Assembly (NCBI GenBank): GCA_017541975.1
Contig: JAFXYB010000013.1
Span: 1 to 64,000 of the forward strand
From: a bacterium
GTDB lineage: Bacteria; Bacillota_I; Bacilli_A; Izemoplasmatales; UBA1188
DNA: 64,000 nucleotides
Direction of reading: 5' to 3'
Both the position numbers and the translations under genes were made by a program. Positions 1 through 64,000 of this stretch are shown piece after piece (position 1 is the first letter of the stretch; each line of letters opens with the position of its first letter). The notes under the pieces were generated by a model that saw only the letters and a program-made list of their open reading frames with translations, was not told the DNA's origin and searched no databases.

Positions 1-14
1 CACATTTATGCTTT

Positions 15-42
15 GAGGAGAGATTTTTTCTCCTCTATTTTA
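15..42 (+). terminator. Possible intrinsic terminator of a gene left of the window
   Basis: A 7-bp stem (GAGGAGA pairing with TCTCCTC at 29-35) is followed by a T-rich stretch broken by single A residues. It would end a plus-strand gene lying off the left edge. The weak T-tract keeps confidence moderate. Confidence 0.4.
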
Positions 43-97
43 TTCATAAAATTCAACATATTTTAAGTTTTTTTGCTATAAATAATACTATTTTCAC

Positions 98-136
98 AAA
101 AAAAGCTGTTAGAAACTTTTTAAGTTTCTTAACAGC
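98..136 (-). terminator. Minus-strand intrinsic terminator
   Basis: The hairpin at 105-136 pairs 14 bases with one bulge. On the minus strand it runs into seven consecutive T (the A-tract at 98-104). On the plus strand no T-tract follows, so it is directional. The stop codon of the small ORF at 129-188 lies inside the hairpin. This is the end of a short minus-strand transcript that begins near position 210. Confidence 0.6.
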
Positions 137-188
137 CCCTTAAAATTTTATTATTAAGTTGTATTTTAAGTTTAATATGATGGTTCAT
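129..188 (-). CDS. Possible 19-residue small protein or leader peptide
   Basis: On the minus strand an ATG at 188 opens a 19-codon frame, MNHHIKLKIQLNNKILRGC. It is preceded nine bases upstream by AAGGAAG, a good ribosome binding site, and by an extended -10 element at 215-223. It ends with TAA inside the terminator hairpin at 105-136. The transcript would be about 110 nt and self-contained. No larger gene lies downstream on this strand within the window, so attenuation of a following gene can only be judged beyond the left edge. The peptide is basic and matches no family I recognise. It could equally be a regulatory RNA with a fortuitous frame. Confidence 0.35.
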   Translation of the reverse strand: MNHHIKLKIQLNNKILRGC

Positions 189-214
189 ATTATACAACTT
201 CCTTTTACACCTTT

Positions 215-223
215 ATTATAGCA
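215..223 (-). promoter_or_regulatory. Extended -10 promoter of the small minus-strand transcript
   Basis: Read on the minus strand the bases are TGC-TATAAT, an extended -10 hexamer with a perfect core. No convincing -35 lies at the right distance. Transcription would start near 208 and end at the terminator at 98-136. Confidence 0.45.
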
Positions 224-330
224 TATTATTTGTTAAGAGGGGTGGATATAAACACAAAAGAAATGGTAAAAATTATATGATATAACAAAATAGAAATATT
301 TTTGCCGTAATTGAATTAATTAATTTGTAT

Positions 331-356
331 TTTATGATAATTTTTGTTATCATAAA
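331..356. promoter_or_regulatory. Inverted repeat upstream of hppA
   Basis: TTTATGATAA and TTATCATAAA form a perfect 10-bp inverted repeat with a 6-base centre, 39 bases upstream of the hppA start. It could be an operator or a 5'-UTR hairpin. No T-tract follows it on either strand, so a terminator role is unlikely. Confidence 0.4.
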
Positions 357-395
357 GATACGCGAATAATTGCGTAAGTTTGAAAAGGAGCATAT

Positions 396-2480
396 ATGAA
401 AGAACAATTACTTGTTTTATTATTGGTAATAATTGCTACACTGATTACAATTCTTTACGTATTCTTATTATTTAGAAAAGTATCAAAAGTTCAAATTACC
501 AATGATAAAGTTGATGAGATTCATAAACACATTCATAAAGGTGCAATGACTTTCCTTGTAAGAGAATATAAAATTATTATTCCATTTATTATAGGAATCG
601 CTGTACTATTAACAATTCTTGGATTCATTCCTGCACTAAGTGGTGCAGAAGCAGTTGGATGGAAAGCTGCACTATGCTTTATTATTGGAGCATCATTCTC
701 TGCAACCGCAGGATGGATTGGAATGTTCGTTGCGACAAAGGCAAATGCTAGAACCGCAACTAAAGCCAATGACGAAGGTTTGCCTTCAGCATTAAGAGTT
801 GCTTTCTCTGGTGGTGCTGTACTTGGTTTATCTGTTGTTGGATTTGGATTACTAGGACTTGCAGCTATATTCTTCTTTGCCTTCCTTATTACAGGAAATT
901 TAGAAGAACCAATTCAAATACTAGCCGGTTATTCTCTTGGTTGTTCATTAATTGCATTATTTAGCCGTGTAGGTGGTGGTATTTATACTAAGGCAGCTGA
1001 CGTTGGTGCTGATTTAGTTGGTAAAGTTGAAACTAATTTACCAGAAGACGATCCAAGAAACCCTGCGACAATCGCAGATAACGTAGGCGATAATGTTGGT
1101 GATATTGCTGGTATGGGTTCAGATTTAACAGAATCATATGTTGGTTCAATCATATCTTGTCTTACAATGGCTATATTATCACTTAATGCTGGTGAAATTG
1201 CCTCAATGAGATATGTATTATTCCCAGTAATAATCTGTGGTGTTGGTGTTGTTGCTGCATTACTTTCTGTAATATTATTTAGAATGAAGAACTGGGATAA
1301 CCCACATAAAGCTTTAAATATTGCAACATATGTTGCTGCAGGTATTGTGCTCCTCGCAACAATCATACTCGCTATAGCATATGTTCAAGATTGGAAATTA
1401 ATTATTTCTGTACTCGCTGGTCTATTATCTGGTATTGGTGTAGGATTTATCGCAGAAATATATACTTCAGCTGATTATAAAGAAGTTAAGAGAATCGCAG
1501 AAGAAAGCAAGACAGGACATGCAACAAACATTATTGCTGGTCTTGGTTCTGGCATGAAATCTACAGCCTTAACTATTGCAGTATTAGTAGTTGCGATTGC
1601 GATTGCATATTTCTTCAGTGGCTCGTATGGTATTGCACTTGCTGCAGTAGGCATGTTGTCAACTGCTGGTATAACAGTTTCGGTAGATGGATATGGTCCA
1701 ATTTCTGATAATGCTGGTGGTATTGCTCAAATGGCAGAACTTCCAGAAGATGTTCGTAAAATCACAGACCATCTTGATTCTGTAGGTAATACTACAGCTG
1801 CAATTGGTAAGGGATTCTGTATTGGTTCTGCAACTCTCACATCACTTGCGTTCATTGTATCATTCATTAAAGCATCTGGCGCTACTATTAGTCTTGCGGA
1901 TCCTAAAGTATTAATTGGAATGCTTGTTGGTGCAATGTTGCCATATCTCTTTAGTGCTCTAACAATTTCTTCAGTTGGTAAAGCTGCCAATAATATGGTA
2001 GAAGAAATTCGTGAACAATTCAAAAATAATCCTGGTATTTTAGATGGTACTGCAACTCCTGATTACAATCGTTGTATTGATATCTCAACTAAAGCATCTT
2101 TAAAGGAAATGATTCTCCCTGGTATTATCGCAGTTGCATCTCCAATTATCTGCGGATTATTAATTGGTTCAGCAGGACTTGGAGGGCTCTTAATTGGTGC
2201 CCTTGTTTCTGCAATTATGTTAGCTGTGTTTATGGCAAACTCTGGTGGAGCTTGGGATAATGCTAAGAAATTCATTGAAGAAGGTAACTTCGGTGGAAAA
2301 GGATCAGATACTCATAAAGCATCTATTACTGGTGATACAGTAGGTGACCCACTAAAAGATACTGCAGGACCTGCGATGGATATCTTAATTAAATTAATGT
2401 CAGTTATCTCATTAATTTTAGTTCCAGTTCTTGCAAATCTTACATCATTCTGGGACTTCATCGTAAATCTATTAGGATAA
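396..2480 (+). CDS. hppA: Membrane-bound ion-pumping pyrophosphatase, K+-dependent type
   Basis: This polytopic membrane enzyme hydrolyses pyrophosphate and pumps H+ or Na+ out of the cell. At 694 residues it has the usual family length, with about 16 hydrophobic segments. The substrate/Mg site is intact: [11 protein letters not shown] near residue 203, then [17 protein letters not shown]. The C-terminal [15 protein letters not shown] is also intact. The motif [11 protein letters not shown] carries Ala where K+-independent enzymes have Lys, so K+ stimulation is predicted. The choice between Na+ and H+ cannot be settled by eye. The start has AAAAGGAG eight bases upstream. A soluble pyrophosphatase (ppa) lies only 2.3 kb away, so the cell has both energy-conserving and dissipating enzymes. 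A terminator follows at once. Confidence 0.97.
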
Positions 2481-2487
2481 AATAAAA

Positions 2488-2513
2488 ATGGACTCGGCTG
2501 AGTCCATTTTTTT
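2488..2513. terminator. Bidirectional terminator between hppA and the convergent lipoprotein gene
   Basis: ATGGACTC and GAGTCCAT pair over 8 bp with a 4-base loop. T7 follows on the plus strand and an A-rich flank lies on the left, so it can serve both converging genes. Confidence 0.85.
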
Positions 2514-2526
2514 GTTATATGTTTAT

Positions 2527-4638
2527 CTAGTTATGATAAACACCATTTGAATCTAATTCTACAGTAGTAGAAGAACCAGATGTAAAGCTTGCACCATTTG
2601 ATCCTAAGTAAACTGCAAGTGCATTAAGTGATTTTGGTGCCTTTACTACAAATACTGTTTCATTACTTACTTTAACTGTAAGATAACTATCTTTAGTTAA
2701 TGAAATGGTTGTTTTAGAACCAACAGATGAGAAGTTTGAACAATTAGTTGATTCATTGCTCATGCCACCTGATGGACATAGTGCAACTAAACTACCAGCT
2801 GTATATGTATATCCTCTTTCTGCATCAAGAGAAGAGTTATTAGAACTTGTAGAAATAACTATTGTATTGCCGCCATTTATAACGATGCCTTGATAATTTG
2901 TCTTAGTATTGGCATCAAGTCCATCGCCTCCAGCATATACATATAAGTATCCACCAGAAATAACTATACCTTGACCAGATTCAGTTTTAGAATTAACTCC
3001 ATCATCAGAACTTACCACAGATGTATTACCTCCGGTAACATTAACAGTGTTTCCTTCTAATCCTTCGTATGAGTTAGTGATATTAGTAGTACCCCCACTA
3101 ATTGTAAGTGTTCCATCAGCGTGAATACCATCATCGTTTGAATATAGTGTTAGGTTTCCACCACCAATAGTGATATTGCCAGTAGGTGTTTCACCGTTTT
3201 CTAGTTCGTTATCATTATTCGCATGGATTGCATCATCATAAGATTTGATAGTGATTGTTCCAGCTGAAATTTTTATTTCATTATCAGCTTTGATTCCTTT
3301 TGTTGAATAATCACCTTTGTCTGGATTTCCTTCTTGCATACCACCAAATGGATTAGTAGTAGTTTGATAATTGGTCCAGGTAAATCTTGTGCCTATACCA
3401 ATTGTGTCATAAGAATCATTAATAGATTGAGATCCACTTGATTTAACATATGTTTCACCTTGACCTAAGTTATTTGAATTATCATAAACATATAGTGTGA
3501 AATAACTATATCCAGAAGGTTTATCAATTTTGTAATAGTAATATGTGGTACGAGTTCTGCCACTCATCGCTTCTCTAGAAGTATAGTAAGTAGCATTTTT
3601 CCAAACATAATCTTCATCGCTATTGAAATATTTGATTGAATAATAATAAGTATTAGTTGTATTTCTAATATAATAGATACTGTCAGCTACATCAGTAACT
3701 TCTAATGAATAAGAAGAGTATTTATCAGTTAAGATATTTAATGTTACTGTTGCACTGCTTTCATCAATTACACAGTCATATGCTGCATCTATACCATCAC
3801 ATGCAGCATAGATATTAATAGTACCGCCAGAAATAGTTACTGTCCCTCTCTGGTTTCCTTTTGATGAAACATCTGAATTAGATGTTTTAATACCATCACC
3901 TTTTTTACTTATTAGTGTTAGAGTACCGCTTTCAATAGTAACACTATCGTTTCCCTTAAGGGCATTATCCATACATTCAACAGTTAATGTTAGGTTTTTG
4001 ATTTCTAAATCATCTTTAGTATGAATACCATTATTGTTTGTTGAAGTGAGATATAATGTTCCTTTACCTTTAATTGATAAATCACATTTAGCGTAGATAG
4101 AACCACTTATACCATCTTCATCAACCTCAGCTCTATAATCATTGATATAATTTACAGTGTCTTTTTTAAAGGATAAACCAACTTTGTCAGCACTCTCAAT
4201 ATAAATAGGAGGAGCTGTATAAGAGTTTATAGTTACACCCTTAAATTCTAGATCAAGTTTGTAATCTTCAGTGGCATCTATCACAATGTTTCCATCGATT
4301 TCACCGCTAATTGAATATTCCGAATTTTCTGTAATATTTGAGAATGTAATTGTATTACCTGTGATTGTGTAAGCGTTCTCAGTGCCAGAAACATATTCAA
4401 TTGTGAACTTTGTCTCGTCTAAATCTTGTACTACAGTTGTGGTTGTATTATCGGTTGTAGTGTTGTTACTAGCAGTAGTGGTTCCACCATTATTTGTGAC
4501 TGTAGTAGTAACATTCTCACCACTTGTAGTAGTGGCATTATTTGCTGTGGTTGTATTATCCTTGTTTCCACACGCAACAAGCATTAGTAATCCTAAGATA
4601 GAAAATGTTAAAATAAATATTCTTTTTACTGATTTCAT
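2527..4638 (-). CDS. Cthe_2159-like carbohydrate-binding lipoprotein (parallel beta-helix)
   Basis: This is a surface lipoprotein of 703 residues. The lipobox is LVAC with the lipidated Cys at residue 23. A Thr/Asn-rich linker (about 30-75) follows, then a long domain built of repeated SGGTI.I.S.DDGI turns. The recurrent GDGI, DDGIHADG and DDAIHAN turns are typical of the Cthe_2159 family, calcium-dependent beta-helix proteins that bind acidic or plant polysaccharide. I chose the ATG at 4638. The in-frame GTG at 4647 overlaps the Shine-Dalgarno AGAGAGG, which sits eight bases before the ATG. A -10 TATAAT lies at 4663-4668 on the minus strand. The assignment rests on repeat pattern only; binding specificity is unknown. 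Confidence 0.8.
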   Translation of the reverse strand: MKSVKRIFILTFSILGLLMLVACGNKDNTTTANNATTTSGENVTTTVTNNGGTTTASNNTTTDNTTTTVVQDLDETKFTIEYVSGTENAYTITGNTITFSNITENSEYSISGEIDGNIVIDATEDYKLDLEFKGVTINSYTAPPIYIESADKVGLSFKKDTVNYINDYRAEVDEDGISGSIYAKCDLSIKGKGTLYLTSTNNNGIHTKDDLEIKNLTLTVECMDNALKGNDSVTIESGTLTLISKKGDGIKTSNSDVSSKGNQRGTVTISGGTINIYAACDGIDAAYDCVIDESSATVTLNILTDKYSSYSLEVTDVADSIYYIRNTTNTYYYSIKYFNSDEDYVWKNATYYTSREAMSGRTRTTYYYYKIDKPSGYSYFTLYVYDNSNNLGQGETYVKSSGSQSINDSYDTIGIGTRFTWTNYQTTTNPFGGMQEGNPDKGDYSTKGIKADNEIKISAGTITIKSYDDAIHANNDNELENGETPTGNITIGGGNLTLYSNDDGIHADGTLTISGGTTNITNSYEGLEGNTVNVTGGNTSVVSSDDGVNSKTESGQGIVISGGYLYVYAGGDGLDANTKTNYQGIVINGGNTIVISTSSNNSSLDAERGYTYTAGSLVALCPSGGMSNESTNCSNFSSVGSKTTISLTKDSYLTVKVSNETVFVVKAPKSLNALAVYLGSNGASFTSGSSTTVELDSNGVYHN

Positions 4639-4746
4639 ATAGTGCACCTCTCTTTTGGCCCTATTATATAGTAATTAATGTCTGCTTGTCTTTCTATATC
4701 ATTGAAGAAACATTAATTATTCAAAAAAACATCACAATTGATTATT

Positions 4747-4770
4747 AAAAAAAGAATGCATAGCATTCTT
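4747..4770 (-). terminator. Terminator of ppa
   Basis: AAGAATGC and GCATTCTT (4752-4770) form an 8-bp stem with a 3-base loop. Read on the minus strand it ends in T7. It begins directly at the ppa stop codon. Confidence 0.85.
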
Positions 4771-5313
4771 TTATTTGCTGTATTCAGGATATTTTTCTTT
4801 ATATCTATCAATACAATGTTCGATAACTTTTACAGCTTCACTCCTTCCTATAGCCTCATCAACAACAGTGGTTTTACCCTCTAGTGTCTTATAAATGCTG
4901 AAGAAGTGTTCTATTTCTTGGAATATATGAATAGGCAAATCACTTATATCTTTATATGGATTGTACATAGGATCTGCGAATGGTATTGCGATGATTTTTT
5001 CGTCTAATTTACCCTGATCTAACATTTTTATAACACCAATTGGATAACATCTAACTAGTGTTAGTGGATCAAGAGATTCGCTACATAGTACTAGGCAATC
5101 AAGTGGATCACCATCTTCACTATATGTTTTAGGAATAAAGCCATAATTTGCAGGATAGTGTGTTGATGTATAAAGAATTCTATCTAAAATGATGAGTCCG
5201 CTCTCTTTATCTAATTCATATTTTTTCTTTTCGCCTTTTCTAATCTCTATTACAGTTAAAAAATCTTCTGGTTTTACCCTGTCTTTATTTATTGAATGCC
5301 AAACATTTTTCAT
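4771..5313 (-). CDS. ppa: Soluble inorganic pyrophosphatase, family I
   Basis: This cytosolic enzyme hydrolyses pyrophosphate to two phosphates. The protein has 180 residues, the normal bacterial length. The family I signature appears as [10 protein letters not shown] near residue 67, preceded by [13 protein letters not shown], which is also characteristic. Downstream acidic residues of the metal site (FADP and the DISDLP region) are present. The ribosome site AAGGGG lies upstream of the ATG at 5313. It is transcribed alone, away from lgt, and ends in a strong hairpin. Finding a family I enzyme beside hppA in a low-GC Gram-positive-like genome is notable, since many Bacilli use the family II enzyme instead. 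Confidence 0.95.
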
Positions 5314-5416
5314 ATTAAATCCCCTTATATTCTCTACATAGGTATTTTATCATAATTTAAGACAATAATAAATTTCAAATAATAAAAATAATTATATGTT
5401 AAAATATATGTGTAAT

Positions 5417-5435
5417 ATGTCAACATGGTTGACAT
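5417..5435. promoter_or_regulatory. Perfect 8-3-8 palindrome upstream of lgt
   Basis: ATGTCAAC-ATG-GTTGACAT is a perfect inverted repeat 36 bases before lgt, in the lgt/ppa divergent region. It looks like a dimeric repressor operator. It does not match CIRCE, cre or the Rex consensus as I know them. Confidence 0.5.
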
Positions 5436-5471
5436 CTTGATTTTTTAACTCGAAAGAAGAAGGATAGTAAT

Positions 5472-6251
5472 ATGTTTCCTAATATAAAATTTATCGGTGT
5501 CGATTTATATTTTTGGATGATAATAATTGGTGTTATTGCTGCTATTATTTATACAAGATTTGTATCTCCTAAAGTAAACATATCCGCAAAATTATATAAT
5601 CACGTTGTTTTAACTGGCTTACTAGGTGTTGTAGTCGGTTATTTAGCATCTATCCTTGTTCAAGATTTTTATTCATTTATTGAAACCGGTGAGTGGAAAG
5701 TTGGTGCTGGTTCAACATTCCTTGGTGGATTAATCGGTGGCCTTGGCTTTTTCCATATTTTATATTTTGTGATTGGCAAAGCAAGATTCAAAGATGGTGA
5801 GCACATTAAAAACTATAATAATTTAATATCGGTAATTATACCAGCGATAGTACTCGCTCATGGTTTTGGCAGAATTGGATGTTTGTTTGCTGGGTGCTGT
5901 TATGGAAAACTCACAGATGCTTGGTATGGAATTGAGATGTATGAACATGGTGTTCTTGAAAAAAGAATACCAACACAGCTATTTGAAGCAATATTTTTAT
6001 TTCTTCTCGCAATAGTTCTTACTATATTATTAATTAAGCTCGCTAACAGACATACAGCCGCTATCTATATGGTTTCATACGGAATATTTAGATTCTTAAT
6101 TGAATTTATTAGAGATGATGATAGAGGATCTCTTGGTTCATCGGTTCTTTCTCCATCCCAATTAATTTCAATCGTACTTGTGGTTGCTGGAATAGTATTA
6201 CTTGTTTTATATCATACTGTCTTTAAGAAAAAAGAGGAGACAGCATCATGA
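5472..6251 (+). CDS. lgt: Prolipoprotein diacylglyceryl transferase
   Basis: This polytopic enzyme transfers diacylglycerol to the lipobox Cys of prolipoproteins. It has 259 residues and about seven membrane segments. The core motif HGFGRIGCLFAGCCYG near residues 133-148 is the form seen in Clostridia and related groups (more Cys-rich than the E. coli GRIGNFIN form). The C-terminal YGIFRFLIEFIRDDDRG plus an SPSQ motif also fit. At least six lipoprotein substrates lie in this window. The stop overlaps the next start (ATGA), so it is translationally coupled to the CPBP-like gene. Confidence 0.93.
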   Translation: MFPNIKFIGVDLYFWMIIIGVIAAIIYTRFVSPKVNISAKLYNHVVLTGLLGVVVGYLASILVQDFYSFIETGEWKVGAGSTFLGGLIGGLGFFHILYFVIGKARFKDGEHIKNYNNLISVIIPAIVLAHGFGRIGCLFAGCCYGKLTDAWYGIEMYEHGVLEKRIPTQLFEAIFLFLLAIVLTILLIKLANRHTAAIYMVSYGIFRFLIEFIRDDDRGSLGSSVLSPSQLISIVLVVAGIVLLVLYHTVFKKKEETAS

Positions 6252-7051
6252 AAAGAAATAAAATAATACTAATCATTTTTTTAGTAATTGCTGCCACACT
6301 CACTATTGTTTTTGATTTGCCTCAATTAGTGCTTGTTGCGGATGAAACAAAAAACATATTATTAAAAGAATTATTTTCAAGGCTAATACTCGCAGCATTT
6401 ATAATTTATCTTGTGATATATGGCAAATTCGCAAGTCTTAAACCAAACTTCAAAAACATGCTAAGGAATCTTCTTTGGATGATACCTTGTTTCCTTGTTG
6501 CACTAGCTAATTTTCCATTTAGCGCTCTAATAAACGGAACAGCCATAGTAGAAAGAAAAGATTTAATACATCTACTCATTATTAATTGTGTTTTAATCGC
6601 AATAATCGAAGATTTTTTCTTTCAAGGCATTTTAAGATCCATAGTAGAAGATTATTTTAAGAACACAAAACATCGCTTGTTCTTTGTAATCTTAATTGTT
6701 TCTACTATATTTGCCCTAAGTCATCTATTAAATCTTTTATCAGGAGCCTCTATAGGTGCTACAATATTACAAGTTGGATATACATTCTTGATGGGTGGTC
6801 TATTTTCAACAATTAAAACAAAAACCAATGATATATGGCTAATTGTATTAATACACACTATCTTTGATGTTGGTGGTACACTTATAAATAAACTTGGAAG
6901 CGGAGTATTCCAAGATAGATTATTCTGGATATTTACCATTATCTTTGGAATAATTGCTGGTATATATATTCTTATAAACATCTTCGTTTTAGATAAAAAA
7001 GATGTTGAAGAGATGAAAAAAGAAGAAACATCTAAGGAAAGCGTATATTAA
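6248..7051 (+). CDS. CPBP-family intramembrane protein with altered active-site motif
   Basis: This membrane protein of 267 residues has about eight hydrophobic segments, overlapping lgt by four bases. It resembles CPBP (CAAX protease/bacteriocin-processing) glutamic intramembrane proteases. Motif 1 reads EDFFFQG where the family has EExxxR, so the second Glu is Asp and the Arg is Gln. Motif 2 is FALSH (FxxxH). Motif 3 is HTIFD, with Asp in place of the usual Asn. It may be a divergent protease or an inactive member. Coupling with lgt suggests work in the lipoprotein or surface-protein pathway, but that is inference. The last 20 residues are charged and cytosolic. Confidence 0.8.
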   Translation: MKRNKIILIIFLVIAATLTIVFDLPQLVLVADETKNILLKELFSRLILAAFIIYLVIYGKFASLKPNFKNMLRNLLWMIPCFLVALANFPFSALINGTAIVERKDLIHLLIINCVLIAIIEDFFFQGILRSIVEDYFKNTKHRLFFVILIVSTIFALSHLLNLLSGASIGATILQVGYTFLMGGLFSTIKTKTNDIWLIVLIHTIFDVGGTLINKLGSGVFQDRLFWIFTIIFGIIAGIYILINIFVLDKKDVEEMKKEETSKESVY

Positions 7052-7074
7052 AAGGAAATTTGATTTCCTTTTTT
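7050..7074 (+). terminator. Terminator of the lgt operon
   Basis: AAAAGGAAA pairs with TTTCCTTTT around a short loop, followed by more T. It starts on the stop codon of the CPBP-like gene. Confidence 0.8.
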
Positions 7075-7107
7075 CTTTAACAAAATATATTTCTTTTAAA
7101 AAAATAA

Positions 7108-7116
7108 TGATAAAAT
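7108..7116 (+). promoter_or_regulatory. Extended -10 promoter placed for a leaderless ABC transporter mRNA
   Basis: TGA-TAAAAT is an extended -10 ending six bases before the ATG at 7123. No Shine-Dalgarno lies between. Transcription would start at or next to the A of the start codon. The same arrangement occurs at 19828-19843. Confidence 0.5.
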
Positions 7117-7122
7117 ATAAGC

Positions 7123-8868
7123 ATGATTAAAAGATTTGCTCACTACTATAAACCACACAAAAAAATATTTATAATGGACATGACTGCATCTTTCCTAGTT
7201 GCAGTTATTGGTATGGTTTATCCAATTGTTACAAGGTATATGTTAAATGATTGGATTCCAGAACAAAAAATAAATCTTATCATTACTGGTGGTTCACTTC
7301 TTTTAATTGCTTATCTTATGAGGCTTGGACTTAGATATTTTATTCAATATTATGGTCATCTAATGGGCGTTAGGATGCAAGCCGACATGAGAAGTGATAT
7401 GTTTAATAAGTTACAAAAGCTTCCTTATTCTTATTTTGATAAAGAAGAAACAGGAAGTATTATGTCTAAAATAACCAACGATTTATTTGATATTTCAGAG
7501 CTAGCACATCATGGACCAGAAAACATATTTATTGCTGGGTTTACACTAATTTGTTCTTTTATTTATCTTTTAACTATTAACTGGATACTTGCATTAATTC
7601 TTTTCGTTAGTGTGCCTCTTTGTTTCTTGGTATCGGTAAGATTTAGACTTAAGATGAAAGAGGGCTCTAAGAAATCCAAAGTAGCTATGGCTAAAATCAA
7701 TGCTAATACAGAATCATCAATAACTGGTATAAGGGTTACTAAAGCCTTTAACAACAGCAAAAAAGAAAAAGAAAAATTCGAAGAAAGTAACTTAGAATTT
7801 ATTGAAGCGAGAAAAGTATTCTTTAAATCGATGGGTGCATTTTTCTCAATGAGTCAATTTATCACAGATTTATTTAATGTATTAATATTAATAACTGGTG
7901 GTATTTTCCTATATAAAGGATATATTTCTATATCTGATTACACAACATTTGTTGTGTCAGTGGGTATGTTTATCTCCCCTATCAACCAGTTGATTCAATT
8001 CACCGAACAATACCAAAGTGGTGCAGCTGGCTTCAAACGATTTATTGAAGTAATGGATGAGAAAGAAGAAAGAGATGAAGAAGATGCAATTAGTTGCACA
8101 GGGCTCCAAGGAGAAATTGAGTTTAAGGACGTATCATTTGGTTATAATACAACACAAGATGTTTTAAATGATGTATCATTCAAAATTAAAAAAGGTGAAA
8201 CCATCGCTCTTGTCGGGCCATCAGGAGGCGGTAAGACAACTATATGCCATCTAATCCCTAGATTTTATGAATACGAAAAAGGTGAGATATTGATTGATGG
8301 CATACCAATTACTCGCTTTACTAGAGAATCATTAAGAGCCAATATTGGTATTGTTCAACAAGATGTCTTCTTATTTGGCGGCTCTATAAAAGAAAATATC
8401 CGTTATGGAAAACTAGATGCAACTGAAGAAGAAATTGAAATGGCCGCAAGAAGAGCTAATATAATGGAGTTTATAAATTCTCTTCCTGATGGATGGGATA
8501 CAGAAATAGGTGAAAGAGGTGTTAGATTATCAGGCGGACAGAAACAAAGGCTTTCAATCGCAAGAGTTTTCTTGAAGAACCCACCAATCTTAATATTAGA
8601 CGAAGCAACATCTGCACTTGATAACACAACTGAGATGCTGATTCAAGAATCATTAAACGAACTTTCAAAAGGAAGAACTACTATCGTTGTTGCCCACAGG
8701 CTATCTACAGTTAAAAATGCCGACGAGATAATCGTTATATCGAAAGGTAAAATTGATGAACAAGGTACACATGAAGAGTTAGTAAAGAATACAGATAGTA
8801 TCTATAGAAAACTTTATGATCTTCAATTTAGAGATTTAGATGATAATCATATAAATATAAAAATATAA
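7123..8868 (+). CDS. ABC exporter, fused permease and ATPase (MsbA/BmrA type)
   Basis: This half-transporter of 581 residues works as a dimer. An N-terminal six-helix ABC membrane domain (about 1-310) precedes a nucleotide-binding domain (about 335-570). Walker A is GPSGGGKTT, the signature is LSGGQKQR, Walker B is ILILDEATSALD and the switch is VAHRLS, all intact. The substrate cannot be told; lipids, peptides and drugs are all possible for this family. There is no ribosome binding site, and a -10 element ends six bases before the ATG, so the mRNA is probably leaderless. The DUF362 gene follows after 15 bases and probably shares the transcript. Confidence 0.92.
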   Translation: MIKRFAHYYKPHKKIFIMDMTASFLVAVIGMVYPIVTRYMLNDWIPEQKINLIITGGSLLLIAYLMRLGLRYFIQYYGHLMGVRMQADMRSDMFNKLQKLPYSYFDKEETGSIMSKITNDLFDISELAHHGPENIFIAGFTLICSFIYLLTINWILALILFVSVPLCFLVSVRFRLKMKEGSKKSKVAMAKINANTESSITGIRVTKAFNNSKKEKEKFEESNLEFIEARKVFFKSMGAFFSMSQFITDLFNVLILITGGIFLYKGYISISDYTTFVVSVGMFISPINQLIQFTEQYQSGAAGFKRFIEVMDEKEERDEEDAISCTGLQGEIEFKDVSFGYNTTQDVLNDVSFKIKKGETIALVGPSGGGKTTICHLIPRFYEYEKGEILIDGIPITRFTRESLRANIGIVQQDVFLFGGSIKENIRYGKLDATEEEIEMAARRANIMEFINSLPDGWDTEIGERGVRLSGGQKQRLSIARVFLKNPPILILDEATSALDNTTEMLIQESLNELSKGRTTIVVAHRLSTVKNADEIIVISKGKIDEQGTHEELVKNTDSIYRKLYDLQFRDLDDNHINIKI

Positions 8869-8883
8869 AAAAAGGAGATATCC

Positions 8884-9771
8884 ATGGAAAAAGCAAAAGT
8901 ATATTTCACAAAAACCATCACAAAAGAAAAAGTACTAGAGATGTATGAACTTTTAGGCTTCAAGCCAAAAGGAAACGTTGCGATTAAATTACACTCGGGT
9001 GAAAAAGGAAATCAAAACTTCTTAAGACCTGATTTTTGGAAACCAGTAATTGATAAAATTGGTGGCACAGTTGTCGAATGCAATACGGCATATCCTGGTG
9101 CAAGAAACTATACCGACATTCATAGAAGATTAATAAGCGAACATGAATGGGATAAGTATTTTGCCTTTGATTTAATGGACGCAGAAGGCCCAGATATGGA
9201 ACTTCCAGTTCATAATGGCCACATTCTTAAAACAAACCTTGTTGGTAAAAATTTAAAAAACTATGATTCTATGGTAGTTCTCGCTCACTTTAAAGGCCAT
9301 CCTTGCGCAGGATATGGTGGAGCTTTAAAACAATTATCAATAGGCATCGCCTCAACAAGAGGTAAATCACTAATACATTCAGCTGGTACTACAGATGATC
9401 AAAACATTGTTTGGGATCAAATGGCATCACAAAAAGATTTTTGTGAATCAATGGCTGATGCAGCTGAAAGTGTGATAAGCTATTTTAAAGGAAATATCGC
9501 ATATATCAACGTTATGAAGAATATTTCTGTAGATTGTGACTGCTGTAGCCCTGCAGAAGATCCATGTATGGAAGACATTGGTATACTAGCTTCATTAGAT
9601 CCTGTTGCAATAGATCAAGCTTGTATCGATTTAATATATTCAAAGACAGAAGATAAAGGCCAAAAACACTTCCTAGAAAGACTTGAATCTAGAGGTGGTA
9701 TTCACACTGTTGAAGCTGCTGAAGAATTAGGTTATGGAAATAGAGTGTACGAACTTATTGAAATAGCGTAA
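8884..9771 (+). CDS. DUF362 domain protein, possible iron-sulfur protein
   Basis: This 295-residue protein contains a DUF362 domain. The core is recognisable from KLHSGEKGN near residue 36, AHFKGHPCAGYGGALKQLSIG near 140 and the Cys cluster CDCCSPAEDPC near 219, followed by ILASLDPVAIDQACIDLI. Many relatives carry an extra C-terminal 2x4Fe-4S ferredoxin domain, which is absent here. The clustered Cys residues could bind a cofactor. The function of the family is not well established. A strong site AAAAGGAG precedes the ATG. It follows the ABC exporter closely and ends at a terminator. Confidence 0.8.
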   Translation: MEKAKVYFTKTITKEKVLEMYELLGFKPKGNVAIKLHSGEKGNQNFLRPDFWKPVIDKIGGTVVECNTAYPGARNYTDIHRRLISEHEWDKYFAFDLMDAEGPDMELPVHNGHILKTNLVGKNLKNYDSMVVLAHFKGHPCAGYGGALKQLSIGIASTRGKSLIHSAGTTDDQNIVWDQMASQKDFCESMADAAESVISYFKGNIAYINVMKNISVDCDCCSPAEDPCMEDIGILASLDPVAIDQACIDLIYSKTEDKGQKHFLERLESRGGIHTVEAAEELGYGNRVYELIEIA

Positions 9772-9778
9772 CACCATT

Positions 9779-9819
9779 AGTAATTGTGTTTATTTTGAAA
9801 AAATCACAATTACTTTTTT
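9779..9819 (+). terminator. Terminator after the DUF362 gene
   Basis: AGTAATTGTG and CACAATTACT pair perfectly over 10 bp with a long A/T loop, followed by T6. Confidence 0.8.
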
Positions 9820-9876
9820 ATTAACCTTATTGTATAATTAGGCAAAGATAATAAATCTATATTAAAGGAGTAGTTT

Positions 9877-11112
9877 ATGAAAAAAATATTTGGAATTTTT
9901 GCATCAATTCTACTAGTTTTATTATGTGTTTCTCTTACTGCATGTGGTAACAAAGCAGAAGAGGGAACGGTTACTAGAGTTGAAATGTCTGTAAACCCAG
10001 ACATCGAATTTATGATTGACAGCAATAATAAAGTAATCGCTGTTACTGCATTAAATGATGATGGTAGCGTTTTAATCTCAGGCGAACAATTTGTAGGACT
10101 TGATTATGAAGAAGCTATAAATAACGCTATGGCACTTGCAAAATCTATGGGCTATTTAATGAAGGCAAACACTGATAACTATGTAAACGAAATAAAGTTA
10201 TCAGTATCAGGAGCTACTAGATACGCAAAAGGCGTTAAAGAAAACATTACATCAAATATTCAAACATTCTTAGCTGACAACGACATTAGTGGAACAGTCA
10301 AATCTCTCAACGCAATGACAGTTGAAGAATTGAGAGCTGAAGCTGTAAACACTGCAATGGTTACTGAAGATGAAGCCAAAGAAATGGATGAGAAACAATT
10401 ACTTAAAGTAATAAGCGCATCAAGAATTGAAACTGCCGAGCTTCTAACTAAAGAAATGAGAGAAGCATACTATCGTGCTAAGGAACATAAAATTAGTTTT
10501 GTTGAAAGAGAAGAAACTCTACAAGCAATGGAAGGTTTAACTGGCCTTTATTCAACCGCATATAGCTTATATTCAGTAGCACTAGGTATCTATAGTAGTG
10601 CTTTAGACGCTCTTGATGAAGCAAGATATAACTATTTTGTTTCTCCAGAATCAGATTATCAAAAAGCATTAGCTGAATTAAGAGAAAAGAAAGCCGAAAT
10701 ACTAGAAGATAGAAACTATCTATTAACTTTAAATGTAAATGGCGAAGAATACGCTTCTGTATCACTTGAAATAACCGCAAGCGAAGAAGAATACGACCAA
10801 ATGGTTGATAATTTAGAACAATTAGGTTCAAATTTAAACGCATCATTAGACCAACTTGTTGCTAAATTAAGAGATGCTGAGACAGCTCTTTATGAAACAT
10901 ATAATAAGCTCCCTCTTCCATCAGACTTTAACCAAACTTTAAAAGATAAAGCATCTGAACTTGAAACTAAGTTAAATGAAACAAAAGACAAATTCTTCGA
11001 AGAATACGAAAAAGATCATAAAGATGATTTAGATATTTTAATTGCACAACTCGCAGCTGAAAAACAAAAAATATTAGACAGTGCTAAAACAAACAGTAAT
11101 GGTTTAGCATAA
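9877..11112 (+). CDS. Lipoprotein with RsgI-like domain and coiled coil
   Basis: The protein has 411 residues, a lipobox LTAC and the lipidated Cys at 23. Residues about 33-110 read VEMSVNPDIEFMIDSNNKVIAVTALNDDG, then ISGEQFVGLDYEEAIN. This resembles the extracytoplasmic middle domain of RsgI-type anti-sigma factors (VNPSIE...N..G.V....LN.DG). The rest is helical and charged, with likely coiled coil at about 180-400. True RsgI proteins cross the membrane and bind a SigI factor through an N-terminal cytosolic domain. This protein has a lipid anchor instead, and no sigma factor lies nearby, so it would be a domain reuse. It is monocistronic, with AAAGGAG before the start and a terminator after. 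The role is unknown. Confidence 0.7.
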   Translation: MKKIFGIFASILLVLLCVSLTACGNKAEEGTVTRVEMSVNPDIEFMIDSNNKVIAVTALNDDGSVLISGEQFVGLDYEEAINNAMALAKSMGYLMKANTDNYVNEIKLSVSGATRYAKGVKENITSNIQTFLADNDISGTVKSLNAMTVEELRAEAVNTAMVTEDEAKEMDEKQLLKVISASRIETAELLTKEMREAYYRAKEHKISFVEREETLQAMEGLTGLYSTAYSLYSVALGIYSSALDALDEARYNYFVSPESDYQKALAELREKKAEILEDRNYLLTLNVNGEEYASVSLEITASEEEYDQMVDNLEQLGSNLNASLDQLVAKLRDAETALYETYNKLPLPSDFNQTLKDKASELETKLNETKDKFFEEYEKDHKDDLDILIAQLAAEKQKILDSAKTNSNGLA

Positions 11113-11130
11113 AATCCATTATATATTGAA

Positions 11131-11158
11131 AAACAAAACCTTTTTGGTTTTGTTTTTT
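11131..11158 (+). terminator. Terminator after the RsgI-like lipoprotein gene
   Basis: AACAAAACC and GGTTTTGTT pair across a T5 loop and run into T6. Confidence 0.85.
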
Positions 11159-11207
11159 CTTTATTAATTAATGTTATAATATATTTAATAATAGGAGAAG
11201 CATATCT

Positions 11208-12557
11208 ATGATTAAATTAAAAGAATATTTAAAGACAGTGGATAGGGTATATCATACAACATTAAATCCAAAAGGGCCTGGATGCGTAAGAGTGCACTTA
11301 GTTCCACCTAAAAAATGTAAAGTAGGTATACCATGGGTTGCAATAATAAATGGTTATTATGTTCTCCCAATTCAAACATCTTGGGCTGTTTTATTATCGA
11401 TTTTTATTGATACATTAAATGAAACAGAAGGTGTTCCTTTCGAATCAATGGATGAAATTATACATAACACAACTCTAATAGCTAAAAAAATATTTGATAA
11501 AACCAACGAAAAACTAATGAGAAAAGATTTAAAAGAAATGCTTCAAGTATTTGAAGATATCGCCAAAGGAAAAACACCTACTACTGAAATAGGCTTTATG
11601 ACACTCGCAAAATATGGCAAGTTCATGAGTGCTCCTCATAGAATGGATCTTATGGTTTCATCTATGAGCAGAGATGGTGCTTGGAACTGTAACCAAAAAT
11701 GTATACATTGTTATGCTGGTGAAGAACTGATGGCTAACACAGAAGAATTATCTACTGCCGATTGGTTTAAGATTATCGATGAACTTAGACAAGCAAGAGT
11801 TCCAGCTGTAACATTCACTGGTGGTGAACCAACAATAAGAAAAGATCTTGTTGAATTAATTGACCATGCTAAGTGGTTTGTCACAAGGTTAAATACCAAT
11901 GGCATATTGTTAAGTGAAGATTTATGTAAAAGATTATATGATGCTAGTTTGGATAGCGTTCAAATCACTTTCTATTCAAACCAAAAAGAGATTCATAATT
12001 TACTAGTTGGTGGTAATCACTATGATGAGACAATAGAAGGTATCAAAAACGCTATTAATGCTCATCTCGATGTCAGTGTAAATACACCTCTTTGTGTGTT
12101 AAATAAAAACTATAAAGAAACTATTGAGTTTTTAAGTAAACTTGGAGTTAAATATTTTACATGTTCAGGTTTAATTCCAACTGGAAATGCAAAATTAGAA
12201 GAATCATCATCAACCAAACTATCTAAAGAAGAAATTACACAAGTATTAAGAGAAGCATATGCATATACAAGTAAAAATGGTTTAGAATTATCGTTTACAT
12301 CTCCAGGATGGATAGATGATAGTGTATTAACCTCAATGAAGATGGTTGTGCCATCTTGTGGAGCGTGCCTATCAAATATGGCAATTGCGCCAAACGGAAA
12401 CGTTCTTCCTTGTCAATCTTGGTTATTTGAAGAGGCGCTTGGAAATATACTAGAAACCAAATGGAATAATATTTGGAATTCTAAGAGATGTAAAGGCCAA
12501 AGAAAGTATGCGATGAAGAACGAGAGGGTATGTCCTTTAAAAAAGGAGGTGCTATAG
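11208..12557 (+). CDS. Radical SAM enzyme with SPASM/twitch-like C-terminus, putative peptide maturase
   Basis: This is a 449-residue cytosolic radical SAM enzyme. The 4Fe-4S/SAM site is CNQKCIHC (Cys161, 165, 168), with the GGEP motif at 205-208. A C-terminal Cys set (384, 387, 402, 428, 442) fits a SPASM or twitch domain holding further clusters, as in enzymes that modify peptides. Residues about 30-100 (WVAIINGYYVLPI then a helical stretch) have the look of a PqqD-like peptide-binding fold, but this is weak. The last codons contain the Shine-Dalgarno of the next gene, whose ATG starts one base after this stop. Co-translation is therefore built in. That product ends in six Cys-Ala repeats, the obvious candidate substrate. 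The chemistry is unknown; thioether formation is the usual outcome for such pairs. Confidence 0.85.
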   Translation: MIKLKEYLKTVDRVYHTTLNPKGPGCVRVHLVPPKKCKVGIPWVAIINGYYVLPIQTSWAVLLSIFIDTLNETEGVPFESMDEIIHNTTLIAKKIFDKTNEKLMRKDLKEMLQVFEDIAKGKTPTTEIGFMTLAKYGKFMSAPHRMDLMVSSMSRDGAWNCNQKCIHCYAGEELMANTEELSTADWFKIIDELRQARVPAVTFTGGEPTIRKDLVELIDHAKWFVTRLNTNGILLSEDLCKRLYDASLDSVQITFYSNQKEIHNLLVGGNHYDETIEGIKNAINAHLDVSVNTPLCVLNKNYKETIEFLSKLGVKYFTCSGLIPTGNAKLEESSSTKLSKEEITQVLREAYAYTSKNGLELSFTSPGWIDDSVLTSMKMVVPSCGACLSNMAIAPNGNVLPCQSWLFEEALGNILETKWNNIWNSKRCKGQRKYAMKNERVCPLKKEVL

Positions 12558-12558
12558 T

Positions 12559-13593
12559 ATGAAAAAGATAATTATTTCATTAATCTTATTAGTACTTACT
12601 TTAGTTTTAATTCCTGTGAATGTTAAGGCAAGCTCATATGGTGATTTAGATATCATCAATGAATACAATATTAAAGTTGACCCAAGATCAGATGGAACAC
12701 TCGATATAGAATATCATATTAACTGGACTGTATTAGATGATGAAAGTGAAGGACCATTATCGTGGGTTAAAATTGGTGTTGCCAACAAGCATATCAGTCA
12801 GCTTGAAAATAAATCGGCCGATATTATAAAGAATTTAGAGTATTATGATGACGATGGTTCTTTTGTAAGAGTTGATTTTAAGAAGAAATACTATCAGGGT
12901 GAAACTGTTGATTTTACATTTAAATTAAATCAAAGCCGAATATTTACTCTAAACGACGATAAGACAATAGTAGAATATAGTTTTATTCCTGGATGGTTTC
13001 CAGATATTAATGTTAAAAGCATCACAATTGACTGGAAAGCATCAGATAGCCTCACATATGTAACTGGTGATTTAGAATCCGGCTATTACCATATAGAAGG
13101 TTCTTTAGGACATAATGATACTCTTAAGGCAGATTTTGCTTACACAAGAGACACATTCCCAGACCTAAATCCTAAAAAAGACTATATTAGTTACGAAAAA
13201 GAATCAGAAATTATGGCATTAGTTATAGTGTTTATAATTGTTGCGGTTGTAGTAACTATAATAGTCATATGTAAAGTAGTTGAATATACAACAAACGATG
13301 GTTATGATGCAAACTCTGGATTCAGTGGTCACTATTATTGGTATTATCAGTTCTATATGCCTCATACAAGAAGAATGGGGTACAATAGAAAAGGAGAATC
13401 CATTGCCCCATCAAGGCCTACAGTTATTGCCGCAAAGAGTTCAAGCGGTCACTCAACTGGGGGTGGCGGAGGATCTTGTGCTTGTGCATGTGCGTGTGCA
13501 TGTGCCTGTGCTGGTGGTGGAAGAGCCGGTTGTTCAAGAAAAGATTTCTATAATCCAGATTTAGAAAAGATAAAAGAAGCACTAGACAAATAG
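12559..13593 (+). CDS. Membrane protein with cytosolic (Cys-Ala)6 tail, candidate radical SAM substrate
   Basis: This 344-residue protein has a signal peptide (1-25, ending near VKASS) and an outer beta-rich domain (about 28-210). That domain is reminiscent of the N-terminal half of DUF2207-type proteins. One membrane helix follows at about 219-240, then a cytosolic tail. The tail has a Gly run, Ser306, six Cys-Ala dipeptides at 307-318, then GGGRAGC (Cys325) and a charged end. All six Cys codons are TGT, but the Ala codons vary (gct, gca, gcg, gca, gcc, gct). The repeat is therefore held at protein level and is not fresh slippage. The upstream radical SAM gene is translationally coupled. With the signal cleaved, the tail faces the cytosol, where that enzyme works. 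Metal binding by the tail is an alternative. Confidence 0.8.
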   Translation: MKKIIISLILLVLTLVLIPVNVKASSYGDLDIINEYNIKVDPRSDGTLDIEYHINWTVLDDESEGPLSWVKIGVANKHISQLENKSADIIKNLEYYDDDGSFVRVDFKKKYYQGETVDFTFKLNQSRIFTLNDDKTIVEYSFIPGWFPDINVKSITIDWKASDSLTYVTGDLESGYYHIEGSLGHNDTLKADFAYTRDTFPDLNPKKDYISYEKESEIMALVIVFIIVAVVVTIIVICKVVEYTTNDGYDANSGFSGHYYWYYQFYMPHTRRMGYNRKGESIAPSRPTVIAAKSSSGHSTGGGGGSCACACACACACAGGGRAGCSRKDFYNPDLEKIKEALDK

Positions 13594-13619
13594 AAAAGAT
13601 GGAAGCGATTCCATCTTTT
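13594..13619. terminator. Bidirectional terminator between the CA-tail gene and recN
   Basis: AAAAGATGGAA and TTCCATCTTTT pair over 11 bp with a 4-base loop. The A and T flanks suit both converging genes. Confidence 0.85.
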
Positions 13620-15299
13620 AGTTTCTTATTACCATTTCTCTTGCATATTGTAGCTGACTATCTGTCACCTTGTCACCACTAATCATTTGGGCTATTTCGT
13701 AAATCTTTTCATCTAAAGATAATTCTTTAACATTTGTATATGTCCTATTACCTTTAATAGATTTACTTATCTTCAAATGATTTTTTGATAGAGATGCTAC
13801 TTGAGGAAGGTGTGTTATTGAAATAACTTGTGTTGAGAGAGATATTTCATAAATCTTATTCGCAACCTTTCCAGCAATCTCACCAGAAATACCTGTATCT
13901 ATTTCATCAAATATAACAGTAGAAATCTTTTGAGATTTAATGAATAAAGCTTTAAGTGCCAACATGATTCTAGATGCTTCACCACCAGATACTGTTTTAG
14001 AAAGAGGTTTTAATCCTTCGCCTACATTGGTTTCAATAAGGAAGTCAATATAATCTATACCGGTGTCTTTGAAAATTGAACCAGATAAGTCTTTTTCTTT
14101 CTCATCTCTATTTTAAGACTTACTTTAAATCTTGCCTTTAAAGATAGGTCAGACATATTCTTTTCTAATTCTTTTTCAATAGATAAGGCAATGCTTTCTC
14201 TTATCTTTGATAAATCTAAGCCAGCTTTATATGTATTATTATAAAGAGTTTCTAAATCTCTCTTTATTTCCTTTAATAAATCATTGTAATCATCACCAGG
14301 TTTCAATAAATCAATTAGTGAATCACGATAATTAATTAATTCAGGAATATCCATTTTATATTTCTTTTTGAGATTATCTAAATCATTCTTTCTTGATTCT
14401 AAATTAGTTAATTCTACTGGATCATAATCGAGTTTTTCAAAATCTTTCTTTAAATCATCAAATATACTCTCAATTTCATAGTAGTAGTCACTTAGTTTTT
14501 CAGTAGTAGAAGTATATTCTTTTTGATAATTAGAGAGTTTATCGGTAAGGCTTTTAACATCATATAGTTTATCTAAAAAATCTTCATGAATAAGTGAGTT
14601 TGTTTCTTCTAAGATATTGTATATCTTGTCGAAGTTCTTAAGTAAATCAATTTTATTGTCGATTTTCTCTTCTTCATCAAGAGATAAATCATAATCATTT
14701 AATTCTTTTAGATGATATTCATAGACATCTTTCTTTTCTTCGATATCTTTAATTTTCTTAAGCAAATCGTTATATTCGTTTCTCTTTTCTTTAAATTTAG
14801 ATAACTCATTTAAGTACTTTGTTTGATATTCTTTAATAAGATCATATTTAAATCCATCAACTATTTCTAAGTAGTTTTCTGGGTTAAGTATCTTTTGCAT
14901 ATCAAATTGCATATGTATATCAGCGAGATATTTAGATATTCTCTTTAAATCACCAAGAGTTATCACAACATCATTTACTTTAATTGTGCTTTTTGAAAGA
15001 GATATAATTCTTTGAACTTTTATTTTAGAATCAAGAGTAGGAACACCCATAGATTCTAATAAAGCTTTTAAGTGAATATTATTCATATCAAAATAACCGA
15101 TTATCTCTGCTTTATCAAATCCGGTTCTTATCATTTCTACTTGAGCTCTTTCGCCAAGAAGAAGACTTAAAGAATCGATTATAAGACTCTTACCAGCACC
15201 GGTTTCACCAGTTAGAACTGTAAGACCATCTTTAAAAGATATATCGATATTTTCTATTATTGCGAAGTTGGAAACTATGAGTCTTTCAAGCATATACAT
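13618..15299 (-). pseudogene. recN: DNA repair ATPase RecN, split by a frameshift
   Basis: RecN is an SMC-like ATPase of double-strand break repair. The N-terminal frame (15299 down to 14055, 414 residues) has Walker A GETGAGKS and the long coiled coil. The C-terminal part (down to 13618) has Walker B VIFDEIDTGISG and the ITHLPQVA motif. They lie in different frames. After codons AGA AAG AAA in the five-A run at 14092-14096, reading must move by -1 to continue as DLSGSIFKDTGID and then a VSGGEASRIMLALK signature. Restored length would be about 557 residues, normal for RecN. The cause may be a real indel, a phase-variable homopolymer or an assembly error. The nearby slippery sequence is G AAA AAG, a poor heptamer for programmed -1 shifting. 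AGGAGG precedes the start. Confidence 0.88.
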
Positions 15300-15502
15300 G
15301 CCTCCTAATATACATATTTTTTATACCATAAAACACGATAAAAAACAATATGTATGCTTTAAATGTCTGTTTTTTATAAAATAGTAGAAAATCTCTAAAA
15401 ATAGCGATATTTTTTAAACTATTTTATTCAAAAATTGGAAGAATACATTCATTTACACATAGAAATATGGCATAATATATAGATAGAAGTAGGGTTATTA
15501 TT

Positions 15503-16852
15503 ATGTTTAAATGCTTCAAAGATAAAGAGTTTTTAAATAAGTTTATAAAAATAAGTCTTCCAATAATGCTTTCGAGCCTTATTTCTTTTTGCGTTTCTTT
15601 TGTCGACAATATAATGGTTGGTTCTATTTCCAATGAAACAGTATCTGGAGTATATGCCGCCAACCAAGTATCATATCTTTTCTATATGTCTGTGTTTGGA
15701 ATACTTGAAGGAGCTGGTATCTTTGTCCAACAATACAATGGCGCAAAAGATGAAGAACACATAAAACAATGCGTAAGATATAAATGGTATATCACTATTC
15801 TTTTATTAGTTATTGCGATGCCTATCGTATATTTCCTTGGTAAATATCTAATAATGGCCTACTCTAATAAAGATGCCAACTATGAATTAATATTAAAAGA
15901 AGGAATGGATTATCTAAGGGTTGCCGCAATCGGATATATTCCAGGTGCGATAGCGCTTGTCTATTCATATACATTAAGGGAAATAGGTAAAACCATCTAT
16001 CCTATGATCTCCAGCCTTATTGCAATATGTCTAAACTGTGCATTAAATGCACTATTCATTTATGGTTTAGATATGGGTGGAGTTGGAGCAGCCATCGCAA
16101 CAGTAATCGCGAGAGTTATAGAATGCTTATTCTTGATTGTCGTAAGCAAGATTAAGAAACTTGAATTTGCAAACAAAACATTCTCTTCATTTAAAATTGA
16201 AAAAGAATTATTTAAAGGCTTAAGAAAAAAGACTTGGGCACTATTTATAAACGAAATAGGCTTTGCCGTAGGTATGATGCTTCAATCGCTCGCTTTCTCA
16301 CAAAGAGATGATGTATTATCGAGTATCTCAATCGTATCTACAGTATCCGAAATATTTGGTGTCTTTGGTAATGGGCTTGCAGTAGGTATTGGTGTAATTA
16401 TTGGTTCATCGCTTGGCGCAGATAGATTAGATGAAGCAAGAGATGCCAATAAGAAACTTATATGGCTTGGTGTGTGGATGTCACTATTATTCTCAGTTAT
16501 TATTGCAGCACTGAGTCCAATCATTCCGAATCTATTTAGTGAAGTAAACCTAAGTCAAAAAGAATTGGCCTCTAAATTAATACTAGTGTTTGCCGTAGTA
16601 TTGGTTTTCCAAACACTAGCGCTTATATCATATTTCACTTTACGTGCCGGAGGTAGAACTCTTGCGACTTTAATACTAGATACAGGTAGTATGATATTCC
16701 TATATCTTCCAGCATCTTGGATTCTCGCAGTGTTTACTAACATAGATATGCTTTATATATTTATGATTGTAAGAGGGCTTGATATATTAAAAGCGGTTGT
16801 CGGGCTATTTCTCTTAAAGAAAGGCAAATGGGTTGTAAATATCACAGTTTAA
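15503..16852 (+). CDS. MATE-family efflux transporter
   Basis: This 449-residue protein has twelve predicted membrane segments in two homologous halves. It is typical of the MATE (MatE) family of cation-coupled drug and metabolite exporters. The N-terminal PIMLSSLISFCVSFVDNIMVG is the usual first helix, and the DNIMVG motif is conserved. Substrate and coupling ion are not predictable. TAGGGT upstream of the ATG is a moderate ribosome site. It is divergent from recN across about 200 bases and apparently monocistronic. No clear terminator follows. Confidence 0.9.
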   Translation: MFKCFKDKEFLNKFIKISLPIMLSSLISFCVSFVDNIMVGSISNETVSGVYAANQVSYLFYMSVFGILEGAGIFVQQYNGAKDEEHIKQCVRYKWYITILLLVIAMPIVYFLGKYLIMAYSNKDANYELILKEGMDYLRVAAIGYIPGAIALVYSYTLREIGKTIYPMISSLIAICLNCALNALFIYGLDMGGVGAAIATVIARVIECLFLIVVSKIKKLEFANKTFSSFKIEKELFKGLRKKTWALFINEIGFAVGMMLQSLAFSQRDDVLSSISIVSTVSEIFGVFGNGLAVGIGVIIGSSLGADRLDEARDANKKLIWLGVWMSLLFSVIIAALSPIIPNLFSEVNLSQKELASKLILVFAVVLVFQTLALISYFTLRAGGRTLATLILDTGSMIFLYLPASWILAVFTNIDMLYIFMIVRGLDILKAVVGLFLLKKGKWVVNITV

Positions 16853-16918
16853 TATCAGTTTCTTCACAAAAAAATCTACAAAATTGTGATATTTACCAGA
16901 AATTGACTATTTTGATTA

Positions 16919-16954
16919 TTTTTTGTTTACAAACAAAAAAAATAATAATATAAT
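16919..16954 (+). promoter_or_regulatory. Sigma-A promoter of nagB with a 22-bp palindrome over the -35
   Basis: TTTACA (16926-16931), a 17-base spacer and TATAAT (16949-16954) form a near-consensus promoter. A perfect 10-2-10 palindrome, TTTTTTGTTT-AC-AAACAAAAAA (16919-16940), covers the -35. That is where an amino-sugar-responsive repressor could bind. A similar TTTGTT half-site repeat lies before pgk. Confidence 0.7.
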
Positions 16955-17005
16955 TTTTTGCGTGGTGTTATATTTAGAATTTAAACAAAAAAAGGAAGGT
17001 ACAAA

Positions 17006-17728
17006 ATGAAAGTATTAGTTTGTAAAGATTACAAAGAAATGTCAGTTGAAGGCGCAAAGATTGTTGCTGAAGTAATGACAAAAAAACCAAATGCAATTTT
17101 AGGACTTGCAACAGGTTCAACCCCAGTTGGTATGTATCAGGAACTTATCGCATTAAACAAAGCTGGTAAGATTGATTTTAAGGACATTACCACAGTTAAT
17201 TTAGATGAGTATTATCCTATTGAACCAACAAACGATCAAAGTTATCGTTATTTTATGAATGATAATCTATTTAATCATGTAAATATCGATAAGAATAAGA
17301 CATTTGTACCTTTAGGCAATGCAAAAGATGGCGAAGAAGAAGCTAAGAGATATGAAGCATTTGTAAGATCTCTAGGTGGAGCTGATATTCAGGTTCTTGG
17401 AATTGGTAGAAATGGACATATCGCATTCAATGAACCAGACACTGAACTCGTTCCAGTAACTCATGTGACAGGTCTCACAGAAGATACAATCGACGCTAAT
17501 GCAAGATTCTTCGCAAGTGCTGATGAAGTTCCAAAACAAGCTCTTACAATGGGAATGGGCACAATTCTTTCTGCAAAGAAGATTATTATTCTTGCGAATG
17601 GCAAAGGCAAACATGATGCTGTAATGAAGATGCTAAAAGGCACAGTTACTACAAGCTGTCCTGCATCTTTCTTAAATTTACACGACGATGTTACTGTTCT
17701 TTGTGATGAAGATGCATATAAAGGATAA
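17006..17728 (+). CDS. nagB: Glucosamine-6-phosphate deaminase
   Basis: The enzyme converts glucosamine-6-phosphate to fructose-6-phosphate and ammonia. It has 240 residues, the short Gram-positive NagB length without an allosteric extension. Visible motifs are LGLATGSTPVGMY near residue 33, NLDEYYPIE (catalytic Asp) near 67, and GIGRNGHIAFNEP near 132 with the His and Glu of the relay. AAAGGAAGG precedes the ATG. It heads a tight operon with glmM and a GlmU-like protein. The operon therefore links amino-sugar breakdown with the mutase used for UDP-GlcNAc synthesis. Confidence 0.96.
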   Translation: MKVLVCKDYKEMSVEGAKIVAEVMTKKPNAILGLATGSTPVGMYQELIALNKAGKIDFKDITTVNLDEYYPIEPTNDQSYRYFMNDNLFNHVNIDKNKTFVPLGNAKDGEEEAKRYEAFVRSLGGADIQVLGIGRNGHIAFNEPDTELVPVTHVTGLTEDTIDANARFFASADEVPKQALTMGMGTILSAKKIIILANGKGKHDAVMKMLKGTVTTSCPASFLNLHDDVTVLCDEDAYKG

Positions 17729-17749
17729 AAATACTAGGAGGATTAGCCT

Positions 17750-19102
17750 ATGGGAAAATATTTTGGTACAGATGGTTTTAGAGGTAAAGCAGGCGTAGAT
17801 TTAACTGCATTCCATGCCTTTAAAATCGGTAGATTTTTAGGTTATCATTATGGTAAGACAAAAAAGGCAAGAATCGTAATCGGTAAAGATACGAGATTAT
17901 CATCATATATGTATGAAAATGCACTTGCTGCTGGTATTGCATCAAGTGGATCTGATGCATATCTACTTCACGTTACGACAACTCCTTGTGTAAGCTATAT
18001 AACACGTACAGAAAATTTTGATTGTGGTGTTATGATTTCAGCATCTCATAATCCATTCTATGATAATGGTATTAAACTAATGAATCAAGATGGTGAAAAG
18101 ATGGATGATGAAACTCAAGATGCAATAGAAGAATATATCGATAGTGAAGTTGATACAATTCCATTCGCAAGCGAAGATAAAATAGGTATTGCAGTAGACT
18201 ATTATTCAGGTAGAAATAAATATATTGGATATCTTACAAAAGTAGCTGAAAACTATTTTGAAGATAGAAAAGTAGTTTTAGACTGTTCAAATGGTAGTGC
18301 TTGGATGATTGGTAAAGCTGTATTTGATGCGCTCGGCGCAAAAACTACAGTAATAAACTGCAGCCCTAATGGTGTTAATACAAACTTAAATTGTGGCTCA
18401 ACACATATTGAAGGACTCCAAGAATACGTTAAAACTCACAGAGTTGATGTTGGCTTCGCTTTTGATGGTGATGCCGATAGATGCCTTGCAGTAGATGAAA
18501 ACGGAAATGTTGTTGATGGCGATAAGATAATGTACATATGTGCTAAATATATGAAACTACATGATAAACTCCCATCTAACACTGTGGTTACTACAATTAT
18601 GTCTAATTTCGGTCTTTATAAAGCATTAGATAAGATTGGTATTAAATATGAAAAGACTGCAGTAGGCGATAGATATGTCTATGAGAATATGAAAGAATTC
18701 GATCATATGATTGGTGGCGAACAATCTGGCCACGTAATCTTTAGAGAATATGCACGTACTGGTGACGGTATCGTTACTGCACTGAAAGTAATGGATGTAT
18801 TAATCTCAACACAACTTTCACTTTCAGTTCTTGCTGATGAAATGGTTGAATATCCACAAGTTCTCAAAAACGTTATAGTAGACGACAAAGATGCTACTAT
18901 GAAAGATCCAAAAGTATTAGCTCAAGTAGAAGCATGCACTAAAGCTCTTGGTGATAATGGTAGAGTGCTTCTTAGGAAGAGTGGTACTGAACCAGTATTA
19001 AGAGTTATGTCTGAAGCTGGGTCACATGAAGAATGTGAGAAACAAGTTGATAGTATAATAGATGCTATGAAAGCATCTGGACATTTTATTAAGGTGCGTT
19101 AA
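17750..19102 (+). CDS. glmM: Phosphoglucosamine mutase
   Basis: The enzyme interconverts glucosamine-6-phosphate and glucosamine-1-phosphate for peptidoglycan precursor synthesis. The 450 residues match the family. The phosphoserine loop is MISASHNPFYDNGIK near residue 97. The metal loop is FDGDADRCL near 240, the sugar loop GGEQSGH near 323 and the phosphate loop RKSGTEPVLRVM near 407, all intact. It lies 21 bases after nagB and one base before the next gene. AGGAGG serves as the ribosome site. Confidence 0.96.
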   Translation: MGKYFGTDGFRGKAGVDLTAFHAFKIGRFLGYHYGKTKKARIVIGKDTRLSSYMYENALAAGIASSGSDAYLLHVTTTPCVSYITRTENFDCGVMISASHNPFYDNGIKLMNQDGEKMDDETQDAIEEYIDSEVDTIPFASEDKIGIAVDYYSGRNKYIGYLTKVAENYFEDRKVVLDCSNGSAWMIGKAVFDALGAKTTVINCSPNGVNTNLNCGSTHIEGLQEYVKTHRVDVGFAFDGDADRCLAVDENGNVVDGDKIMYICAKYMKLHDKLPSNTVVTTIMSNFGLYKALDKIGIKYEKTAVGDRYVYENMKEFDHMIGGEQSGHVIFREYARTGDGIVTALKVMDVLISTQLSLSVLADEMVEYPQVLKNVIVDDKDATMKDPKVLAQVEACTKALGDNGRVLLRKSGTEPVLRVMSEAGSHEECEKQVDSIIDAMKASGHFIKVR

Positions 19103-19103
19103 T

Positions 19104-19781
19104 ATGTCAGAGACACTATTAAAGGTAAAAGAATTATTTGAACCAAACCATTCAATAGCTTGGAGTTATCTTGAAAAGTATGAATATCCATGGGAGGCTT
19201 TCAAAGATATTAAATCTATCATTCTTGAAATTGGTTCAAAATTAAGTTTAGATGAATACGACAATCCAGAAGAAGGTGTATGGGTTCACAAAACCGCAAA
19301 AGTATTTAAAACAGCTTATCTCGGTTCTCCTTGCATTATTGGTGCTAACACCGAAGTTAGACAAGCAGCTTTTATTAGAGGTTCTGCCCTTGTTGGTGAA
19401 GGCTGTGTTGTTGGAAACTCAGTAGAACTTAAAAATTGTATATTATTTGATTCAGTTCAAGTTCCTCACTATAACTATGTTGGTGATTCAATCCTTGGAT
19501 ACAAATCACATATGGGTGCAGGTTCAGTAACATCTAATGTTAAATCAGATAAAACACTAGTAGTTGTTAAATCTAAAACTCAAAATATTGAAACTGGTCT
19601 TAAAAAATTTGGTGCAGTACTTGGAGATTTTGTAGAAGTTGGCTGTAATAGTGTCCTAAATCCTGGTACTGTAGTTGGATGCCATTCAAATATCTATCCT
19701 TTATCATCTGTTAGAGGTGTAATTCCATCTTATTCAATATTTAAGAGTGGTAAGGGTGTAGAAGTAGTAGAAAAGAAATAA
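19104..19781 (+). CDS. Left-handed beta-helix acyltransferase-like protein (GlmU C-domain-like)
   Basis: This 225-residue protein consists mainly of hexapeptide repeats (VWVHKTAKVFKTAYLGSPCIIGANTEVR and onwards), a left-handed beta-helix. The VPHYNYVGDSILG and AGSVTSNVK segments recall the acetyl-CoA end of GlmU (H-Y-GD, G.G). No N-terminal uridyltransferase domain is present. A short helical leader of about 55 residues stands in its place. It starts one base after glmM stops, so it is coupled. The context suggests glucosamine-1-phosphate N-acetylation, with a separate uridyltransferase elsewhere. That is inference from neighbourhood and fold. Confidence 0.8.
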   Translation: MSETLLKVKELFEPNHSIAWSYLEKYEYPWEAFKDIKSIILEIGSKLSLDEYDNPEEGVWVHKTAKVFKTAYLGSPCIIGANTEVRQAAFIRGSALVGEGCVVGNSVELKNCILFDSVQVPHYNYVGDSILGYKSHMGAGSVTSNVKSDKTLVVVKSKTQNIETGLKKFGAVLGDFVEVGCNSVLNPGTVVGCHSNIYPLSSVRGVIPSYSIFKSGKGVEVVEKK

Positions 19782-19787
19782 TATTCA

Positions 19788-19816
19788 AAAAGGATAGCTC
19801 ATGGAGTTATCCTTTT
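19788..19816 (+). terminator. Terminator of the nagB-glmM operon
   Basis: AAAAGGATA and TATCCTTTT form a 9-bp stem. The right arm ends in T4. Confidence 0.75.
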
Positions 19817-19827
19817 AAATTGTCATA

Positions 19828-19836
19828 TGATATAAT
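19828..19836 (+). promoter_or_regulatory. Extended -10 promoter of a likely leaderless gene
   Basis: TGA-TATAAT ends six bases before the ATG at 19843, with no Shine-Dalgarno between. The spacing is the same as at 7108-7123. Confidence 0.5.
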
Positions 19837-19842
19837 TTAGTT

Positions 19843-20424
19843 ATGAATGAAAAAGTAAGGGAAATAACTAAAGATGCTATATTTGTTGCACTTCTAACAG
19901 GAATAATAATCCTAATGAAGTATTTTTTCTTTATGCTAGAAAGTATGCTTCTATTGGTTATAAGTTTATTTATTGGTGTTAGATACCATAAAGCAACTCT
20001 ACCTAGAACTTTAATTGTTTCAATCTCACTATTTTTAATCTCTTTCATCTATTTTGATATCTTAAGTATCTTAATATATATAATTCCAGGAATATTCCTA
20101 GGTATTATTTCTCATTATTTTCTAAAAATAATTTTAAATCTACCATATTATCTATCAACGATATCTGTATATTTCATTGTTCATAGTGTAGTTGAGATAC
20201 TGTATGCAAAATTATTACTAAATATGAGCTTTAATGACTATCTATTAAGTGGTATGGAATTTCCTGAAGCAATGGTTCAAAACCTTGGGACAACTGGACT
20301 ATTAATCATTTTCTTAATATATAACCTAATAATGGCTTTTTTAGAATCAATTATAATTAGAAGGGGTGTTTTCATTTATGAAACACTTCTGAACAAAAAG
20401 AAACAAAATAAAGAGCAACAATAA
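19843..20424 (+). CDS. Integral membrane protein of unknown function
   Basis: This 193-residue protein has five or six hydrophobic segments, a short basic N-terminus (MNEKVREITKDAIFVALLTG) and a Lys/Gln-rich cytosolic tail. The opening pattern recalls ECF transporter S components and YybS-like membrane proteins, but no signature secures either. The mRNA appears leaderless. An aldo/keto reductase with its own -10 (TATAAT near 20431) and ribosome site follows. The role is not assignable. Confidence 0.7.
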   Translation: MNEKVREITKDAIFVALLTGIIILMKYFFFMLESMLLLVISLFIGVRYHKATLPRTLIVSISLFLISFIYFDILSILIYIIPGIFLGIISHYFLKIILNLPYYLSTISVYFIVHSVVEILYAKLLLNMSFNDYLLSGMEFPEAMVQNLGTTGLLIIFLIYNLIMAFLESIIIRRGVFIYETLLNKKKQNKEQQ

Positions 20425-20470
20425 ATGTTATAATAAATTAGAAGCAGCATATAAAAAGGAGAAATATATC

Positions 20471-21295
20471 ATGGAAATCGAAAGAAAGATTAAATTATCA
20501 AGTGGTTATGAAATCCCAGTTCTCGCACTTGGCACTTGGCAAACACCAGCTGATACTGCATCAAAAGTAGTAATGGATGCTATAGAAGTTGGATATCGTC
20601 ATATCGATACTGCAATAGCTTATGGCAATGAAGTTGGCGTTGGTGAAGGCATAAAAAGATCAGGAATTAGTAGAGAAAACCTATTTATAACATCTAAAAT
20701 ACCTGCAGAAGTAAAAAACTATGAAGATGCTAAAAAATGTATTGATGAATCTTTAGAAAGACTTGGTCTTGATTATTTAGATTTAATGTTAATACACGCT
20801 CCAAAACCTTGGGCTGTAATGTGGCTTCCAATCACAAAGAATTATGATAAAGGTAATTTAGAGGTATGGAAGGCACTCATTGAGGCAAGAGATGCTGGCA
20901 AGATTAAATCTATTGGTGTTTCTAATTTCAAAATCAAAGATATTGAAAATCTAATCAATAATACAAACGAAGTTCCTGCAGTTAACCAAATCTTACTCCA
21001 CATTGGAAAGGTAGATAAAGATTTAATTGAATATTGTAAGTCTAAGAATATTGAAATAGAAGCATATTCTCCAATGGGTACAGGAAGATTAATTAAAAAC
21101 GCTAAGATTAAAGAAATTGCTGATAAATATAATGTTACAGTACCACAACTATGCATTAAGTATACACTTGATTTGGGTACTATTTCTCTTCCTAAAACAA
21201 CTCATAAAGAATTTATGATTCAAAATATGGCTGTTGATTTTGAACTAAAAGAAGAGGATAAAGAGCTTCTAAATAAGATGAAATTCTTTATTTAA
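20471..21295 (+). CDS. Aldo/keto reductase (AKR5-like)
   Basis: This NADPH-dependent carbonyl reductase has 274 residues, the normal length for the 2,5-diketogluconate reductase-type group. The catalytic tetrad is visible: HIDTAIAYGNE near residue 45 (Asp, Tyr), TSKI near 76 (Lys) and LMLIHAP near 106 (His). VSNFKIKD and the C-terminal SLPKTTH (cofactor phosphate contacts) are also present. The substrate is unknown. AAAAGGAG precedes the ATG. It is unrelated in detail to the second aldo/keto reductase at 50665. Confidence 0.92.
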   Translation: MEIERKIKLSSGYEIPVLALGTWQTPADTASKVVMDAIEVGYRHIDTAIAYGNEVGVGEGIKRSGISRENLFITSKIPAEVKNYEDAKKCIDESLERLGLDYLDLMLIHAPKPWAVMWLPITKNYDKGNLEVWKALIEARDAGKIKSIGVSNFKIKDIENLINNTNEVPAVNQILLHIGKVDKDLIEYCKSKNIEIEAYSPMGTGRLIKNAKIKEIADKYNVTVPQLCIKYTLDLGTISLPKTTHKEFMIQNMAVDFELKEEDKELLNKMKFFI

Positions 21296-21315
21296 AAAAT
21301 TTCATAAAATAAAAA

Positions 21316-21344
21316 TTGATTTTTATTTCTTATTATTATATAAT
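21316..21344 (+). promoter_or_regulatory. Sigma-A promoter of rplS
   Basis: TTGATT, a 17-base spacer and TATAAT. The start of transcription is expected near 21351. Confidence 0.75.
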
Positions 21345-21350
21345 AGTTAG

Positions 21351-21429
21351 CGCTGTAAGAAGCTAATCCGATATGCTAAAGGCACATGATTGGTGGATTA
21401 TAAATATATGAAAAGGAGTGTAGATTAAA
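21351..21429 (+). promoter_or_regulatory. Putative L19 ribosomal protein leader
   Basis: About 79 untranslated bases precede rplS. AATCC (21365-21369) pairs with GGATT (21395-21399) around a smaller internal helix. Position and size fit the autoregulatory L19 leader known in Firmicutes. The match is by context and not by a covariance model. Confidence 0.5.
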
Positions 21430-21780
21430 ATGTCACAACAATTAATCGACGACATCACAGCTCGCTACATTAGAAATGATGTTCCTGAATTACGTCCTGG
21501 TGATACTGTAAAAGTTGCAGTTAAAATCGTAGAAAACGAAAAAGAAATCAGACAACAAGTTTTCGAAGGACTAGTAATCGCTATCGAAGGTCATGGAGTA
21601 TCTGAAACTTTCACAGTTAGAAAGATCTCTTATGGTATCGGTGTTGAAAGAACATTTGCTCTCCATTCACCAAGAATTGCTTCTATTCAAGTAGTTAGAC
21701 ATGGTATTGTTAGAAGAGCTAAACTCAACTACATCAGAAATCTTTCAGCAAAAGAATCAAGAATCAAAGAAAGACGTTAA
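21430..21780 (+). CDS. rplS: 50S ribosomal protein L19
   Basis: The protein has 116 residues. The L19 core is visible: [14 protein letters not shown] near 22, [11 protein letters not shown] near 41, [20 protein letters not shown] near 75 and RAKLNYIR near 97. It is transcribed alone, with its own promoter, a structured leader and a terminator. It is not in the usual rpsP-rimM-trmD-rplS cluster, at least locally. Confidence 0.97.
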
Positions 21781-21797
21781 TTATTGTAGTAGAGATG

Positions 21798-21825
21798 AAA
21801 AGACATGCAAATGCATGTCTTTTTT
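21798..21825 (+). terminator. Terminator of rplS
   Basis: AGACATGCA and TGCATGTCT pair over 9 bp with a 2-base centre and A4/T6 flanks. Confidence 0.85.
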
Positions 21826-21854
21826 CATTTTCAATTGTTAAGTTTTTGTGAAGA

Positions 21855-21881
21855 TTAGCACTCAAGTGTTGCAAGTGCTAA
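21855..21881. promoter_or_regulatory. CIRCE operator (HrcA binding site)
   Basis: TTAGCACTC-N9-AAGTGCTAA matches the CIRCE consensus TTAGCACTC-N9-GAGTGCTAA except for one base. It lies 57 bases upstream of the hsp20 start and overlaps the -35, as expected for repression by HrcA. Confidence 0.92.
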
Positions 21882-21896
21882 TCTTTGTGATATACT
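21869..21896 (+). promoter_or_regulatory. hsp20 promoter embedded in CIRCE
   Basis: TTGCAA (21869-21874) and TATACT (21891-21896) stand 16 bases apart. The -35 lies inside the operator, so HrcA binding would block RNA polymerase. Confidence 0.55.
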
Positions 21897-21937
21897 TAAA
21901 GTGTAAAAAAAATAAAACGAAAAAAGGAGATGAAATT

Positions 21938-22360
21938 ATGTATAATGATTTAACATTATTTGGTAACGATTTCGATTTATTTGATCCATTCTTTGGAAAC
22001 GACCTATTCTATGAAGGAAGAGGTAAAAAACATCAAGAACTCCTCAAGACTGACGTCATTGAGAACGATAAAAACTATGAACTAGTAATGGATGTACCAG
22101 GACTAGAAAAGAAAGATATCAGTATTGAGGTAGATAACGGTTATCTTACAATACAAGCCCAAAAGGCAAATGATGAAGACACTAAGAAGAAACACTTCAT
22201 TAGAAAAGAAAGAACTTATTATTCTGCAAAGAGAAGTTTCTATGTAGGCGACATTCAAGAAGAAGAAATCAAAGCCTCAATGGTTAATGGTGAACTCCAT
22301 ATCGAAATTCCAAAAGAAGAAAAGAAAGTAGTTACCAAGAAAACAATTCAAATTGCTTAA
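21938..22360 (+). CDS. Small heat-shock protein Hsp20
   Basis: This 140-residue holdase chaperone has an alpha-crystallin domain (about 40-130). Visible motifs are DVIENDKNYELVMDVPGLEKKDI, GYLTIQA and a final IEIPKEE (I-x-I type anchor). I start it at the ATG at 21938, which has AAAAGGAG ahead. A longer frame back to 21848 would run through the CIRCE operator and is not real. Control by a CIRCE element directly on hsp20 is unusual, since in Bacillus CIRCE is typical of hrcA-grpE-dnaK and groESL. Confidence 0.95.
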   Translation: MYNDLTLFGNDFDLFDPFFGNDLFYEGRGKKHQELLKTDVIENDKNYELVMDVPGLEKKDISIEVDNGYLTIQAQKANDEDTKKKHFIRKERTYYSAKRSFYVGDIQEEEIKASMVNGELHIEIPKEEKKVVTKKTIQIA

Positions 22361-22370
22361 TTAAATAAGT

Positions 22371-22412
22371 AATATAAATATAGCGCTTCTACCGAGGCGC
22401 TATATTTATATT
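22371..22412 (+). terminator. Strong hairpin after hsp20
   Basis: A perfect 16-bp stem (22371-22386 with 22397-22412) has a 10-base loop. The right arm is T-rich but no clean T-run follows. It is a probable terminator or mRNA stabiliser. Confidence 0.6.
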
Positions 22413-22476
22413 TTAAACTCTTTTAATATAACACTTATCAGTTTATAATATAGTATATAATAAAGGAATATATTAT

Positions 22477-22968
22477 ATGTCAATAATACATATGATGGTT
22501 GGCATCCAAGGATCTGGAAAAACAACTTACGCAAAAAGAATGAATAAAGAAACTGGTATCGAAATAGTATCGACAGATACCATAAGAAAAGAAATGACTG
22601 ATTTCAAAGAATCAAATGTTTTTCCAATGGTTCATAAGAGGTGCAAAGAACTAATATTAGAAAATAAAGATATAATTTTTGATGCCACAAGTATTACCCC
22701 AAGTGTTAGAAAGAGATTCATTGATTCACTAAAGGAACTTGGTATAGATAGAAGCATGTATGAGATATATGTATATTACTTCATTCCTGATGTTGAATTA
22801 TCAAAAGAAAGAATCCAAAGAAGAAATGAAATGGGTATAGAAAGATATATGCCTTTAGAAGTAATAGAAAATTATAATAACGAAATAATACCTCCAACAA
22901 AAGAAGAAGGTTTTGAGAAGATTCTATTCATCTCAAGTGATGATTTTTCAATTAAAAATACACTCTAA
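22477..22968 (+). CDS. P-loop kinase (AAA_33 / polynucleotide kinase-like)
   Basis: This 163-residue cytosolic protein has Walker A GIQGSGKTT at 10-18, STDTIRKEM near 34 and DIIFDATSITPSVRKRFI near 67, then a lid with ERIQRRNEMG. The arrangement fits the T4 polynucleotide kinase-like or zeta-toxin-like small kinase group. No antitoxin gene is beside it. The substrate (nucleic acid end, sugar or other) cannot be decided. It has its own promoter region and AAAGGA ribosome site. Confidence 0.75.
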   Translation: MSIIHMMVGIQGSGKTTYAKRMNKETGIEIVSTDTIRKEMTDFKESNVFPMVHKRCKELILENKDIIFDATSITPSVRKRFIDSLKELGIDRSMYEIYVYYFIPDVELSKERIQRRNEMGIERYMPLEVIENYNNEIIPPTKEEGFEKILFISSDDFSIKNTL

Positions 22969-23028
22969 TTTTGATATAAAAACAGTCTAAAATATTAATA
23001 AAAAACGATAAAATTATCATTTTGAAAT

Positions 23029-23053
23029 AACGGCTATATTTGGCCGTTTTTCT
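23029..23053 (+). terminator. Terminator after the P-loop kinase gene
   Basis: AACGGC and GCCGTT pair with an 8-base loop and run into a T-rich tract. Confidence 0.75.
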
Positions 23054-23100
23054 TTGATTATATGGGCAAAATATGGTAGTATAATTCTAGGTAAAAACAT

Positions 23101-23496
23101 ATGAATTATATTAAAAGAATTGATAAGAAAATAATCATTGATGGAAGCGAAAACAACACAACTTTCTATAAATGCTTAAAGCATCTATGTATTGCTCATT
23201 TTAAATCGATAGATGATTTAAAAATTTCAATAAAAAATGTTTTAAATATTAAATCAGAACCACCACTTTATATATCTAAAGAAATACTCTTTATTTATTC
23301 CGGTTCACTGCACTCTAAAGATATAATTCTCATTAACTATTTCAACGTTGAAGATATTCTATTTCTTGACTATCAAACGATAATAATCTTCAAAGATAAG
23401 TCGTCATTAACTACATCAATATCAAAGTTTAGAATTACCAGAATGCTTAAAAAGGCAAAAATTGTTCTAGATTATGTTGCTAAAAATAATATTTAA
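23101..23496 (+). CDS. ComK-like protein
   Basis: This 131-residue protein is small and basic. The stretch from KSIDDLKISIKNVLNIKSEPPLYIS through ILFIYSGSLHSKDIILINYFNVEDI and TIIIFKDKSSLTTSIS follows the order of conserved segments in ComK. ComK is the competence master regulator: substrate-like K-PI-IS, a FPT.S-like turn, an N/W-I block, then an IFKNG-type hairpin. Sequence identity is clearly low. If correct, it would activate DNA-uptake genes. Only a weak ribosome site (CTAGG) precedes the ATG, and a TATAAT lies about 15 bases further upstream. It could be an unrelated small protein. Confidence 0.5.
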   Translation: MNYIKRIDKKIIIDGSENNTTFYKCLKHLCIAHFKSIDDLKISIKNVLNIKSEPPLYISKEILFIYSGSLHSKDIILINYFNVEDILFLDYQTIIIFKDKSSLTTSISKFRITRMLKKAKIVLDYVAKNNI

Positions 23497-23549
23497 CATT
23501 TCTAAACATCATTTATTTTCAATTAAAATTAAAAATAAATACACTTTAT

Positions 23550-23600
23550 TTGACTATACATACAAAAAAGTATTATAATAAGTTTGTTGTAAACAACAAA
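23550..23600 (+). promoter_or_regulatory. pgk promoter and downstream inverted repeat
   Basis: TTGACT (23550-23555), an 18-base spacer and TATAAT (23574-23579) form the promoter. Just downstream, TTTGTTG-TAAA-CAACAAA (23583-23600) is a perfect inverted repeat at the start of transcription. That is a good position for a repressor or a 5' hairpin. Confidence 0.7.
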
Positions 23601-23610
23601 AGGAGAATAT

Positions 23611-24804
23611 ATGAAAAAATTAATTATTACTGACCTTGAATTAAAGGGAAAGAAAGTCTTAGTTAGAGTTGACTTCAACGTTCCAATGAAAGAAGGCGTT
23701 ATCACAAATGATAACCGTATCGTTCAAGCTTTACCAACTATCAAATATGTAGTTGATAATGGTGGAAAGGCAATCCTCTTCTCACATCTTGGAAGAGTTA
23801 AAACAGAAGAAGACAAAGCTAAAAATTCTTTAGCACCAGTCGCAAAGAGACTTGAAGAATTACTCGGAAAGAAAGTTGTATTCGTTCCAGTAACTCGTGG
23901 TAAAGAATTAGAAGACGCAATAAATAACATGCAAAATGGTGACGTTGTTATGTTCGAAAACACAAGATTCGAAGATATCAATGGTAAGAAAGAATCAGGC
24001 AACGATCCAGAACTTGGTAAATACTGGGCTTCACTCGGTGATGTATTCGTAAACGATGCATTTGGTACTGCTCATAGAGCTCATGCTTCTAACTCTGGTA
24101 TCTCTGCAAACATCAAACAAACTGCTGCTGGTTTCTTAATGAAGAAAGAAGTAGAATTCATCGGTGGTGCTGTTGATAATCCTAAACACCCATTTGTTGC
24201 AATCCTTGGTGGATCTAAAGTATCTGATAAGATTGGTGTTATTGAAAACTTACTAGTTAAAGCTGATAAAGTTTTAATTGGTGGTGGTATGGCATACACA
24301 TTCTATAAAGCACAAGGCTTAGAAATTGGTAAATCAATTTGTGAAGATGATAAAGTTGAACTTGCAAAAGAATTACTTAAAAAAGCTAATGGCAAGATCG
24401 TTCTTCCAGTTGATAATGTAGTTGCTAAAGAATTCAATAACGATTCTCCATCAATGGTGGTTCCTGCAAATGCTATCCCAGCTGATTATATGGGACTTGA
24501 CTGCGGCCCAGCTACAATTGAACTCTTTAAGAAAGAACTTAAAGGTGCTAAAACAGTAGTATGGAACGGACCTGTTGGTGTATTCGAAATGCCTAACTTT
24601 GCAAAAGGCACAAAAGCTGTTTGTGAACTTCTTGCAAACTTAGAAGGTGCTATCACAATCATCGGTGGTGGTGATTCTGCAAGTGCTGCTATTTCTATGG
24701 GCTATGAATCTAAATTCACTCATATTTCTACAGGCGGTGGTGCATCACTCGAATACTTAGAAGGAAAAGTATTACCTGGTGTTGCTGCTATTACTGATAA
24801 ATAA
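23611..24804 (+). CDS. pgk: Phosphoglycerate kinase
   Basis: The glycolytic enzyme makes ATP from 1,3-bisphosphoglycerate. It has 397 residues, the standard length. N-domain [12 protein letters not shown] near 20 and SHLGR near 60 bind the substrate. [15 protein letters not shown] near 150 is a signature. [11 protein letters not shown] near 199 and the C-terminal GGGDSASA and [12 protein letters not shown] bind the nucleotide. The gene opens a pgk, XRE-cupin, tpiA operon. AAAGGAG precedes the start. Confidence 0.98.
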
Positions 24805-25358
24805 TGTCAGAATTAAGTAATCTTGGTGAGAGAATTAAAAGCTTAAGATTAGAAAACGATCTAACACAAGAAGAACTTGCAAACAGATCAGAATTATCAA
24901 AAGGTTTTATTTCTCAACTAGAAAACAATTTAACATTACCTTCAATAGGTACACTAGAAGATATATTAGAAGTTCTTGGTTCATCATTATCAGAATTCTT
25001 TGGTGAGTCTCCTGTTGATGAAAAAATAGTTTTTTCTAAAAACGATTTCTTTGAAAAAGAAGACCAAGAACTAAAACATAAAATCGAATGGCTTGTACCT
25101 AATGCTTTAAAGTATGAAATGGAACCAATCTTAATCACACTTGCCCCAGGCGGCAAGAGTGATTTAGATGAACCTCATGCCGGAGAAGAATTTGGTTATG
25201 TTTTAGAAGGTGAAATCACCTTAAAACTAAACAACAAAAAATACAAAGTAAAAAAGGGTGATAGTTTCTATTACCTAGCACATGTACAACATCAAATAGA
25301 AAACAATACAAATAAAAAAGCATTGGTTATTTGGATTTCAACTCCACCAATGTTCTAG
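24804..25358 (+). CDS. XRE-family regulator with C-terminal cupin domain
   Basis: This 184-residue protein has an N-terminal helix-turn-helix (about 8-62, with LTQEELANRSELSKGFISQLENN) and a cupin barrel (about 110-184, with HAGEEFGYVLEGEITLKL and KKGDSFYY). Such proteins sense small ligands and often control polyamine or amino-acid transport genes. The start overlaps the pgk stop (TAATG) and has no Shine-Dalgarno, so translation depends on pgk. Its place between pgk and tpiA hints at a link between its ligand and glycolysis. It may simply regulate elsewhere. Confidence 0.88.
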   Translation: MSELSNLGERIKSLRLENDLTQEELANRSELSKGFISQLENNLTLPSIGTLEDILEVLGSSLSEFFGESPVDEKIVFSKNDFFEKEDQELKHKIEWLVPNALKYEMEPILITLAPGGKSDLDEPHAGEEFGYVLEGEITLKLNNKKYKVKKGDSFYYLAHVQHQIENNTNKKALVIWISTPPMF

Positions 25359-25365
25359 GAGAATT

Positions 25366-26124
25366 ATGAGAAAATATATTATTGCTGGAAACTGGAAAAT
25401 GTTTAAGACAAGAGGAGAAGCCATCAACTTTCTTCTTCAAGTTGCTGACAAAGTTCCATCATCTGATTTAGTAGACTCTGTTGTATGTACACAAGCTCCA
25501 ATCTTAAGAGATTGTGTTAAAAGACAAGGTGATAATCTAAAAGTTGGTGCTCAAAATATGCATTTTAAAGACAGTGGTGCATATACTGGTGAAACATCTG
25601 CACTATTACTTCAAGAACTCGGAGTAACTTACGTTATCATTGGTCACTCTGAAAGAAGAGCTATGTTTAATGAAACAGATGAAACAGTAAATCTAAAGAT
25701 CAAACAAGCATTCGCTTTCAACTTACTCCCAATCGTATGCGTTGGTGAATCATTAGAAATCCGTGAAGCTGGCACAACCGATGAATTCGTTTCTAATCAA
25801 GTTGTAAAAGCATTAGAAGGCATTTCAAAAGAAGATGTTCTCGATTTAGTATTCGCATATGAACCAATTTGGGCTATCGGAACTGGTAGAACTGCAACTC
25901 CAGAAATGGCTGAAGAAACATGCAAGACAATCAGAAACACTATCGCAAAAGTATACGATGCTGATACTGCTTCAAAGGTTAGAATTCAATATGGTGGATC
26001 AGTTAATCCAGCTAACATTGATGAACTATTAGCAGAAGAAGATATCGATGGAGCATTAATCGGTGGTGCAAGTCTTGATCCAGAAAAATTCCTCACAATG
26101 GTTAATGCAGCATTAAAACACTAA
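25366..26124 (+). CDS. tpiA: Triosephosphate isomerase
   Basis: The enzyme interconverts dihydroxyacetone phosphate and glyceraldehyde-3-phosphate. It has 252 residues. Visible residues are GNWKMFK (Asn, Lys) near 9, IGHSERR (His) near 94, AYEPIWAIGTGR (catalytic Glu and flexible loop) near 164, and YGGSV plus GGASLD for phosphate binding. It lies seven bases after the XRE-cupin gene with AGGAG as ribosome site, and it closes the operon. Confidence 0.98.
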   Translation: MRKYIIAGNWKMFKTRGEAINFLLQVADKVPSSDLVDSVVCTQAPILRDCVKRQGDNLKVGAQNMHFKDSGAYTGETSALLLQELGVTYVIIGHSERRAMFNETDETVNLKIKQAFAFNLLPIVCVGESLEIREAGTTDEFVSNQVVKALEGISKEDVLDLVFAYEPIWAIGTGRTATPEMAEETCKTIRNTIAKVYDADTASKVRIQYGGSVNPANIDELLAEEDIDGALIGGASLDPEKFLTMVNAALKH

Positions 26125-26139
26125 CAAAAAATAATAATA

Positions 26140-26171
26140 AAAACGGATACGTATGATGCGTATCCGTTTTT
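26140..26171. terminator. Bidirectional terminator between tpiA and rpsD
   Basis: AAAACGGATACG and CGTATCCGTTTT pair over 12 bp with a 7-base loop. The flanks suit both strands. Confidence 0.9.
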
Positions 26172-26183
26172 ATATCCGTTGAA

Positions 26184-26786
26184 CTATCTATTGTAGAATT
26201 CAACGATGAGGTTTTCCTTGATATCTGGGAGAATTTCTTCTCTTTCAGGTAATCTTAAGTATTTAGCTTCCATCTTTTCTTCGTTGTATTCAACATATGG
26301 TTGTCTTGCAACTTGAGCTTCTAATGCTTCAGCGATGATTGCTAAACCTTTAGATGATTCCTTAACAGAGATAACCTGTCCTGGTTTAACTCTAATTGAA
26401 GGAATATCTGCCTTATGACCATCAAGTGTAATATGTCCATGAGTAACAAGTTGTCTAGCTTGTTGTCTAGTTCTTGCGAAACCAGCTCTATAAACTAGGT
26501 TATCAAGACGAGATTCGAGTAAGAAGAGGAAGTTAACACCTTGTTTACCAGTTTTAATCTTCTTAGCTTCATCGAAAGTCTTTCTGAATTGTTTTTCAGT
26601 TAAACCATAGACATATCTAACCCTTTGTTTTTCTTGGAGCTGAGTACCGTATTCAGTGATTTTCTTTCTTCCTTGTCCATGTTGACCAGGAGCATAAGGT
26701 CTCTTAGCTAATTCTTTTTCTCCACCGAGAATAGAATAATTTAATCTTCTAGCTTTCTTCCAAGATGGTCCAGTATATCTTGCCAT
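26184..26786 (-). CDS. rpsD: 30S ribosomal protein S4
   Basis: This primary 16S rRNA-binding protein has 200 residues, typical of Firmicutes. It opens [15 protein letters not shown] and contains RPYAPGQHG. The S4 RNA-binding domain (about 90-150) includes [28 protein letters not shown]. It stands alone, away from rpsK and rpoA, as in Bacillus. AAGGAGG precedes the ATG, and a long structured leader lies upstream. Confidence 0.97.
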
Positions 26787-26949
26787 TGTATGATCCTCCT
26801 TTTTTAAATACTTGTGTAAAGAGAGGAGTATTAAATCATAATCTGAGATTGTTTTGATAAGTTTGCCTTAAGCAGCAAAGGCTACTGTTAAACCCGTAGG
26901 AACAATCTATGAAATTAGTCAATAATACAGCTGCCTTTTATTACACAGC
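26787..26949 (-). promoter_or_regulatory. Long rpsD leader, probable S4 autoregulatory region
   Basis: About 160 untranslated bases separate the promoter from rpsD. Several complementary segments are present, such as GTAGCCTTTGC near AAGGC. Solitary rpsD genes in Firmicutes are known to be repressed by S4 binding to such leaders. The assignment is by context; a covariance search was not possible. Confidence 0.45.
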
Positions 26950-26955
26950 GTGAAT

Positions 26956-26984
26956 AATATAGCATATATTAATAAATTAATCAA
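26956..26984 (-). promoter_or_regulatory. Sigma-A promoter of rpsD
   Basis: On the minus strand TTGATT (26979-26984), a 17-base spacer ending in TGC, and TATATT (26956-26961) form an extended promoter. Confidence 0.7.
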
Positions 26985-27038
26985 CAATTAAATTGTTAAA
27001 TAAATATATTAAATAATAGCTAATGAGACTATGCTCCA

Positions 27039-27821
27039 TCAATAAATCATATTATATACAGAGCTACCATAGTTATCTTGAATAAAAATAACTTTTTGAG
27101 TTTCTTTTTCAATAAAATAATTTATTTTGAATGAACTATATAATGAAGTTCCTTTGTCACTATATTGTTTATTAAAATATATTTCTATTGTTCCAACATC
27201 ATAAGCACTCATTAAACTTTCTTCGTTTTTGTGGGTGCCTTCAACAAAAATTTCTTTTGGTAACACAACAGTTTTTGATTCAAGAAGAGAATAACTTACG
27301 CCATCTATTTCATCTAAATCTCGAAAGCTTTTTGATATATAACCCTTCTTTGTTTTGTATTTAATTTTTGTCTTTTCTAAATTATCTATTGAAAATAGTG
27401 TATATTCTTTATTTGTTACATTGTTTCTTGCGGCAACATCAACATCAATATCTGTATAAAAATGATTTAATTCCTCTTTTGTGTAAAATGGTTCAAGCAG
27501 TAAACCATAATAAACATTTAATGTAACATTATCTATATCGTGAATTAAACTTTCTGATGTAAATCCCAAAGCGCCTCTTGCCGTTGAATACTTATATTCA
27601 TTGTATACATACCCTGGATTATATTCGAAATAGTTATCAACTTTATATTTAATTTTTGCATTTTCAAAAACATAAGCATTTTTAATATATTCAATAGCAG
27701 CTAAAGAATCATCATATGGTATTTCTCTATACCTATATTCTTCATATGAATCTAAATTTCTATTTGTACAAGATGCAAGAAAAAAAACAAAAATGAGCAG
27801 TAATAATAGTAGTTTTTTCAT
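27039..27821 (-). CDS. Lipoprotein of unknown function
   Basis: This 260-residue protein has a short Leu-rich signal and lipobox LASC, with the lipidated Cys at 18. The mature part is rich in Tyr, Asn and charged residues and is predicted to be largely beta. It contains no motif I recognise. GAGGT lies eight bases before the ATG. It is transcribed alone, between rpsD and the divergent thiI. Its A/T-rich, Tyr/Asn-rich make-up resembles the accessory proteins at 30-32 kb. Confidence 0.75.
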   Translation of the reverse strand: MKKLLLLLLIFVFFLASCTNRNLDSYEEYRYREIPYDDSLAAIEYIKNAYVFENAKIKYKVDNYFEYNPGYVYNEYKYSTARGALGFTSESLIHDIDNVTLNVYYGLLLEPFYTKEELNHFYTDIDVDVAARNNVTNKEYTLFSIDNLEKTKIKYKTKKGYISKSFRDLDEIDGVSYSLLESKTVVLPKEIFVEGTHKNEESLMSAYDVGTIEIYFNKQYSDKGTSLYSSFKINYFIEKETQKVIFIQDNYGSSVYNMIY

Positions 27822-27967
27822 ATTGGGTAACCTCTTTTATAAAAAGTATATATGTATAATTACATTTGTCAATAGATTATAAAAAAGTTAATAATAAATA
27901 GTAAGATGCATGACATTTAGTTGTTATGTTATAATTAACATAAGAAATATATAAGGAAGAATAAATC

Positions 27968-29206
27968 ATGAATGAAAATTTAATTGTAAGATATGGCGAT
28001 CTTTATCTAAAAGGAAAGAATAGAAATTACTTTTTAATGATGGCAAATTCTCTTCTTGAAGAAAAACTAAGACACTTAGATGTTAAGATAAAAGCCTATG
28101 GTGAAAGAGTCTATATCGATATGAAAGACGAAAAACTTGAAGACGTTATCAATGCATTAAACCATGTATCTGGTCTTTTTTCATATTCTTTATATACTAA
28201 ATGCAACCTTAATATGGACGAAATAAAGGCCCTTGCCTTAGAAACATTTGATAAATACCACAAGAGTGGTGAATCATTTAAAATAGAAGCTAGAAGAACA
28301 TATAAACAGTTTGAACTAGATTCTATGGAGATAATGAAAGAAGTAAGTGCTCACATCCTAAGAAATAGAAAAGACTTATTAGTAGATGTACATAATCCTG
28401 ATTTGACTATAAATATTGAAATAAGAGAAGATGGAGCCTATGTTTTAACATCTTCAATTAAAGGTCTTGGTGGATACCCAACAGGTACTGGCGGAAAGGC
28501 ACTTCTTATGATGAGTGGTGGCATTGATTCACCAGTTGCTGCATTTGAGCTAATTAAACAGGGAATGACTGTTGAAATAATTCACTTTGAATCTACCCCT
28601 CTAACATCTATTGAATCAGCACAAAAAGTAATAGATCTTGCGAAGAAAATATGTGCCTATACAAGAGGAGAAAAGATAGTTCTTCATATGGTTCCATTCA
28701 AAGATGTTCATAACGAAATCCTAACTAAAGTAAGAGAAGAATATTTAATAACTATCATGAGAAGATGCATGTATAGGATTGCAGAAGGTATCGCAAGATA
28801 TAGAAAAATTCCTGCAATCGCAAATGGAGAATCTTTAGGACAGGTAGCATCTCAGACGATAGAATCGATGTTTGTAATAAATAATGTAACCAATTATCCA
28901 GTATTAAGACCTCTACTCACAATGGATAAAAAAGATATTATCAAAATATCTAAAATGATAGATGCCTATAATATTTCAATTAGACCATTTGAAGATTGTT
29001 GTACTGTATATGTTCCAGAACACCCAGCAACTAAACCTAATATAAAAGTATGTATAGAAGAAGAATCAAAAGGTGACTTTGATAACCTAATAAAAGAAGC
29101 AATAAAAAACACAAAAAGAATAACTCTAAAAACGGATTCAGATTTGGATCTTGCATCTTTAGGTTTCACAGTTCAAGAAGCACTTGAAGAATATTTAGAA
29201 AAATAA
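27968..29206 (+). CDS. thiI: tRNA 4-thiouridine synthetase ThiI
   Basis: The enzyme makes s4U at tRNA position 8 and may take part in thiamine thiazole synthesis. It has 412 residues with an N-terminal ferredoxin-like/THUMP region (about 1-165) and a PP-loop domain. SGGIDSPVAAF near 182 binds ATP. ANGESLGQVASQT near 283 and EDCCTVYVPEHPATKP near 341 are typical of the Bacillus form without a rhodanese domain. AAGGAAG precedes the start. A cysteine desulfurase partner is not in this window. Confidence 0.95.
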   Translation: MNENLIVRYGDLYLKGKNRNYFLMMANSLLEEKLRHLDVKIKAYGERVYIDMKDEKLEDVINALNHVSGLFSYSLYTKCNLNMDEIKALALETFDKYHKSGESFKIEARRTYKQFELDSMEIMKEVSAHILRNRKDLLVDVHNPDLTINIEIREDGAYVLTSSIKGLGGYPTGTGGKALLMMSGGIDSPVAAFELIKQGMTVEIIHFESTPLTSIESAQKVIDLAKKICAYTRGEKIVLHMVPFKDVHNEILTKVREEYLITIMRRCMYRIAEGIARYRKIPAIANGESLGQVASQTIESMFVINNVTNYPVLRPLLTMDKKDIIKISKMIDAYNISIRPFEDCCTVYVPEHPATKPNIKVCIEEESKGDFDNLIKEAIKNTKRITLKTDSDLDLASLGFTVQEALEEYLEK

Positions 29207-29265
29207 TTTTTATAATACAATTTCAAAAAAGTTACACCAATGTAAATAAAACTTAACATATAAAA

Positions 29266-29295
29266 ATCATTTAAATACAACTCAAATGATATAAT
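29266..29295. promoter_or_regulatory. Operator and extended -10 promoter of the XRE/matrixin cluster
   Basis: ATCATTT-N11-AAATGAT is a perfect 7-bp inverted repeat. Its right half runs into an extended -10, TGA-TATAAT (29287-29295). This suits autorepression by one of the two XRE proteins encoded just downstream. No clear -35 is seen. Confidence 0.55.
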
Positions 29296-29313
29296 TACGT
29301 TGGAGGAAACTAA

Positions 29314-29757
29314 ATGTCGATTGGAGAGAGAATAAAGAAAACACGAATAATGAATGGCATTTCACAAAACGAACTAGCTGCAAAAATATTTGTAAGTAGA
29401 CAAACAATTTCTAAATGGGAAAACGATGTGTTGTTGCCTGATCTTAACAATTTAGTAGAATTAGCAAAGTTTTTTCATTGCACAATAAACACATTAATTG
29501 ATGGAAAGGAAAGTGAATTTGTTTTATGTAAAACAAAGGAAATAAAAAGACAAAAAGTATTAAAATATTTATTTCTTTCTACGAGCATTGTCTCTTTTTC
29601 TATTTTACTATTCATATTATTTTTAAGTTTAAAAGATATTACTACTTACGGAACAAAGATAAACACGTTTGGTATATTTGCTTTCTGTTTTTACCTTCTA
29701 TTTTTAATCTTTATAACTTTATTCATTGTTAGAGTAATAGATTGGAGGCAAGAATAG
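29314..29757 (+). CDS. Membrane-anchored XRE regulator 1
   Basis: The protein has 147 residues. A Cro/C1-type helix-turn-helix (about 5-60: GISQNELAAKIFVSRQTISKWEN) is followed by a linker and two membrane helices (about 85-107 and 118-142). DNA binding from the membrane is implied. GGAGG precedes the ATG. It starts a four-gene run. The stop is separated by one base from the second, similar regulator. Signals from outside could reach it through the helices, but the ligand is unknown. Confidence 0.85.
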   Translation: MSIGERIKKTRIMNGISQNELAAKIFVSRQTISKWENDVLLPDLNNLVELAKFFHCTINTLIDGKESEFVLCKTKEIKRQKVLKYLFLSTSIVSFSILLFILFLSLKDITTYGTKINTFGIFAFCFYLLFLIFITLFIVRVIDWRQE

Positions 29758-29758
29758 A

Positions 29759-30193
29759 ATGATTGGAGAAACAATAAAAGAAAATCGTATCAAAACCGGG
29801 CTATCTCAAGATGATCTCGCGAAATTATTGGCAGTTAGTAGAACCACTATTTATAAGTGGGAAAATAATCAACAACAGCCAAACACTGCCAACATTATAT
29901 CTATGTCGTCAATATTTAAGTGTTCTATCGATGAATTAATAGGGTTTAATTTAATTATAGATAATCATGAGAAAGACAATAAAAAAGCAATAAAACATTT
30001 TATTATTAATGTAATAGTTCTTTTTGCTGCATTTGTTTGGTTTTTCTTATTTTGCTTAATGTTAATATTGGACACCATTAATCAAGATGCCACATTAGTA
30101 TCCCTGAATATTTATTTTATCTTTGAACTGCTTTCGATTTCTGTTTTCATCCTTTGTTTCATTACATTTTTATATTTTGCATTAAGGAGGTAG
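29759..30193 (+). CDS. Membrane-anchored XRE regulator 2
   Basis: The protein has 144 residues and the same plan as its neighbour: helix-turn-helix at about 5-60 (GLSQDDLAKLLAVSRTTIYKWEN), then two membrane helices (about 80-102 and 115-140). The two HTH regions are clearly paralogous but diverged, and the membrane parts share little. They could form a heteromer. The stop touches the ATG of the protease gene, and AAGGAGGT for that gene lies within this coding end. Confidence 0.85.
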   Translation: MIGETIKENRIKTGLSQDDLAKLLAVSRTTIYKWENNQQQPNTANIISMSSIFKCSIDELIGFNLIIDNHEKDNKKAIKHFIINVIVLFAAFVWFFLFCLMLILDTINQDATLVSLNIYFIFELLSISVFILCFITFLYFALRR

Positions 30194-31366
30194 ATGATGA
30201 AAAAAATTCTAATAATTATATATTACATTTTTATTTTTTGTTTTATGTGGTTGCCAACAACAAGAGAGAGTTTATGCGAATCATTGGTGTTAGATAATTT
30301 TAATTATAATATTGTTAGGTTACCACACTTTGAATATGCGAATGATTTTTCTTCCTTTGGAGATATGCTTGAGTATGAAATATTATCAGATCCCGATGAT
30401 ACAACATCATGGTCTAATTCAATAAATATTACAAGTAGCTATGAATCGGTATTTGGAACAAGTAGTGATTCTGATTACTATGATTTTTATGTGGGATCGA
30501 CTTCAAAAACATTTTATGTCCAGTTATCAGATATGATTGCAAATGCAAATGCGTACATTAATATTTACGATAATAATTATAATTTAGTGTGTTCTTATTC
30601 AAACAATACACAAAAAGATTATGAACATATGGTTCAATACGTTTCCGGCAACGATATAATAATCGTTGATAATTTAGCATACATACCAGCTGGTCTAACA
30701 TTTCATATTAAGGTTATTGCTGTGAATATGGCAACGCCATACACTTTAGAAATTATCAAAAACCCAAATTTTTCTGGTTATAGTTCTGTTCTAGATAATG
30801 GATATGATAAAATTTATACAGGAAATAAAACGACAATAAAATACAAAATAGATCCTTCGATGAATACCTTGATTTATAATACAACCTTCACGTATTCTTC
30901 AGTTTTCGTTGATGCGTTGTCAATATGGAATTCATTAGGTTCTAATATTGACCTTCAAATAACTACTGATAATAATTATGATGTGCTTGTTGAAGCTCAA
31001 CCATCGACTATTATGGCATATTATAACGACAATAGCATAGGAGTGTGTTTGTATTCTATCATTAATGAGGGATTTCTTTTTTTGACAAAAAGATGCTATG
31101 TTCCAACGAACATATACATACTTAATGATTTTTCAGGCATTTCATCGTATATAGATGCACAGGGAATATCAAATTATCCAGGATACGCATCAAGCTATAT
31201 TTATAGACAATTTGCTTTACAAACGCTTGTTCACGAAATAGGGCATTCTTTAGGAATAAATCACTATGATGTAAACAGATGTTGTAATAATATGTTCGAA
31301 ATGGCAACTTGTTATACAAAGATGGGAGATGGCGATATTTCTTCTCTCCTTTATAATTGGGGTTAA
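30194..31366 (+). CDS. Secreted matrixin-like zinc metalloprotease
   Basis: The protein has 390 residues with an N-terminal signal or anchor (about 1-28). A beta domain follows (about 75-195) that looks like a pre-peptidase C-terminal (PPC) domain, with SDYYDFYV and INIYDNN. A metzincin-type catalytic domain closes it. The zinc motif is HEIGHSLGINH (His347, Glu348, His351, His357), with NMFEMA as a possible Met-turn nearby. It should act outside the cell. Context with two membrane XRE regulators and an anchored protein suggests a dedicated, signal-controlled protease. Targets are unknown. Confidence 0.8.
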   Translation: MMKKILIIIYYIFIFCFMWLPTTRESLCESLVLDNFNYNIVRLPHFEYANDFSSFGDMLEYEILSDPDDTTSWSNSINITSSYESVFGTSSDSDYYDFYVGSTSKTFYVQLSDMIANANAYINIYDNNYNLVCSYSNNTQKDYEHMVQYVSGNDIIIVDNLAYIPAGLTFHIKVIAVNMATPYTLEIIKNPNFSGYSSVLDNGYDKIYTGNKTTIKYKIDPSMNTLIYNTTFTYSSVFVDALSIWNSLGSNIDLQITTDNNYDVLVEAQPSTIMAYYNDNSIGVCLYSIINEGFLFLTKRCYVPTNIYILNDFSGISSYIDAQGISNYPGYASSYIYRQFALQTLVHEIGHSLGINHYDVNRCCNNMFEMATCYTKMGDGDISSLLYNWG

Positions 31367-31370
31367 TTTT

Positions 31371-32051
31371 ATGAATAAAAAGGTAATTATTGCGCTTGCA
31401 TTTGTGATTTCAATATTTGTTTCGTTCGCAATTTATTTTGTTTTTTGTGTTCAATTTTCTTCTAAATTGATAGAAGATAACTCAAATAAATATATTGAAA
31501 ATAGTTTTTATTTATTTGGGAAGGTTGTTGAAAGGGATGAAGGCATATATAAAATTCAAATCATATCTTATTATCAAAATCCCTCTCTAGCAAATACTAA
31601 AATAGATGAATATGTTGAATTTACATATAACGAAAGAAAAATAGTTTTTGTTTCCTATAGTAACTATATTCATAATGATATTAAAAAAACTTCAAAAAAC
31701 ATTATTTTTAGAAATATATTTGATATTGAAATAATTGAGGAAACAATAACCAATTATCAAGAAAATTACAATTATTTTTTGAATTTTGAGAAGGCGAGCA
31801 TTACGACTTTAGAAACCAAAGATCAATTAGAAATTGGTAGTAACTATTATTTTGATATTTCTAATAACGGCATTGAAAGAATCGATGAAAATAGATTACT
31901 AATAAAAGAACAAAACAATGTTAATTCCATTTTGTTACTTAAAGGAACGAAAACTTGGTACAAACCCGACTATGTTTACACCAACTATAAGCCAATAAAA
32001 GTTTTAAATAGTATATCAAATGAGTTTGTTCCTTTTGAATTAGAACAATGA
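31371..32051 (+). CDS. Membrane-anchored extracellular protein of unknown function
   Basis: The protein has 226 residues with one N-terminal helix (about 5-27) and an outer domain of mixed beta character. I start it at the ATG at 31371, four bases after the protease stop, with GGGG eight bases upstream. A longer frame from 31329 would overlap the protease gene without need. It matches no known domain. Coupling to the metalloprotease suggests a partner such as an inhibitor, receptor or substrate (inference). Confidence 0.65.
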   Translation: MNKKVIIALAFVISIFVSFAIYFVFCVQFSSKLIEDNSNKYIENSFYLFGKVVERDEGIYKIQIISYYQNPSLANTKIDEYVEFTYNERKIVFVSYSNYIHNDIKKTSKNIIFRNIFDIEIIEETITNYQENYNYFLNFEKASITTLETKDQLEIGSNYYFDISNNGIERIDENRLLIKEQNNVNSILLLKGTKTWYKPDYVYTNYKPIKVLNSISNEFVPFELEQ

Positions 32052-32109
32052 ATTGGATTAATTTCAATATTTAAGTAAATCTATATATTTAAAATGTCAT
32101 AAAAAATAT

Positions 32110-32138
32110 TTGACTATAATCACTAAAAGTGATATTAT
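32110..32138 (+). promoter_or_regulatory. Sigma-A promoter of rplM-rpsI
   Basis: TTGACT, a 17-base spacer and TATTAT. The start of transcription is expected near 32145. Confidence 0.75.
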
Positions 32139-32144
32139 ATCACT

Positions 32145-32201
32145 CGGTACATTTTTAATACCCACGAAGCCCTTTTAATTATTATTAGGAGGAAATTAAA
32201 A
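32145..32201 (+). promoter_or_regulatory. Putative L13 ribosomal protein leader
   Basis: About 57 bases between promoter and rplM open with CGGTAC, complementary in part to TACCC at about 32160, followed by CGAAGCCC. Size and position match the short L13 leader of Firmicutes. A covariance model was not run. Confidence 0.5.
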
Positions 32202-32636
32202 ATGAAAACTACATATATGGCCAATAACCAAAATGTCGAGAGAAAATGGTATTTAATCGACGCTACTGGCAAAACATTAGGAAGACTTGCAACTGAAGTT
32301 GCAAACTTACTCAGAGGAAAAGGAAAACCAATCTTCACTCCTCATGTTGACTGCGGAGACTATGTTATCGTTATCAATGCCGAAAAAATCCACGTTACAG
32401 GCAAAAAGTTAACAGACAAAGTTTACTACAATCATTCACAATATCCAGGCGGACTCAGAGTTACTACTCTAGAAACAGTTTTAGAAAGAACACCTTGCAA
32501 AGCTGTTGAACACGCTGTTAAGGGTATGTTACCTCACAACAAACTCGGAAGTGCTTGTTATCGCAAGCTCTACGTTTACGCTGGTGAAGACTACAAACAA
32601 GTAGCTCAAAAACCTGAAGTATACGAGGTTAAATAG
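32202..32636 (+). CDS. rplM: 50S ribosomal protein L13
   Basis: The protein has 144 residues with typical L13 segments: [18 protein letters not shown] near 14, [11 protein letters not shown] near 50, and [28 protein letters not shown] near 100. AGGAGG precedes the ATG. It is followed after eight bases by rpsI, the conserved pair. Confidence 0.97.
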
Positions 32637-32644
32637 GAGGAGTT

Positions 32645-33043
32645 ATGGCAAAGAATCAAGTTGTTTACTACGGAACAGGAAGAAGAAAAAGCTCTGTAGC
32701 AAGAGTTAGATTAGTTCCTGGAACTGGTGAGATTACAATTAACGGTCGTTCTTTTGAAGAATATATTCCTAATGGACTCTCTAGACTTGATGTACTACAA
32801 CCACTAGTTATTACAGAAAGCCAAGGCACTTTAGATGTTTTTGCAGATGTTAAAGGTGGAGGAATCACTGGTCAAGCTGGAGCCATCCGTCATGGTATCT
32901 CTAGAGCATTACTCGAAGTTAATCCAGAGTACAGAAAATTATTAAAACCTGCACATATGTTAACTCGTGACCCTAGAGCTAAAGAACGTAAGAAATACGG
33001 TCTCAAAAAAGCAAGAAGAGCGCCTCAATTCTCAAAACGTTAA
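32645..33043 (+). CDS. rpsI: 30S ribosomal protein S9
   Basis: The protein has 132 residues. It opens with [16 protein letters not shown], contains [19 protein letters not shown] near 70, and ends in the basic [12 protein letters not shown] tail that reaches the P site. AGGAGG lies between rplM and this start. A terminator that is part of a duplicated 37-bp sequence follows. Confidence 0.97.
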
Positions 33044-33059
33044 TTTTCTGGATTGGAAC

Positions 33060-33096
33060 CAAAAAGAAGAGAAGGTTTATGCCTTCTTTTTCTTTT
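33060..33096 (+). terminator. rpsI terminator, left copy of a 37-bp direct repeat
   Basis: An A/G-rich left arm ending AGAGAAGG pairs with CCTTCTTTTT around TTTATG and runs into T-rich sequence. The whole 37-base stretch recurs without mismatch at 38175-38211, on the far side of the esterase/LRR module. Confidence 0.85.
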
Positions 33097-33232
33097 GCAA
33101 ATACATATTGTGCATAGATTTAACCATAATCAAACTAACAACGCCATAAGTATTGAATAAATTTATAATTATGTTATAATTAAGTTGAAGATGTACAATA
33201 TTTTACAAATAATAAAAAGGAGAATACAAATT

Positions 33233-34855
33233 ATGAGTTACATTGACATTTCTCTAACTAACGAATACATTTTCTTTGAATTGATTGATCATCAAACTGG
33301 TATTCCACTAGTTAATCCACAATTTCCAATTGGCATAGGAATGAATTTTGGAACACTATACGACCTTGGGTGTGGAATAAGAATACATGAGCTATTATCT
33401 GAATATCATTTATCTTTTTCTGATGTTTTAAGCGCAACTCTATATCTATATGGAACAAATAGCGTAGGAGATATGGATGTATATTCTACTAGCGGTGCAA
33501 TAAGTGATAGTCCTATCACACCAACGAACTTCAATTATGAAATCCCAATAGAAGATACATATGATAGTACATATTGTGGGTATTTATTTAAAATGTCAAC
33601 TCTAAGTGCAATTAGCTATAGCACATTTATTAATACTGGTTCCTATATTAGGATAGAATTTTATGATAACACAAGCATTTATGTTTCATCTCTTCCAACT
33701 AAGAGAAATTATTTTTATGGCGAACAACTTGACCTAACAGGACTTAAAATAAAGTTTATAAAAAACGATAGTACAGAAGTAGAAATATTTAATTACACAT
33801 CAACTCCTTTAAATAATGCATATTTATATCCTACCAATAATACAGTAACATTTTATTACGCTTTAGGTGATGCAATCAAAACTTGTAGTATTCAAATAAA
33901 TGTAGATAACTCAAAAGAAGATATTCTATATGATACATCGGCACTTGATGGAAGTGGTAATGAAATGCATGATTTTGATATTCATATGCCATCCACACCT
34001 CCTCCTCAAAATGGATTTCCTGTAGTAGTCACAATTCATGGTGGTGATTTTACTGGGGGCAACAAAGAAGACTATGATTATATTGAACCATTTCTCAATA
34101 GCAATGGATGTATTCATGTGAATATGAACTATAGAGTTATAATAGGCACGCACCAACCTACAAATAGCTATTATGATGATATGCTAGACGATATAAATGC
34201 TTTGATAAACTATTTATACAACAACGCTTCTAGATATCATATTGATACTTCAAAAATAGCACTAATGGGATACAGTGCTGGTGGAAATTTAGCACTATGT
34301 TATGCGCTACGTTCTAAAATTGCCTATAGCGGAATAAACAGTGCCATACCAATTGAACTTATAATTACTGAAGGAGCGGTAACATTTAGTGAATTAACGG
34401 TTGATGAAAATGTGATAAAAACCATCGAAGGTGCGTATCTTCAAAACCCAAATATTGATTCAATAACAAGAACGCTTTTGTGTTTATCAGGATATGTTAG
34501 TTTAAATGATATAGCCATCATAAAACCAGAAAACTATCAATCTGCATTGAATGACTTGCTTTTCCTAATTGTTCAAGGAACTGGCTATAACTATGGCGGT
34601 ACATCTACTGGAGATGGTGATATGGTTGTTCCGTTGTGTGATGCAGAAGCGTTGTTTAATCAAAACTTGATAGCTAATAGATATTCTTCCGATTATCCTA
34701 TATTTGTTATAAATTACTGTAAACATTGGAGTGATAACCCAACTGATACATCTTATAGAACTGCAATAAGCCAATCACATACTAGTGGATACTATATGGC
34801 CTTTAACAATATCATTACTGCTTATAAAAACATTTCTAACAACAATAACTCTTAG
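33233..34855 (+). CDS. Alpha/beta-hydrolase (esterase) with N-terminal Ig-like region, module 1
   Basis: The protein has 540 residues. Residues about 1-225 are beta-rich. At about 150-220 the pattern SLPTKRNYFYGEQLDLTGLKIKF resembles a bacterial Ig-like (group 4) domain. The hydrolase follows, with oxyanion HGG (His269), nucleophile GYSAGG (Ser348), an acid in DGDMVVPL and a His in NYCKHW. I chose the ATG at 33233, which has AAAAGGAG ahead. No signal peptide is visible from this or the upstream ATG, although the paralogue at 51756 has one. Surface glycan deacetylation is possible but unproven. An LRR lipoprotein gene follows. Confidence 0.8.
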   Translation: MSYIDISLTNEYIFFELIDHQTGIPLVNPQFPIGIGMNFGTLYDLGCGIRIHELLSEYHLSFSDVLSATLYLYGTNSVGDMDVYSTSGAISDSPITPTNFNYEIPIEDTYDSTYCGYLFKMSTLSAISYSTFINTGSYIRIEFYDNTSIYVSSLPTKRNYFYGEQLDLTGLKIKFIKNDSTEVEIFNYTSTPLNNAYLYPTNNTVTFYYALGDAIKTCSIQINVDNSKEDILYDTSALDGSGNEMHDFDIHMPSTPPPQNGFPVVVTIHGGDFTGGNKEDYDYIEPFLNSNGCIHVNMNYRVIIGTHQPTNSYYDDMLDDINALINYLYNNASRYHIDTSKIALMGYSAGGNLALCYALRSKIAYSGINSAIPIELIITEGAVTFSELTVDENVIKTIEGAYLQNPNIDSITRTLLCLSGYVSLNDIAIIKPENYQSALNDLLFLIVQGTGYNYGGTSTGDGDMVVPLCDAEALFNQNLIANRYSSDYPIFVINYCKHWSDNPTDTSYRTAISQSHTSGYYMAFNNIITAYKNISNNNNS

Positions 34856-34865
34856 GTATTTAATT

Positions 34866-37800
34866 ATGAAACGCATAAGAATAATAGTATTAATTCTATC
34901 CTTGTTGTTAATAATCATTGGTTGTACAAGTGATGATACTAGTAGTACAACTTCTTTAACTACGACTAAAGATAATGTGACTACTACAACAGTAGATAAC
35001 AATAGTAGTACAACATCTAGTAAAGAAATAACTACTACTAAGGAGGATACTCCTACAACTACTACAACCTACAATGAACCAACTACGACACAGAAGCCAG
35101 TTACTACCACAACCAAAGAAGTAGTTACTACTACAAAAGAGAATATCACAACCAAAAAAGAACCAGTTATAACTACTACACAAGAGATAATTACTACTAC
35201 AGAAGAGAAAGTTACAACAACGCAAGATACTATCACAACTACAACTAAAGAAAACATAACCACAGAACATGTCCATAACTATTCAACTGATTGGGTTATA
35301 GTACAACCAACTGATACAAAAAATGGATATAGATATAAGAAATGCGATAATTGTGATGATATCTATATTGATCCAGATTATTTAATAGATTCACTATCTT
35401 ATATTGATGGCCTTATCTTTGAACTATCAGAAGATAAATCATATTACATTGTTTCAAATAAATCTGATTATAAATATGACATAGCAGTTATTCCGTCGTT
35501 ATACAATAATAAACCAGTAAGAGAAATAAAAGATCGAGCTTTTTTTGGATGCAATAATGTATCGTCTATTTATTTTTCTAATAATATAACATCTATTGGC
35601 AACTATGCTTTCTATGGTTGTTCATCTTTAGCATCATTAACAATACCAAATAGTGTTTTATACGTCGGGCAAAGAGCATTCACTGGTTGTTCATCTTTAG
35701 CATCATTAGCGATTCCAGATAGTATTACAAAAATAGAAGATTTTTCTTTTCAATCTTGCACATCTCTAAAATATTTAACAATACCAGATAGCGTTACTAC
35801 TATTGGAGAGTATGCATTCAGTTGGTGTTCATCCCTAACATCATTAGCAATTCCAAATAGCGTTAAATCAATAGGTACTCTTGCATTTTCATATTGTTCA
35901 TCCCTAACATCAATCGTTATACCAAGCAGTGTGATATCAATGCAGAGCGGAGCTTTTTCGAGTTGCTATAGACTCGTAGAAATAATTAATAAATCAAATA
36001 TAAATTTAAAAGAAGGTTCCACTGATAGAGGATATATAACGTACTACGCAAAAAACATAATTGATGAGGAATCAAAATCAAAGTTATCAAAAACCGAAGA
36101 AGGTTTCATTATATATTCGGATGACGATAATAAAGTGTTAATTGATTATGTTGGAGAGGCGGCAAATGTAACTATTCCAAATGATGTAACCTCAATTAAT
36201 CAATATGCATTCTATCAAAACAAAAATATAGTCAGTGTTGTTATTCAAAATAGTATAACTTCTATAGAGCCAAACACATTTTATGACTGCGAAGCACTTG
36301 AGTTGGTTGATATTCCAAGTAGCGTCACATCGATAGGAGAAAATGCATTTAACCGATGCACATCTCTAACTTCAATCACAATCCCAGATAGTGTCACATC
36401 AATAGGAAACAGTGCATTTGATGTTTGCAAAAATTTAAAGAGAGTAAATATCTTGAATCTTGAATCATGGTGTAATATTGATTTTGAAAATGTTTATTCT
36501 AACCCAATATGTTATGCAGGTGCATATTTATTTCTTAGCGATGAATTAATAAAGGATTTAATCATTCCAAATAATATAATGGAAATAAAGAAATTTGCTT
36601 TTAATAATTATCCACTTTTAACATCAATCACAATCCCAGATAGCGTTAATTCAATAGGAGATAGTGCATTTCGCGCTTGTTCATCTCTCGCATCAATCAC
36701 AATCCCAGATAGTGTCACATCAATTGGAAAGAGTGCTTTCAGTTCGTGTAAGTCATTAATATCTGTTGTGCTCCCAAATGGTCTTTTGAAAATAGAAGAC
36801 TACTTATTTACTAGTTGCTCATCTTTAACATCAATCACAATCCCAGATAGTGTCACATATGTTGGATATGGAGCTTTTGAAAATTGTTCATCTCTAATGT
36901 CCGTATCTATCGGAAAAAATGTGGCATCAATAGATGGTTCCGCTTTTTATAAATGTTTTAAACTGATCGAAGTAATTAATAAGTCAAGTTTAGAGTTAAC
37001 TGTGGGATCATCTGATAATGGAAGTATTGCTTATTATGCAAAAAGCATTGTAGATGATGAATCAAAATCAAGATTATCAAAAACAGAAGATGGATTCGTT
37101 TTGTGTACTATTGATGATGAAGTCATCCTTGTTTCTTATCAAGGAGACAGCGAGAATGTTGTAATTCTATCTAGTGTTACATCAATCGGAGAGTATGCAT
37201 TTTATAACTGTTCATTTTTATCATCGGTGGTCATCCCAAATGGTGTCACATCCATTGGGGAAAGAGCATTCTATTGTTGTAACTCGTTATCATCACTCAA
37301 AATCCCAGATAGTGTCACAACAATAGGAGAGTATGCATTCGATTATTGTTCATCTCTAACTTCAATCACAATCCCAGATAGTGTCACATCAATAGGAGAG
37401 TGTGCTTTCGGTTCGTGTAAATCCTTGATATCTGTTGTGCTTCCAAATGGTCTTTTGAAAATAGAAGACTACTTATTTACTAACTGCTCATCTTTAACAT
37501 CAATTACTATTCCTAGTAGTGTCACAACAATAGGAGATTATGTATCAAGGTATTGCTATAGACTTGTGGAAATTATTAATAAATCAGACATAGAATTAAC
37601 AGTTGGATCAAATGATGATAAAAATATAGCTTACTATGCAAAAAGTATTGTAGATGATGAATCTAAATCTAGACTATCGAGAACAGAAGATGATTTTATT
37701 CTATGTACTATTGATGACGAAGTAATTCTTGTTTCTTATCTAGGAGATAGTGAGAATGTTGTAATTCCAAGCAATGTAACGACAATAGGAAATGGTGCTT

Positions 37801-38144
37801 TCTATGATTGTTCGAACATTCAATCAATCGAGTTAACAAACCACGTTACTTTAATAAGAGAAAACGCCCTATATGGTTGTTCATCTCTTGCTTCAATAAA
37901 AATGAGCAATAGCATGCAAAAAATCGAATCAAATGCAGTAATGGAATGTAAATATCTTAAAACTGTTCAATATAATGGCACTATGGATGAATGGAATTTA
38001 ATAGATAGAGAACAAAATTCAATAAATACATCTATAGTTGGTTTAAAATTTGAATATTATGAATCATTGCAAGGGTGTACTATAATTTGTACGGATGGAA
38101 TGATAGTATATGAAATAGAATTTGAGAGCTATTTATTAAATTAA
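34866..38144 (+). CDS. BspA-type leucine-rich repeat lipoprotein, module 1
   Basis: This surface lipoprotein has 1092 residues: lipobox IIGC (Cys20), a Thr-rich linker (about 25-135), a short His/Cys segment (EHVHNYSTDW...CDNC), then many LRR_5 repeats of the form IPDSVTSIGxxAFxxCSSLTSI. Three blocks of LRRs are separated by a recurring spacer of about 80 residues (INKS, then YYAKSIVDDESKS). I start at the ATG at 34866, ten bases after the esterase stop, with TTAGG as a weak ribosome site. BspA proteins bind host or microbial surfaces. Near-identical repeat DNA invites recombination and assembly error. Confidence 0.88.
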   Translation: MKRIRIIVLILSLLLIIIGCTSDDTSSTTSLTTTKDNVTTTTVDNNSSTTSSKEITTTKEDTPTTTTTYNEPTTTQKPVTTTTKEVVTTTKENITTKKEPVITTTQEIITTTEEKVTTTQDTITTTTKENITTEHVHNYSTDWVIVQPTDTKNGYRYKKCDNCDDIYIDPDYLIDSLSYIDGLIFELSEDKSYYIVSNKSDYKYDIAVIPSLYNNKPVREIKDRAFFGCNNVSSIYFSNNITSIGNYAFYGCSSLASLTIPNSVLYVGQRAFTGCSSLASLAIPDSITKIEDFSFQSCTSLKYLTIPDSVTTIGEYAFSWCSSLTSLAIPNSVKSIGTLAFSYCSSLTSIVIPSSVISMQSGAFSSCYRLVEIINKSNINLKEGSTDRGYITYYAKNIIDEESKSKLSKTEEGFIIYSDDDNKVLIDYVGEAANVTIPNDVTSINQYAFYQNKNIVSVVIQNSITSIEPNTFYDCEALELVDIPSSVTSIGENAFNRCTSLTSITIPDSVTSIGNSAFDVCKNLKRVNILNLESWCNIDFENVYSNPICYAGAYLFLSDELIKDLIIPNNIMEIKKFAFNNYPLLTSITIPDSVNSIGDSAFRACSSLASITIPDSVTSIGKSAFSSCKSLISVVLPNGLLKIEDYLFTSCSSLTSITIPDSVTYVGYGAFENCSSLMSVSIGKNVASIDGSAFYKCFKLIEVINKSSLELTVGSSDNGSIAYYAKSIVDDESKSRLSKTEDGFVLCTIDDEVILVSYQGDSENVVILSSVTSIGEYAFYNCSFLSSVVIPNGVTSIGERAFYCCNSLSSLKIPDSVTTIGEYAFDYCSSLTSITIPDSVTSIGECAFGSCKSLISVVLPNGLLKIEDYLFTNCSSLTSITIPSSVTTIGDYVSRYCYRLVEIINKSDIELTVGSNDDKNIAYYAKSIVDDESKSRLSRTEDDFILCTIDDEVILVSYLGDSENVVIPSNVTTIGNGAFYDCSNIQSIELTNHVTLIRENALYGCSSLASIKMSNSMQKIESNAVMECKYLKTVQYNGTMDEWNLIDREQNSINTSIVGLKFEYYESLQGCTIICTDGMIVYEIEFESYLLN

Positions 38145-38174
38145 TGTTGTTAAACAATAAACTTATTATATTCT

Positions 38175-38211
38175 CAAAAAGAAGAGAAGGTTTATGCCTT
38201 CTTTTTCTTTT
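38175..38211 (+). terminator. Terminator of LRR module 1, right copy of a 37-bp direct repeat
   Basis: The 37 bases are identical to those at 33060-33096 after rpsI, including hairpin and T-tract. The sequences on both outer sides differ. Confidence 0.85.
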
Positions 38212-38306
38212 TCTAAAAGTATAAAAATGTATGCTTGAAAAATTAGAATTTTCATATATAATTCATTTTCTTTTTAATTTTTTAATAAAAAAATATAAAA
38301 AAATGT

Positions 38307-38335
38307 TTGCATTTTTGCTTCCTTTGATGTATAAT
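38307..38335 (+). promoter_or_regulatory. Sigma-A promoter of rpoB-rpoC
   Basis: TTGCAT, a 17-base spacer and TATAAT form the promoter, 82 bases upstream of rpoB. The operon therefore starts here and not from an rplJL unit. Confidence 0.75.
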
Positions 38336-38362
38336 GCTAAAATGCAGTAAAATGCGGCATTA

Positions 38363-38386
38363 TTAATTATTTATAATAATAATTAA
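38363..38386 (+). promoter_or_regulatory. Inverted repeat in the rpoB leader
   Basis: TTAATTATT-N6-AATAATTAA is a perfect 9-bp inverted repeat in the untranslated leader, 31 bases before rpoB. It may act as a hairpin limiting initiation. It is all A/T, so it would be weak. Confidence 0.35.
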
Positions 38387-38416
38387 GGTGTGTAGTATTA
38401 AAAATGAGGTGACAGC

Positions 38417-41400
38417 ATGTATTACAACGAAGTGAAATATGGCAAATTCCACGTAAGAAGAAACTTTGCTAGAACTAAACACAGATTGGCATTACCAAAC
38501 CTAATTGAAAACCAAATAGATTCGTTTAATTGGTTTGTTACTGACGGCTTAAAAGATTTATTAAGCAATCTAGTAATTCAAAATCCAAGTCAAACACTCG
38601 AACTCTATTTTGGTGATTTTTCTTTTGGGGAACCTGAATGTTCTATTTTAGAGTGTAAACAAAGAGAAATTTCTTACACAAGACCACTTAGATGTATGGT
38701 CAAATTTAGAAACGGTGAAGTTGGTTATGTAAAGGACGAAAGCGTTCTTCTTTGCGCTTTCCCATGGATGACTCCTACTGGAACATTTATCATCAATGGA
38801 GCAGAAAGAGTTATCGTAAACCAGATCGTCAGATCTTCTGGTGTTTTATTTAAAGAAGAAGTAGACAACAAAACTCTAACATCTAACTTAATTGGTCAAG
38901 TTATCCCTACAAGAGGTTCTTGGATTGAATATGAAATGGGTTCAAGAAACTATCTCTATGCTAAAGTTGACCGTTCTAAGAAGATATACCTTCCTGTTTT
39001 CTTAAAATCTATCGGTTTTAAAGATCACGATGCAATTAGAAATCTTTTTGGTGAAAACATTGAATATTTAAATATTACAATGGAAAAAGATACTACAAAA
39101 GATTGCAATGAAGCTTTAAGAGAACTCTATTCAAAGATTAAACAAGGTGATGAAATCCCAGCTGATGGTGTTATCGCTTACCTTGAATCACACCTAATGG
39201 ACACAAGAAGATACGAACTAATGGGTGTTGGTAGATATAAATTCAATAAAAAGTTAGACTTCATTGAAAGAGCTAAGGGTCATAAACTCGCAAAGAGTTA
39301 CACTTTACTCGTTGAAGAAAACGGTGAAAAAGTAAAGAAGACATTCAAAAAGGGTACTGAAATTGATGATGATTTCGTTCAAATCTTAGAAAACAACCGT
39401 GAAGTATTTAGAAAGAAAGTTGACTTAGAATTTGTTTTAAGAGATGAAACAGATTTAAATAACGATGTAATCGTTGAAGTAATCCAAGTTCTTGCTAAAC
39501 AAAAAGATGAGAAAGAAAAAGAAGTAAACATCATCGGTTCATATTTCTTAGAAGAAAAGAACCATGTCACTATCTCTGATATCATTGCTGCCACATCATA
39601 TTATCTAAACTTAATCGAAAATGTTGGTCATTTTGATGACGTAGATAACCTTGCAAATAGACGTTTAAGACTTACTGGTGAATTAATTGCTAACCAAGTA
39701 AGAGTTGGTCTTGCTAAACTTGAAAAGAGCGTTAAAGACAAGATGTCAACTAAAGACGTTAAAGAAATGACTATTCAAAGTTTAGTTAACGCTAAACCTC
39801 TTGAATCATGTGTTAAAGACTTCTTTGGATCAAGCCAATTATCACAATTCATGTCTCAAACAAACCCACTAGATGAAATCACCAACAAGAGAAGACTTTC
39901 TGCTCTAGGTCCTGGCGGTATCACTAGAGATAGAGCTGGTATCGAAGTCAGAGACGTACATCCAACACACTATGGACGTATTTGCCCAATCGAAACTCCA
40001 GAAGGACAAAACATCGGTTTAATTTCTTCTTTAGCATCTTATGCTAAAGTAAATTCATTCGGTTTCATCCAAACTCCATACTTCAAAGTAATCGATGGAA
40101 AGGTAACTGATGAATTCGTATATATGACTGCAGATGAAGAAGCTATTCACTTCATCGCTGAAGCAAATACTGAATTAAATGATGATTCAACATTTGCTCA
40201 TGAAAGAGTATATGCAAGACACAACCAAGAAACTAACCTCTACGACAGTAGTGAGATAGATTTCATGGATGTTTCACCTAAACAAATCGTTTCGATTTCT
40301 GCTGCATGTATTCCATTCCTTGAACACGATGATGCAAATAGAACCCTTATGGGATCAAACATGCAACGTCAATCAATCCCTCTATTAAAACCAGAAGCTC
40401 CTTATGTAGGAACTGGTATTGAGTATAATGCTGCTCACGACTCTGGTGTTGCTTGCATCTGTAAGGCACCTGGTGTTGTCACTTATGTTGATGGCGAGAG
40501 AATCAAAGTTAGAGAAAATGAGACAGGCATTGAAACTGAATATGCTCTAAACAAATTCTTAAGATCTAACCAAGGAACTTGTATCAACCAAAAACCAATC
40601 TGTGAAGTTGGTGAAATAGTTGCTGAAGGTGATATCTTAGCTGATGGTCCATCAATGGATAAAGGTGAACTCGCTCTTGGTAGAAACGTCCTAATCGGTT
40701 TTATGACTTGGGAAGGATACAACTATGAAGATGCTATCGTTATGAACGAAAACCTCGTTAAGAACGATATCTATACATCTATTCATATTGAAAAATATGA
40801 ACTTCAAGCCCGTGATACTAAACTTGGTAAAGAAGAAATCACAAGAGAAATTCCAAACGCAAGTAAAGATTCTACAAAGAACTTAGACCCAGATGGACTA
40901 GTAATCCCTGGTTCTGTCGTTAAGGAAGAAGATTACTTAGTTGGTAAAGTAACTCCAAAAGGACAAGTAGAACCAACTCCATACCAACATCTATTAGATG
41001 CTATTCTTGGTGAAAAAGCTAAAGATGTTAAAGATTCATCTTTAAAGGTTCCTCATGGTGGAGGAGGTATTGTTCAAGCAATCCGTCACTACAAACGTCC
41101 AAAAGATAAAGATCTCCCAGTTGGTGTAAACGAAGTAGTAAGAGTTTACATCGTACAAAAGAGAAAGATTCGTGTTGGTGATAAGATGTCAGGAAGACAC
41201 GGAAACAAAGGTGTCATCTCTAACATTCTTCCACAAGAGGATATGCCATTCCTCGCTGATGGTACACCACTAGATATTCTATTAAACCCACAAGGTGTTC
41301 CATCTCGTATGAACATCGGTCAAGTTCTTGAAGTCCATCTAGGTATGGCTTGTAGAAATCTTTCTATAAAAGCTCAAGAAGAACTCAAGAGAGAAAGAAA

Positions 41401-42016
41401 AGAACGTGGTGAAAAAGCTCCAACTCAAGAAGAGTTAGATGCTGTTAAAGTTTTATCAGCTACAGAAGTTTTCGACTGCTGTAGAGATGATGACTTAAAT
41501 GATATGATGGCTGAAGCTGGAATGACTCCAGATGGAAAGGTTGACGTATACGATGGTAGAACTGGTGAAAAGTTTGATAATCGTGTAAATGTCGGCGTTA
41601 TGTATATGATTAAACTCGACCATATGGTTGATGATAAGATGCACGCAAGAAGCGTAGGCCCATATGTTCTCGTAACACAACAACCTTTAGGTGGTAAAGC
41701 ACAAAATGGTGGCCAAAGATTCGGTGAAATGGAAGTTTGGGCACTTGAAGCTTATGGTGCAGCATATACACTCCAAGAAATGCTTACAGTTAAATCAGAT
41801 GATATTCTCGGTAGAAACAAAGTTTCTAGAGCTATTTCTGAAGGTAATGAAATACCTGAACCTAACCTACCAGAATCATTCAGAGTATTCACTAGAGAAC
41901 TCCGTTCTCTTGGTATCTATGTCGAATTAATCGATAAAGAAACCGGTAAAAATGTTGTCGACAATTCACTTGTAGATGAAGAAGAAGACAACTACATCAA
42001 AAAAAATCTATTCTAG
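38417..42016 (+). CDS. rpoB: DNA-directed RNA polymerase beta subunit
   Basis: The beta subunit has 1199 residues, as in Firmicutes. All catalytic and DNA-contact blocks are present, including GSSQLSQFM, RRLSALGPGGI, DVHPTHYGRICPIETPEGQNIGLI, and the C-terminal GGKAQNGGQRFGEMEVWALEAYGA. In rifampicin cluster I, Asn490 stands at E. coli His526 (EITNKRR), Ser480 at Asp516 and Thr482 at Asn518. Asn at 526 is the state reported for naturally resistant Mollicutes. Initiation uses the ATG at 38417 with GAGGTG ahead. rpoC follows after ten bases. Confidence 0.98.
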   Translation: MYYNEVKYGKFHVRRNFARTKHRLALPNLIENQIDSFNWFVTDGLKDLLSNLVIQNPSQTLELYFGDFSFGEPECSILECKQREISYTRPLRCMVKFRNGEVGYVKDESVLLCAFPWMTPTGTFIINGAERVIVNQIVRSSGVLFKEEVDNKTLTSNLIGQVIPTRGSWIEYEMGSRNYLYAKVDRSKKIYLPVFLKSIGFKDHDAIRNLFGENIEYLNITMEKDTTKDCNEALRELYSKIKQGDEIPADGVIAYLESHLMDTRRYELMGVGRYKFNKKLDFIERAKGHKLAKSYTLLVEENGEKVKKTFKKGTEIDDDFVQILENNREVFRKKVDLEFVLRDETDLNNDVIVEVIQVLAKQKDEKEKEVNIIGSYFLEEKNHVTISDIIAATSYYLNLIENVGHFDDVDNLANRRLRLTGELIANQVRVGLAKLEKSVKDKMSTKDVKEMTIQSLVNAKPLESCVKDFFGSSQLSQFMSQTNPLDEITNKRRLSALGPGGITRDRAGIEVRDVHPTHYGRICPIETPEGQNIGLISSLASYAKVNSFGFIQTPYFKVIDGKVTDEFVYMTADEEAIHFIAEANTELNDDSTFAHERVYARHNQETNLYDSSEIDFMDVSPKQIVSISAACIPFLEHDDANRTLMGSNMQRQSIPLLKPEAPYVGTGIEYNAAHDSGVACICKAPGVVTYVDGERIKVRENETGIETEYALNKFLRSNQGTCINQKPICEVGEIVAEGDILADGPSMDKGELALGRNVLIGFMTWEGYNYEDAIVMNENLVKNDIYTSIHIEKYELQARDTKLGKEEITREIPNASKDSTKNLDPDGLVIPGSVVKEEDYLVGKVTPKGQVEPTPYQHLLDAILGEKAKDVKDSSLKVPHGGGGIVQAIRHYKRPKDKDLPVGVNEVVRVYIVQKRKIRVGDKMSGRHGNKGVISNILPQEDMPFLADGTPLDILLNPQGVPSRMNIGQVLEVHLGMACRNLSIKAQEELKRERKERGEKAPTQEELDAVKVLSATEVFDCCRDDDLNDMMAEAGMTPDGKVDVYDGRTGEKFDNRVNVGVMYMIKLDHMVDDKMHARSVGPYVLVTQQPLGGKAQNGGQRFGEMEVWALEAYGAAYTLQEMLTVKSDDILGRNKVSRAISEGNEIPEPNLPESFRVFTRELRSLGIYVELIDKETGKNVVDNSLVDEEEDNYIKKNLF

Positions 42017-42026
42017 GAGGTAAGTT

Positions 42027-45000
42027 ATGAGTCAAAATTATTCACATCTAAAAATCAGACTTGCATCACCTAAAGAAATAGAATCTTGGTCATATGGTGA
42101 AGTATTAAACCATGAAACAATCAACTATCGTACTTTAAAACCTGAACGTGGTGGTCTTTTCGCAGAAGAAATCTTCGGTCCATGTAAGGATTATCAATGT
42201 TCTTGTCCTTCTAAATCAAAGAAGAACACCAACATTGAAAATAAAAAGTGTCCTATCTGTGGTGTAGAAATCACTGAAGCGAAAGTTAGAAGAGAAAGAA
42301 TGGGTCATATTACCCTTGCCGCTCCTGTAGTACACACATGGTATTTAAAGAGCACTCCTTCAAAACTTGCTTTACTTTTAGATATCAAAGCTGGTGAACT
42401 TGAAGAAGTAGTATATCTCGCATCATATATTGTTGTTGAACCGGGTGAAGGCACTGACCTCGAATTCAAACAAATATTAAGTGAATTCGAATTCAAAGAA
42501 AAATACGATAAATATGGTAATAGATTCAGTGCTAAGACTGGTGGTGAAGCTATTCTCGCCCTTCTTAGAAAATTAGATCTTGAATCAGAAGTTAATTCTT
42601 TAAGAAAAGATTTAAAGAGCTCTTCTAAACAAAAACGCGAAAGAGCTGTAAAGAGACTTGCTGTTGTTGAATCATTCAAGAATTCAGACAACAATCCTGA
42701 ATGGATGGTACTCACAGTTCTCCCAGTTATACCACCAGATCTAAGACCTATGGTACAACTTGATGGTGGTAGATTCGCTACAACTGGTCTAAATGACCTC
42801 TATAGAAGAATCTTAAACAGAAATAACCGTCTTAAAAAATTAAATGAATCAAATGCACCTCACTTAATTACTAAGAATGAAAAGAGACTTCTTCAAGAAG
42901 CAGTAGACGCTCTAATTGATAACTCAAAGAGAGGTAAAAAAGCTGCCGTTTCTGAAAGAAATCACCCACTCAAGAGTTTATCTGACCAACTTCGTGGTAA
43001 ACAAGGTCGTTTCAGACAAAACCTTCTTGGTAAACGTGTTGACTATTCAGGACGTTCAGTTATCGTCGTTGGTCCATCTCTTCAAATGCATCAATGTGGT
43101 GTGCCAAGAGAAATGGCACTCATTCTCTTCAAACCTTTCGTTATTCATGAACTCAAAAAGCAAGGTATCGCTACTAACGTAAAAGGCGCAAAGAAATTAA
43201 TCGATAACAAGGATGATAAAGTATGGGGTCCACTTGAAACTGTGGTACTTGAACACCCAGTTCTCTTAAACCGTGCTCCAACTCTTCACAGACTTGGTAT
43301 TCAAGCATTTGAACCAATTCTAATCGATGGTAAAGCCATCCAATTACACCCACTTGCATGTCCAGCTTTCAATGCTGACTTTGATGGTGACCAAATGTCT
43401 ATTCACGTTCCACTATCAGAAGAAGCTCAAGCAGAAGCAAGAGTAATGATGCTTGCATCATCTAATATCCTAAACCCTAAAGATGGCAAACCAGTTGCGA
43501 TGCCATCACAAGATATGGTTCTTGGCAACTACTACCTCACTATGGAACAACCTGGTGAAGAGGGCGAAGGAAGAATCTTTAAAGACAGAGATGAAGTTGA
43601 AATGGCTTATATGAACCATCAAATCACGCTTCATACAAGAATCGCTTTCAAAGCATCTTCACTTCCATTTGAAATGCCTGTTGAACATATCAATGATTAC
43701 ATCATCACAACATATGGTAAGGTTATTTTCAACACAGAACTCGTTAAGGGTTTCCCATATATTAACGAACCATCTGATGATAACCTCATCAATAAGACAC
43801 CTGATATCTACTTCGTAAAATCAGGCACAAACATCAAAGAATACATCAAAGAACTTGATGAAAGCCGTAAAAACGATGATAATCCTAAAGGCGTTACTAA
43901 ACCATTTGGTAAGAAGTTTTTAGGAAAGATTATTGCTCAAACATTTGCGAAATATAAAACAAATGAAACATCTAAGATGCTTGACCGTATCAAAAACCTC
44001 GGTTTCCACTATTCAACAGTATCTGGTATAACTGTTTCTGCATTTGATATTGAAGTTTATAAACCTAAATATGAAATCGTTAAGAAAGCACAAGAAAGAG
44101 TTAACAAATACAATGAGTGGTATGAACTTGGTGAAATTACCAACGAAGAAAGATATAGACTCGTTACATCAAAAGTTTGGAAAGAAGCAAATAAACAAAT
44201 TACTGATGAACTAATCAAGAACTTAAGAAAGAACTACACAGACAACAACCTCTTCATTATGCTTGATTCTGGTGCCCGTGGTAATACATCTAACTTCTCA
44301 CAACTTGCTGGTGTTCGTGGACTTATGAACGATACTAAAGGTAGAGCTATCGAAATTCCAATCACTAACTGTTTCCGTGAAGGACTTTCAATGCGTGAAT
44401 TCTTCGTTTCAACTCACGGCTCAAGAAAAGGTTCAACAGATACAGCACTTAAGACTGCAGACTCAGGTTATCTAACACGTAGACTTGTCGATGTATCACA
44501 GGACGTTGCGATTAGAGAATATGACTGTGGTACAGATAGAGGTGTAATGGTATCAGAAATCGAAAACAAAGAAGATCCAAAACACCCAATCGAATCATTA
44601 TATAATCGTATCCTTGGTAGATACACATATAAAGATTGTATCAACCCAGAAAACGGTGAAGTAATCATCAAGAAGAATGAATATATCACTGAAGATATCG
44701 CCAAGAAGATAGTAGATTCTGGCATTAAATCAGTAGGTATTAGAACTGTATGTACATGTAATTCACATAGTGGTATTTGCGTAAAATGTTACGGACGTAA
44801 CCTCGCTACTAACGAAATAGTAGAAGTTGGTGAAGCAATCGGTATCATCGCATCTCAATCAATTGGTGAACCTGGTACACAGCTCACAATGCGTACATTC
44901 CACACTGGTGGTGTCGCTGGTGGCGATATCACACAAGGTCTACCTCGTGTTCAAGAATTATTTGAGGCAAGAACTCCAAAAGGTGAAGCTTTAATCGCTG

Positions 45001-45671
45001 AATTTGCTGGTAAGATTTCTCTCGGTATTAACACTATTACAGTTACTGGTATTTTAGAATCTAAGACTTATCCACACCAAGCTGCCGCTACTCTTCTCGT
45101 TACAGAAGGACAAATGGTTGCTGCTGGTCAACAATTAACTGAAGGTTCTATCAACCTAAGACAACTCTTAAAAGCTACAAATATCGAAACTGTTCAACAA
45201 TACATCATTAGAGAAATCCAAAAAGTATATTCTAAGGAAGGTGTTGAACCAAACGATAAACACATTGAAATCATCGTTCGTCAGATGACAAAGAGACTTG
45301 TCGTTCAACTTGAAGGCGATACATCACTCCTTCCAGGATCACTTATTTCTGCAAATCATTATGCAGATGCTAACGCAGATGCACTTCTTAATGGTAAAAA
45401 ACCTGCAGTTGCAACACCAATTATCCTTGGTATTACAAAGGCTGCACTTAGAAGTGATTCATTCTTATCAGCTGCATCATTCCAAGAAACTACAAAAGTT
45501 TTAACAGATGCTGCTATAGCTGGTGCTACAGACTACTTAAAGGGTCTAAAAGAAAACGTAATTATCGGTGGTCTAATTCCTGCTGGTACTGGTATCCTTC
45601 AAACTACTAAGTTAGAATACGAAGGACTAGACAAACAAGAAGAAGATACATTTGATGATTACAATCAATAA
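42027..45671 (+). CDS. rpoC: DNA-directed RNA polymerase beta' subunit
   Basis: The protein has 1214 residues. The N-terminal zinc site has Cys in DYQCSC and [23 protein letters not shown] near 333 and the catalytic [15 protein letters not shown] near 450 (Mg-binding Asp triad) are intact. The second zinc site uses CGTD and the [13 protein letters not shown] block near 910, and [13 protein letters not shown] marks the trigger region. AGGAGG precedes the start. A bidirectional terminator closes the operon. Confidence 0.98.
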
Positions 45672-45689
45672 TTTTATATATTACTTATA

Positions 45690-45729
45690 AAATAAAAAAC
45701 AAGAGCCCAAAAACTCTTGTTTTTTATTT
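45690..45729. terminator. Bidirectional terminator between rpoC and a convergent small gene
   Basis: A perfect 16-bp stem (45690-45705 with 45714-45729) has an 8-base loop. A-rich left and T-rich right arms suit both strands. Confidence 0.9.
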
Positions 45730-45738
45730 CTAAATAAA

Positions 45739-45957
45739 TTAGAGAAGTCTAAAGATCTTTTTGTTTAGAATCATGAATACTAAATCTAAAATCCAAATGA
45801 TGTTGAATCCGAAGAAAATACGGATAAGAGCAGCAATGATTTTACCTTCTTGTATTCTAGTAATAATTCCACATACCCAAGAAGTTACTGGGATAATAGC
45901 AAGAATTAAACTAACGATCCATTCTAATCCAAAATAATCGCTTCCACCTTTTGCCAT
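45739..45957 (-). CDS. Small two-helix membrane protein
   Basis: This 72-residue protein begins MAKGGSDYFG and has two membrane segments (about 13-33 and 44-65) and a basic end. AGGAGG lies eleven bases before the ATG, and a terminator follows, so it is a real gene. The layout (short, two helices, charged hairpin ITRIQEGK) recalls small integral proteins seen widely in Firmicutes, but I cannot name the family. The 307 bases to its right hold only the rpsL promoter and leader. Confidence 0.7.
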   Translation of the reverse strand: MAKGGSDYFGLEWIVSLILAIIPVTSWVCGIITRIQEGKIIAALIRIFFGFNIIWILDLVFMILNKKIFRLL

Positions 45958-46147
45958 TTAAGCAAACGCCTCCTAAATAATATTTATTAATAATATTATA
46001 CAAGTTTTTTTATTTCTTTAAAAGATATTTTTTAAATAAAATTAAATTAATTTGAAATACGAAAAATGACACGCCTAGTAACGTGTACATAAAAACGCCT
46101 ATTTTTAGATAAAAATACATAATTTTAAAATTCTGATAAATTATTTC

Positions 46148-46176
46148 TTGACTTATAAAATATTTTAATATAAAAT
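46148..46176 (+). promoter_or_regulatory. Sigma-A promoter of the str operon
   Basis: TTGACT, a 17-base spacer and TAAAAT. Transcription would start near 46183. The bases from 45958 to here show nothing else convincing. Confidence 0.75.
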
Positions 46177-46182
46177 ATATGT

Positions 46183-46264
46183 CGCTGTGAAGCGAGGGGT
46201 CTAGAACCCCATATAAAAATGAAACATCCGCACTTCCTGGAAGTGTGAGCAAGAAAGGAGAATC
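46183..46264 (+). promoter_or_regulatory. Structured leader of rpsL
   Basis: Two GC-richer hairpins stand out in very AT-rich surroundings: GGGGT-CTAGA-ACCCC (46196-46210) and CACTTC-CTG-GAAGTG (46231-46245). The second is eleven bases before the AAAGGAG ribosome site. A ribosomal-protein autoregulatory leader is likely, although the E. coli S7 site is placed differently, between rpsL and rpsG. Confidence 0.5.
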
Positions 46265-46687
46265 ATGCCAACAATTAATCAATTAGTAAGAAACGGCAGA
46301 CAAGACAAAATCAAAAAGTCTAAATCACCACATTTATCAATTGGCTATAACACTCTAAAGAGTAAGTATACAGCAATTGATTCACCTCAAAAGAGAGGTG
46401 TATGTACACGTGTTGCAACAATGACACCTAAGAAACCTAACTCAGCTATGAGAAAATACGCTCGTGTTAGATTAACAAGCGGAATCGAAGTTACAGCATA
46501 TATTCCTGGCGTCGGACACAAACTCCAAGAGCACTCTGTAGTATTAATCAGAGGCGGTAGAGTTAAAGACCTCCCTGGTGTTAAGTATCATATCATCAGA
46601 GGAACTTTAGATACTCTAGGCGTTGATGGAAGAAAACAAGCTAGATCAAAATACGGCGCTAAGAAGAGCGGCGTTAAGATCGGCTAA
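46265..46687 (+). CDS. rpsL: 30S ribosomal protein S12
   Basis: The protein has 140 residues. The decoding loop [11 protein letters not shown] (with the Lys that streptomycin resistance often changes) and [13 protein letters not shown] (the second resistance site) are both in the wild-type state. It leads the rpsL-rpsG-fusA(-tuf) operon. AAAGGAG precedes the start. Confidence 0.98.
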
Positions 46688-46702
46688 TAGGAGGTAAGAA
46701 AC

Positions 46703-47173
46703 ATGCCACGTAAAGGGAATGTGCCAAAAAGAGACGTATTACCAGATCCAATTTATAATTCTAAATTAGTTACAAGATTAATCAATGGAATGATGGTATC
46801 AGGTAAAAAAGGTACTGCTCAATCAATTCTATATGGTGCTTTCGATATTATTGCTGAACAATCAGGAAAGAACCCTAACGAAGTATTTGAGCAAGCTTTA
46901 AATAATATTATGCCAGTTCTCGAAGTTAAAGCTAAGAGAATCGGTGGACAAAACTACCAAGTACCAATGGAAGTTAAACCTGAAAGAAAGGTTGCTCTTG
47001 GTCTAAGATGGTTAGTTAGTTACGCTAGACTCAGAAATGAAAAAACTATGTCTGAAAAGCTCGCTAAAGAAATCCTTGATGCTTCTAACAACTTAGGTGG
47101 AGCATGCAAGAAGAGAGATGAAGTACATAGACAAGCTGAAGCTAATAAAGCTTTCGCTCATTATCGTGTTTAA
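46703..47173 (+). CDS. rpsG: 30S ribosomal protein S7
   Basis: The protein has 156 residues. The S7 pattern [31 protein letters not shown] is followed by [24 protein letters not shown] near 72 and the C-terminal [20 protein letters not shown]. It lies 15 bases after rpsL with AGGAGG between. Confidence 0.98.
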
Positions 47174-47195
47174 TTAATACGAGGAAAACAAATTT

Positions 47196-49262
47196 ATGCG
47201 TGATTACAGTTTGAATCAAACCCGTAATTTCGGAATCATGGCTCACATAGATGCCGGTAAGACAACTATAAGTGAACGTATATTATTCTATACAGGTAAG
47301 ATTCATAAAATGGGAGAAACCCATGATGGTGATACTGTCCTCGACTGGATGGAAGAGGAACAAGAAAGAGGTATTACCATTACTGCAGCCGCAACCACAA
47401 CTTATTGGAAAAACACAAGATTTAACATCATTGATACCCCAGGTCATGTCGACTTCACAGTTGAAGTTCAAAGATCATTAAGAGTATTAGATGGTGCAAT
47501 TGCCGTCCTTGATTCACAAGCCGGCGTTGAACCACAAACTGAAACCGTATGGAGACAGGCAAGCGAATATAAAGTTCCAAGAATCGTCTTCTCAAACAAG
47601 ATGGATAAAGCTGGAGCGGACTTTGAACTATCTTGTAAATCAATTAAAGATAGACTCGGAGCTACTGCCAAAGCTATTCAAATCCCAATTGGTGCAGAAG
47701 ATAGCTTTAGAGGAATTATAGATATCGTTGAAAGAAGAGCCTATGAGTATCACAATGATAAACAAGAAGAACCAGAAGAAATACCAATTCCAAAAGAATT
47801 AGTAGACGAAGTAGAAAGAAAAAGAAGTGATTTAATAGAAACTGTATCTGACTTTGATGACGAACTTATGGAACTCTATCTTAGTGGTGAAGATATTGAA
47901 CCAAGTTTATTAAAAAAAGCTATCAGAAAAGCGACATTATCCGCTACATTCTTCCCAGTTCTTTGTGGATCAGCATTCAAGAATAAAGGTATATTACTAC
48001 TTTTAGATGCGATAGTTGATTATCTTCCTGCACCATCAGATGTAGAAATGGTAAAAGCTACAAAAAAAGATGGCACAGAAGTAAAACTATCTTACGAAGA
48101 TAGCGCTCCTTTTGCAGCATTAGCCTTCAAAGTAATGACCGATCCATTTGTAGGAAAACTCGTTTACTTTAGAGTATATTCTGGCCACTTAGATAAAGGT
48201 GGAGTAGTAGTCAATACTGTCACAGGTCAAAAAGAAAGATTCGGGAGAATCTTACTTATGAACGCTGATGAAAGGGAAGATATAGATAGTGTATATAGTG
48301 GTGATATTGCCGCTGTAGTTGGCCTAAAAGATACAACCACAGGACAAACACTCTGCGCTATCAATAATCCAGTTCTCTTAGAATCGATGACCTTCCCTGA
48401 ACCAGTAGTAATGATTGCAATCGAACCAAAAACTAAAGCCGACCAAGAAAGAATGGCAAACGCCATTCAAAAACTAACTGAAGAAGATCCAACATTCAAA
48501 AGCTATACCGATAAAGAGACAGGCCAAACAATTCTCGCAGGTATGGGTGAACTTCACTTAGATATTCTCGTTGAAAGAATGAAGAGAGAATTCAAAGTTC
48601 AAGCTAATGTTGGTAATCCTCAAGTATCATATCGTGAAACATTCACAGAAAAAGGCACCGTAAGGGGTGACTTCATCAGACAAACTGGTGGTAAAGGTCA
48701 ATATGGTGATTGCGTCATTGAATTTGAACCAAATCCAGGGAAAGGTTATGAATTCCACGATAAAACAACTGGTGGTGTTATTCCAAAAGAATTCATTGTA
48801 TCCATTGATAAAGGTTTACAAGAATCAATGGAATCAGGAGTTCTCTGCGGATATCCTATGATGGATATCAAATGTAGTGTTGTTGATGGCTCATATCATG
48901 AGGTTGATTCAAGTGATCTTGCTTTTAAAATTGCCGCCTCTATGGCTTTAAGAAATGCTAAGGACGTTTGTAAACCAACTTTACTAGAACCAATTATGGC
49001 AGTAGATGTAGTGGTCCCTGAAGTTTATCTTGGAAGTGTTATGAGCGACCTCACTCAAAGAAGAGGTAGAATCGAAGGTCAAGAGATTAGAACTATCGAT
49101 GCCAAGATATCAGCTATGGTTCCACTTGCCAATATGTTTGGTTATACAACCGCTCTTAGAAGCTTAACTCAAGGTAGAGGAACATCAACAATGAGATTCT
49201 CTCATTATGAAACTGCAGCCAAATCTGTACAAGAAGAAATAATAAGAAAGAGAAATGGCTAA
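47196..49262 (+). CDS. fusA: Elongation factor G
   Basis: This translocase GTPase has 688 residues and five domains. G1 is [10 protein letters not shown]3 is DTPGHVDF and G4 is NKMDKAGAD. Switch I keeps the RGITI motif, and the domain IV tip is present (GGVIPKEF). The ribosome site is weak (GAGGA), 12 bases upstream. No second elongation factor G is seen. tuf follows after a 107-base gap with its own promoter. Confidence 0.98.
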
Positions 49263-49271
49263 AGTTTGATA

Positions 49272-49300
49272 TTGAAATAATCTAGATTATTTGTTAAAAT
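49272..49300 (+). promoter_or_regulatory. tuf promoter with a perfect 18-bp palindrome in the spacer
   Basis: TTGAAA (49272-49277), a 17-base spacer ending TGT, and TAAAAT (49295-49300) form an extended promoter. AAATAATCT-AGATTATTT (49275-49292) is an exact palindrome covering the spacer, a possible operator for separate control of tuf. Confidence 0.6.
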
Positions 49301-49369
49301 TAAAAAGATGTAAAAAATCAAAATTAAAAAGATAAAAAATATATAAAGGAGAAATAATTAAATTTAATT

Positions 49370-50560
49370 ATGGCAAAAGAAAAATTTATCCGTAACAAAC
49401 CACATTTAAACATTGGTACTATCGGACACGTTGACCATGGTAAAACTACTTTAACAGCAGCTATTACATTATATCTTGCTAATAAAGGCTTAGCTAAAAT
49501 GGCTAGATACGACGAAATCGATAAAGCACCAGAAGAAAAAGCTAGAGGTATCACTATCAACTCAGCTCACATCGAATACGAAACTGAAAACCGTCACTAC
49601 GCACACGTAGACTGCCCAGGCCACGCTGACTATGTAAAGAACATGATCACTGGTGCTGCTCAAATTGACGGCGCTATCCTCGTAGTTTCTGCTCCAGATG
49701 GAGTTATGCCTCAAACTCGTGAACATATCCTTCTTGCTAGACAAGTAGGCGTTCCAAAAATCATCGTTTTCTTAAACAAAGTTGACCAAATCGCTCCAGA
49801 AGATGCTGAATTAATCGACATCTCTGAAATGGACGTTAGAGATCTTTTAACAGAATACAACTTCCCTGGTGATGAAATTCCAGTAATAAGAGGTTCTGCA
49901 TTAAAGGCTCTTGAAGGCGACCCAGCTTACACTCCAGCTATCCAAGAATTAATGGACGCTGTAGACAACTATTTCGACGTTCCTGAACGTGACAATGCTA
50001 AACCATTCTTAATGCCTGTTGAAGACGTATTCACTATCACTGGTCGTGGTACAGTTGCAACTGGTAGAGTAGAAAGAGGTCAAGTTAAAGTTGGCGATAA
50101 GGTAGAAATCGTTGGTATTAAAGACACTCAAGAATCAGTAGCTACTGGCGTAGAAATGTTCAAGAAGACTCTTGACTACGCTGAAGCTGGTGACAACATT
50201 GGTTTATTACTCCGTGGTATTGATCGTGAATCAATCGTTCGTGGTCAAGTTATTGCTAAACCTGGATCAGTTAAACCTCATAACAAATTCACAGCTGAAG
50301 TTTACGTATTAACTAAAGAAGAAGGTGGACGTCATACATCATTCTTAAATGGTTATCGTCCTCAATTCTACTTCAGAACTACAGACGTAACTGGCGTTAT
50401 CCAACTCCCAGAAGGCGTAGAAATGGTTATGCCTGGTGATCACGTTAACATGACTGTTGAATTAATTCACCACATCGCTCTTGAACCAGGAACTAAGTTC
50501 TCTATCCGTGAAGGTGGTAGAACTGTAGGTGCTGGTACAGTAACAACAATCGTTTCTTAA
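49370..50560 (+). CDS. tuf: Elongation factor Tu
   Basis: This GTPase delivers aminoacyl-tRNA. It has 396 residues. G1 is [10 protein letters not shown]3 DCPGHADY, G4 NKVDQ and G5 GSALKAL. The His of VDCPGH and the C-terminal [13 protein letters not shown] are normal. The Shine-Dalgarno AAAGGAG ends 18 bases before the ATG, which is unusually far. A 14-base palindrome, AATTAAATTTAATT, lies directly between and could shorten the distance if folded. Confidence 0.98.
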
Positions 50561-50581
50561 TTTAAGAAAAGAAAGCATATT

Positions 50582-50608
50582 AAGCGTTACATTTGTGTAA
50601 CGCTTTTT
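50582..50608 (+). terminator. Terminator of tuf
   Basis: AAGCGTTACA and TGTAACGCTT pair over 10 bp with a 4-base loop, then T5. Confidence 0.9.
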
Positions 50609-50664
50609 ATTTCCTTAAATAGAGATATAATATATAATAATATTAGTAATAAGGAGGTAGCACT

Positions 50665-51690
50665 TTGAAATACACAACAATTCCAGGGCTTAATAAAAAG
50701 GTATCAAAAATCGTTATGGGCCTTTCCAACGATATTATGAATAATGGCTATGATAACGATGATAATCTAACATTTGCGTTTAATAATGGAATTAATACCT
50801 TTGACTGCGCAAGAGTATATGGCAATGGTAAATCAGAAGAATCATTTGGTAGATGGTTAGTAAGGCAAAGACGAGATCAAATCGTAGTTGTCACCAAATG
50901 TTGCCACCCAAATATCTTCGGTTTTTCAAGAGTAAATAAAAAATCAGCAATTAAAGATATAGAGGCATCTTTAAGAGCTTTAAAAACATCTTATGTAGAT
51001 GTTCTCCTTCTTCATAGGGACAATAAAAAAGTTCCTGTTTCAACAATCGTTGATTTTATGAATGATATTATAAAACTCGGCTACACTAAAACTATCGGTG
51101 TATCTAACTGGAGTATCGAAAGAATTAAAGAAGCCAATGAATATGCTAAAGAAAATAACTTAGTGCCATTCACAGTATCATCTCCTAACTACTGTCTTGC
51201 GAGACTCGTTAATTTCGTATTTCCTGGTGAAGCATCTTATATATCATCAAATGAAAGCGAAGAATATAACTACTATAAAGAAAACGATATAAGAGTTCTC
51301 GCATATTCTGCTCTTGGTAATGGATTCTTATCAGGAAAATATAAAGCCGCTGAAATCGAAGATGGTACTAAACTTCCAAAGCTCACTAAAGCTTTATTCT
51401 ATTCAAAAGATAATATTGAAAGATTAAGAAGAGCTGAAGAGGTCGCAAAAGAAGTAAATTCAAGTGTATCAATAGTATCTCTTGCCTATCTATTAAATCA
51501 GGAATTAGAGGTATGCCCTATAATTAGCGCTACATCATATAAACACATTGGTGAAAACTTAGGTGCACTTGATTTAAATATTAAAGATAAACTTGATTAT
51601 CTTGATTTAAAAGATCTTAAAGAAGAAAAGACTAAAGAGGAAGAGCCAGAGAAACAAGAACCTAAAGAGGAAGAAACTAGTGAAGTTTAG
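50665..51690 (+). CDS. Aldo/keto reductase with acidic C-terminal tail
   Basis: The protein has 341 residues and starts at TTG (50665), seven bases after AAGGAGG; no ATG is better placed. The barrel holds the AKR tetrad: FDCARVYGNG (Asp, Tyr), VTKCCHP (Lys) and LLLHRDN (His). GVSNWS and LGNGFLSGKY are also typical, as in YhdN/Tas-like members. About 25 terminal residues are nearly all Glu, Lys and Pro, an unusual extension that could be flexible or bind a partner. The substrate is unknown. Confidence 0.9.
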   Translation: MKYTTIPGLNKKVSKIVMGLSNDIMNNGYDNDDNLTFAFNNGINTFDCARVYGNGKSEESFGRWLVRQRRDQIVVVTKCCHPNIFGFSRVNKKSAIKDIEASLRALKTSYVDVLLLHRDNKKVPVSTIVDFMNDIIKLGYTKTIGVSNWSIERIKEANEYAKENNLVPFTVSSPNYCLARLVNFVFPGEASYISSNESEEYNYYKENDIRVLAYSALGNGFLSGKYKAAEIEDGTKLPKLTKALFYSKDNIERLRRAEEVAKEVNSSVSIVSLAYLLNQELEVCPIISATSYKHIGENLGALDLNIKDKLDYLDLKDLKEEKTKEEEPEKQEPKEEETSEV

Positions 51691-51755
51691 TAAGTGTTAT
51701 ACAGTTTTTGATGATTGGCGGTTTAAAGAAACATTACTGGAGGAATTATTGTTTT

Positions 51756-52808
51756 GTGAAAAAAATATGTTTAGTATTATGCATAGTCTTAATTTTGTTT
51801 TTTTCAAGTGTTTTTAATATGCCTTCATACAAGATAGAAAACTCAACACAATTAAACGAAGAAGTAAAAATGTTATATGCTTCTGGGCAACAAACAAACG
51901 CGTTCAATACTGAAAAGGATGTACTATATAGTTCTTCTGTATGTGATTCAAAAGGTGTTGAAATGCACAATTTTGATATACACTCACCGCTTATTGAACC
52001 TCCACAAAACGGCTTCCCTGCAGTAATTACAATTCATGGAGGTGCTTTTACTAATGGTGAAAAAGAAGATTTTGATTATATCACACCACTATTAATTGAT
52101 AATGATTGCATTCACATTAATATGAACTATAGATTGATATCTGATATACCATCTTCAAACGGAAATTATTATTTGGATATGCTAGAAGATATATCTACTT
52201 TAGTTAGCTTTATTTACAAAAACTCTAATATGTATAACATCGATGTAAACAAAATAATTCTTATGGGATATAGCTCAGGAGGAAATCTAGCGCTTGTTTA
52301 TGGATTAAATAATTATGTATATGAAGATAAAAATAATCCAGAAAACAATATACCATTCAAAGGAATTATCACAGAAGGAGCACCGATGTTTTCTGATATC
52401 GATATAAAGAATGGCATTGCTTATTATAATAATAGTTCTTATGTACAAGATGCATCTATACATCATAAATTATCATCAATGTTATGCAAAAGCACACTTA
52501 CATATGATGATTTAGAAATTGTAAATCCTCTATGTCTATCAACATACAAATGTAAGAATGTTAAGCTCATACAAGGAACAGGAATCAAATATAATAATGA
52601 CGATAATTATGATAATGATAATGGTGATGCGCTTGTACCTATAACAGAAGCGCTAAGTCTAAAATTTAGAATCAACGATGATGACTGCGAAGTTATAACT
52701 TTTAAAAATTGTTTTCATTCTGAATATGAAATGTTTGTTTTACGCAAACCTGAGTTTCATGATATTTTTGTAAATACACTTCATTCAGTTATTGATGGAG
52801 AGAACTAA
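51756..52808 (+). CDS. Secreted or anchored alpha/beta-hydrolase (esterase), module 2
   Basis: The protein has 350 residues and is a paralogue of the esterase at 33233. I start it at the GTG at 51756, which has GGAGGA 11 bases upstream and gives a Lys-Lys signal or anchor sequence (about 1-24). The frame also opens at 51708, but without a ribosome site. The hydrolase has oxyanion HGG, nucleophile GYSSGG (Ser173), an Asp in DGDALVP and a His in NCFHSE. The Ig-like region of the other copy is missing. The LRR lipoprotein gene starts two bases after its stop, so the two are coupled. Confidence 0.8.
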   Translation: MKKICLVLCIVLILFFSSVFNMPSYKIENSTQLNEEVKMLYASGQQTNAFNTEKDVLYSSSVCDSKGVEMHNFDIHSPLIEPPQNGFPAVITIHGGAFTNGEKEDFDYITPLLIDNDCIHINMNYRLISDIPSSNGNYYLDMLEDISTLVSFIYKNSNMYNIDVNKIILMGYSSGGNLALVYGLNNYVYEDKNNPENNIPFKGIITEGAPMFSDIDIKNGIAYYNNSSYVQDASIHHKLSSMLCKSTLTYDDLEIVNPLCLSTYKCKNVKLIQGTGIKYNNDDNYDNDNGDALVPITEALSLKFRINDDDCEVITFKNCFHSEYEMFVLRKPEFHDIFVNTLHSVIDGEN

Positions 52809-52810
52809 TT

Positions 52811-54391
52811 ATGAAAATTAAGAACTGCTCAATTATTTTTGTATTATGTATTTTTATACTTATAGGTTGTAAAGAGATAAAAAGTACAACTTCTTTAACT
52901 ACGACCAAAGAAAACACAACCACTACAATAGAAGATAATAAAAGCAGTATCACAACATCTACTAATGAAGTCATAACTACTACTAAGGAAAATGCCCCTA
53001 CAACCACTACACAAGAGATTATCACTACTACAGAAGAAATAGTTATAACTACTGAACATATCCATGAATATAGTGAATGGCAAATTACTAAGAACCCAAC
53101 TTGCATAGACACTGGAATAGAAGAGAGAACATGTTCTTGTGGAGAAATTGAGACAAGAAGCATTGATGCATTAGGTCACAACTATTCTGAATGGATAATA
53201 GTAGAGCCTACTGATAATACAAATGGATATAGATACAAAGAATGTAGTAGATGTGATAATGTCTTTGTTGATCCAAATTATACAATTGATTTAGTATCTT
53301 GTTTAGTATATGAGCTATCTGAGGATGAATCATATTATATTGTTTCAGGGATGGAAGGCTATAACTATGATAGTGTAGTTATTCCAGATACACATAACGA
53401 TAAGCCAGTAAAAGAAATAAAGAGTAATGCATTTTATGGCTGTTCATCATTAAAATCTGTCATTATTAGCGATGGTGTTGAAACAATAGGAAATTTCGCA
53501 TTCTATAATTGTTCATCATTATCTTTAATAGATATGTCTGAACACATAGAATCTATTGGACATTTTGCTTTTTATAATTGTTGGTCTTTAACTACCATCA
53601 CAATTCCTGTTTCAACAACAAAAATCGGTCAATACGCTTTTTATAATTGTTTTAAACTTGTAGAGATAGTTAACAAATCAAATATCGAACTAAGCATTGA
53701 ACAAGAAGATTATGGCTATGTTGCATATTACGCTAAAAGCATAATAGAAGAAGAATCTCAAACAAAATTAATTACAACAGATGATGGCTATATACTATAT
53801 GTTGATGGTGATTATAGAGAATTAATTGATTATATTAGCGAAAAAAGAGAAGTGGAAATACCAAATAATACTTTATATGTTAGAGCGTATGCATTCTATA
53901 ATTGTGATTATATAACTTCGGTGACCTTCCCTGGAAGTGTGGTGTATGTTGGAGAATGTGCATTCTGCAATTGTACTTCCCTAATTTATATAACAATGCC
54001 TTATTCAGTAGAATACTTAGGAGCATATGCATTTGATGGGTGCACATCTTTAGAAACAATAACTGTTCCAAACAGTATTACTATAATTGAACGTTTTACA
54101 TTTAGATTTTGTACTTCCTTAAAAACAATTATTTTGCCAGATACTATAACTGCAATTGGAGCTGGTGCATTCCAATATTGTACATCACTAGAATCAATTT
54201 ATTTTCCAACATGTTTAACCATGATAGATGAATATGCATTTAATGAATGTACATCTCTAATGGATGTTTATATTTTAGATTTGGACGCTTGGAAAAATGT
54301 TAGATTTATTTCAAGTTCAAATATAAATTATGCCAATCCAATGACATACGCAAAGAATCTTTATTTAGATGACGTACTTATTACAGGTTAA
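52811..54391 (+). CDS. BspA-type leucine-rich repeat lipoprotein, module 2
   Basis: The protein has 526 residues: lipobox LIGC (Cys20), a Thr-rich linker (about 25-85), an HEYSEW...TCSCGE...LGHNYSEW segment common before surface repeats in Clostridia, then LRR_5 repeats (SNAFYGCSSLKSV type). One spacer block (INKSNIELS, then YYAKSIIEEES) corresponds to the repeated spacers of the larger copy at 34866. It lies two bases after its esterase partner. Role: surface attachment or glycan contact, by family. Confidence 0.88.
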   Translation: MKIKNCSIIFVLCIFILIGCKEIKSTTSLTTTKENTTTTIEDNKSSITTSTNEVITTTKENAPTTTTQEIITTTEEIVITTEHIHEYSEWQITKNPTCIDTGIEERTCSCGEIETRSIDALGHNYSEWIIVEPTDNTNGYRYKECSRCDNVFVDPNYTIDLVSCLVYELSEDESYYIVSGMEGYNYDSVVIPDTHNDKPVKEIKSNAFYGCSSLKSVIISDGVETIGNFAFYNCSSLSLIDMSEHIESIGHFAFYNCWSLTTITIPVSTTKIGQYAFYNCFKLVEIVNKSNIELSIEQEDYGYVAYYAKSIIEEESQTKLITTDDGYILYVDGDYRELIDYISEKREVEIPNNTLYVRAYAFYNCDYITSVTFPGSVVYVGECAFCNCTSLIYITMPYSVEYLGAYAFDGCTSLETITVPNSITIIERFTFRFCTSLKTIILPDTITAIGAGAFQYCTSLESIYFPTCLTMIDEYAFNECTSLMDVYILDLDAWKNVRFISSSNINYANPMTYAKNLYLDDVLITG

Positions 54392-54412
54392 TAGAATTAA
54401 TATTGAAAAACT

Positions 54413-54446
54413 GAGATGATATCGTATGATATCATTTCATTTTTAT
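54413..54446 (+). terminator. Terminator of esterase/LRR module 2
   Basis: ATGATATC and GATATCAT (54416-54435) pair with a 4-base loop. The stem extends by three more weaker pairs and is followed by T-rich sequence. Confidence 0.7.
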
Positions 54447-54493
54447 TTATTTTAGTTTTAGTGTATAATTGTTTAGGTATGGAGGTAAAGATA

Positions 54494-56062
54494 ATGAAAC
54501 CAATATTATTAGTAGTTATGGATGGAGTTGGATTTTCTAAGACAGGACTTGGAGATGCTGTAAGTCTTGCGAATACTCCAACACTCGATTATTTATTAAA
54601 AACTTATCCTAATACACGTCTTAAAGCTCATGGTGATGCAGTGGGTCTACCTAGTGATGATGATATGGGAAACTCAGAAGTAGGTCATAATGCAATTGGA
54701 TGTGGTCAAATCTATTCACAAGGTGCAAAACTTGTTAATGAATCGATTGAATCTGGTAAGATGTATAAATCAAATGCTTGGAAAGAAGTAATTGATAATG
54801 TTAAAACACATAATTCAACACTTCATTTCCTTGGCCTTCTATCAGATGGTAATGTTCACTCAAACATCGAACATCTATTCAAGATGTTAAAAGAAGCTAA
54901 AGGTGAAGGTGTTAAAAAGGTTAGAGTACATATCTTACTTGATGGTAGAGATGTCCCTGCCACAAGCGCTCTTATCTATGTAGATGAGCTTGAGAAAGTT
55001 CTATCTGAATTAAATGATGATACATTCGATGGTATGATTGCATCAGGTGGCGGCAGAATGAAAATCACAATGGATAGATATCAAGCTAACTGGAAGATGG
55101 TAGAAGAAGGTTGGATGACACATGTTCTCGGTGAAGGAAAATATTTTGAACATGCTAGTGATGCTATCAAAGAATATAGAGATACATACAACGTAATCGA
55201 CCAAGATCTTCCTGCATTCGTTATCGCAAAAGATGGAAAACCAGTAGGAAAGATTGTTGATAATGATTCTGTAGTGCTCTTCAACTTTAGAGGTGATAGA
55301 GCTATTGAAATATCTATGGCTTTTGATGAAAAAGACTTCAACAAGTTTGATAGAAAATATTATCCAAATGTTTGCTATGCTGGTCTCTTACAATACGATG
55401 GTGATTTACAACTCCCAAAGAGATTCTTAGTAAATCCACCAGAAATTAAAAATACTCTCACAGAAGTATTAGTCGCAGCTAAAATTAACGAATTCGCTAT
55501 AAGTGAAACTCAAAAATATGGACACGTTACATATTTCTGGAATGGAAATAGAAGTGGTAAAGTATCAGAAGAACTTGAAACTTATATGGAAATTCCATCA
55601 GATAAAGTTTCATTTGATGAAAGACCATGGATGAAATCAGCTGAAATAACTGACGAAGTTATTAAAGCTATTAAATCTAAGAAATATGGATTTATAAGAC
55701 TCAATTATCCAAATGGTGATATGGTAGGACATACTGGTTCTCTTCCTGCAACTATCTGCGCAATGGAAGCTTTAGACTTATCTCTCGCAAGACTTTTAAA
55801 GGTTGTAAGAGAAGAAGGTTACACTATGATTGTGACTGCTGACCATGGAAATGCTGATGAGATGCTTGAGAAAAATAAGAAGGGTGAAATTCAAGTAAGA
55901 ACTGCTCACTCATTAAATCCTGTTCCATTTATTATCGTTGATGACGAAATAAAATACGAAATTGCGGATGGAAAGTTCGGTCTTGCGAATATCGCTCCAA
56001 CAGTTGTGAAGATGTTTGGACTTAAAGCTCCAGATTGTTGGGAAAAGCCAATAATTAAATAA
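54494..56062 (+). CDS. gpmI: Phosphoglycerate mutase, cofactor-independent
   Basis: This Mn-dependent glycolytic enzyme interconverts 3- and 2-phosphoglycerate. It has 522 residues from the ATG at 54494, which has GGAGGT upstream; the longer frame from 54416 runs through the promoter. Metal and catalytic motifs are VVMDGVG, GNSEVGHNAIG (phosphoserine), HSNIEHL, LLDGRD and TADHGNADEM. It lies apart from pgk and tpiA. A terminator follows. Confidence 0.97.
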   Translation: MKPILLVVMDGVGFSKTGLGDAVSLANTPTLDYLLKTYPNTRLKAHGDAVGLPSDDDMGNSEVGHNAIGCGQIYSQGAKLVNESIESGKMYKSNAWKEVIDNVKTHNSTLHFLGLLSDGNVHSNIEHLFKMLKEAKGEGVKKVRVHILLDGRDVPATSALIYVDELEKVLSELNDDTFDGMIASGGGRMKITMDRYQANWKMVEEGWMTHVLGEGKYFEHASDAIKEYRDTYNVIDQDLPAFVIAKDGKPVGKIVDNDSVVLFNFRGDRAIEISMAFDEKDFNKFDRKYYPNVCYAGLLQYDGDLQLPKRFLVNPPEIKNTLTEVLVAAKINEFAISETQKYGHVTYFWNGNRSGKVSEELETYMEIPSDKVSFDERPWMKSAEITDEVIKAIKSKKYGFIRLNYPNGDMVGHTGSLPATICAMEALDLSLARLLKVVREEGYTMIVTADHGNADEMLEKNKKGEIQVRTAHSLNPVPFIIVDDEIKYEIADGKFGLANIAPTVVKMFGLKAPDCWEKPIIK

Positions 56063-56072
56063 ATACAACTAT

Positions 56073-56098
56073 GAAATACTGCTTTTTGCAGTATTTTC
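56073..56098 (+). terminator. Terminator of gpmI
   Basis: GAAATACTGC and GCAGTATTTTC pair around a T5 loop. The right arm is T-rich. Confidence 0.75.
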
Positions 56099-56136
56099 AT
56101 TATTATTTGGTAAAATATATATTATAGGGTGGCTAT

Positions 56137-57633
56137 ATGAAAGATTATCAAAAACTTAGAAGCGGAAGCGATGTAAGAGGAGTAGCTCTTGAAGGTATCG
56201 AAAACGAACATATTAATTTAACTGATGAGGCAGTCTATGATATAGTTAGAGCTTTTGTCTATTATTTATCTCTTAAGATGAATAAGAGCTCTTTTACTAT
56301 CGCTATTGGACATGATTCACGCCTTTCCGCTAAGAGAATCGAAGAAAAGGCTGTAGAAGCTTTAATTGATAGTGGAGTATATGTTAAAAGATGTCATCTT
56401 TCTACAACCCCTTCTATGTTTATGACCACAAAACTAATAAATACTGATGCAGCTATAGAAATAACCGCATCACATCTTCCATATAATAAGAATGGTTTAA
56501 AATTCTTTACTCCATCTGGTGGTCTTGAAGCATCTGACATTAAAGAGATCTTATCATATGCAGAAGAATCAAGACATATTAATGGTACTGGGCATAAAGA
56601 AGATTTGGATTTTATGTCTATCTATTCTAAGCATTTAGTAGATATTGTTAGAAATAAAACAAACGAAGAAAAACCTCTTAAAGGACTCAAGATTATAGTT
56701 GATGCCGGAAATGGTGCTGGTGGCTTCTATGCTAAGGATGTGCTTGAAGTATTAGGCGCAGATACTTCTGGATCTCAGTTTTTAGAACCAGATGGTCATT
56801 TCCCAAATCATATACCAAATCCTGAAAATAAAGATGCGATGGCATCAATATCAAATAGAGTTAAAGAAGTCAAAGCTGATTTTGGAATTATCTTTGATAC
56901 TGATGTTGATAGAGCGGGCGCTGTAGATGACCTTGGAGAAGAAATCAATAGAAACAGGCTTATCGCTTTAATATCAGCTATTTTACTCGAAGAAAAAACC
57001 GGTGGTATAATTGTCACAGATTCATTAACTTCTGATGGCTTAACTGAATTTATAAAAGAAAAAGGCGGAATACATCACCGCTTTAAAAGAGGATATAAGA
57101 ACGTTATCGATGAATCAATAAGACTCAATAACGAGGGAAACTATTCCCCTCTTGCGATTGAGACAAGCGGTCATGCAGCACTAAAGGAAAACTATTTCTT
57201 AGATGATGGTGCATATTTAATCACAAGATTATTAATTAAACTTGCTGAATTAAATAAAAAAGGATTAAAGTTAAGAAGCCTTGTAGAAGATTTAAAATCT
57301 CCACTTGAAGCAGTAGAGATTAGAATGAATTTCGATACATCTATCGATTTCACTTCTTATGGCTTAAATATACTAGAAGATTTAAAGACTTATGCTAAAG
57401 AAAATAATCTATCTCTTACACCAAACAATTATGAAGGTGTTAGAATAGATTTTGATAAAGATAGTGGAGATGGATGGTTACTACTTAGGATGAGCCTCCA
57501 TGATCCTATAATGCCACTAAACATTGAATCAAATGTTGAAGGGGGAGCTAGAATAATCGCCTCTAAGTTACTAGTTTTCCTAAAACAATATAATTTCTTA
57601 AATAAAACAAACTTAGAGAATTATCTAAAATAG
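56137..57633 (+). CDS. Phosphohexomutase (phosphomannomutase/phosphoglucomutase)
   Basis: The protein has 498 residues of the alpha-D-phosphohexomutase superfamily. The opening KLRSGSDVRG, the phosphoserine loop TASHLPYNKNGLKFF near 110, the metal loop FDTDVDRAG near 255 and the sugar loop ETSGHAALKEN near 343 are visible. The loop TASHLP differs from the usual TASHNP. The C-terminal phosphate domain is recognisable but diverged. It is likely to act on glucose or mannose phosphate. The ribosome site is AGGGTGG. Two membrane-protein genes follow closely and may share the transcript. Confidence 0.88.
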   Translation: MKDYQKLRSGSDVRGVALEGIENEHINLTDEAVYDIVRAFVYYLSLKMNKSSFTIAIGHDSRLSAKRIEEKAVEALIDSGVYVKRCHLSTTPSMFMTTKLINTDAAIEITASHLPYNKNGLKFFTPSGGLEASDIKEILSYAEESRHINGTGHKEDLDFMSIYSKHLVDIVRNKTNEEKPLKGLKIIVDAGNGAGGFYAKDVLEVLGADTSGSQFLEPDGHFPNHIPNPENKDAMASISNRVKEVKADFGIIFDTDVDRAGAVDDLGEEINRNRLIALISAILLEEKTGGIIVTDSLTSDGLTEFIKEKGGIHHRFKRGYKNVIDESIRLNNEGNYSPLAIETSGHAALKENYFLDDGAYLITRLLIKLAELNKKGLKLRSLVEDLKSPLEAVEIRMNFDTSIDFTSYGLNILEDLKTYAKENNLSLTPNNYEGVRIDFDKDSGDGWLLLRMSLHDPIMPLNIESNVEGGARIIASKLLVFLKQYNFLNKTNLENYLK

Positions 57634-57635
57634 TT

Positions 57636-58580
57636 ATGAGTTATAAAAAATGGTTATTCATTAGAATCTTAATACTCGTTCTTGTTGTGGCTGCACTAGT
57701 TAGTGGAGTCACAATTTATGCAGTACAAGAATCTAAGCTAAAAAAAGAATCAGATGAAAAAGCTAAAAAAATTGCTGAGATTCTTCAACCATTAAAAGAC
57801 GAAAGAAAAGCAATTGAAAATCAAATGGATCAAATAATCTCAGATTTTAAAACAGGGCAATATTCTGAGGGCACTATAATGTTTTTGGTCACAAATACAG
57901 ATTCAAGGCTATATACTGAAATCTATAGGTTATTAATTCAAAGTACTATTCCAGGTCTTATTGCGGTTGATGAAAACTTTCCAAACGAAAACTCTATTAC
58001 TGTTCAAGAACTAAGATCCTTAGAAAGCGCTAACTGGGATATAGTTATGAAAGGTGATAAGGACACTGATTTTGTTAAACTATCAAACGCAATCCAAGCG
58101 ATGAATTTAAAAAAACCACAAGCAATCTATTTTGAAAAAGATGCTTATGATGAATCTTTAAATGAAGCAATCCTAGATTTAAATATTCAAACAATAATTG
58201 CTTATGATACCATCATAAATATTGAAGGCATTGCTCATTCATATAAAGCATATGGATACAAAGAAATAGACTTTAAAGATTTCCTTGGTTCGTCGATAAA
58301 CGATAGTAATACAATAGCTATAACTGTTGGTTATAACAATTCTTATGAATTATATGATAATAGTGATTTCAGTAAAGTATTAACTCAAGTTGAAGGGAAT
58401 GTAACTTATGAATTAATCGCTGCTGGAAATATAACACTAGCTAATGCTAGATATGATTCAATAAATCAATCTATAGTTCAAAGAAAAAAAGAGATGCTTA
58501 TGGAACTTGATAGATTACAAGAAGAATATGATTTAGTTCAAAAAAGAATTGATGAAGAATCTAAAAAGATAGAGAGGTAG
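57636..58580 (+). CDS. Membrane-anchored protein with coiled-coil ends, unknown
   Basis: The protein has 314 residues. One helix (about 8-30) anchors it, then a charged coiled coil (about 33-70), a globular domain (about 75-280) and a final coiled coil. The middle part (TIMFLVTNTDSRLYTEIYRLL, then ELRSLESANWDIVMKG) is faintly like a polysaccharide deacetylase fold, but lacks a clear metal-binding His pair. It begins two bases after the phosphohexomutase. Possible role in envelope assembly, by context only. Confidence 0.65.
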   Translation: MSYKKWLFIRILILVLVVAALVSGVTIYAVQESKLKKESDEKAKKIAEILQPLKDERKAIENQMDQIISDFKTGQYSEGTIMFLVTNTDSRLYTEIYRLLIQSTIPGLIAVDENFPNENSITVQELRSLESANWDIVMKGDKDTDFVKLSNAIQAMNLKKPQAIYFEKDAYDESLNEAILDLNIQTIIAYDTIINIEGIAHSYKAYGYKEIDFKDFLGSSINDSNTIAITVGYNNSYELYDNSDFSKVLTQVEGNVTYELIAAGNITLANARYDSINQSIVQRKKEMLMELDRLQEEYDLVQKRIDEESKKIER

Positions 58581-58583
58581 AAT

Positions 58584-59048
58584 ATGAATTACGATTTTGA
58601 TTATGATAATAACGAACAAATGGAAGAAAAGATATTCAAAGAAAAAGTAAACGAGATGTCTACAAAAAACAAGAAAATAGTTAAACTTGTTTTTGGAATT
58701 TTATCAGTAGTATACTTTTTCGTAGGTGTAGCTCTTCTTGCTGTTGGAATAATAATTGATTTAGTTCCTCTTATGATTCCAGGATTTGTACTCTTTTTCT
58801 GTAGTGTATTAATGATTCTTTTGATGATAATAATCACAAATGCTCAAGATAGAATTAAAAATATGTCTTATAAAGAATATGAAGATAAATATATAAAGAA
58901 ATCGACTATTTATCGAAATGATTTATATAGTAATGGAACTAACTCATATTATAACGCTTATCAAAATACACAGATTGAAGTACTAAAGAAAAGAGTTGAA
59001 AACCTAGAAGAAGAATTAAATAAAATTAAAAACGAAAGAAGATACTAA
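58584..59048 (+). CDS. Small two-helix membrane protein with terminal coiled coil, unknown
   Basis: The protein has 154 residues: an acidic N-terminus, two membrane helices (about 30-55 and 60-85), a Tyr/Asn-rich middle and a heptad-type C-terminus (QIEVLKKRVENLEEELNKI). GAGAGG precedes the ATG. It lies three bases after the anchored protein gene. Both have coiled coils and may interact. No family recognised. Confidence 0.65.
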   Translation: MNYDFDYDNNEQMEEKIFKEKVNEMSTKNKKIVKLVFGILSVVYFFVGVALLAVGIIIDLVPLMIPGFVLFFCSVLMILLMIIITNAQDRIKNMSYKEYEDKYIKKSTIYRNDLYSNGTNSYYNAYQNTQIEVLKKRVENLEEELNKIKNERRY

Positions 59049-59138
59049 ATTAACTATCAAAAAGTGTTGTTAATTAAAGAATATAATAGTATAATAAAAA
59101 TGGTCTAAGGGGAACAATTTTTTATAACGGAGTTTTTT

Positions 59139-60545
59139 ATGTGTGGAAAATCATTTTTAGGAGATGATTATTTATTATCGTCATCTTTAGCCAAGAAATT
59201 GTATAACGACTATGCCAAAGACTTACCAATAATCGATTATCATTGTCATCTTTCCGCAAAGGATATTTTCGAAAACAAACCAATCGAAAATATCACAAAG
59301 TGCATGCTGTTTGATGATGGAAAAGGCGATCACTACAAATGGAGAGCAATGAGATTCGATGGTGTTAATGAAGATTACATCACAGGTGATAAGGATAACT
59401 ATCAAAAGTTTTCAAAGTGGGCAGAAACACTCCCACATCTTATTGGTAATCCTTTATATCTTTGGACTCATATGGAGTTATTTAAATACTTTGGTGTAAC
59501 CAAAGAATTAAACCCAAATACATGCAAAGAAATATATGATAAAACAAACGAAATACTAAAAACACTTACTCCAAGAAAAATTATTGAAATGAGCAATGTA
59601 CGTTGTCTTTGCACTACAGATGACCCTATAGATAGTTTAGAATATCATAAAAAACTTAAAGATATATCATATGATGTTAAAGTTCTCCCGGCATTTAGAC
59701 CTGATAAAGCAATAAAAATCAATTGTAAAGGTTATAATGAATGGATAGATAAACTATCTGAAGTTACTGAAAGGTCAATAAATAATATTAAAGATTTTGA
59801 AGAAGCAATGCTTTCAAGAATTGAATTCTTCAATAATCTTGGTGCTAAAGTATCAGACCACTCAGTTGAAGACTTTATATATGAATCATACACAATAGAA
59901 GAAATAGATGAAATCTTCAAAAAGAAGAGATCAAAAGAAAGATTAACAACTGATGAAATTAATAAATATAAAACATATATTTTAGTATTTTTAGGTAGAG
60001 CGTATCATAAGTACAATTGGGCTCAACAATATCATATGGGAGCTATGAGAAATAACTCTACAAAGATGTATGAAAAACTAGGTCCAGATTCTGGTTTTGA
60101 TTCAGTTGGTAAAATATGTATCAAATCACTATCAAGATTATTTGATACATTAGATTATACAAATGAACTTCCTAAAACAATCCTCTATTCATTAGATTCA
60201 AATGACAACATAGGTTTAATTACCTTAATGGGTTCATTTGGTGATGAAATTAGAGGTAAAATGCAACTTGGTTCTGCCTGGTGGTTTAATGACCATAAGG
60301 ATGGCATTAGAAAACATCTTGCAGATTTATGTTCATGTGGTGTTCTTCCAAACTTTATCGGTATGCTTACCGATTCAAGAAGTTTCTTATCTTATGTTAG
60401 ATTTGATTATTTTAGAAGAATACTATCAAGTTTCATTGCGGAAATAGTAAATAATCACGAATATCCTTTAAACGAAGAATACATTAAAAAGATTATTGAA
60501 GATATTTCCTATAATAACGCTAAAGAATATTTTGGATTTGAATAA
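59139..60545 (+). CDS. uxaC: Glucuronate (uronate) isomerase
   Basis: The enzyme converts D-glucuronate to fructuronate or galacturonate to tagaturonate. It has 468 residues, the family norm. IDYHCHLSAKDIFENKP near 31 is the metal-binding opening. CTTDDP near 163, FRPDKA near 187 and MLTDSRSFLSYVRFDYFRR near 409 are characteristic. ACGGAG lies upstream of the ATG. No other hexuronate genes are in the window. It suits an organism using pectin or host glycans. Confidence 0.95.
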   Translation: MCGKSFLGDDYLLSSSLAKKLYNDYAKDLPIIDYHCHLSAKDIFENKPIENITKCMLFDDGKGDHYKWRAMRFDGVNEDYITGDKDNYQKFSKWAETLPHLIGNPLYLWTHMELFKYFGVTKELNPNTCKEIYDKTNEILKTLTPRKIIEMSNVRCLCTTDDPIDSLEYHKKLKDISYDVKVLPAFRPDKAIKINCKGYNEWIDKLSEVTERSINNIKDFEEAMLSRIEFFNNLGAKVSDHSVEDFIYESYTIEEIDEIFKKKRSKERLTTDEINKYKTYILVFLGRAYHKYNWAQQYHMGAMRNNSTKMYEKLGPDSGFDSVGKICIKSLSRLFDTLDYTNELPKTILYSLDSNDNIGLITLMGSFGDEIRGKMQLGSAWWFNDHKDGIRKHLADLCSCGVLPNFIGMLTDSRSFLSYVRFDYFRRILSSFIAEIVNNHEYPLNEEYIKKIIEDISYNNAKEYFGFE

Positions 60546-60560
60546 TAATAAATATTAAAC

Positions 60561-60584
60561 AAAAGAAGCCTTTTGGCTTTTTTT
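60561..60584 (+). terminator. Terminator of uxaC
   Basis: AAGCC and GGCTT are flanked by A- and T-runs with a T4 loop. Confidence 0.7.
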
Positions 60585-60669
60585 GTTTATGATGTTTTAA
60601 AGATGAAATATTGTGTTTTAACACAATTAATAGTAAAATTATTAAGTAAAATATCTTAAGGAGAAGAAT

Positions 60670-61224
60670 ATGAGAAAAGATTTTGGTGCAAAAACTTTTT
60701 TCTTTCCACTGCCAGTTTTAATTATTGGAACATATGATAAAGATGGTGTTCCTAACGCAATGAACGCTGCTTGGGGTGGAATAAGAGATTATAATAAGAT
60801 AGAAATCAATCTAGCTGAACACAAAACCACAGAAAACCTAAGAATAAATAAAGCATTAACTGTTGCTTTCGCAGATAAAGATCATGTGGCTGAGAGCGAT
60901 TATGTGGGAATAGTATCAGGAAGTAAAGTTCTAAATAAACTTGAAAAAGCTGGTTTAACAGTCACAAAATCTAAATACGTTAACGCTCCACTCATAAATG
61001 AATATCCTATTTCATTAGAATGTGAAGTTGAAAGTATATCAGAAGATTTATGTGTAGTAGCTAAAATAATCAATGTTACCGCAGACGAAAAAGTCCTCGA
61101 TGAAAAAGGAAATATCGATATTAAGAAAGCCCATATTATTACATTTGACCCAGCACTTAATAGATATATTGAACTTGGTGATGTTGCAGGTCAAGCATTT
61201 AAAGACGGACTTAAAATTAAGTAG
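60670..61224 (+). CDS. Flavin reductase family protein (flavoredoxin-like)
   Basis: The protein has 184 residues with an FMN-binding split barrel. FFPLPVLIIGTYDKDGVPNAMNAAWGG at 11-37 is the flavin-binding opening typical of flavoredoxin-type proteins, with SGSKVLNKLEKAGL and FDPALNRYIELG following. It probably moves electrons or reduces flavin; the partner is unknown. AAGGAG precedes the ATG. The cyclophilin genes follow after nine bases and may be cotranscribed. Confidence 0.88.
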   Translation: MRKDFGAKTFFFPLPVLIIGTYDKDGVPNAMNAAWGGIRDYNKIEINLAEHKTTENLRINKALTVAFADKDHVAESDYVGIVSGSKVLNKLEKAGLTVTKSKYVNAPLINEYPISLECEVESISEDLCVVAKIINVTADEKVLDEKGNIDIKKAHIITFDPALNRYIELGDVAGQAFKDGLKIK

Positions 61225-61233
61225 AGGTAGCAT

Positions 61234-61941
61234 ATGAAAAAAGTAATTTTATCATTAATGTTAGTAATATGTAGTTTATTTATTGTTGGTTGTTCTAGTG
61301 AGGATACAACTACATATGCTGGAAGACCTACAAAGCCAAAAACCACAGCTCTTACATTTGAACCAGAAGAAAAACCACAAGTTGAAATTAAATTATCAAA
61401 TGGAAAATCTATCAAGGTAGAATTGTATCCTGATGTAGCTCCAATATCTGTAAGAAACTTTATAACTCTTGCGGAAAGTGGCTTTTATGATGGATTGGTA
61501 TTCCATAGAGTAATAGCGAACTTTATGATTCAAACTGGTGGTTATGAATACACTGGTCATGGTACATCAAACAAGAAGATGGTAGAAAAAGATGCTGAAA
61601 CAATCGTTGGTGAATTCTCTCTTAATGGTTATACAAATGACATTAAACACGTTCCTGGTGTCATCTCTATGGCAAGAGCCACTGCTTATAATAGTGGATC
61701 AAGTCAATTCTTCATCTGCGTTGCTGATTATCCAAGTCTAGATGGCAGTTATGCTGCCTTTGGTAAGACAATTGATCAAGAATCTTTGGATAACGCTATT
61801 GAAATATCTAAAATAGCGACATACGGAGATAAGGGAGTGACAATAAAGACAACATCGAATGGAGTAACCGCCAATCAAACATTTAAAGATTTCCCGATTG
61901 AGCCAATCTATATTGTTTCAGTAAGAAGAATTGATAAATAA
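61234..61941 (+). CDS. Cyclophilin-type peptidyl-prolyl isomerase, lipoprotein
   Basis: The protein has 235 residues, lipobox IVGC (Cys20), a short Thr/Lys-rich linker and a cyclophilin domain (about 47-235). FHRVIANFMIQTGG near 90 holds the catalytic Arg, Phe, Met and Gln. SMARA and SSQFFICVAD follow, then AAFGKTID where human CypA has the Trp-His region. It acts outside the cell on secreted proteins. It is the first of three tandem copies. Confidence 0.92.
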   Translation: MKKVILSLMLVICSLFIVGCSSEDTTTYAGRPTKPKTTALTFEPEEKPQVEIKLSNGKSIKVELYPDVAPISVRNFITLAESGFYDGLVFHRVIANFMIQTGGYEYTGHGTSNKKMVEKDAETIVGEFSLNGYTNDIKHVPGVISMARATAYNSGSSQFFICVADYPSLDGSYAAFGKTIDQESLDNAIEISKIATYGDKGVTIKTTSNGVTANQTFKDFPIEPIYIVSVRRIDK

Positions 61942-61948
61942 TTTTGTT

Positions 61949-61974
61949 AAAAGAAGTATTTTTACTTCTTTTTT
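61949..61974 (+). terminator. Terminator between the first and second cyclophilin genes
   Basis: AAAAGAAGTA and TACTTCTTTT pair over 10 bp with a T4 loop, then more T. The second copy is therefore transcribed separately, using a TATAAT-like element near 61987. Confidence 0.8.
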
Positions 61975-62019
61975 CATATTTAATTGTATAATTAAATCAT
62001 AGTATTTGAGGAGCCACCC

Positions 62020-62640
62020 ATGTTTAAGAAAATTTTAATAATTATATTATCTGTTTTATTTATAGCTACGACTTCCAGTTGTAAACCAAAAGAAGAAAAT
62101 AATAATCCTAAAGTAGTATTAAATATATCAAATGGTAAACAAATAAAAATTGAACTATATCCAGATATTGCACCTGTCACAGTAGAAAACTTTTTAAGTC
62201 TTGTGGATGAGGGATTCTACACAAACGCATTCTTCCATAGAATTATTGATGGATTTATGATTCAAACCGGTGGGTATTCTATTGAAGATTATGAAAATGG
62301 CCAGAAGATGATTGTCCAAAAATATGGACTTCCAACTATTACTGGTGAATTTACAAACAATGGCCATGAAAACAACCTAAAACACACAGCTGGTGTAATC
62401 TCAATGGCTAGATCTGATGATTATGATAATGCATCTACTCAATTCTTTATTTGTGTGGCTGATGCGCCACATTTAGATGGCAATTATGCAGCATTTGGTA
62501 TGGCAATGGATGAAGAATCTATTAATAACGCTATTGAAATTGGCAAAGTAGAAGTAGTCGCAAGATATGTTGGAAGTGCATATTTTGAAGCTATTCCAGT
62601 TGAACCAATCTATATTACTAGTATTGAAAGAATAAAATAA
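62020..62640 (+). CDS. Cyclophilin-type peptidyl-prolyl isomerase, probable lipoprotein
   Basis: The protein has 206 residues with a hydrophobic leader and Cys21 in a weak lipobox (TSSC, without Leu at -3). The cyclophilin domain is complete: FFHRIIDGFMIQTGG near 71, SMARSD, TQFFICVAD and AAFGMAMD. The metal- or substrate-facing residues differ somewhat from the neighbours, which suggests divergence after duplication. TGAGGAG precedes the ATG. The next gene follows after 11 bases. Confidence 0.9.
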   Translation: MFKKILIIILSVLFIATTSSCKPKEENNNPKVVLNISNGKQIKIELYPDIAPVTVENFLSLVDEGFYTNAFFHRIIDGFMIQTGGYSIEDYENGQKMIVQKYGLPTITGEFTNNGHENNLKHTAGVISMARSDDYDNASTQFFICVADAPHLDGNYAAFGMAMDEESINNAIEIGKVEVVARYVGSAYFEAIPVEPIYITSIERIK

Positions 62641-62651
62641 AGGAGTATCCT

Positions 62652-63176
62652 ATGGAAAATAAAGAAAACCCAAAAGTTGAAATAGTATTAATGTCTGGTA
62701 AGAGAATTAGACTAGAGTTATACCCAGATGTTGCGCCTATTACAGTAGCGAACTTTCTAAAGCTTGTAGATAATAACTTTTATAATGGCACAATATTTCA
62801 TAGAGTAATAGCCAACTTTATGATTCAAACTGGTGGCTATTTCGCAAGAGAAGCTACTATGTATGAAAAAGATGCTGATGAGATTAAAGGTGAATTTAGT
62901 AGTAATGGTGTTAAAAATGATATTAAACACGTTCCTGGTGTTATCTCAATGGCTAGAACATATATCAAGGATAGTGCATCAAGCCAATTCTTCATCTGTG
63001 TAGCTGACTGTCCACATCTAGATGGAGAATATGCAGCCTTTGGTAAAACAATCGATGATGAATCTCTTCAAAATGCAATAGATATTTCAAATGTTCGCAC
63101 TGGAACGCTTTCAAGAGGATTTGAAGATTTTCCATTTACACCTATTATAGTTAAAACAATAAAGAGAATAAAATGA
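62652..63176 (+). CDS. Cyclophilin-type peptidyl-prolyl isomerase, cytosolic
   Basis: The protein has 174 residues and no signal sequence. It opens directly in the domain (VEIVLMSGKRIRLELYPDVAP). FHRVIANFMIQTGG near 51, SMARTY, SSQFFICVAD and AAFGKTID are intact. The domain is closer to the first copy (61234) than to the second. AAAGGAG precedes the ATG. The stop overlaps the start of the U32 gene (ATGA). Confidence 0.93.
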   Translation: MENKENPKVEIVLMSGKRIRLELYPDVAPITVANFLKLVDNNFYNGTIFHRVIANFMIQTGGYFAREATMYEKDADEIKGEFSSNGVKNDIKHVPGVISMARTYIKDSASSQFFICVADCPHLDGEYAAFGKTIDDESLQNAIDISNVRTGTLSRGFEDFPFTPIIVKTIKRIK

Positions 63177-64000
63177 CCGAAATATTAGCTCCTGTTGGAT
63201 CTATTAAAGCTTTTTATGCAGCGATTAATGCTGGCTGTGATGCAATATATCTAGCTGGCGAAGCATATGGAGCAAGAAAAGCGATAGATAAATTCAGTGT
63301 ATCAGAAATCAAAGATATTATAAAAATAGCGCATAAATATAATGTTAAAGTATATGTAACAGTTAATACGCTAATTTTTGATGATGAGATAGAAGAACTA
63401 TTAAAATACACTGATGAATTATATCTTTTTGGAGTTGATGCCTTTTTAATTCAAGATTTGGGTCTTTTAAATATCTTCAGTAAAAGATATAAAGATTTAG
63501 AACTTCATATATCCACTCAAGCTAATGTAAAAACCATAGAAGAAGTTAAATTCTATGAATCTATTCCAAATGTAAGGAGAATAGTTCTCGCAAGAGAGAC
63601 TGATTTTAATACAATCAAGATGATAAAAGAAAGCACTTCACTTGAGATTGAAGTCTTTGTGCATGGAGCAATATGCATGTGCTATTCAGGAAATTGCTTA
63701 TTTAGTTCCCTTTTATTTTCAAGAAGCGGAAACCGTGGTGAATGCGCACAGCCATGTAGATTAAGTTATTCATTAGTAGAGGATGATAAGGTTATTAGCG
63801 AAAATAAATATCTATTATCACCTAAAGAATTAAATACCATTAATTATGTAGAAAAGCTAATAGAAATAGGTATTGATTCATTAAAGATTGAAGGAAGAAT
63901 TAAAAGTCCAGAATACGTTTACTATACAACCAAGTTATATAAAGAAAAGGTATTAAACCCATCAAAGCAAATTAAAGACATAGAAATCGAGAATCTTAAA
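63173..64000 (+). CDS. U32-family peptidase-like protein, 3' end outside the window
   Basis: The frame is open for 276 codons to the window edge. It begins TEILAPVGSIKAFYAAINAGCDAIYLAGEAYGARK, the usual U32 opening. EVFVHGAICMCYSGNC and SGNRGECAQPCR, the Cys-rich signature, appear near residues 160-195. Relatives act with iron-sulfur clusters in tRNA or rRNA uridine/cytidine hydroxylation (TrhP, RlhA) in place of proteolysis. Which branch this is cannot be told from the part seen. It is translationally coupled to the cytosolic cyclophilin. Confidence 0.9.
   Translation, partial: MTEILAPVGSIKAFYAAINAGCDAIYLAGEAYGARKAIDKFSVSEIKDIIKIAHKYNVKVYVTVNTLIFDDEIEELLKYTDELYLFGVDAFLIQDLGLLNIFSKRYKDLELHISTQANVKTIEEVKFYESIPNVRRIVLARETDFNTIKMIKESTSLEIEVFVHGAICMCYSGNCLFSSLLFSRSGNRGECAQPCRLSYSLVEDDKVISENKYLLSPKELNTINYVEKLIEIGIDSLKIEGRIKSPEYVYYTTKLYKEKVLNPSKQIKDIEIENLK

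Follow-up and report, generated by a model that had tools for sequence, protein, structure and literature searches.

Organization of the locus

The window, i.e., the whole 64,000-nucleotide stretch of bacterial DNA that was analysed, carries two adjacent genes on its forward strand. The first encodes a radical SAM enzyme of 449 aa (ORF at 11208–12557, with matches to PF04055 and PF13186). The second encodes a membrane protein of 344 aa (12559–13593, defined by its ORF, the alignment of its homologues and a structural model), hereafter called the partner, whose tail contains six consecutive Cys-Ala (CA) dipeptides. The ribosome-binding site of the partner gene, AAGGAGG, is read directly at 12543–12549 on the same strand and sits within the 3' end of the enzyme gene, whose stop codon (12555–12557) comes just past this site and one base ahead of the partner's ATG. 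Judging from this layout, the two genes are likely translationally coupled.

The pair forms a two-gene unit bounded by predicted terminator-like hairpins. The hairpin at 11128–11158 (+) ends the upstream gene, and the one at 13594–13619 is bidirectional, ending the unit and, from the opposite side, a downstream gene on the other strand, which we take from its own sequence to be recN. This gene (13618–15299, − strand) occupies two frames, split near position 14050, with a 414-aa ORF ending in QFSKTPV and the rest in the other frame; the homologue in locus L004 is uninterrupted, and the split is likely a frameshift or an assembly error. Directly upstream of the unit, a lipoprotein with an RsgI-like central domain (PF23750) is encoded at 9877–11112 (+), and a homologue of it is also found upstream of the pair in locus L003.

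The radical SAM enzyme

The enzyme comprises an RRE-like N-terminal domain (approximately residues 12–120), a radical SAM core and a C-terminal Twitch-like auxiliary-cluster domain. Its sequence contains C161-x3-C165-x2-C168, GGEP at residues 205–208 and five C-terminal Cys (384, 387, 402, 428 and 442). With 81.2 bits against a cut-off of 29.5 for PF04055, it belongs to the radical SAM superfamily, and C161, C165 and C168 are invariant in all 26 sequences covering them. C384, C402 and C442 are invariant across the enzyme homologues, and C387 and C428 are nearly so. A preliminary description of this DNA had reported these motifs together with the overlap between the enzyme gene and the partner's ribosome site, and each was confirmed at its position.

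The first half of the SPASM Cys pattern (CX9-15GX4C ... CX2CX5CX3C ... C) is present as C384...G397...C402, and the match to the SPASM model PF13186 is partial, covering only residues 384–435. Given that the second set of SPASM Cys is absent, the enzyme is Twitch-like, with a half-SPASM domain for a single auxiliary cluster, and is not a member of the two-cluster SPASM enzymes. All NCBIfam equivalog models were missed widely, the best being NirJ2 (108 versus 500 bits). The enzyme reaches 57.3 bits against a cut-off of 400 for the ACGX model TIGR04340 and 68.6 bits against 300 for the SkfB equivalog TIGR04403, and is thus a member of neither, while the SCIFF maturase model is not among its best 25 NCBIfam matches. 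No Pfam or NCBIfam model is specific to the enzyme family or to the family of the tail proteins. In a search among relatives of the window, clade members were found at about 1e-211 and the next relative at 5e-16; the weakest full-length clade enzyme, from the Clostridia-side draw described below, was found at 8e-122. This gap indicates the enzyme clade is discrete.

The structure of the enzyme was modelled with AlphaFold2, with a mean pLDDT of 80 and a pTM of 0.82; confidence falls below 50 at the loop of the radical SAM cluster (residues 157–173). A profile search of PDB sequences ranked SkfB first and also matched PqqE, CteB and SuiB. When the model was used for a fold search, the top nine PDB chains were from SkfB, SuiB and CteB, with nearly full-length alignments, and the alignment against SkfB (6efn) presents an E-value of 6.6e-15 over almost the full length. 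In the model, the N-terminal region presents four strands followed by three helices. The RRE domain of SkfB spans residues 12–105 and starts with a three-stranded antiparallel sheet (PMC6231123), which the strand and helix order of the modelled N-terminal domain resembles. A profile comparison of this region with the PqqD family scored 21.9, above all of 60 column shuffles, which reached at most 17.6; in absolute terms the match is weak (hhalign probability of 10%). In fold, topology and Cys pattern, the enzyme thus has the architecture of the SkfB-like Twitch sactisynthases, i.e., an RRE, a radical SAM core and a single auxiliary cluster.

The preliminary description had placed the enzyme close to the SPASM, SCIFF and ACGX-type systems. 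The comparison was close, yet SkfB, a Twitch enzyme, is more closely related than any of these, and the C-terminal domain is only half a SPASM. SkfB, the sporulation killing factor sactisynthase of B. subtilis, shares the three-part architecture with its single-cluster Twitch domain and is the best PDB match by both sequence and fold. However, the two are only about 21% identical, and SkfB acts on a small secreted peptide encoded in a cluster with export genes and a putative protease (PMC8172795), whereas the putative substrate here is a cytosolic tail belonging to a membrane protein of 344 aa. SuiB and CteB, the latter being a SCIFF/ranthipeptide maturase, are SPASM peptide maturases that also present the three-domain architecture, match over nearly the whole protein and cross-link peptides, but they have a full SPASM domain with two auxiliary clusters (PMC6231123) and their substrates are small free peptides. 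The likeness to ACGX and the other NCBIfam systems of a radical SAM/SPASM enzyme and its target peptide (TIGR04340 and others) lies in a radical SAM enzyme placed beside short Cys repeats.

Given identities of only about 16–21% to the closest characterised homologues, the chemistry of the enzyme is not readable by homology. The radical SAM scaffold is also common to peptide epimerases and other radical SAM enzymes. A viperin-type defence enzyme was considered and rejected, as the PADLOC pVip model matches only over the common core (59 bits, E = 1e-16) and the fold is nearer to the RRE-bearing maturases. A phage-borne system was likewise rejected, since viral contigs yielded only distant radical SAM matches, with 27–47% identity over short stretches.

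The partner membrane protein

From its N-terminus, the partner consists of a signal segment (hydrophobic over residues 1–19), the outer domain, a single membrane helix and a tail that reads S-(CA)6-GGGRAGCSRKDFY, and whose sequence in the window is SCACACACACACAGGGRAGCSRKDFYNPDLEKIKEALDK. The signal peptide is a hydrophobic segment of about residues 1–24 (12559–12632, +), identified from hydropathy and with a predicted helix at residues 2–17. The outer domain (12634–13194, +) was modelled as a beta-sandwich with pLDDT mostly above 85. It is followed by the single membrane helix (about residues 213–245; 13195–13293, +), located by hydropathy and the model, and by a region disordered in the model (residues 248–329). 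Six Cys lie in the CA dipeptides (307–317) and are followed by GGGRAGC; the sole other Cys, C238, is in the membrane helix. Sequence, hydropathy and model thus agree with the architecture given in the preliminary description, from the signal peptide to the six Cys-Ala dipeptides and GGGRAGC.

Hydropathy and flanking charge predict that the C-terminus lies inside the cell. In one set of homologues (L029 at 7362–8627, L044 and L045), a zinc-ribbon-like CxxC...CxxC is found in the same segment, between the membrane helix and the CA repeat, which also fits a cytosolic tail.

The fold of the outer domain resembles the N-terminal domain of M1 aminopeptidases and ribophorin I, and, given this likeness of the model, the domain is probably a binding domain rather than a catalytic one. 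It may be a divergent DUF2207-like N-terminal domain. The DUF2207 N-terminal model (PF09972) matches eight of the 22 CA-tail proteins at E ≤ 0.1, the best at 3.9e-5; the window's partner reaches 14.5 bits, below the gathering cut-off of 24.4. No match was obtained when the outer domain was compared by hhalign with five local DUF2207 domains, a weak test because some loci were not re-oriented. By sequence, a distant relation is likely. DUF2207 membrane proteins share with the CA-tail proteins the outer domain, the membrane segment and a Gly-rich C-terminus, but the DUF2207 tails in local loci are rich in Gly and Ser rather than Cys-Ala.

Conservation of the tail

The tail was examined in an alignment of 22 partner proteins, which are 31–68% identical to that of the window. 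Positions C313, C315 and C317, A314, A316 and A318, G319, G321, R322, A323, G324, C325, K328, D329 and Y331 show little or no variation. The motif persists in species whose partners are only 31–40% identical over the whole protein. The last tail module, CACAG(G/S)GR(A)GC, is almost invariant, while the number of CA units varies and CASS, CAHSS, CVSS or a Gly run are interspersed in some lineages. Hence, the last module is the constant part of the tail and the upstream CA units are its variable part. Given this variation in spacing, one fixed cross-link pattern is not favoured. A more divergent partner, in locus L057, has GGGRVGC and is without KDFY in its frame.

In the window, the (CA)6 repeat covers residues 307–318 (13477–13512, +) and is the presumed modification site. 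The near-invariant module CACAGGGRAGC-S-x-KDFY (13501–13551, +) presumably combines the modification core with a recognition follower. A DNA microsatellite origin of the repeat was ruled out by the conservation of the amino acids and by the codons, which in ten homologues mix GCT, GCA, GCC and GCG for Ala and TGT and TGC for Cys. The use of all four Ala codons and both Cys codons shows that selection acts on the repeat at the protein level.

With seven Cys within about 20 residues, the tail could bind soft metals, and the zinc-ribbon-like module that some homologues carry in the same cytosolic segment would suit a metallothionein-like, iron-sulfur-binding or redox tail, on which the enzyme would install or repair something, if it did not act elsewhere on the membrane protein. 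This leaves unexplained the invariant Ala and GxGRAGC, as well as why the tail is so strictly tied to a radical SAM enzyme that bears an RRE, and we consider it quite unlikely.

Co-occurrence of enzyme and tail

Whole genomes were searched independently with a DNA pattern for CA-CA-G-x-G-R-A-G-C and with the enzyme. Among 392 genomes drawn from the phylum of the window, with a threshold of E ≤ 1e-40 for the enzyme clade, the tail pattern was found in three and the enzyme clade in the same three. Among 391 genomes of the Clostridia-side draw, i.e., the class of the second seed, the tail pattern was found in 8 and the enzyme in 11, which include all 8. As for the three extra genomes, the neighbouring partner in L057 carries (CA)n-GGGRVGC, the partner in L055 runs off the contig before any tail is visible, and that in L056 (1250–2871) is cut after 87 aa beside transposase-like ORFs, the enzyme gene being intact. 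With the two seed genomes removed, the hypergeometric P is 5e-13 for the Clostridia side and 1e-5 for the window's phylum, treating the genomes as independent, though they are related. Tails widespread in genomes lacking the enzyme, which would have spoken against a link, were found in neither draw, as the enzyme accompanies 8 of 8 and 3 of 3 tail genomes. In addition, a profile of the outer domain only matched solely genomes of the paired kind (2 of 177).

Enzyme and CA-tail genes are adjacent at all 25 assessable loci, in either order, the reversed order being found in L027, L028 and L041/L047. L026 and L041 have more than one partner copy, and the tail in L025 is readable only across an assembly frameshift. 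Over 19 pairs, the two proteins diverge in parallel (r = 0.84), which is what joint inheritance of their genes would produce. Within Firmicutes the distribution of the pair is patchy: it occurs here and there among Bacilli and Clostridia, and many of the carriers are gut bacteria. In the window's genus, it is present in four of the seven genomes and is therefore dispensable or mobile on an evolutionary timescale.

This strict two-way co-occurrence, together with the adjacency and the enzyme fold, lends strong support to the proposal of the preliminary description that the tail is what the enzyme acts on. Adjacency and co-occurrence alone do not prove an enzyme-substrate relation, and the two proteins might merely share a pathway in which the enzyme modifies something else. 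We give this very little credence, as no other conserved small Cys-rich ORF was found beside the enzyme among homologous loci, nor is there a third conserved partner gene: the two-gene unit stands alone.

Neither an exporter nor a protease is conserved with the pair, whose flanking genes vary between lineages, and the loci thus do not have the make-up of a secreted-RiPP cluster. The earlier judgement that this is probably not a secreted RiPP therefore holds. The partner might instead be a membrane-tethered RiPP precursor, its tail being cut after modification and freed as a bioactive peptide; an RRE-bearing maturase and a C-terminal Cys-rich core are found in RiPPs as well, and the tail is disordered in the model. 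Besides the missing protease and exporter, however, the predicted cytosolic location of the tail, the KDFY conserved after a near-invariant module and the conservation of the outer domain all weigh against such a precursor, and the fast-changing core typical of antimicrobial RiPPs is not seen. We regard it as highly improbable.

Proposed mechanism

We propose that the two genes form a protein-maturation system in which the enzyme would cross-link the cytosolic tail of the partner, the product being retained in the membrane, and we put the probability of this reading at roughly 0.6. By analogy with the enzyme's structural relatives, cross-linking of the tail is the most likely activity, probably through Cys thioethers. 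The RRE-like domain would bind the C-terminal tail, probably recognising as a follower sequence the invariant KDFY together with the short helix behind it. Residues within (CA)n-GGGRAGC would then lose hydrogen to the 5'-deoxyadenosyl radical and become thioether-bonded to Cys sulfurs that the auxiliary iron-sulfur cluster holds in place. The auxiliary cluster of CteB has an open site to which a substrate Cys binds (PMC6231123), and we infer by analogy that the tail Cys may play the same role here. A Cys-to-Ala C-alpha thioether is known from ruminococcin C1 (Cys5-Ala12; PMC8172795). The inner end of this type I membrane protein would thereby become a rigid, cross-linked knot, and the product would stay in the membrane, with a structural or sensory role, rather than being exported.

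The same scaffold would also serve for C-alpha epimerisation of the alternating Ala (or Cys), or for desaturation, in place of thioether formation. Radical SAM epimerases likewise abstract a C-alpha hydrogen, and in polytheonamide the next event takes place two residues away (PMC8326336); the CA repeat alternates strictly. Nevertheless, the best structural matches of the enzyme are thioether synthases, and epimerisation leaves unexplained the conserved substrate Cys, which thioether chemistry needs. We consider it unlikely. Within the thioether reading, a more specific picture can be offered only tentatively, at somewhat less than even odds: a dedicated radical SAM system, guided by a C-terminal follower, would install thioethers one after another, as a ladder, on the cytosolic end of the type I protein, yielding a stapled membrane receptor or anchor and no secreted product.

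A radical SAM precedent for Cys thioethers in a functional protein, rather than a natural product, is QhpD acting on QhpC of quinohemoprotein amine dehydrogenase (PMC8172795). That system differs in that the substrate is a small enzyme subunit, the cross-links are methylene ones from Cys to Asp or Glu, and further maturation genes lie in the operon.

Radical SAM enzymes with an RRE have mostly been known from the production of small secreted peptides, and an RRE-bearing maturase with a Cys-rich target is already known as a kind. What appears to be new is the cytosolic tail of a membrane protein as the strict partner of such a maturase, and no description of the CA tail or of the pair was found in the open-access full-text literature. 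The constant pairing of enzyme and tail points to a chemical modification, so far undescribed, that acts on a membrane protein as opposed to a secreted antibiotic. If true, it would extend radical SAM/RRE chemistry to a membrane protein retained in the cell, and (CA)n-GGGRAGC-KDFY would be a very simple test substrate that could serve peptide stapling.

A minor observation concerns locus L026, where a paralogue of the outer domain, stopping after the membrane helix and without a CA tail, lies between two tailed copies (8296–9036). At this single locus, genes identified by eye as agrB-, agrC- and agrA-like (2264–5354) are found upstream of the pair.
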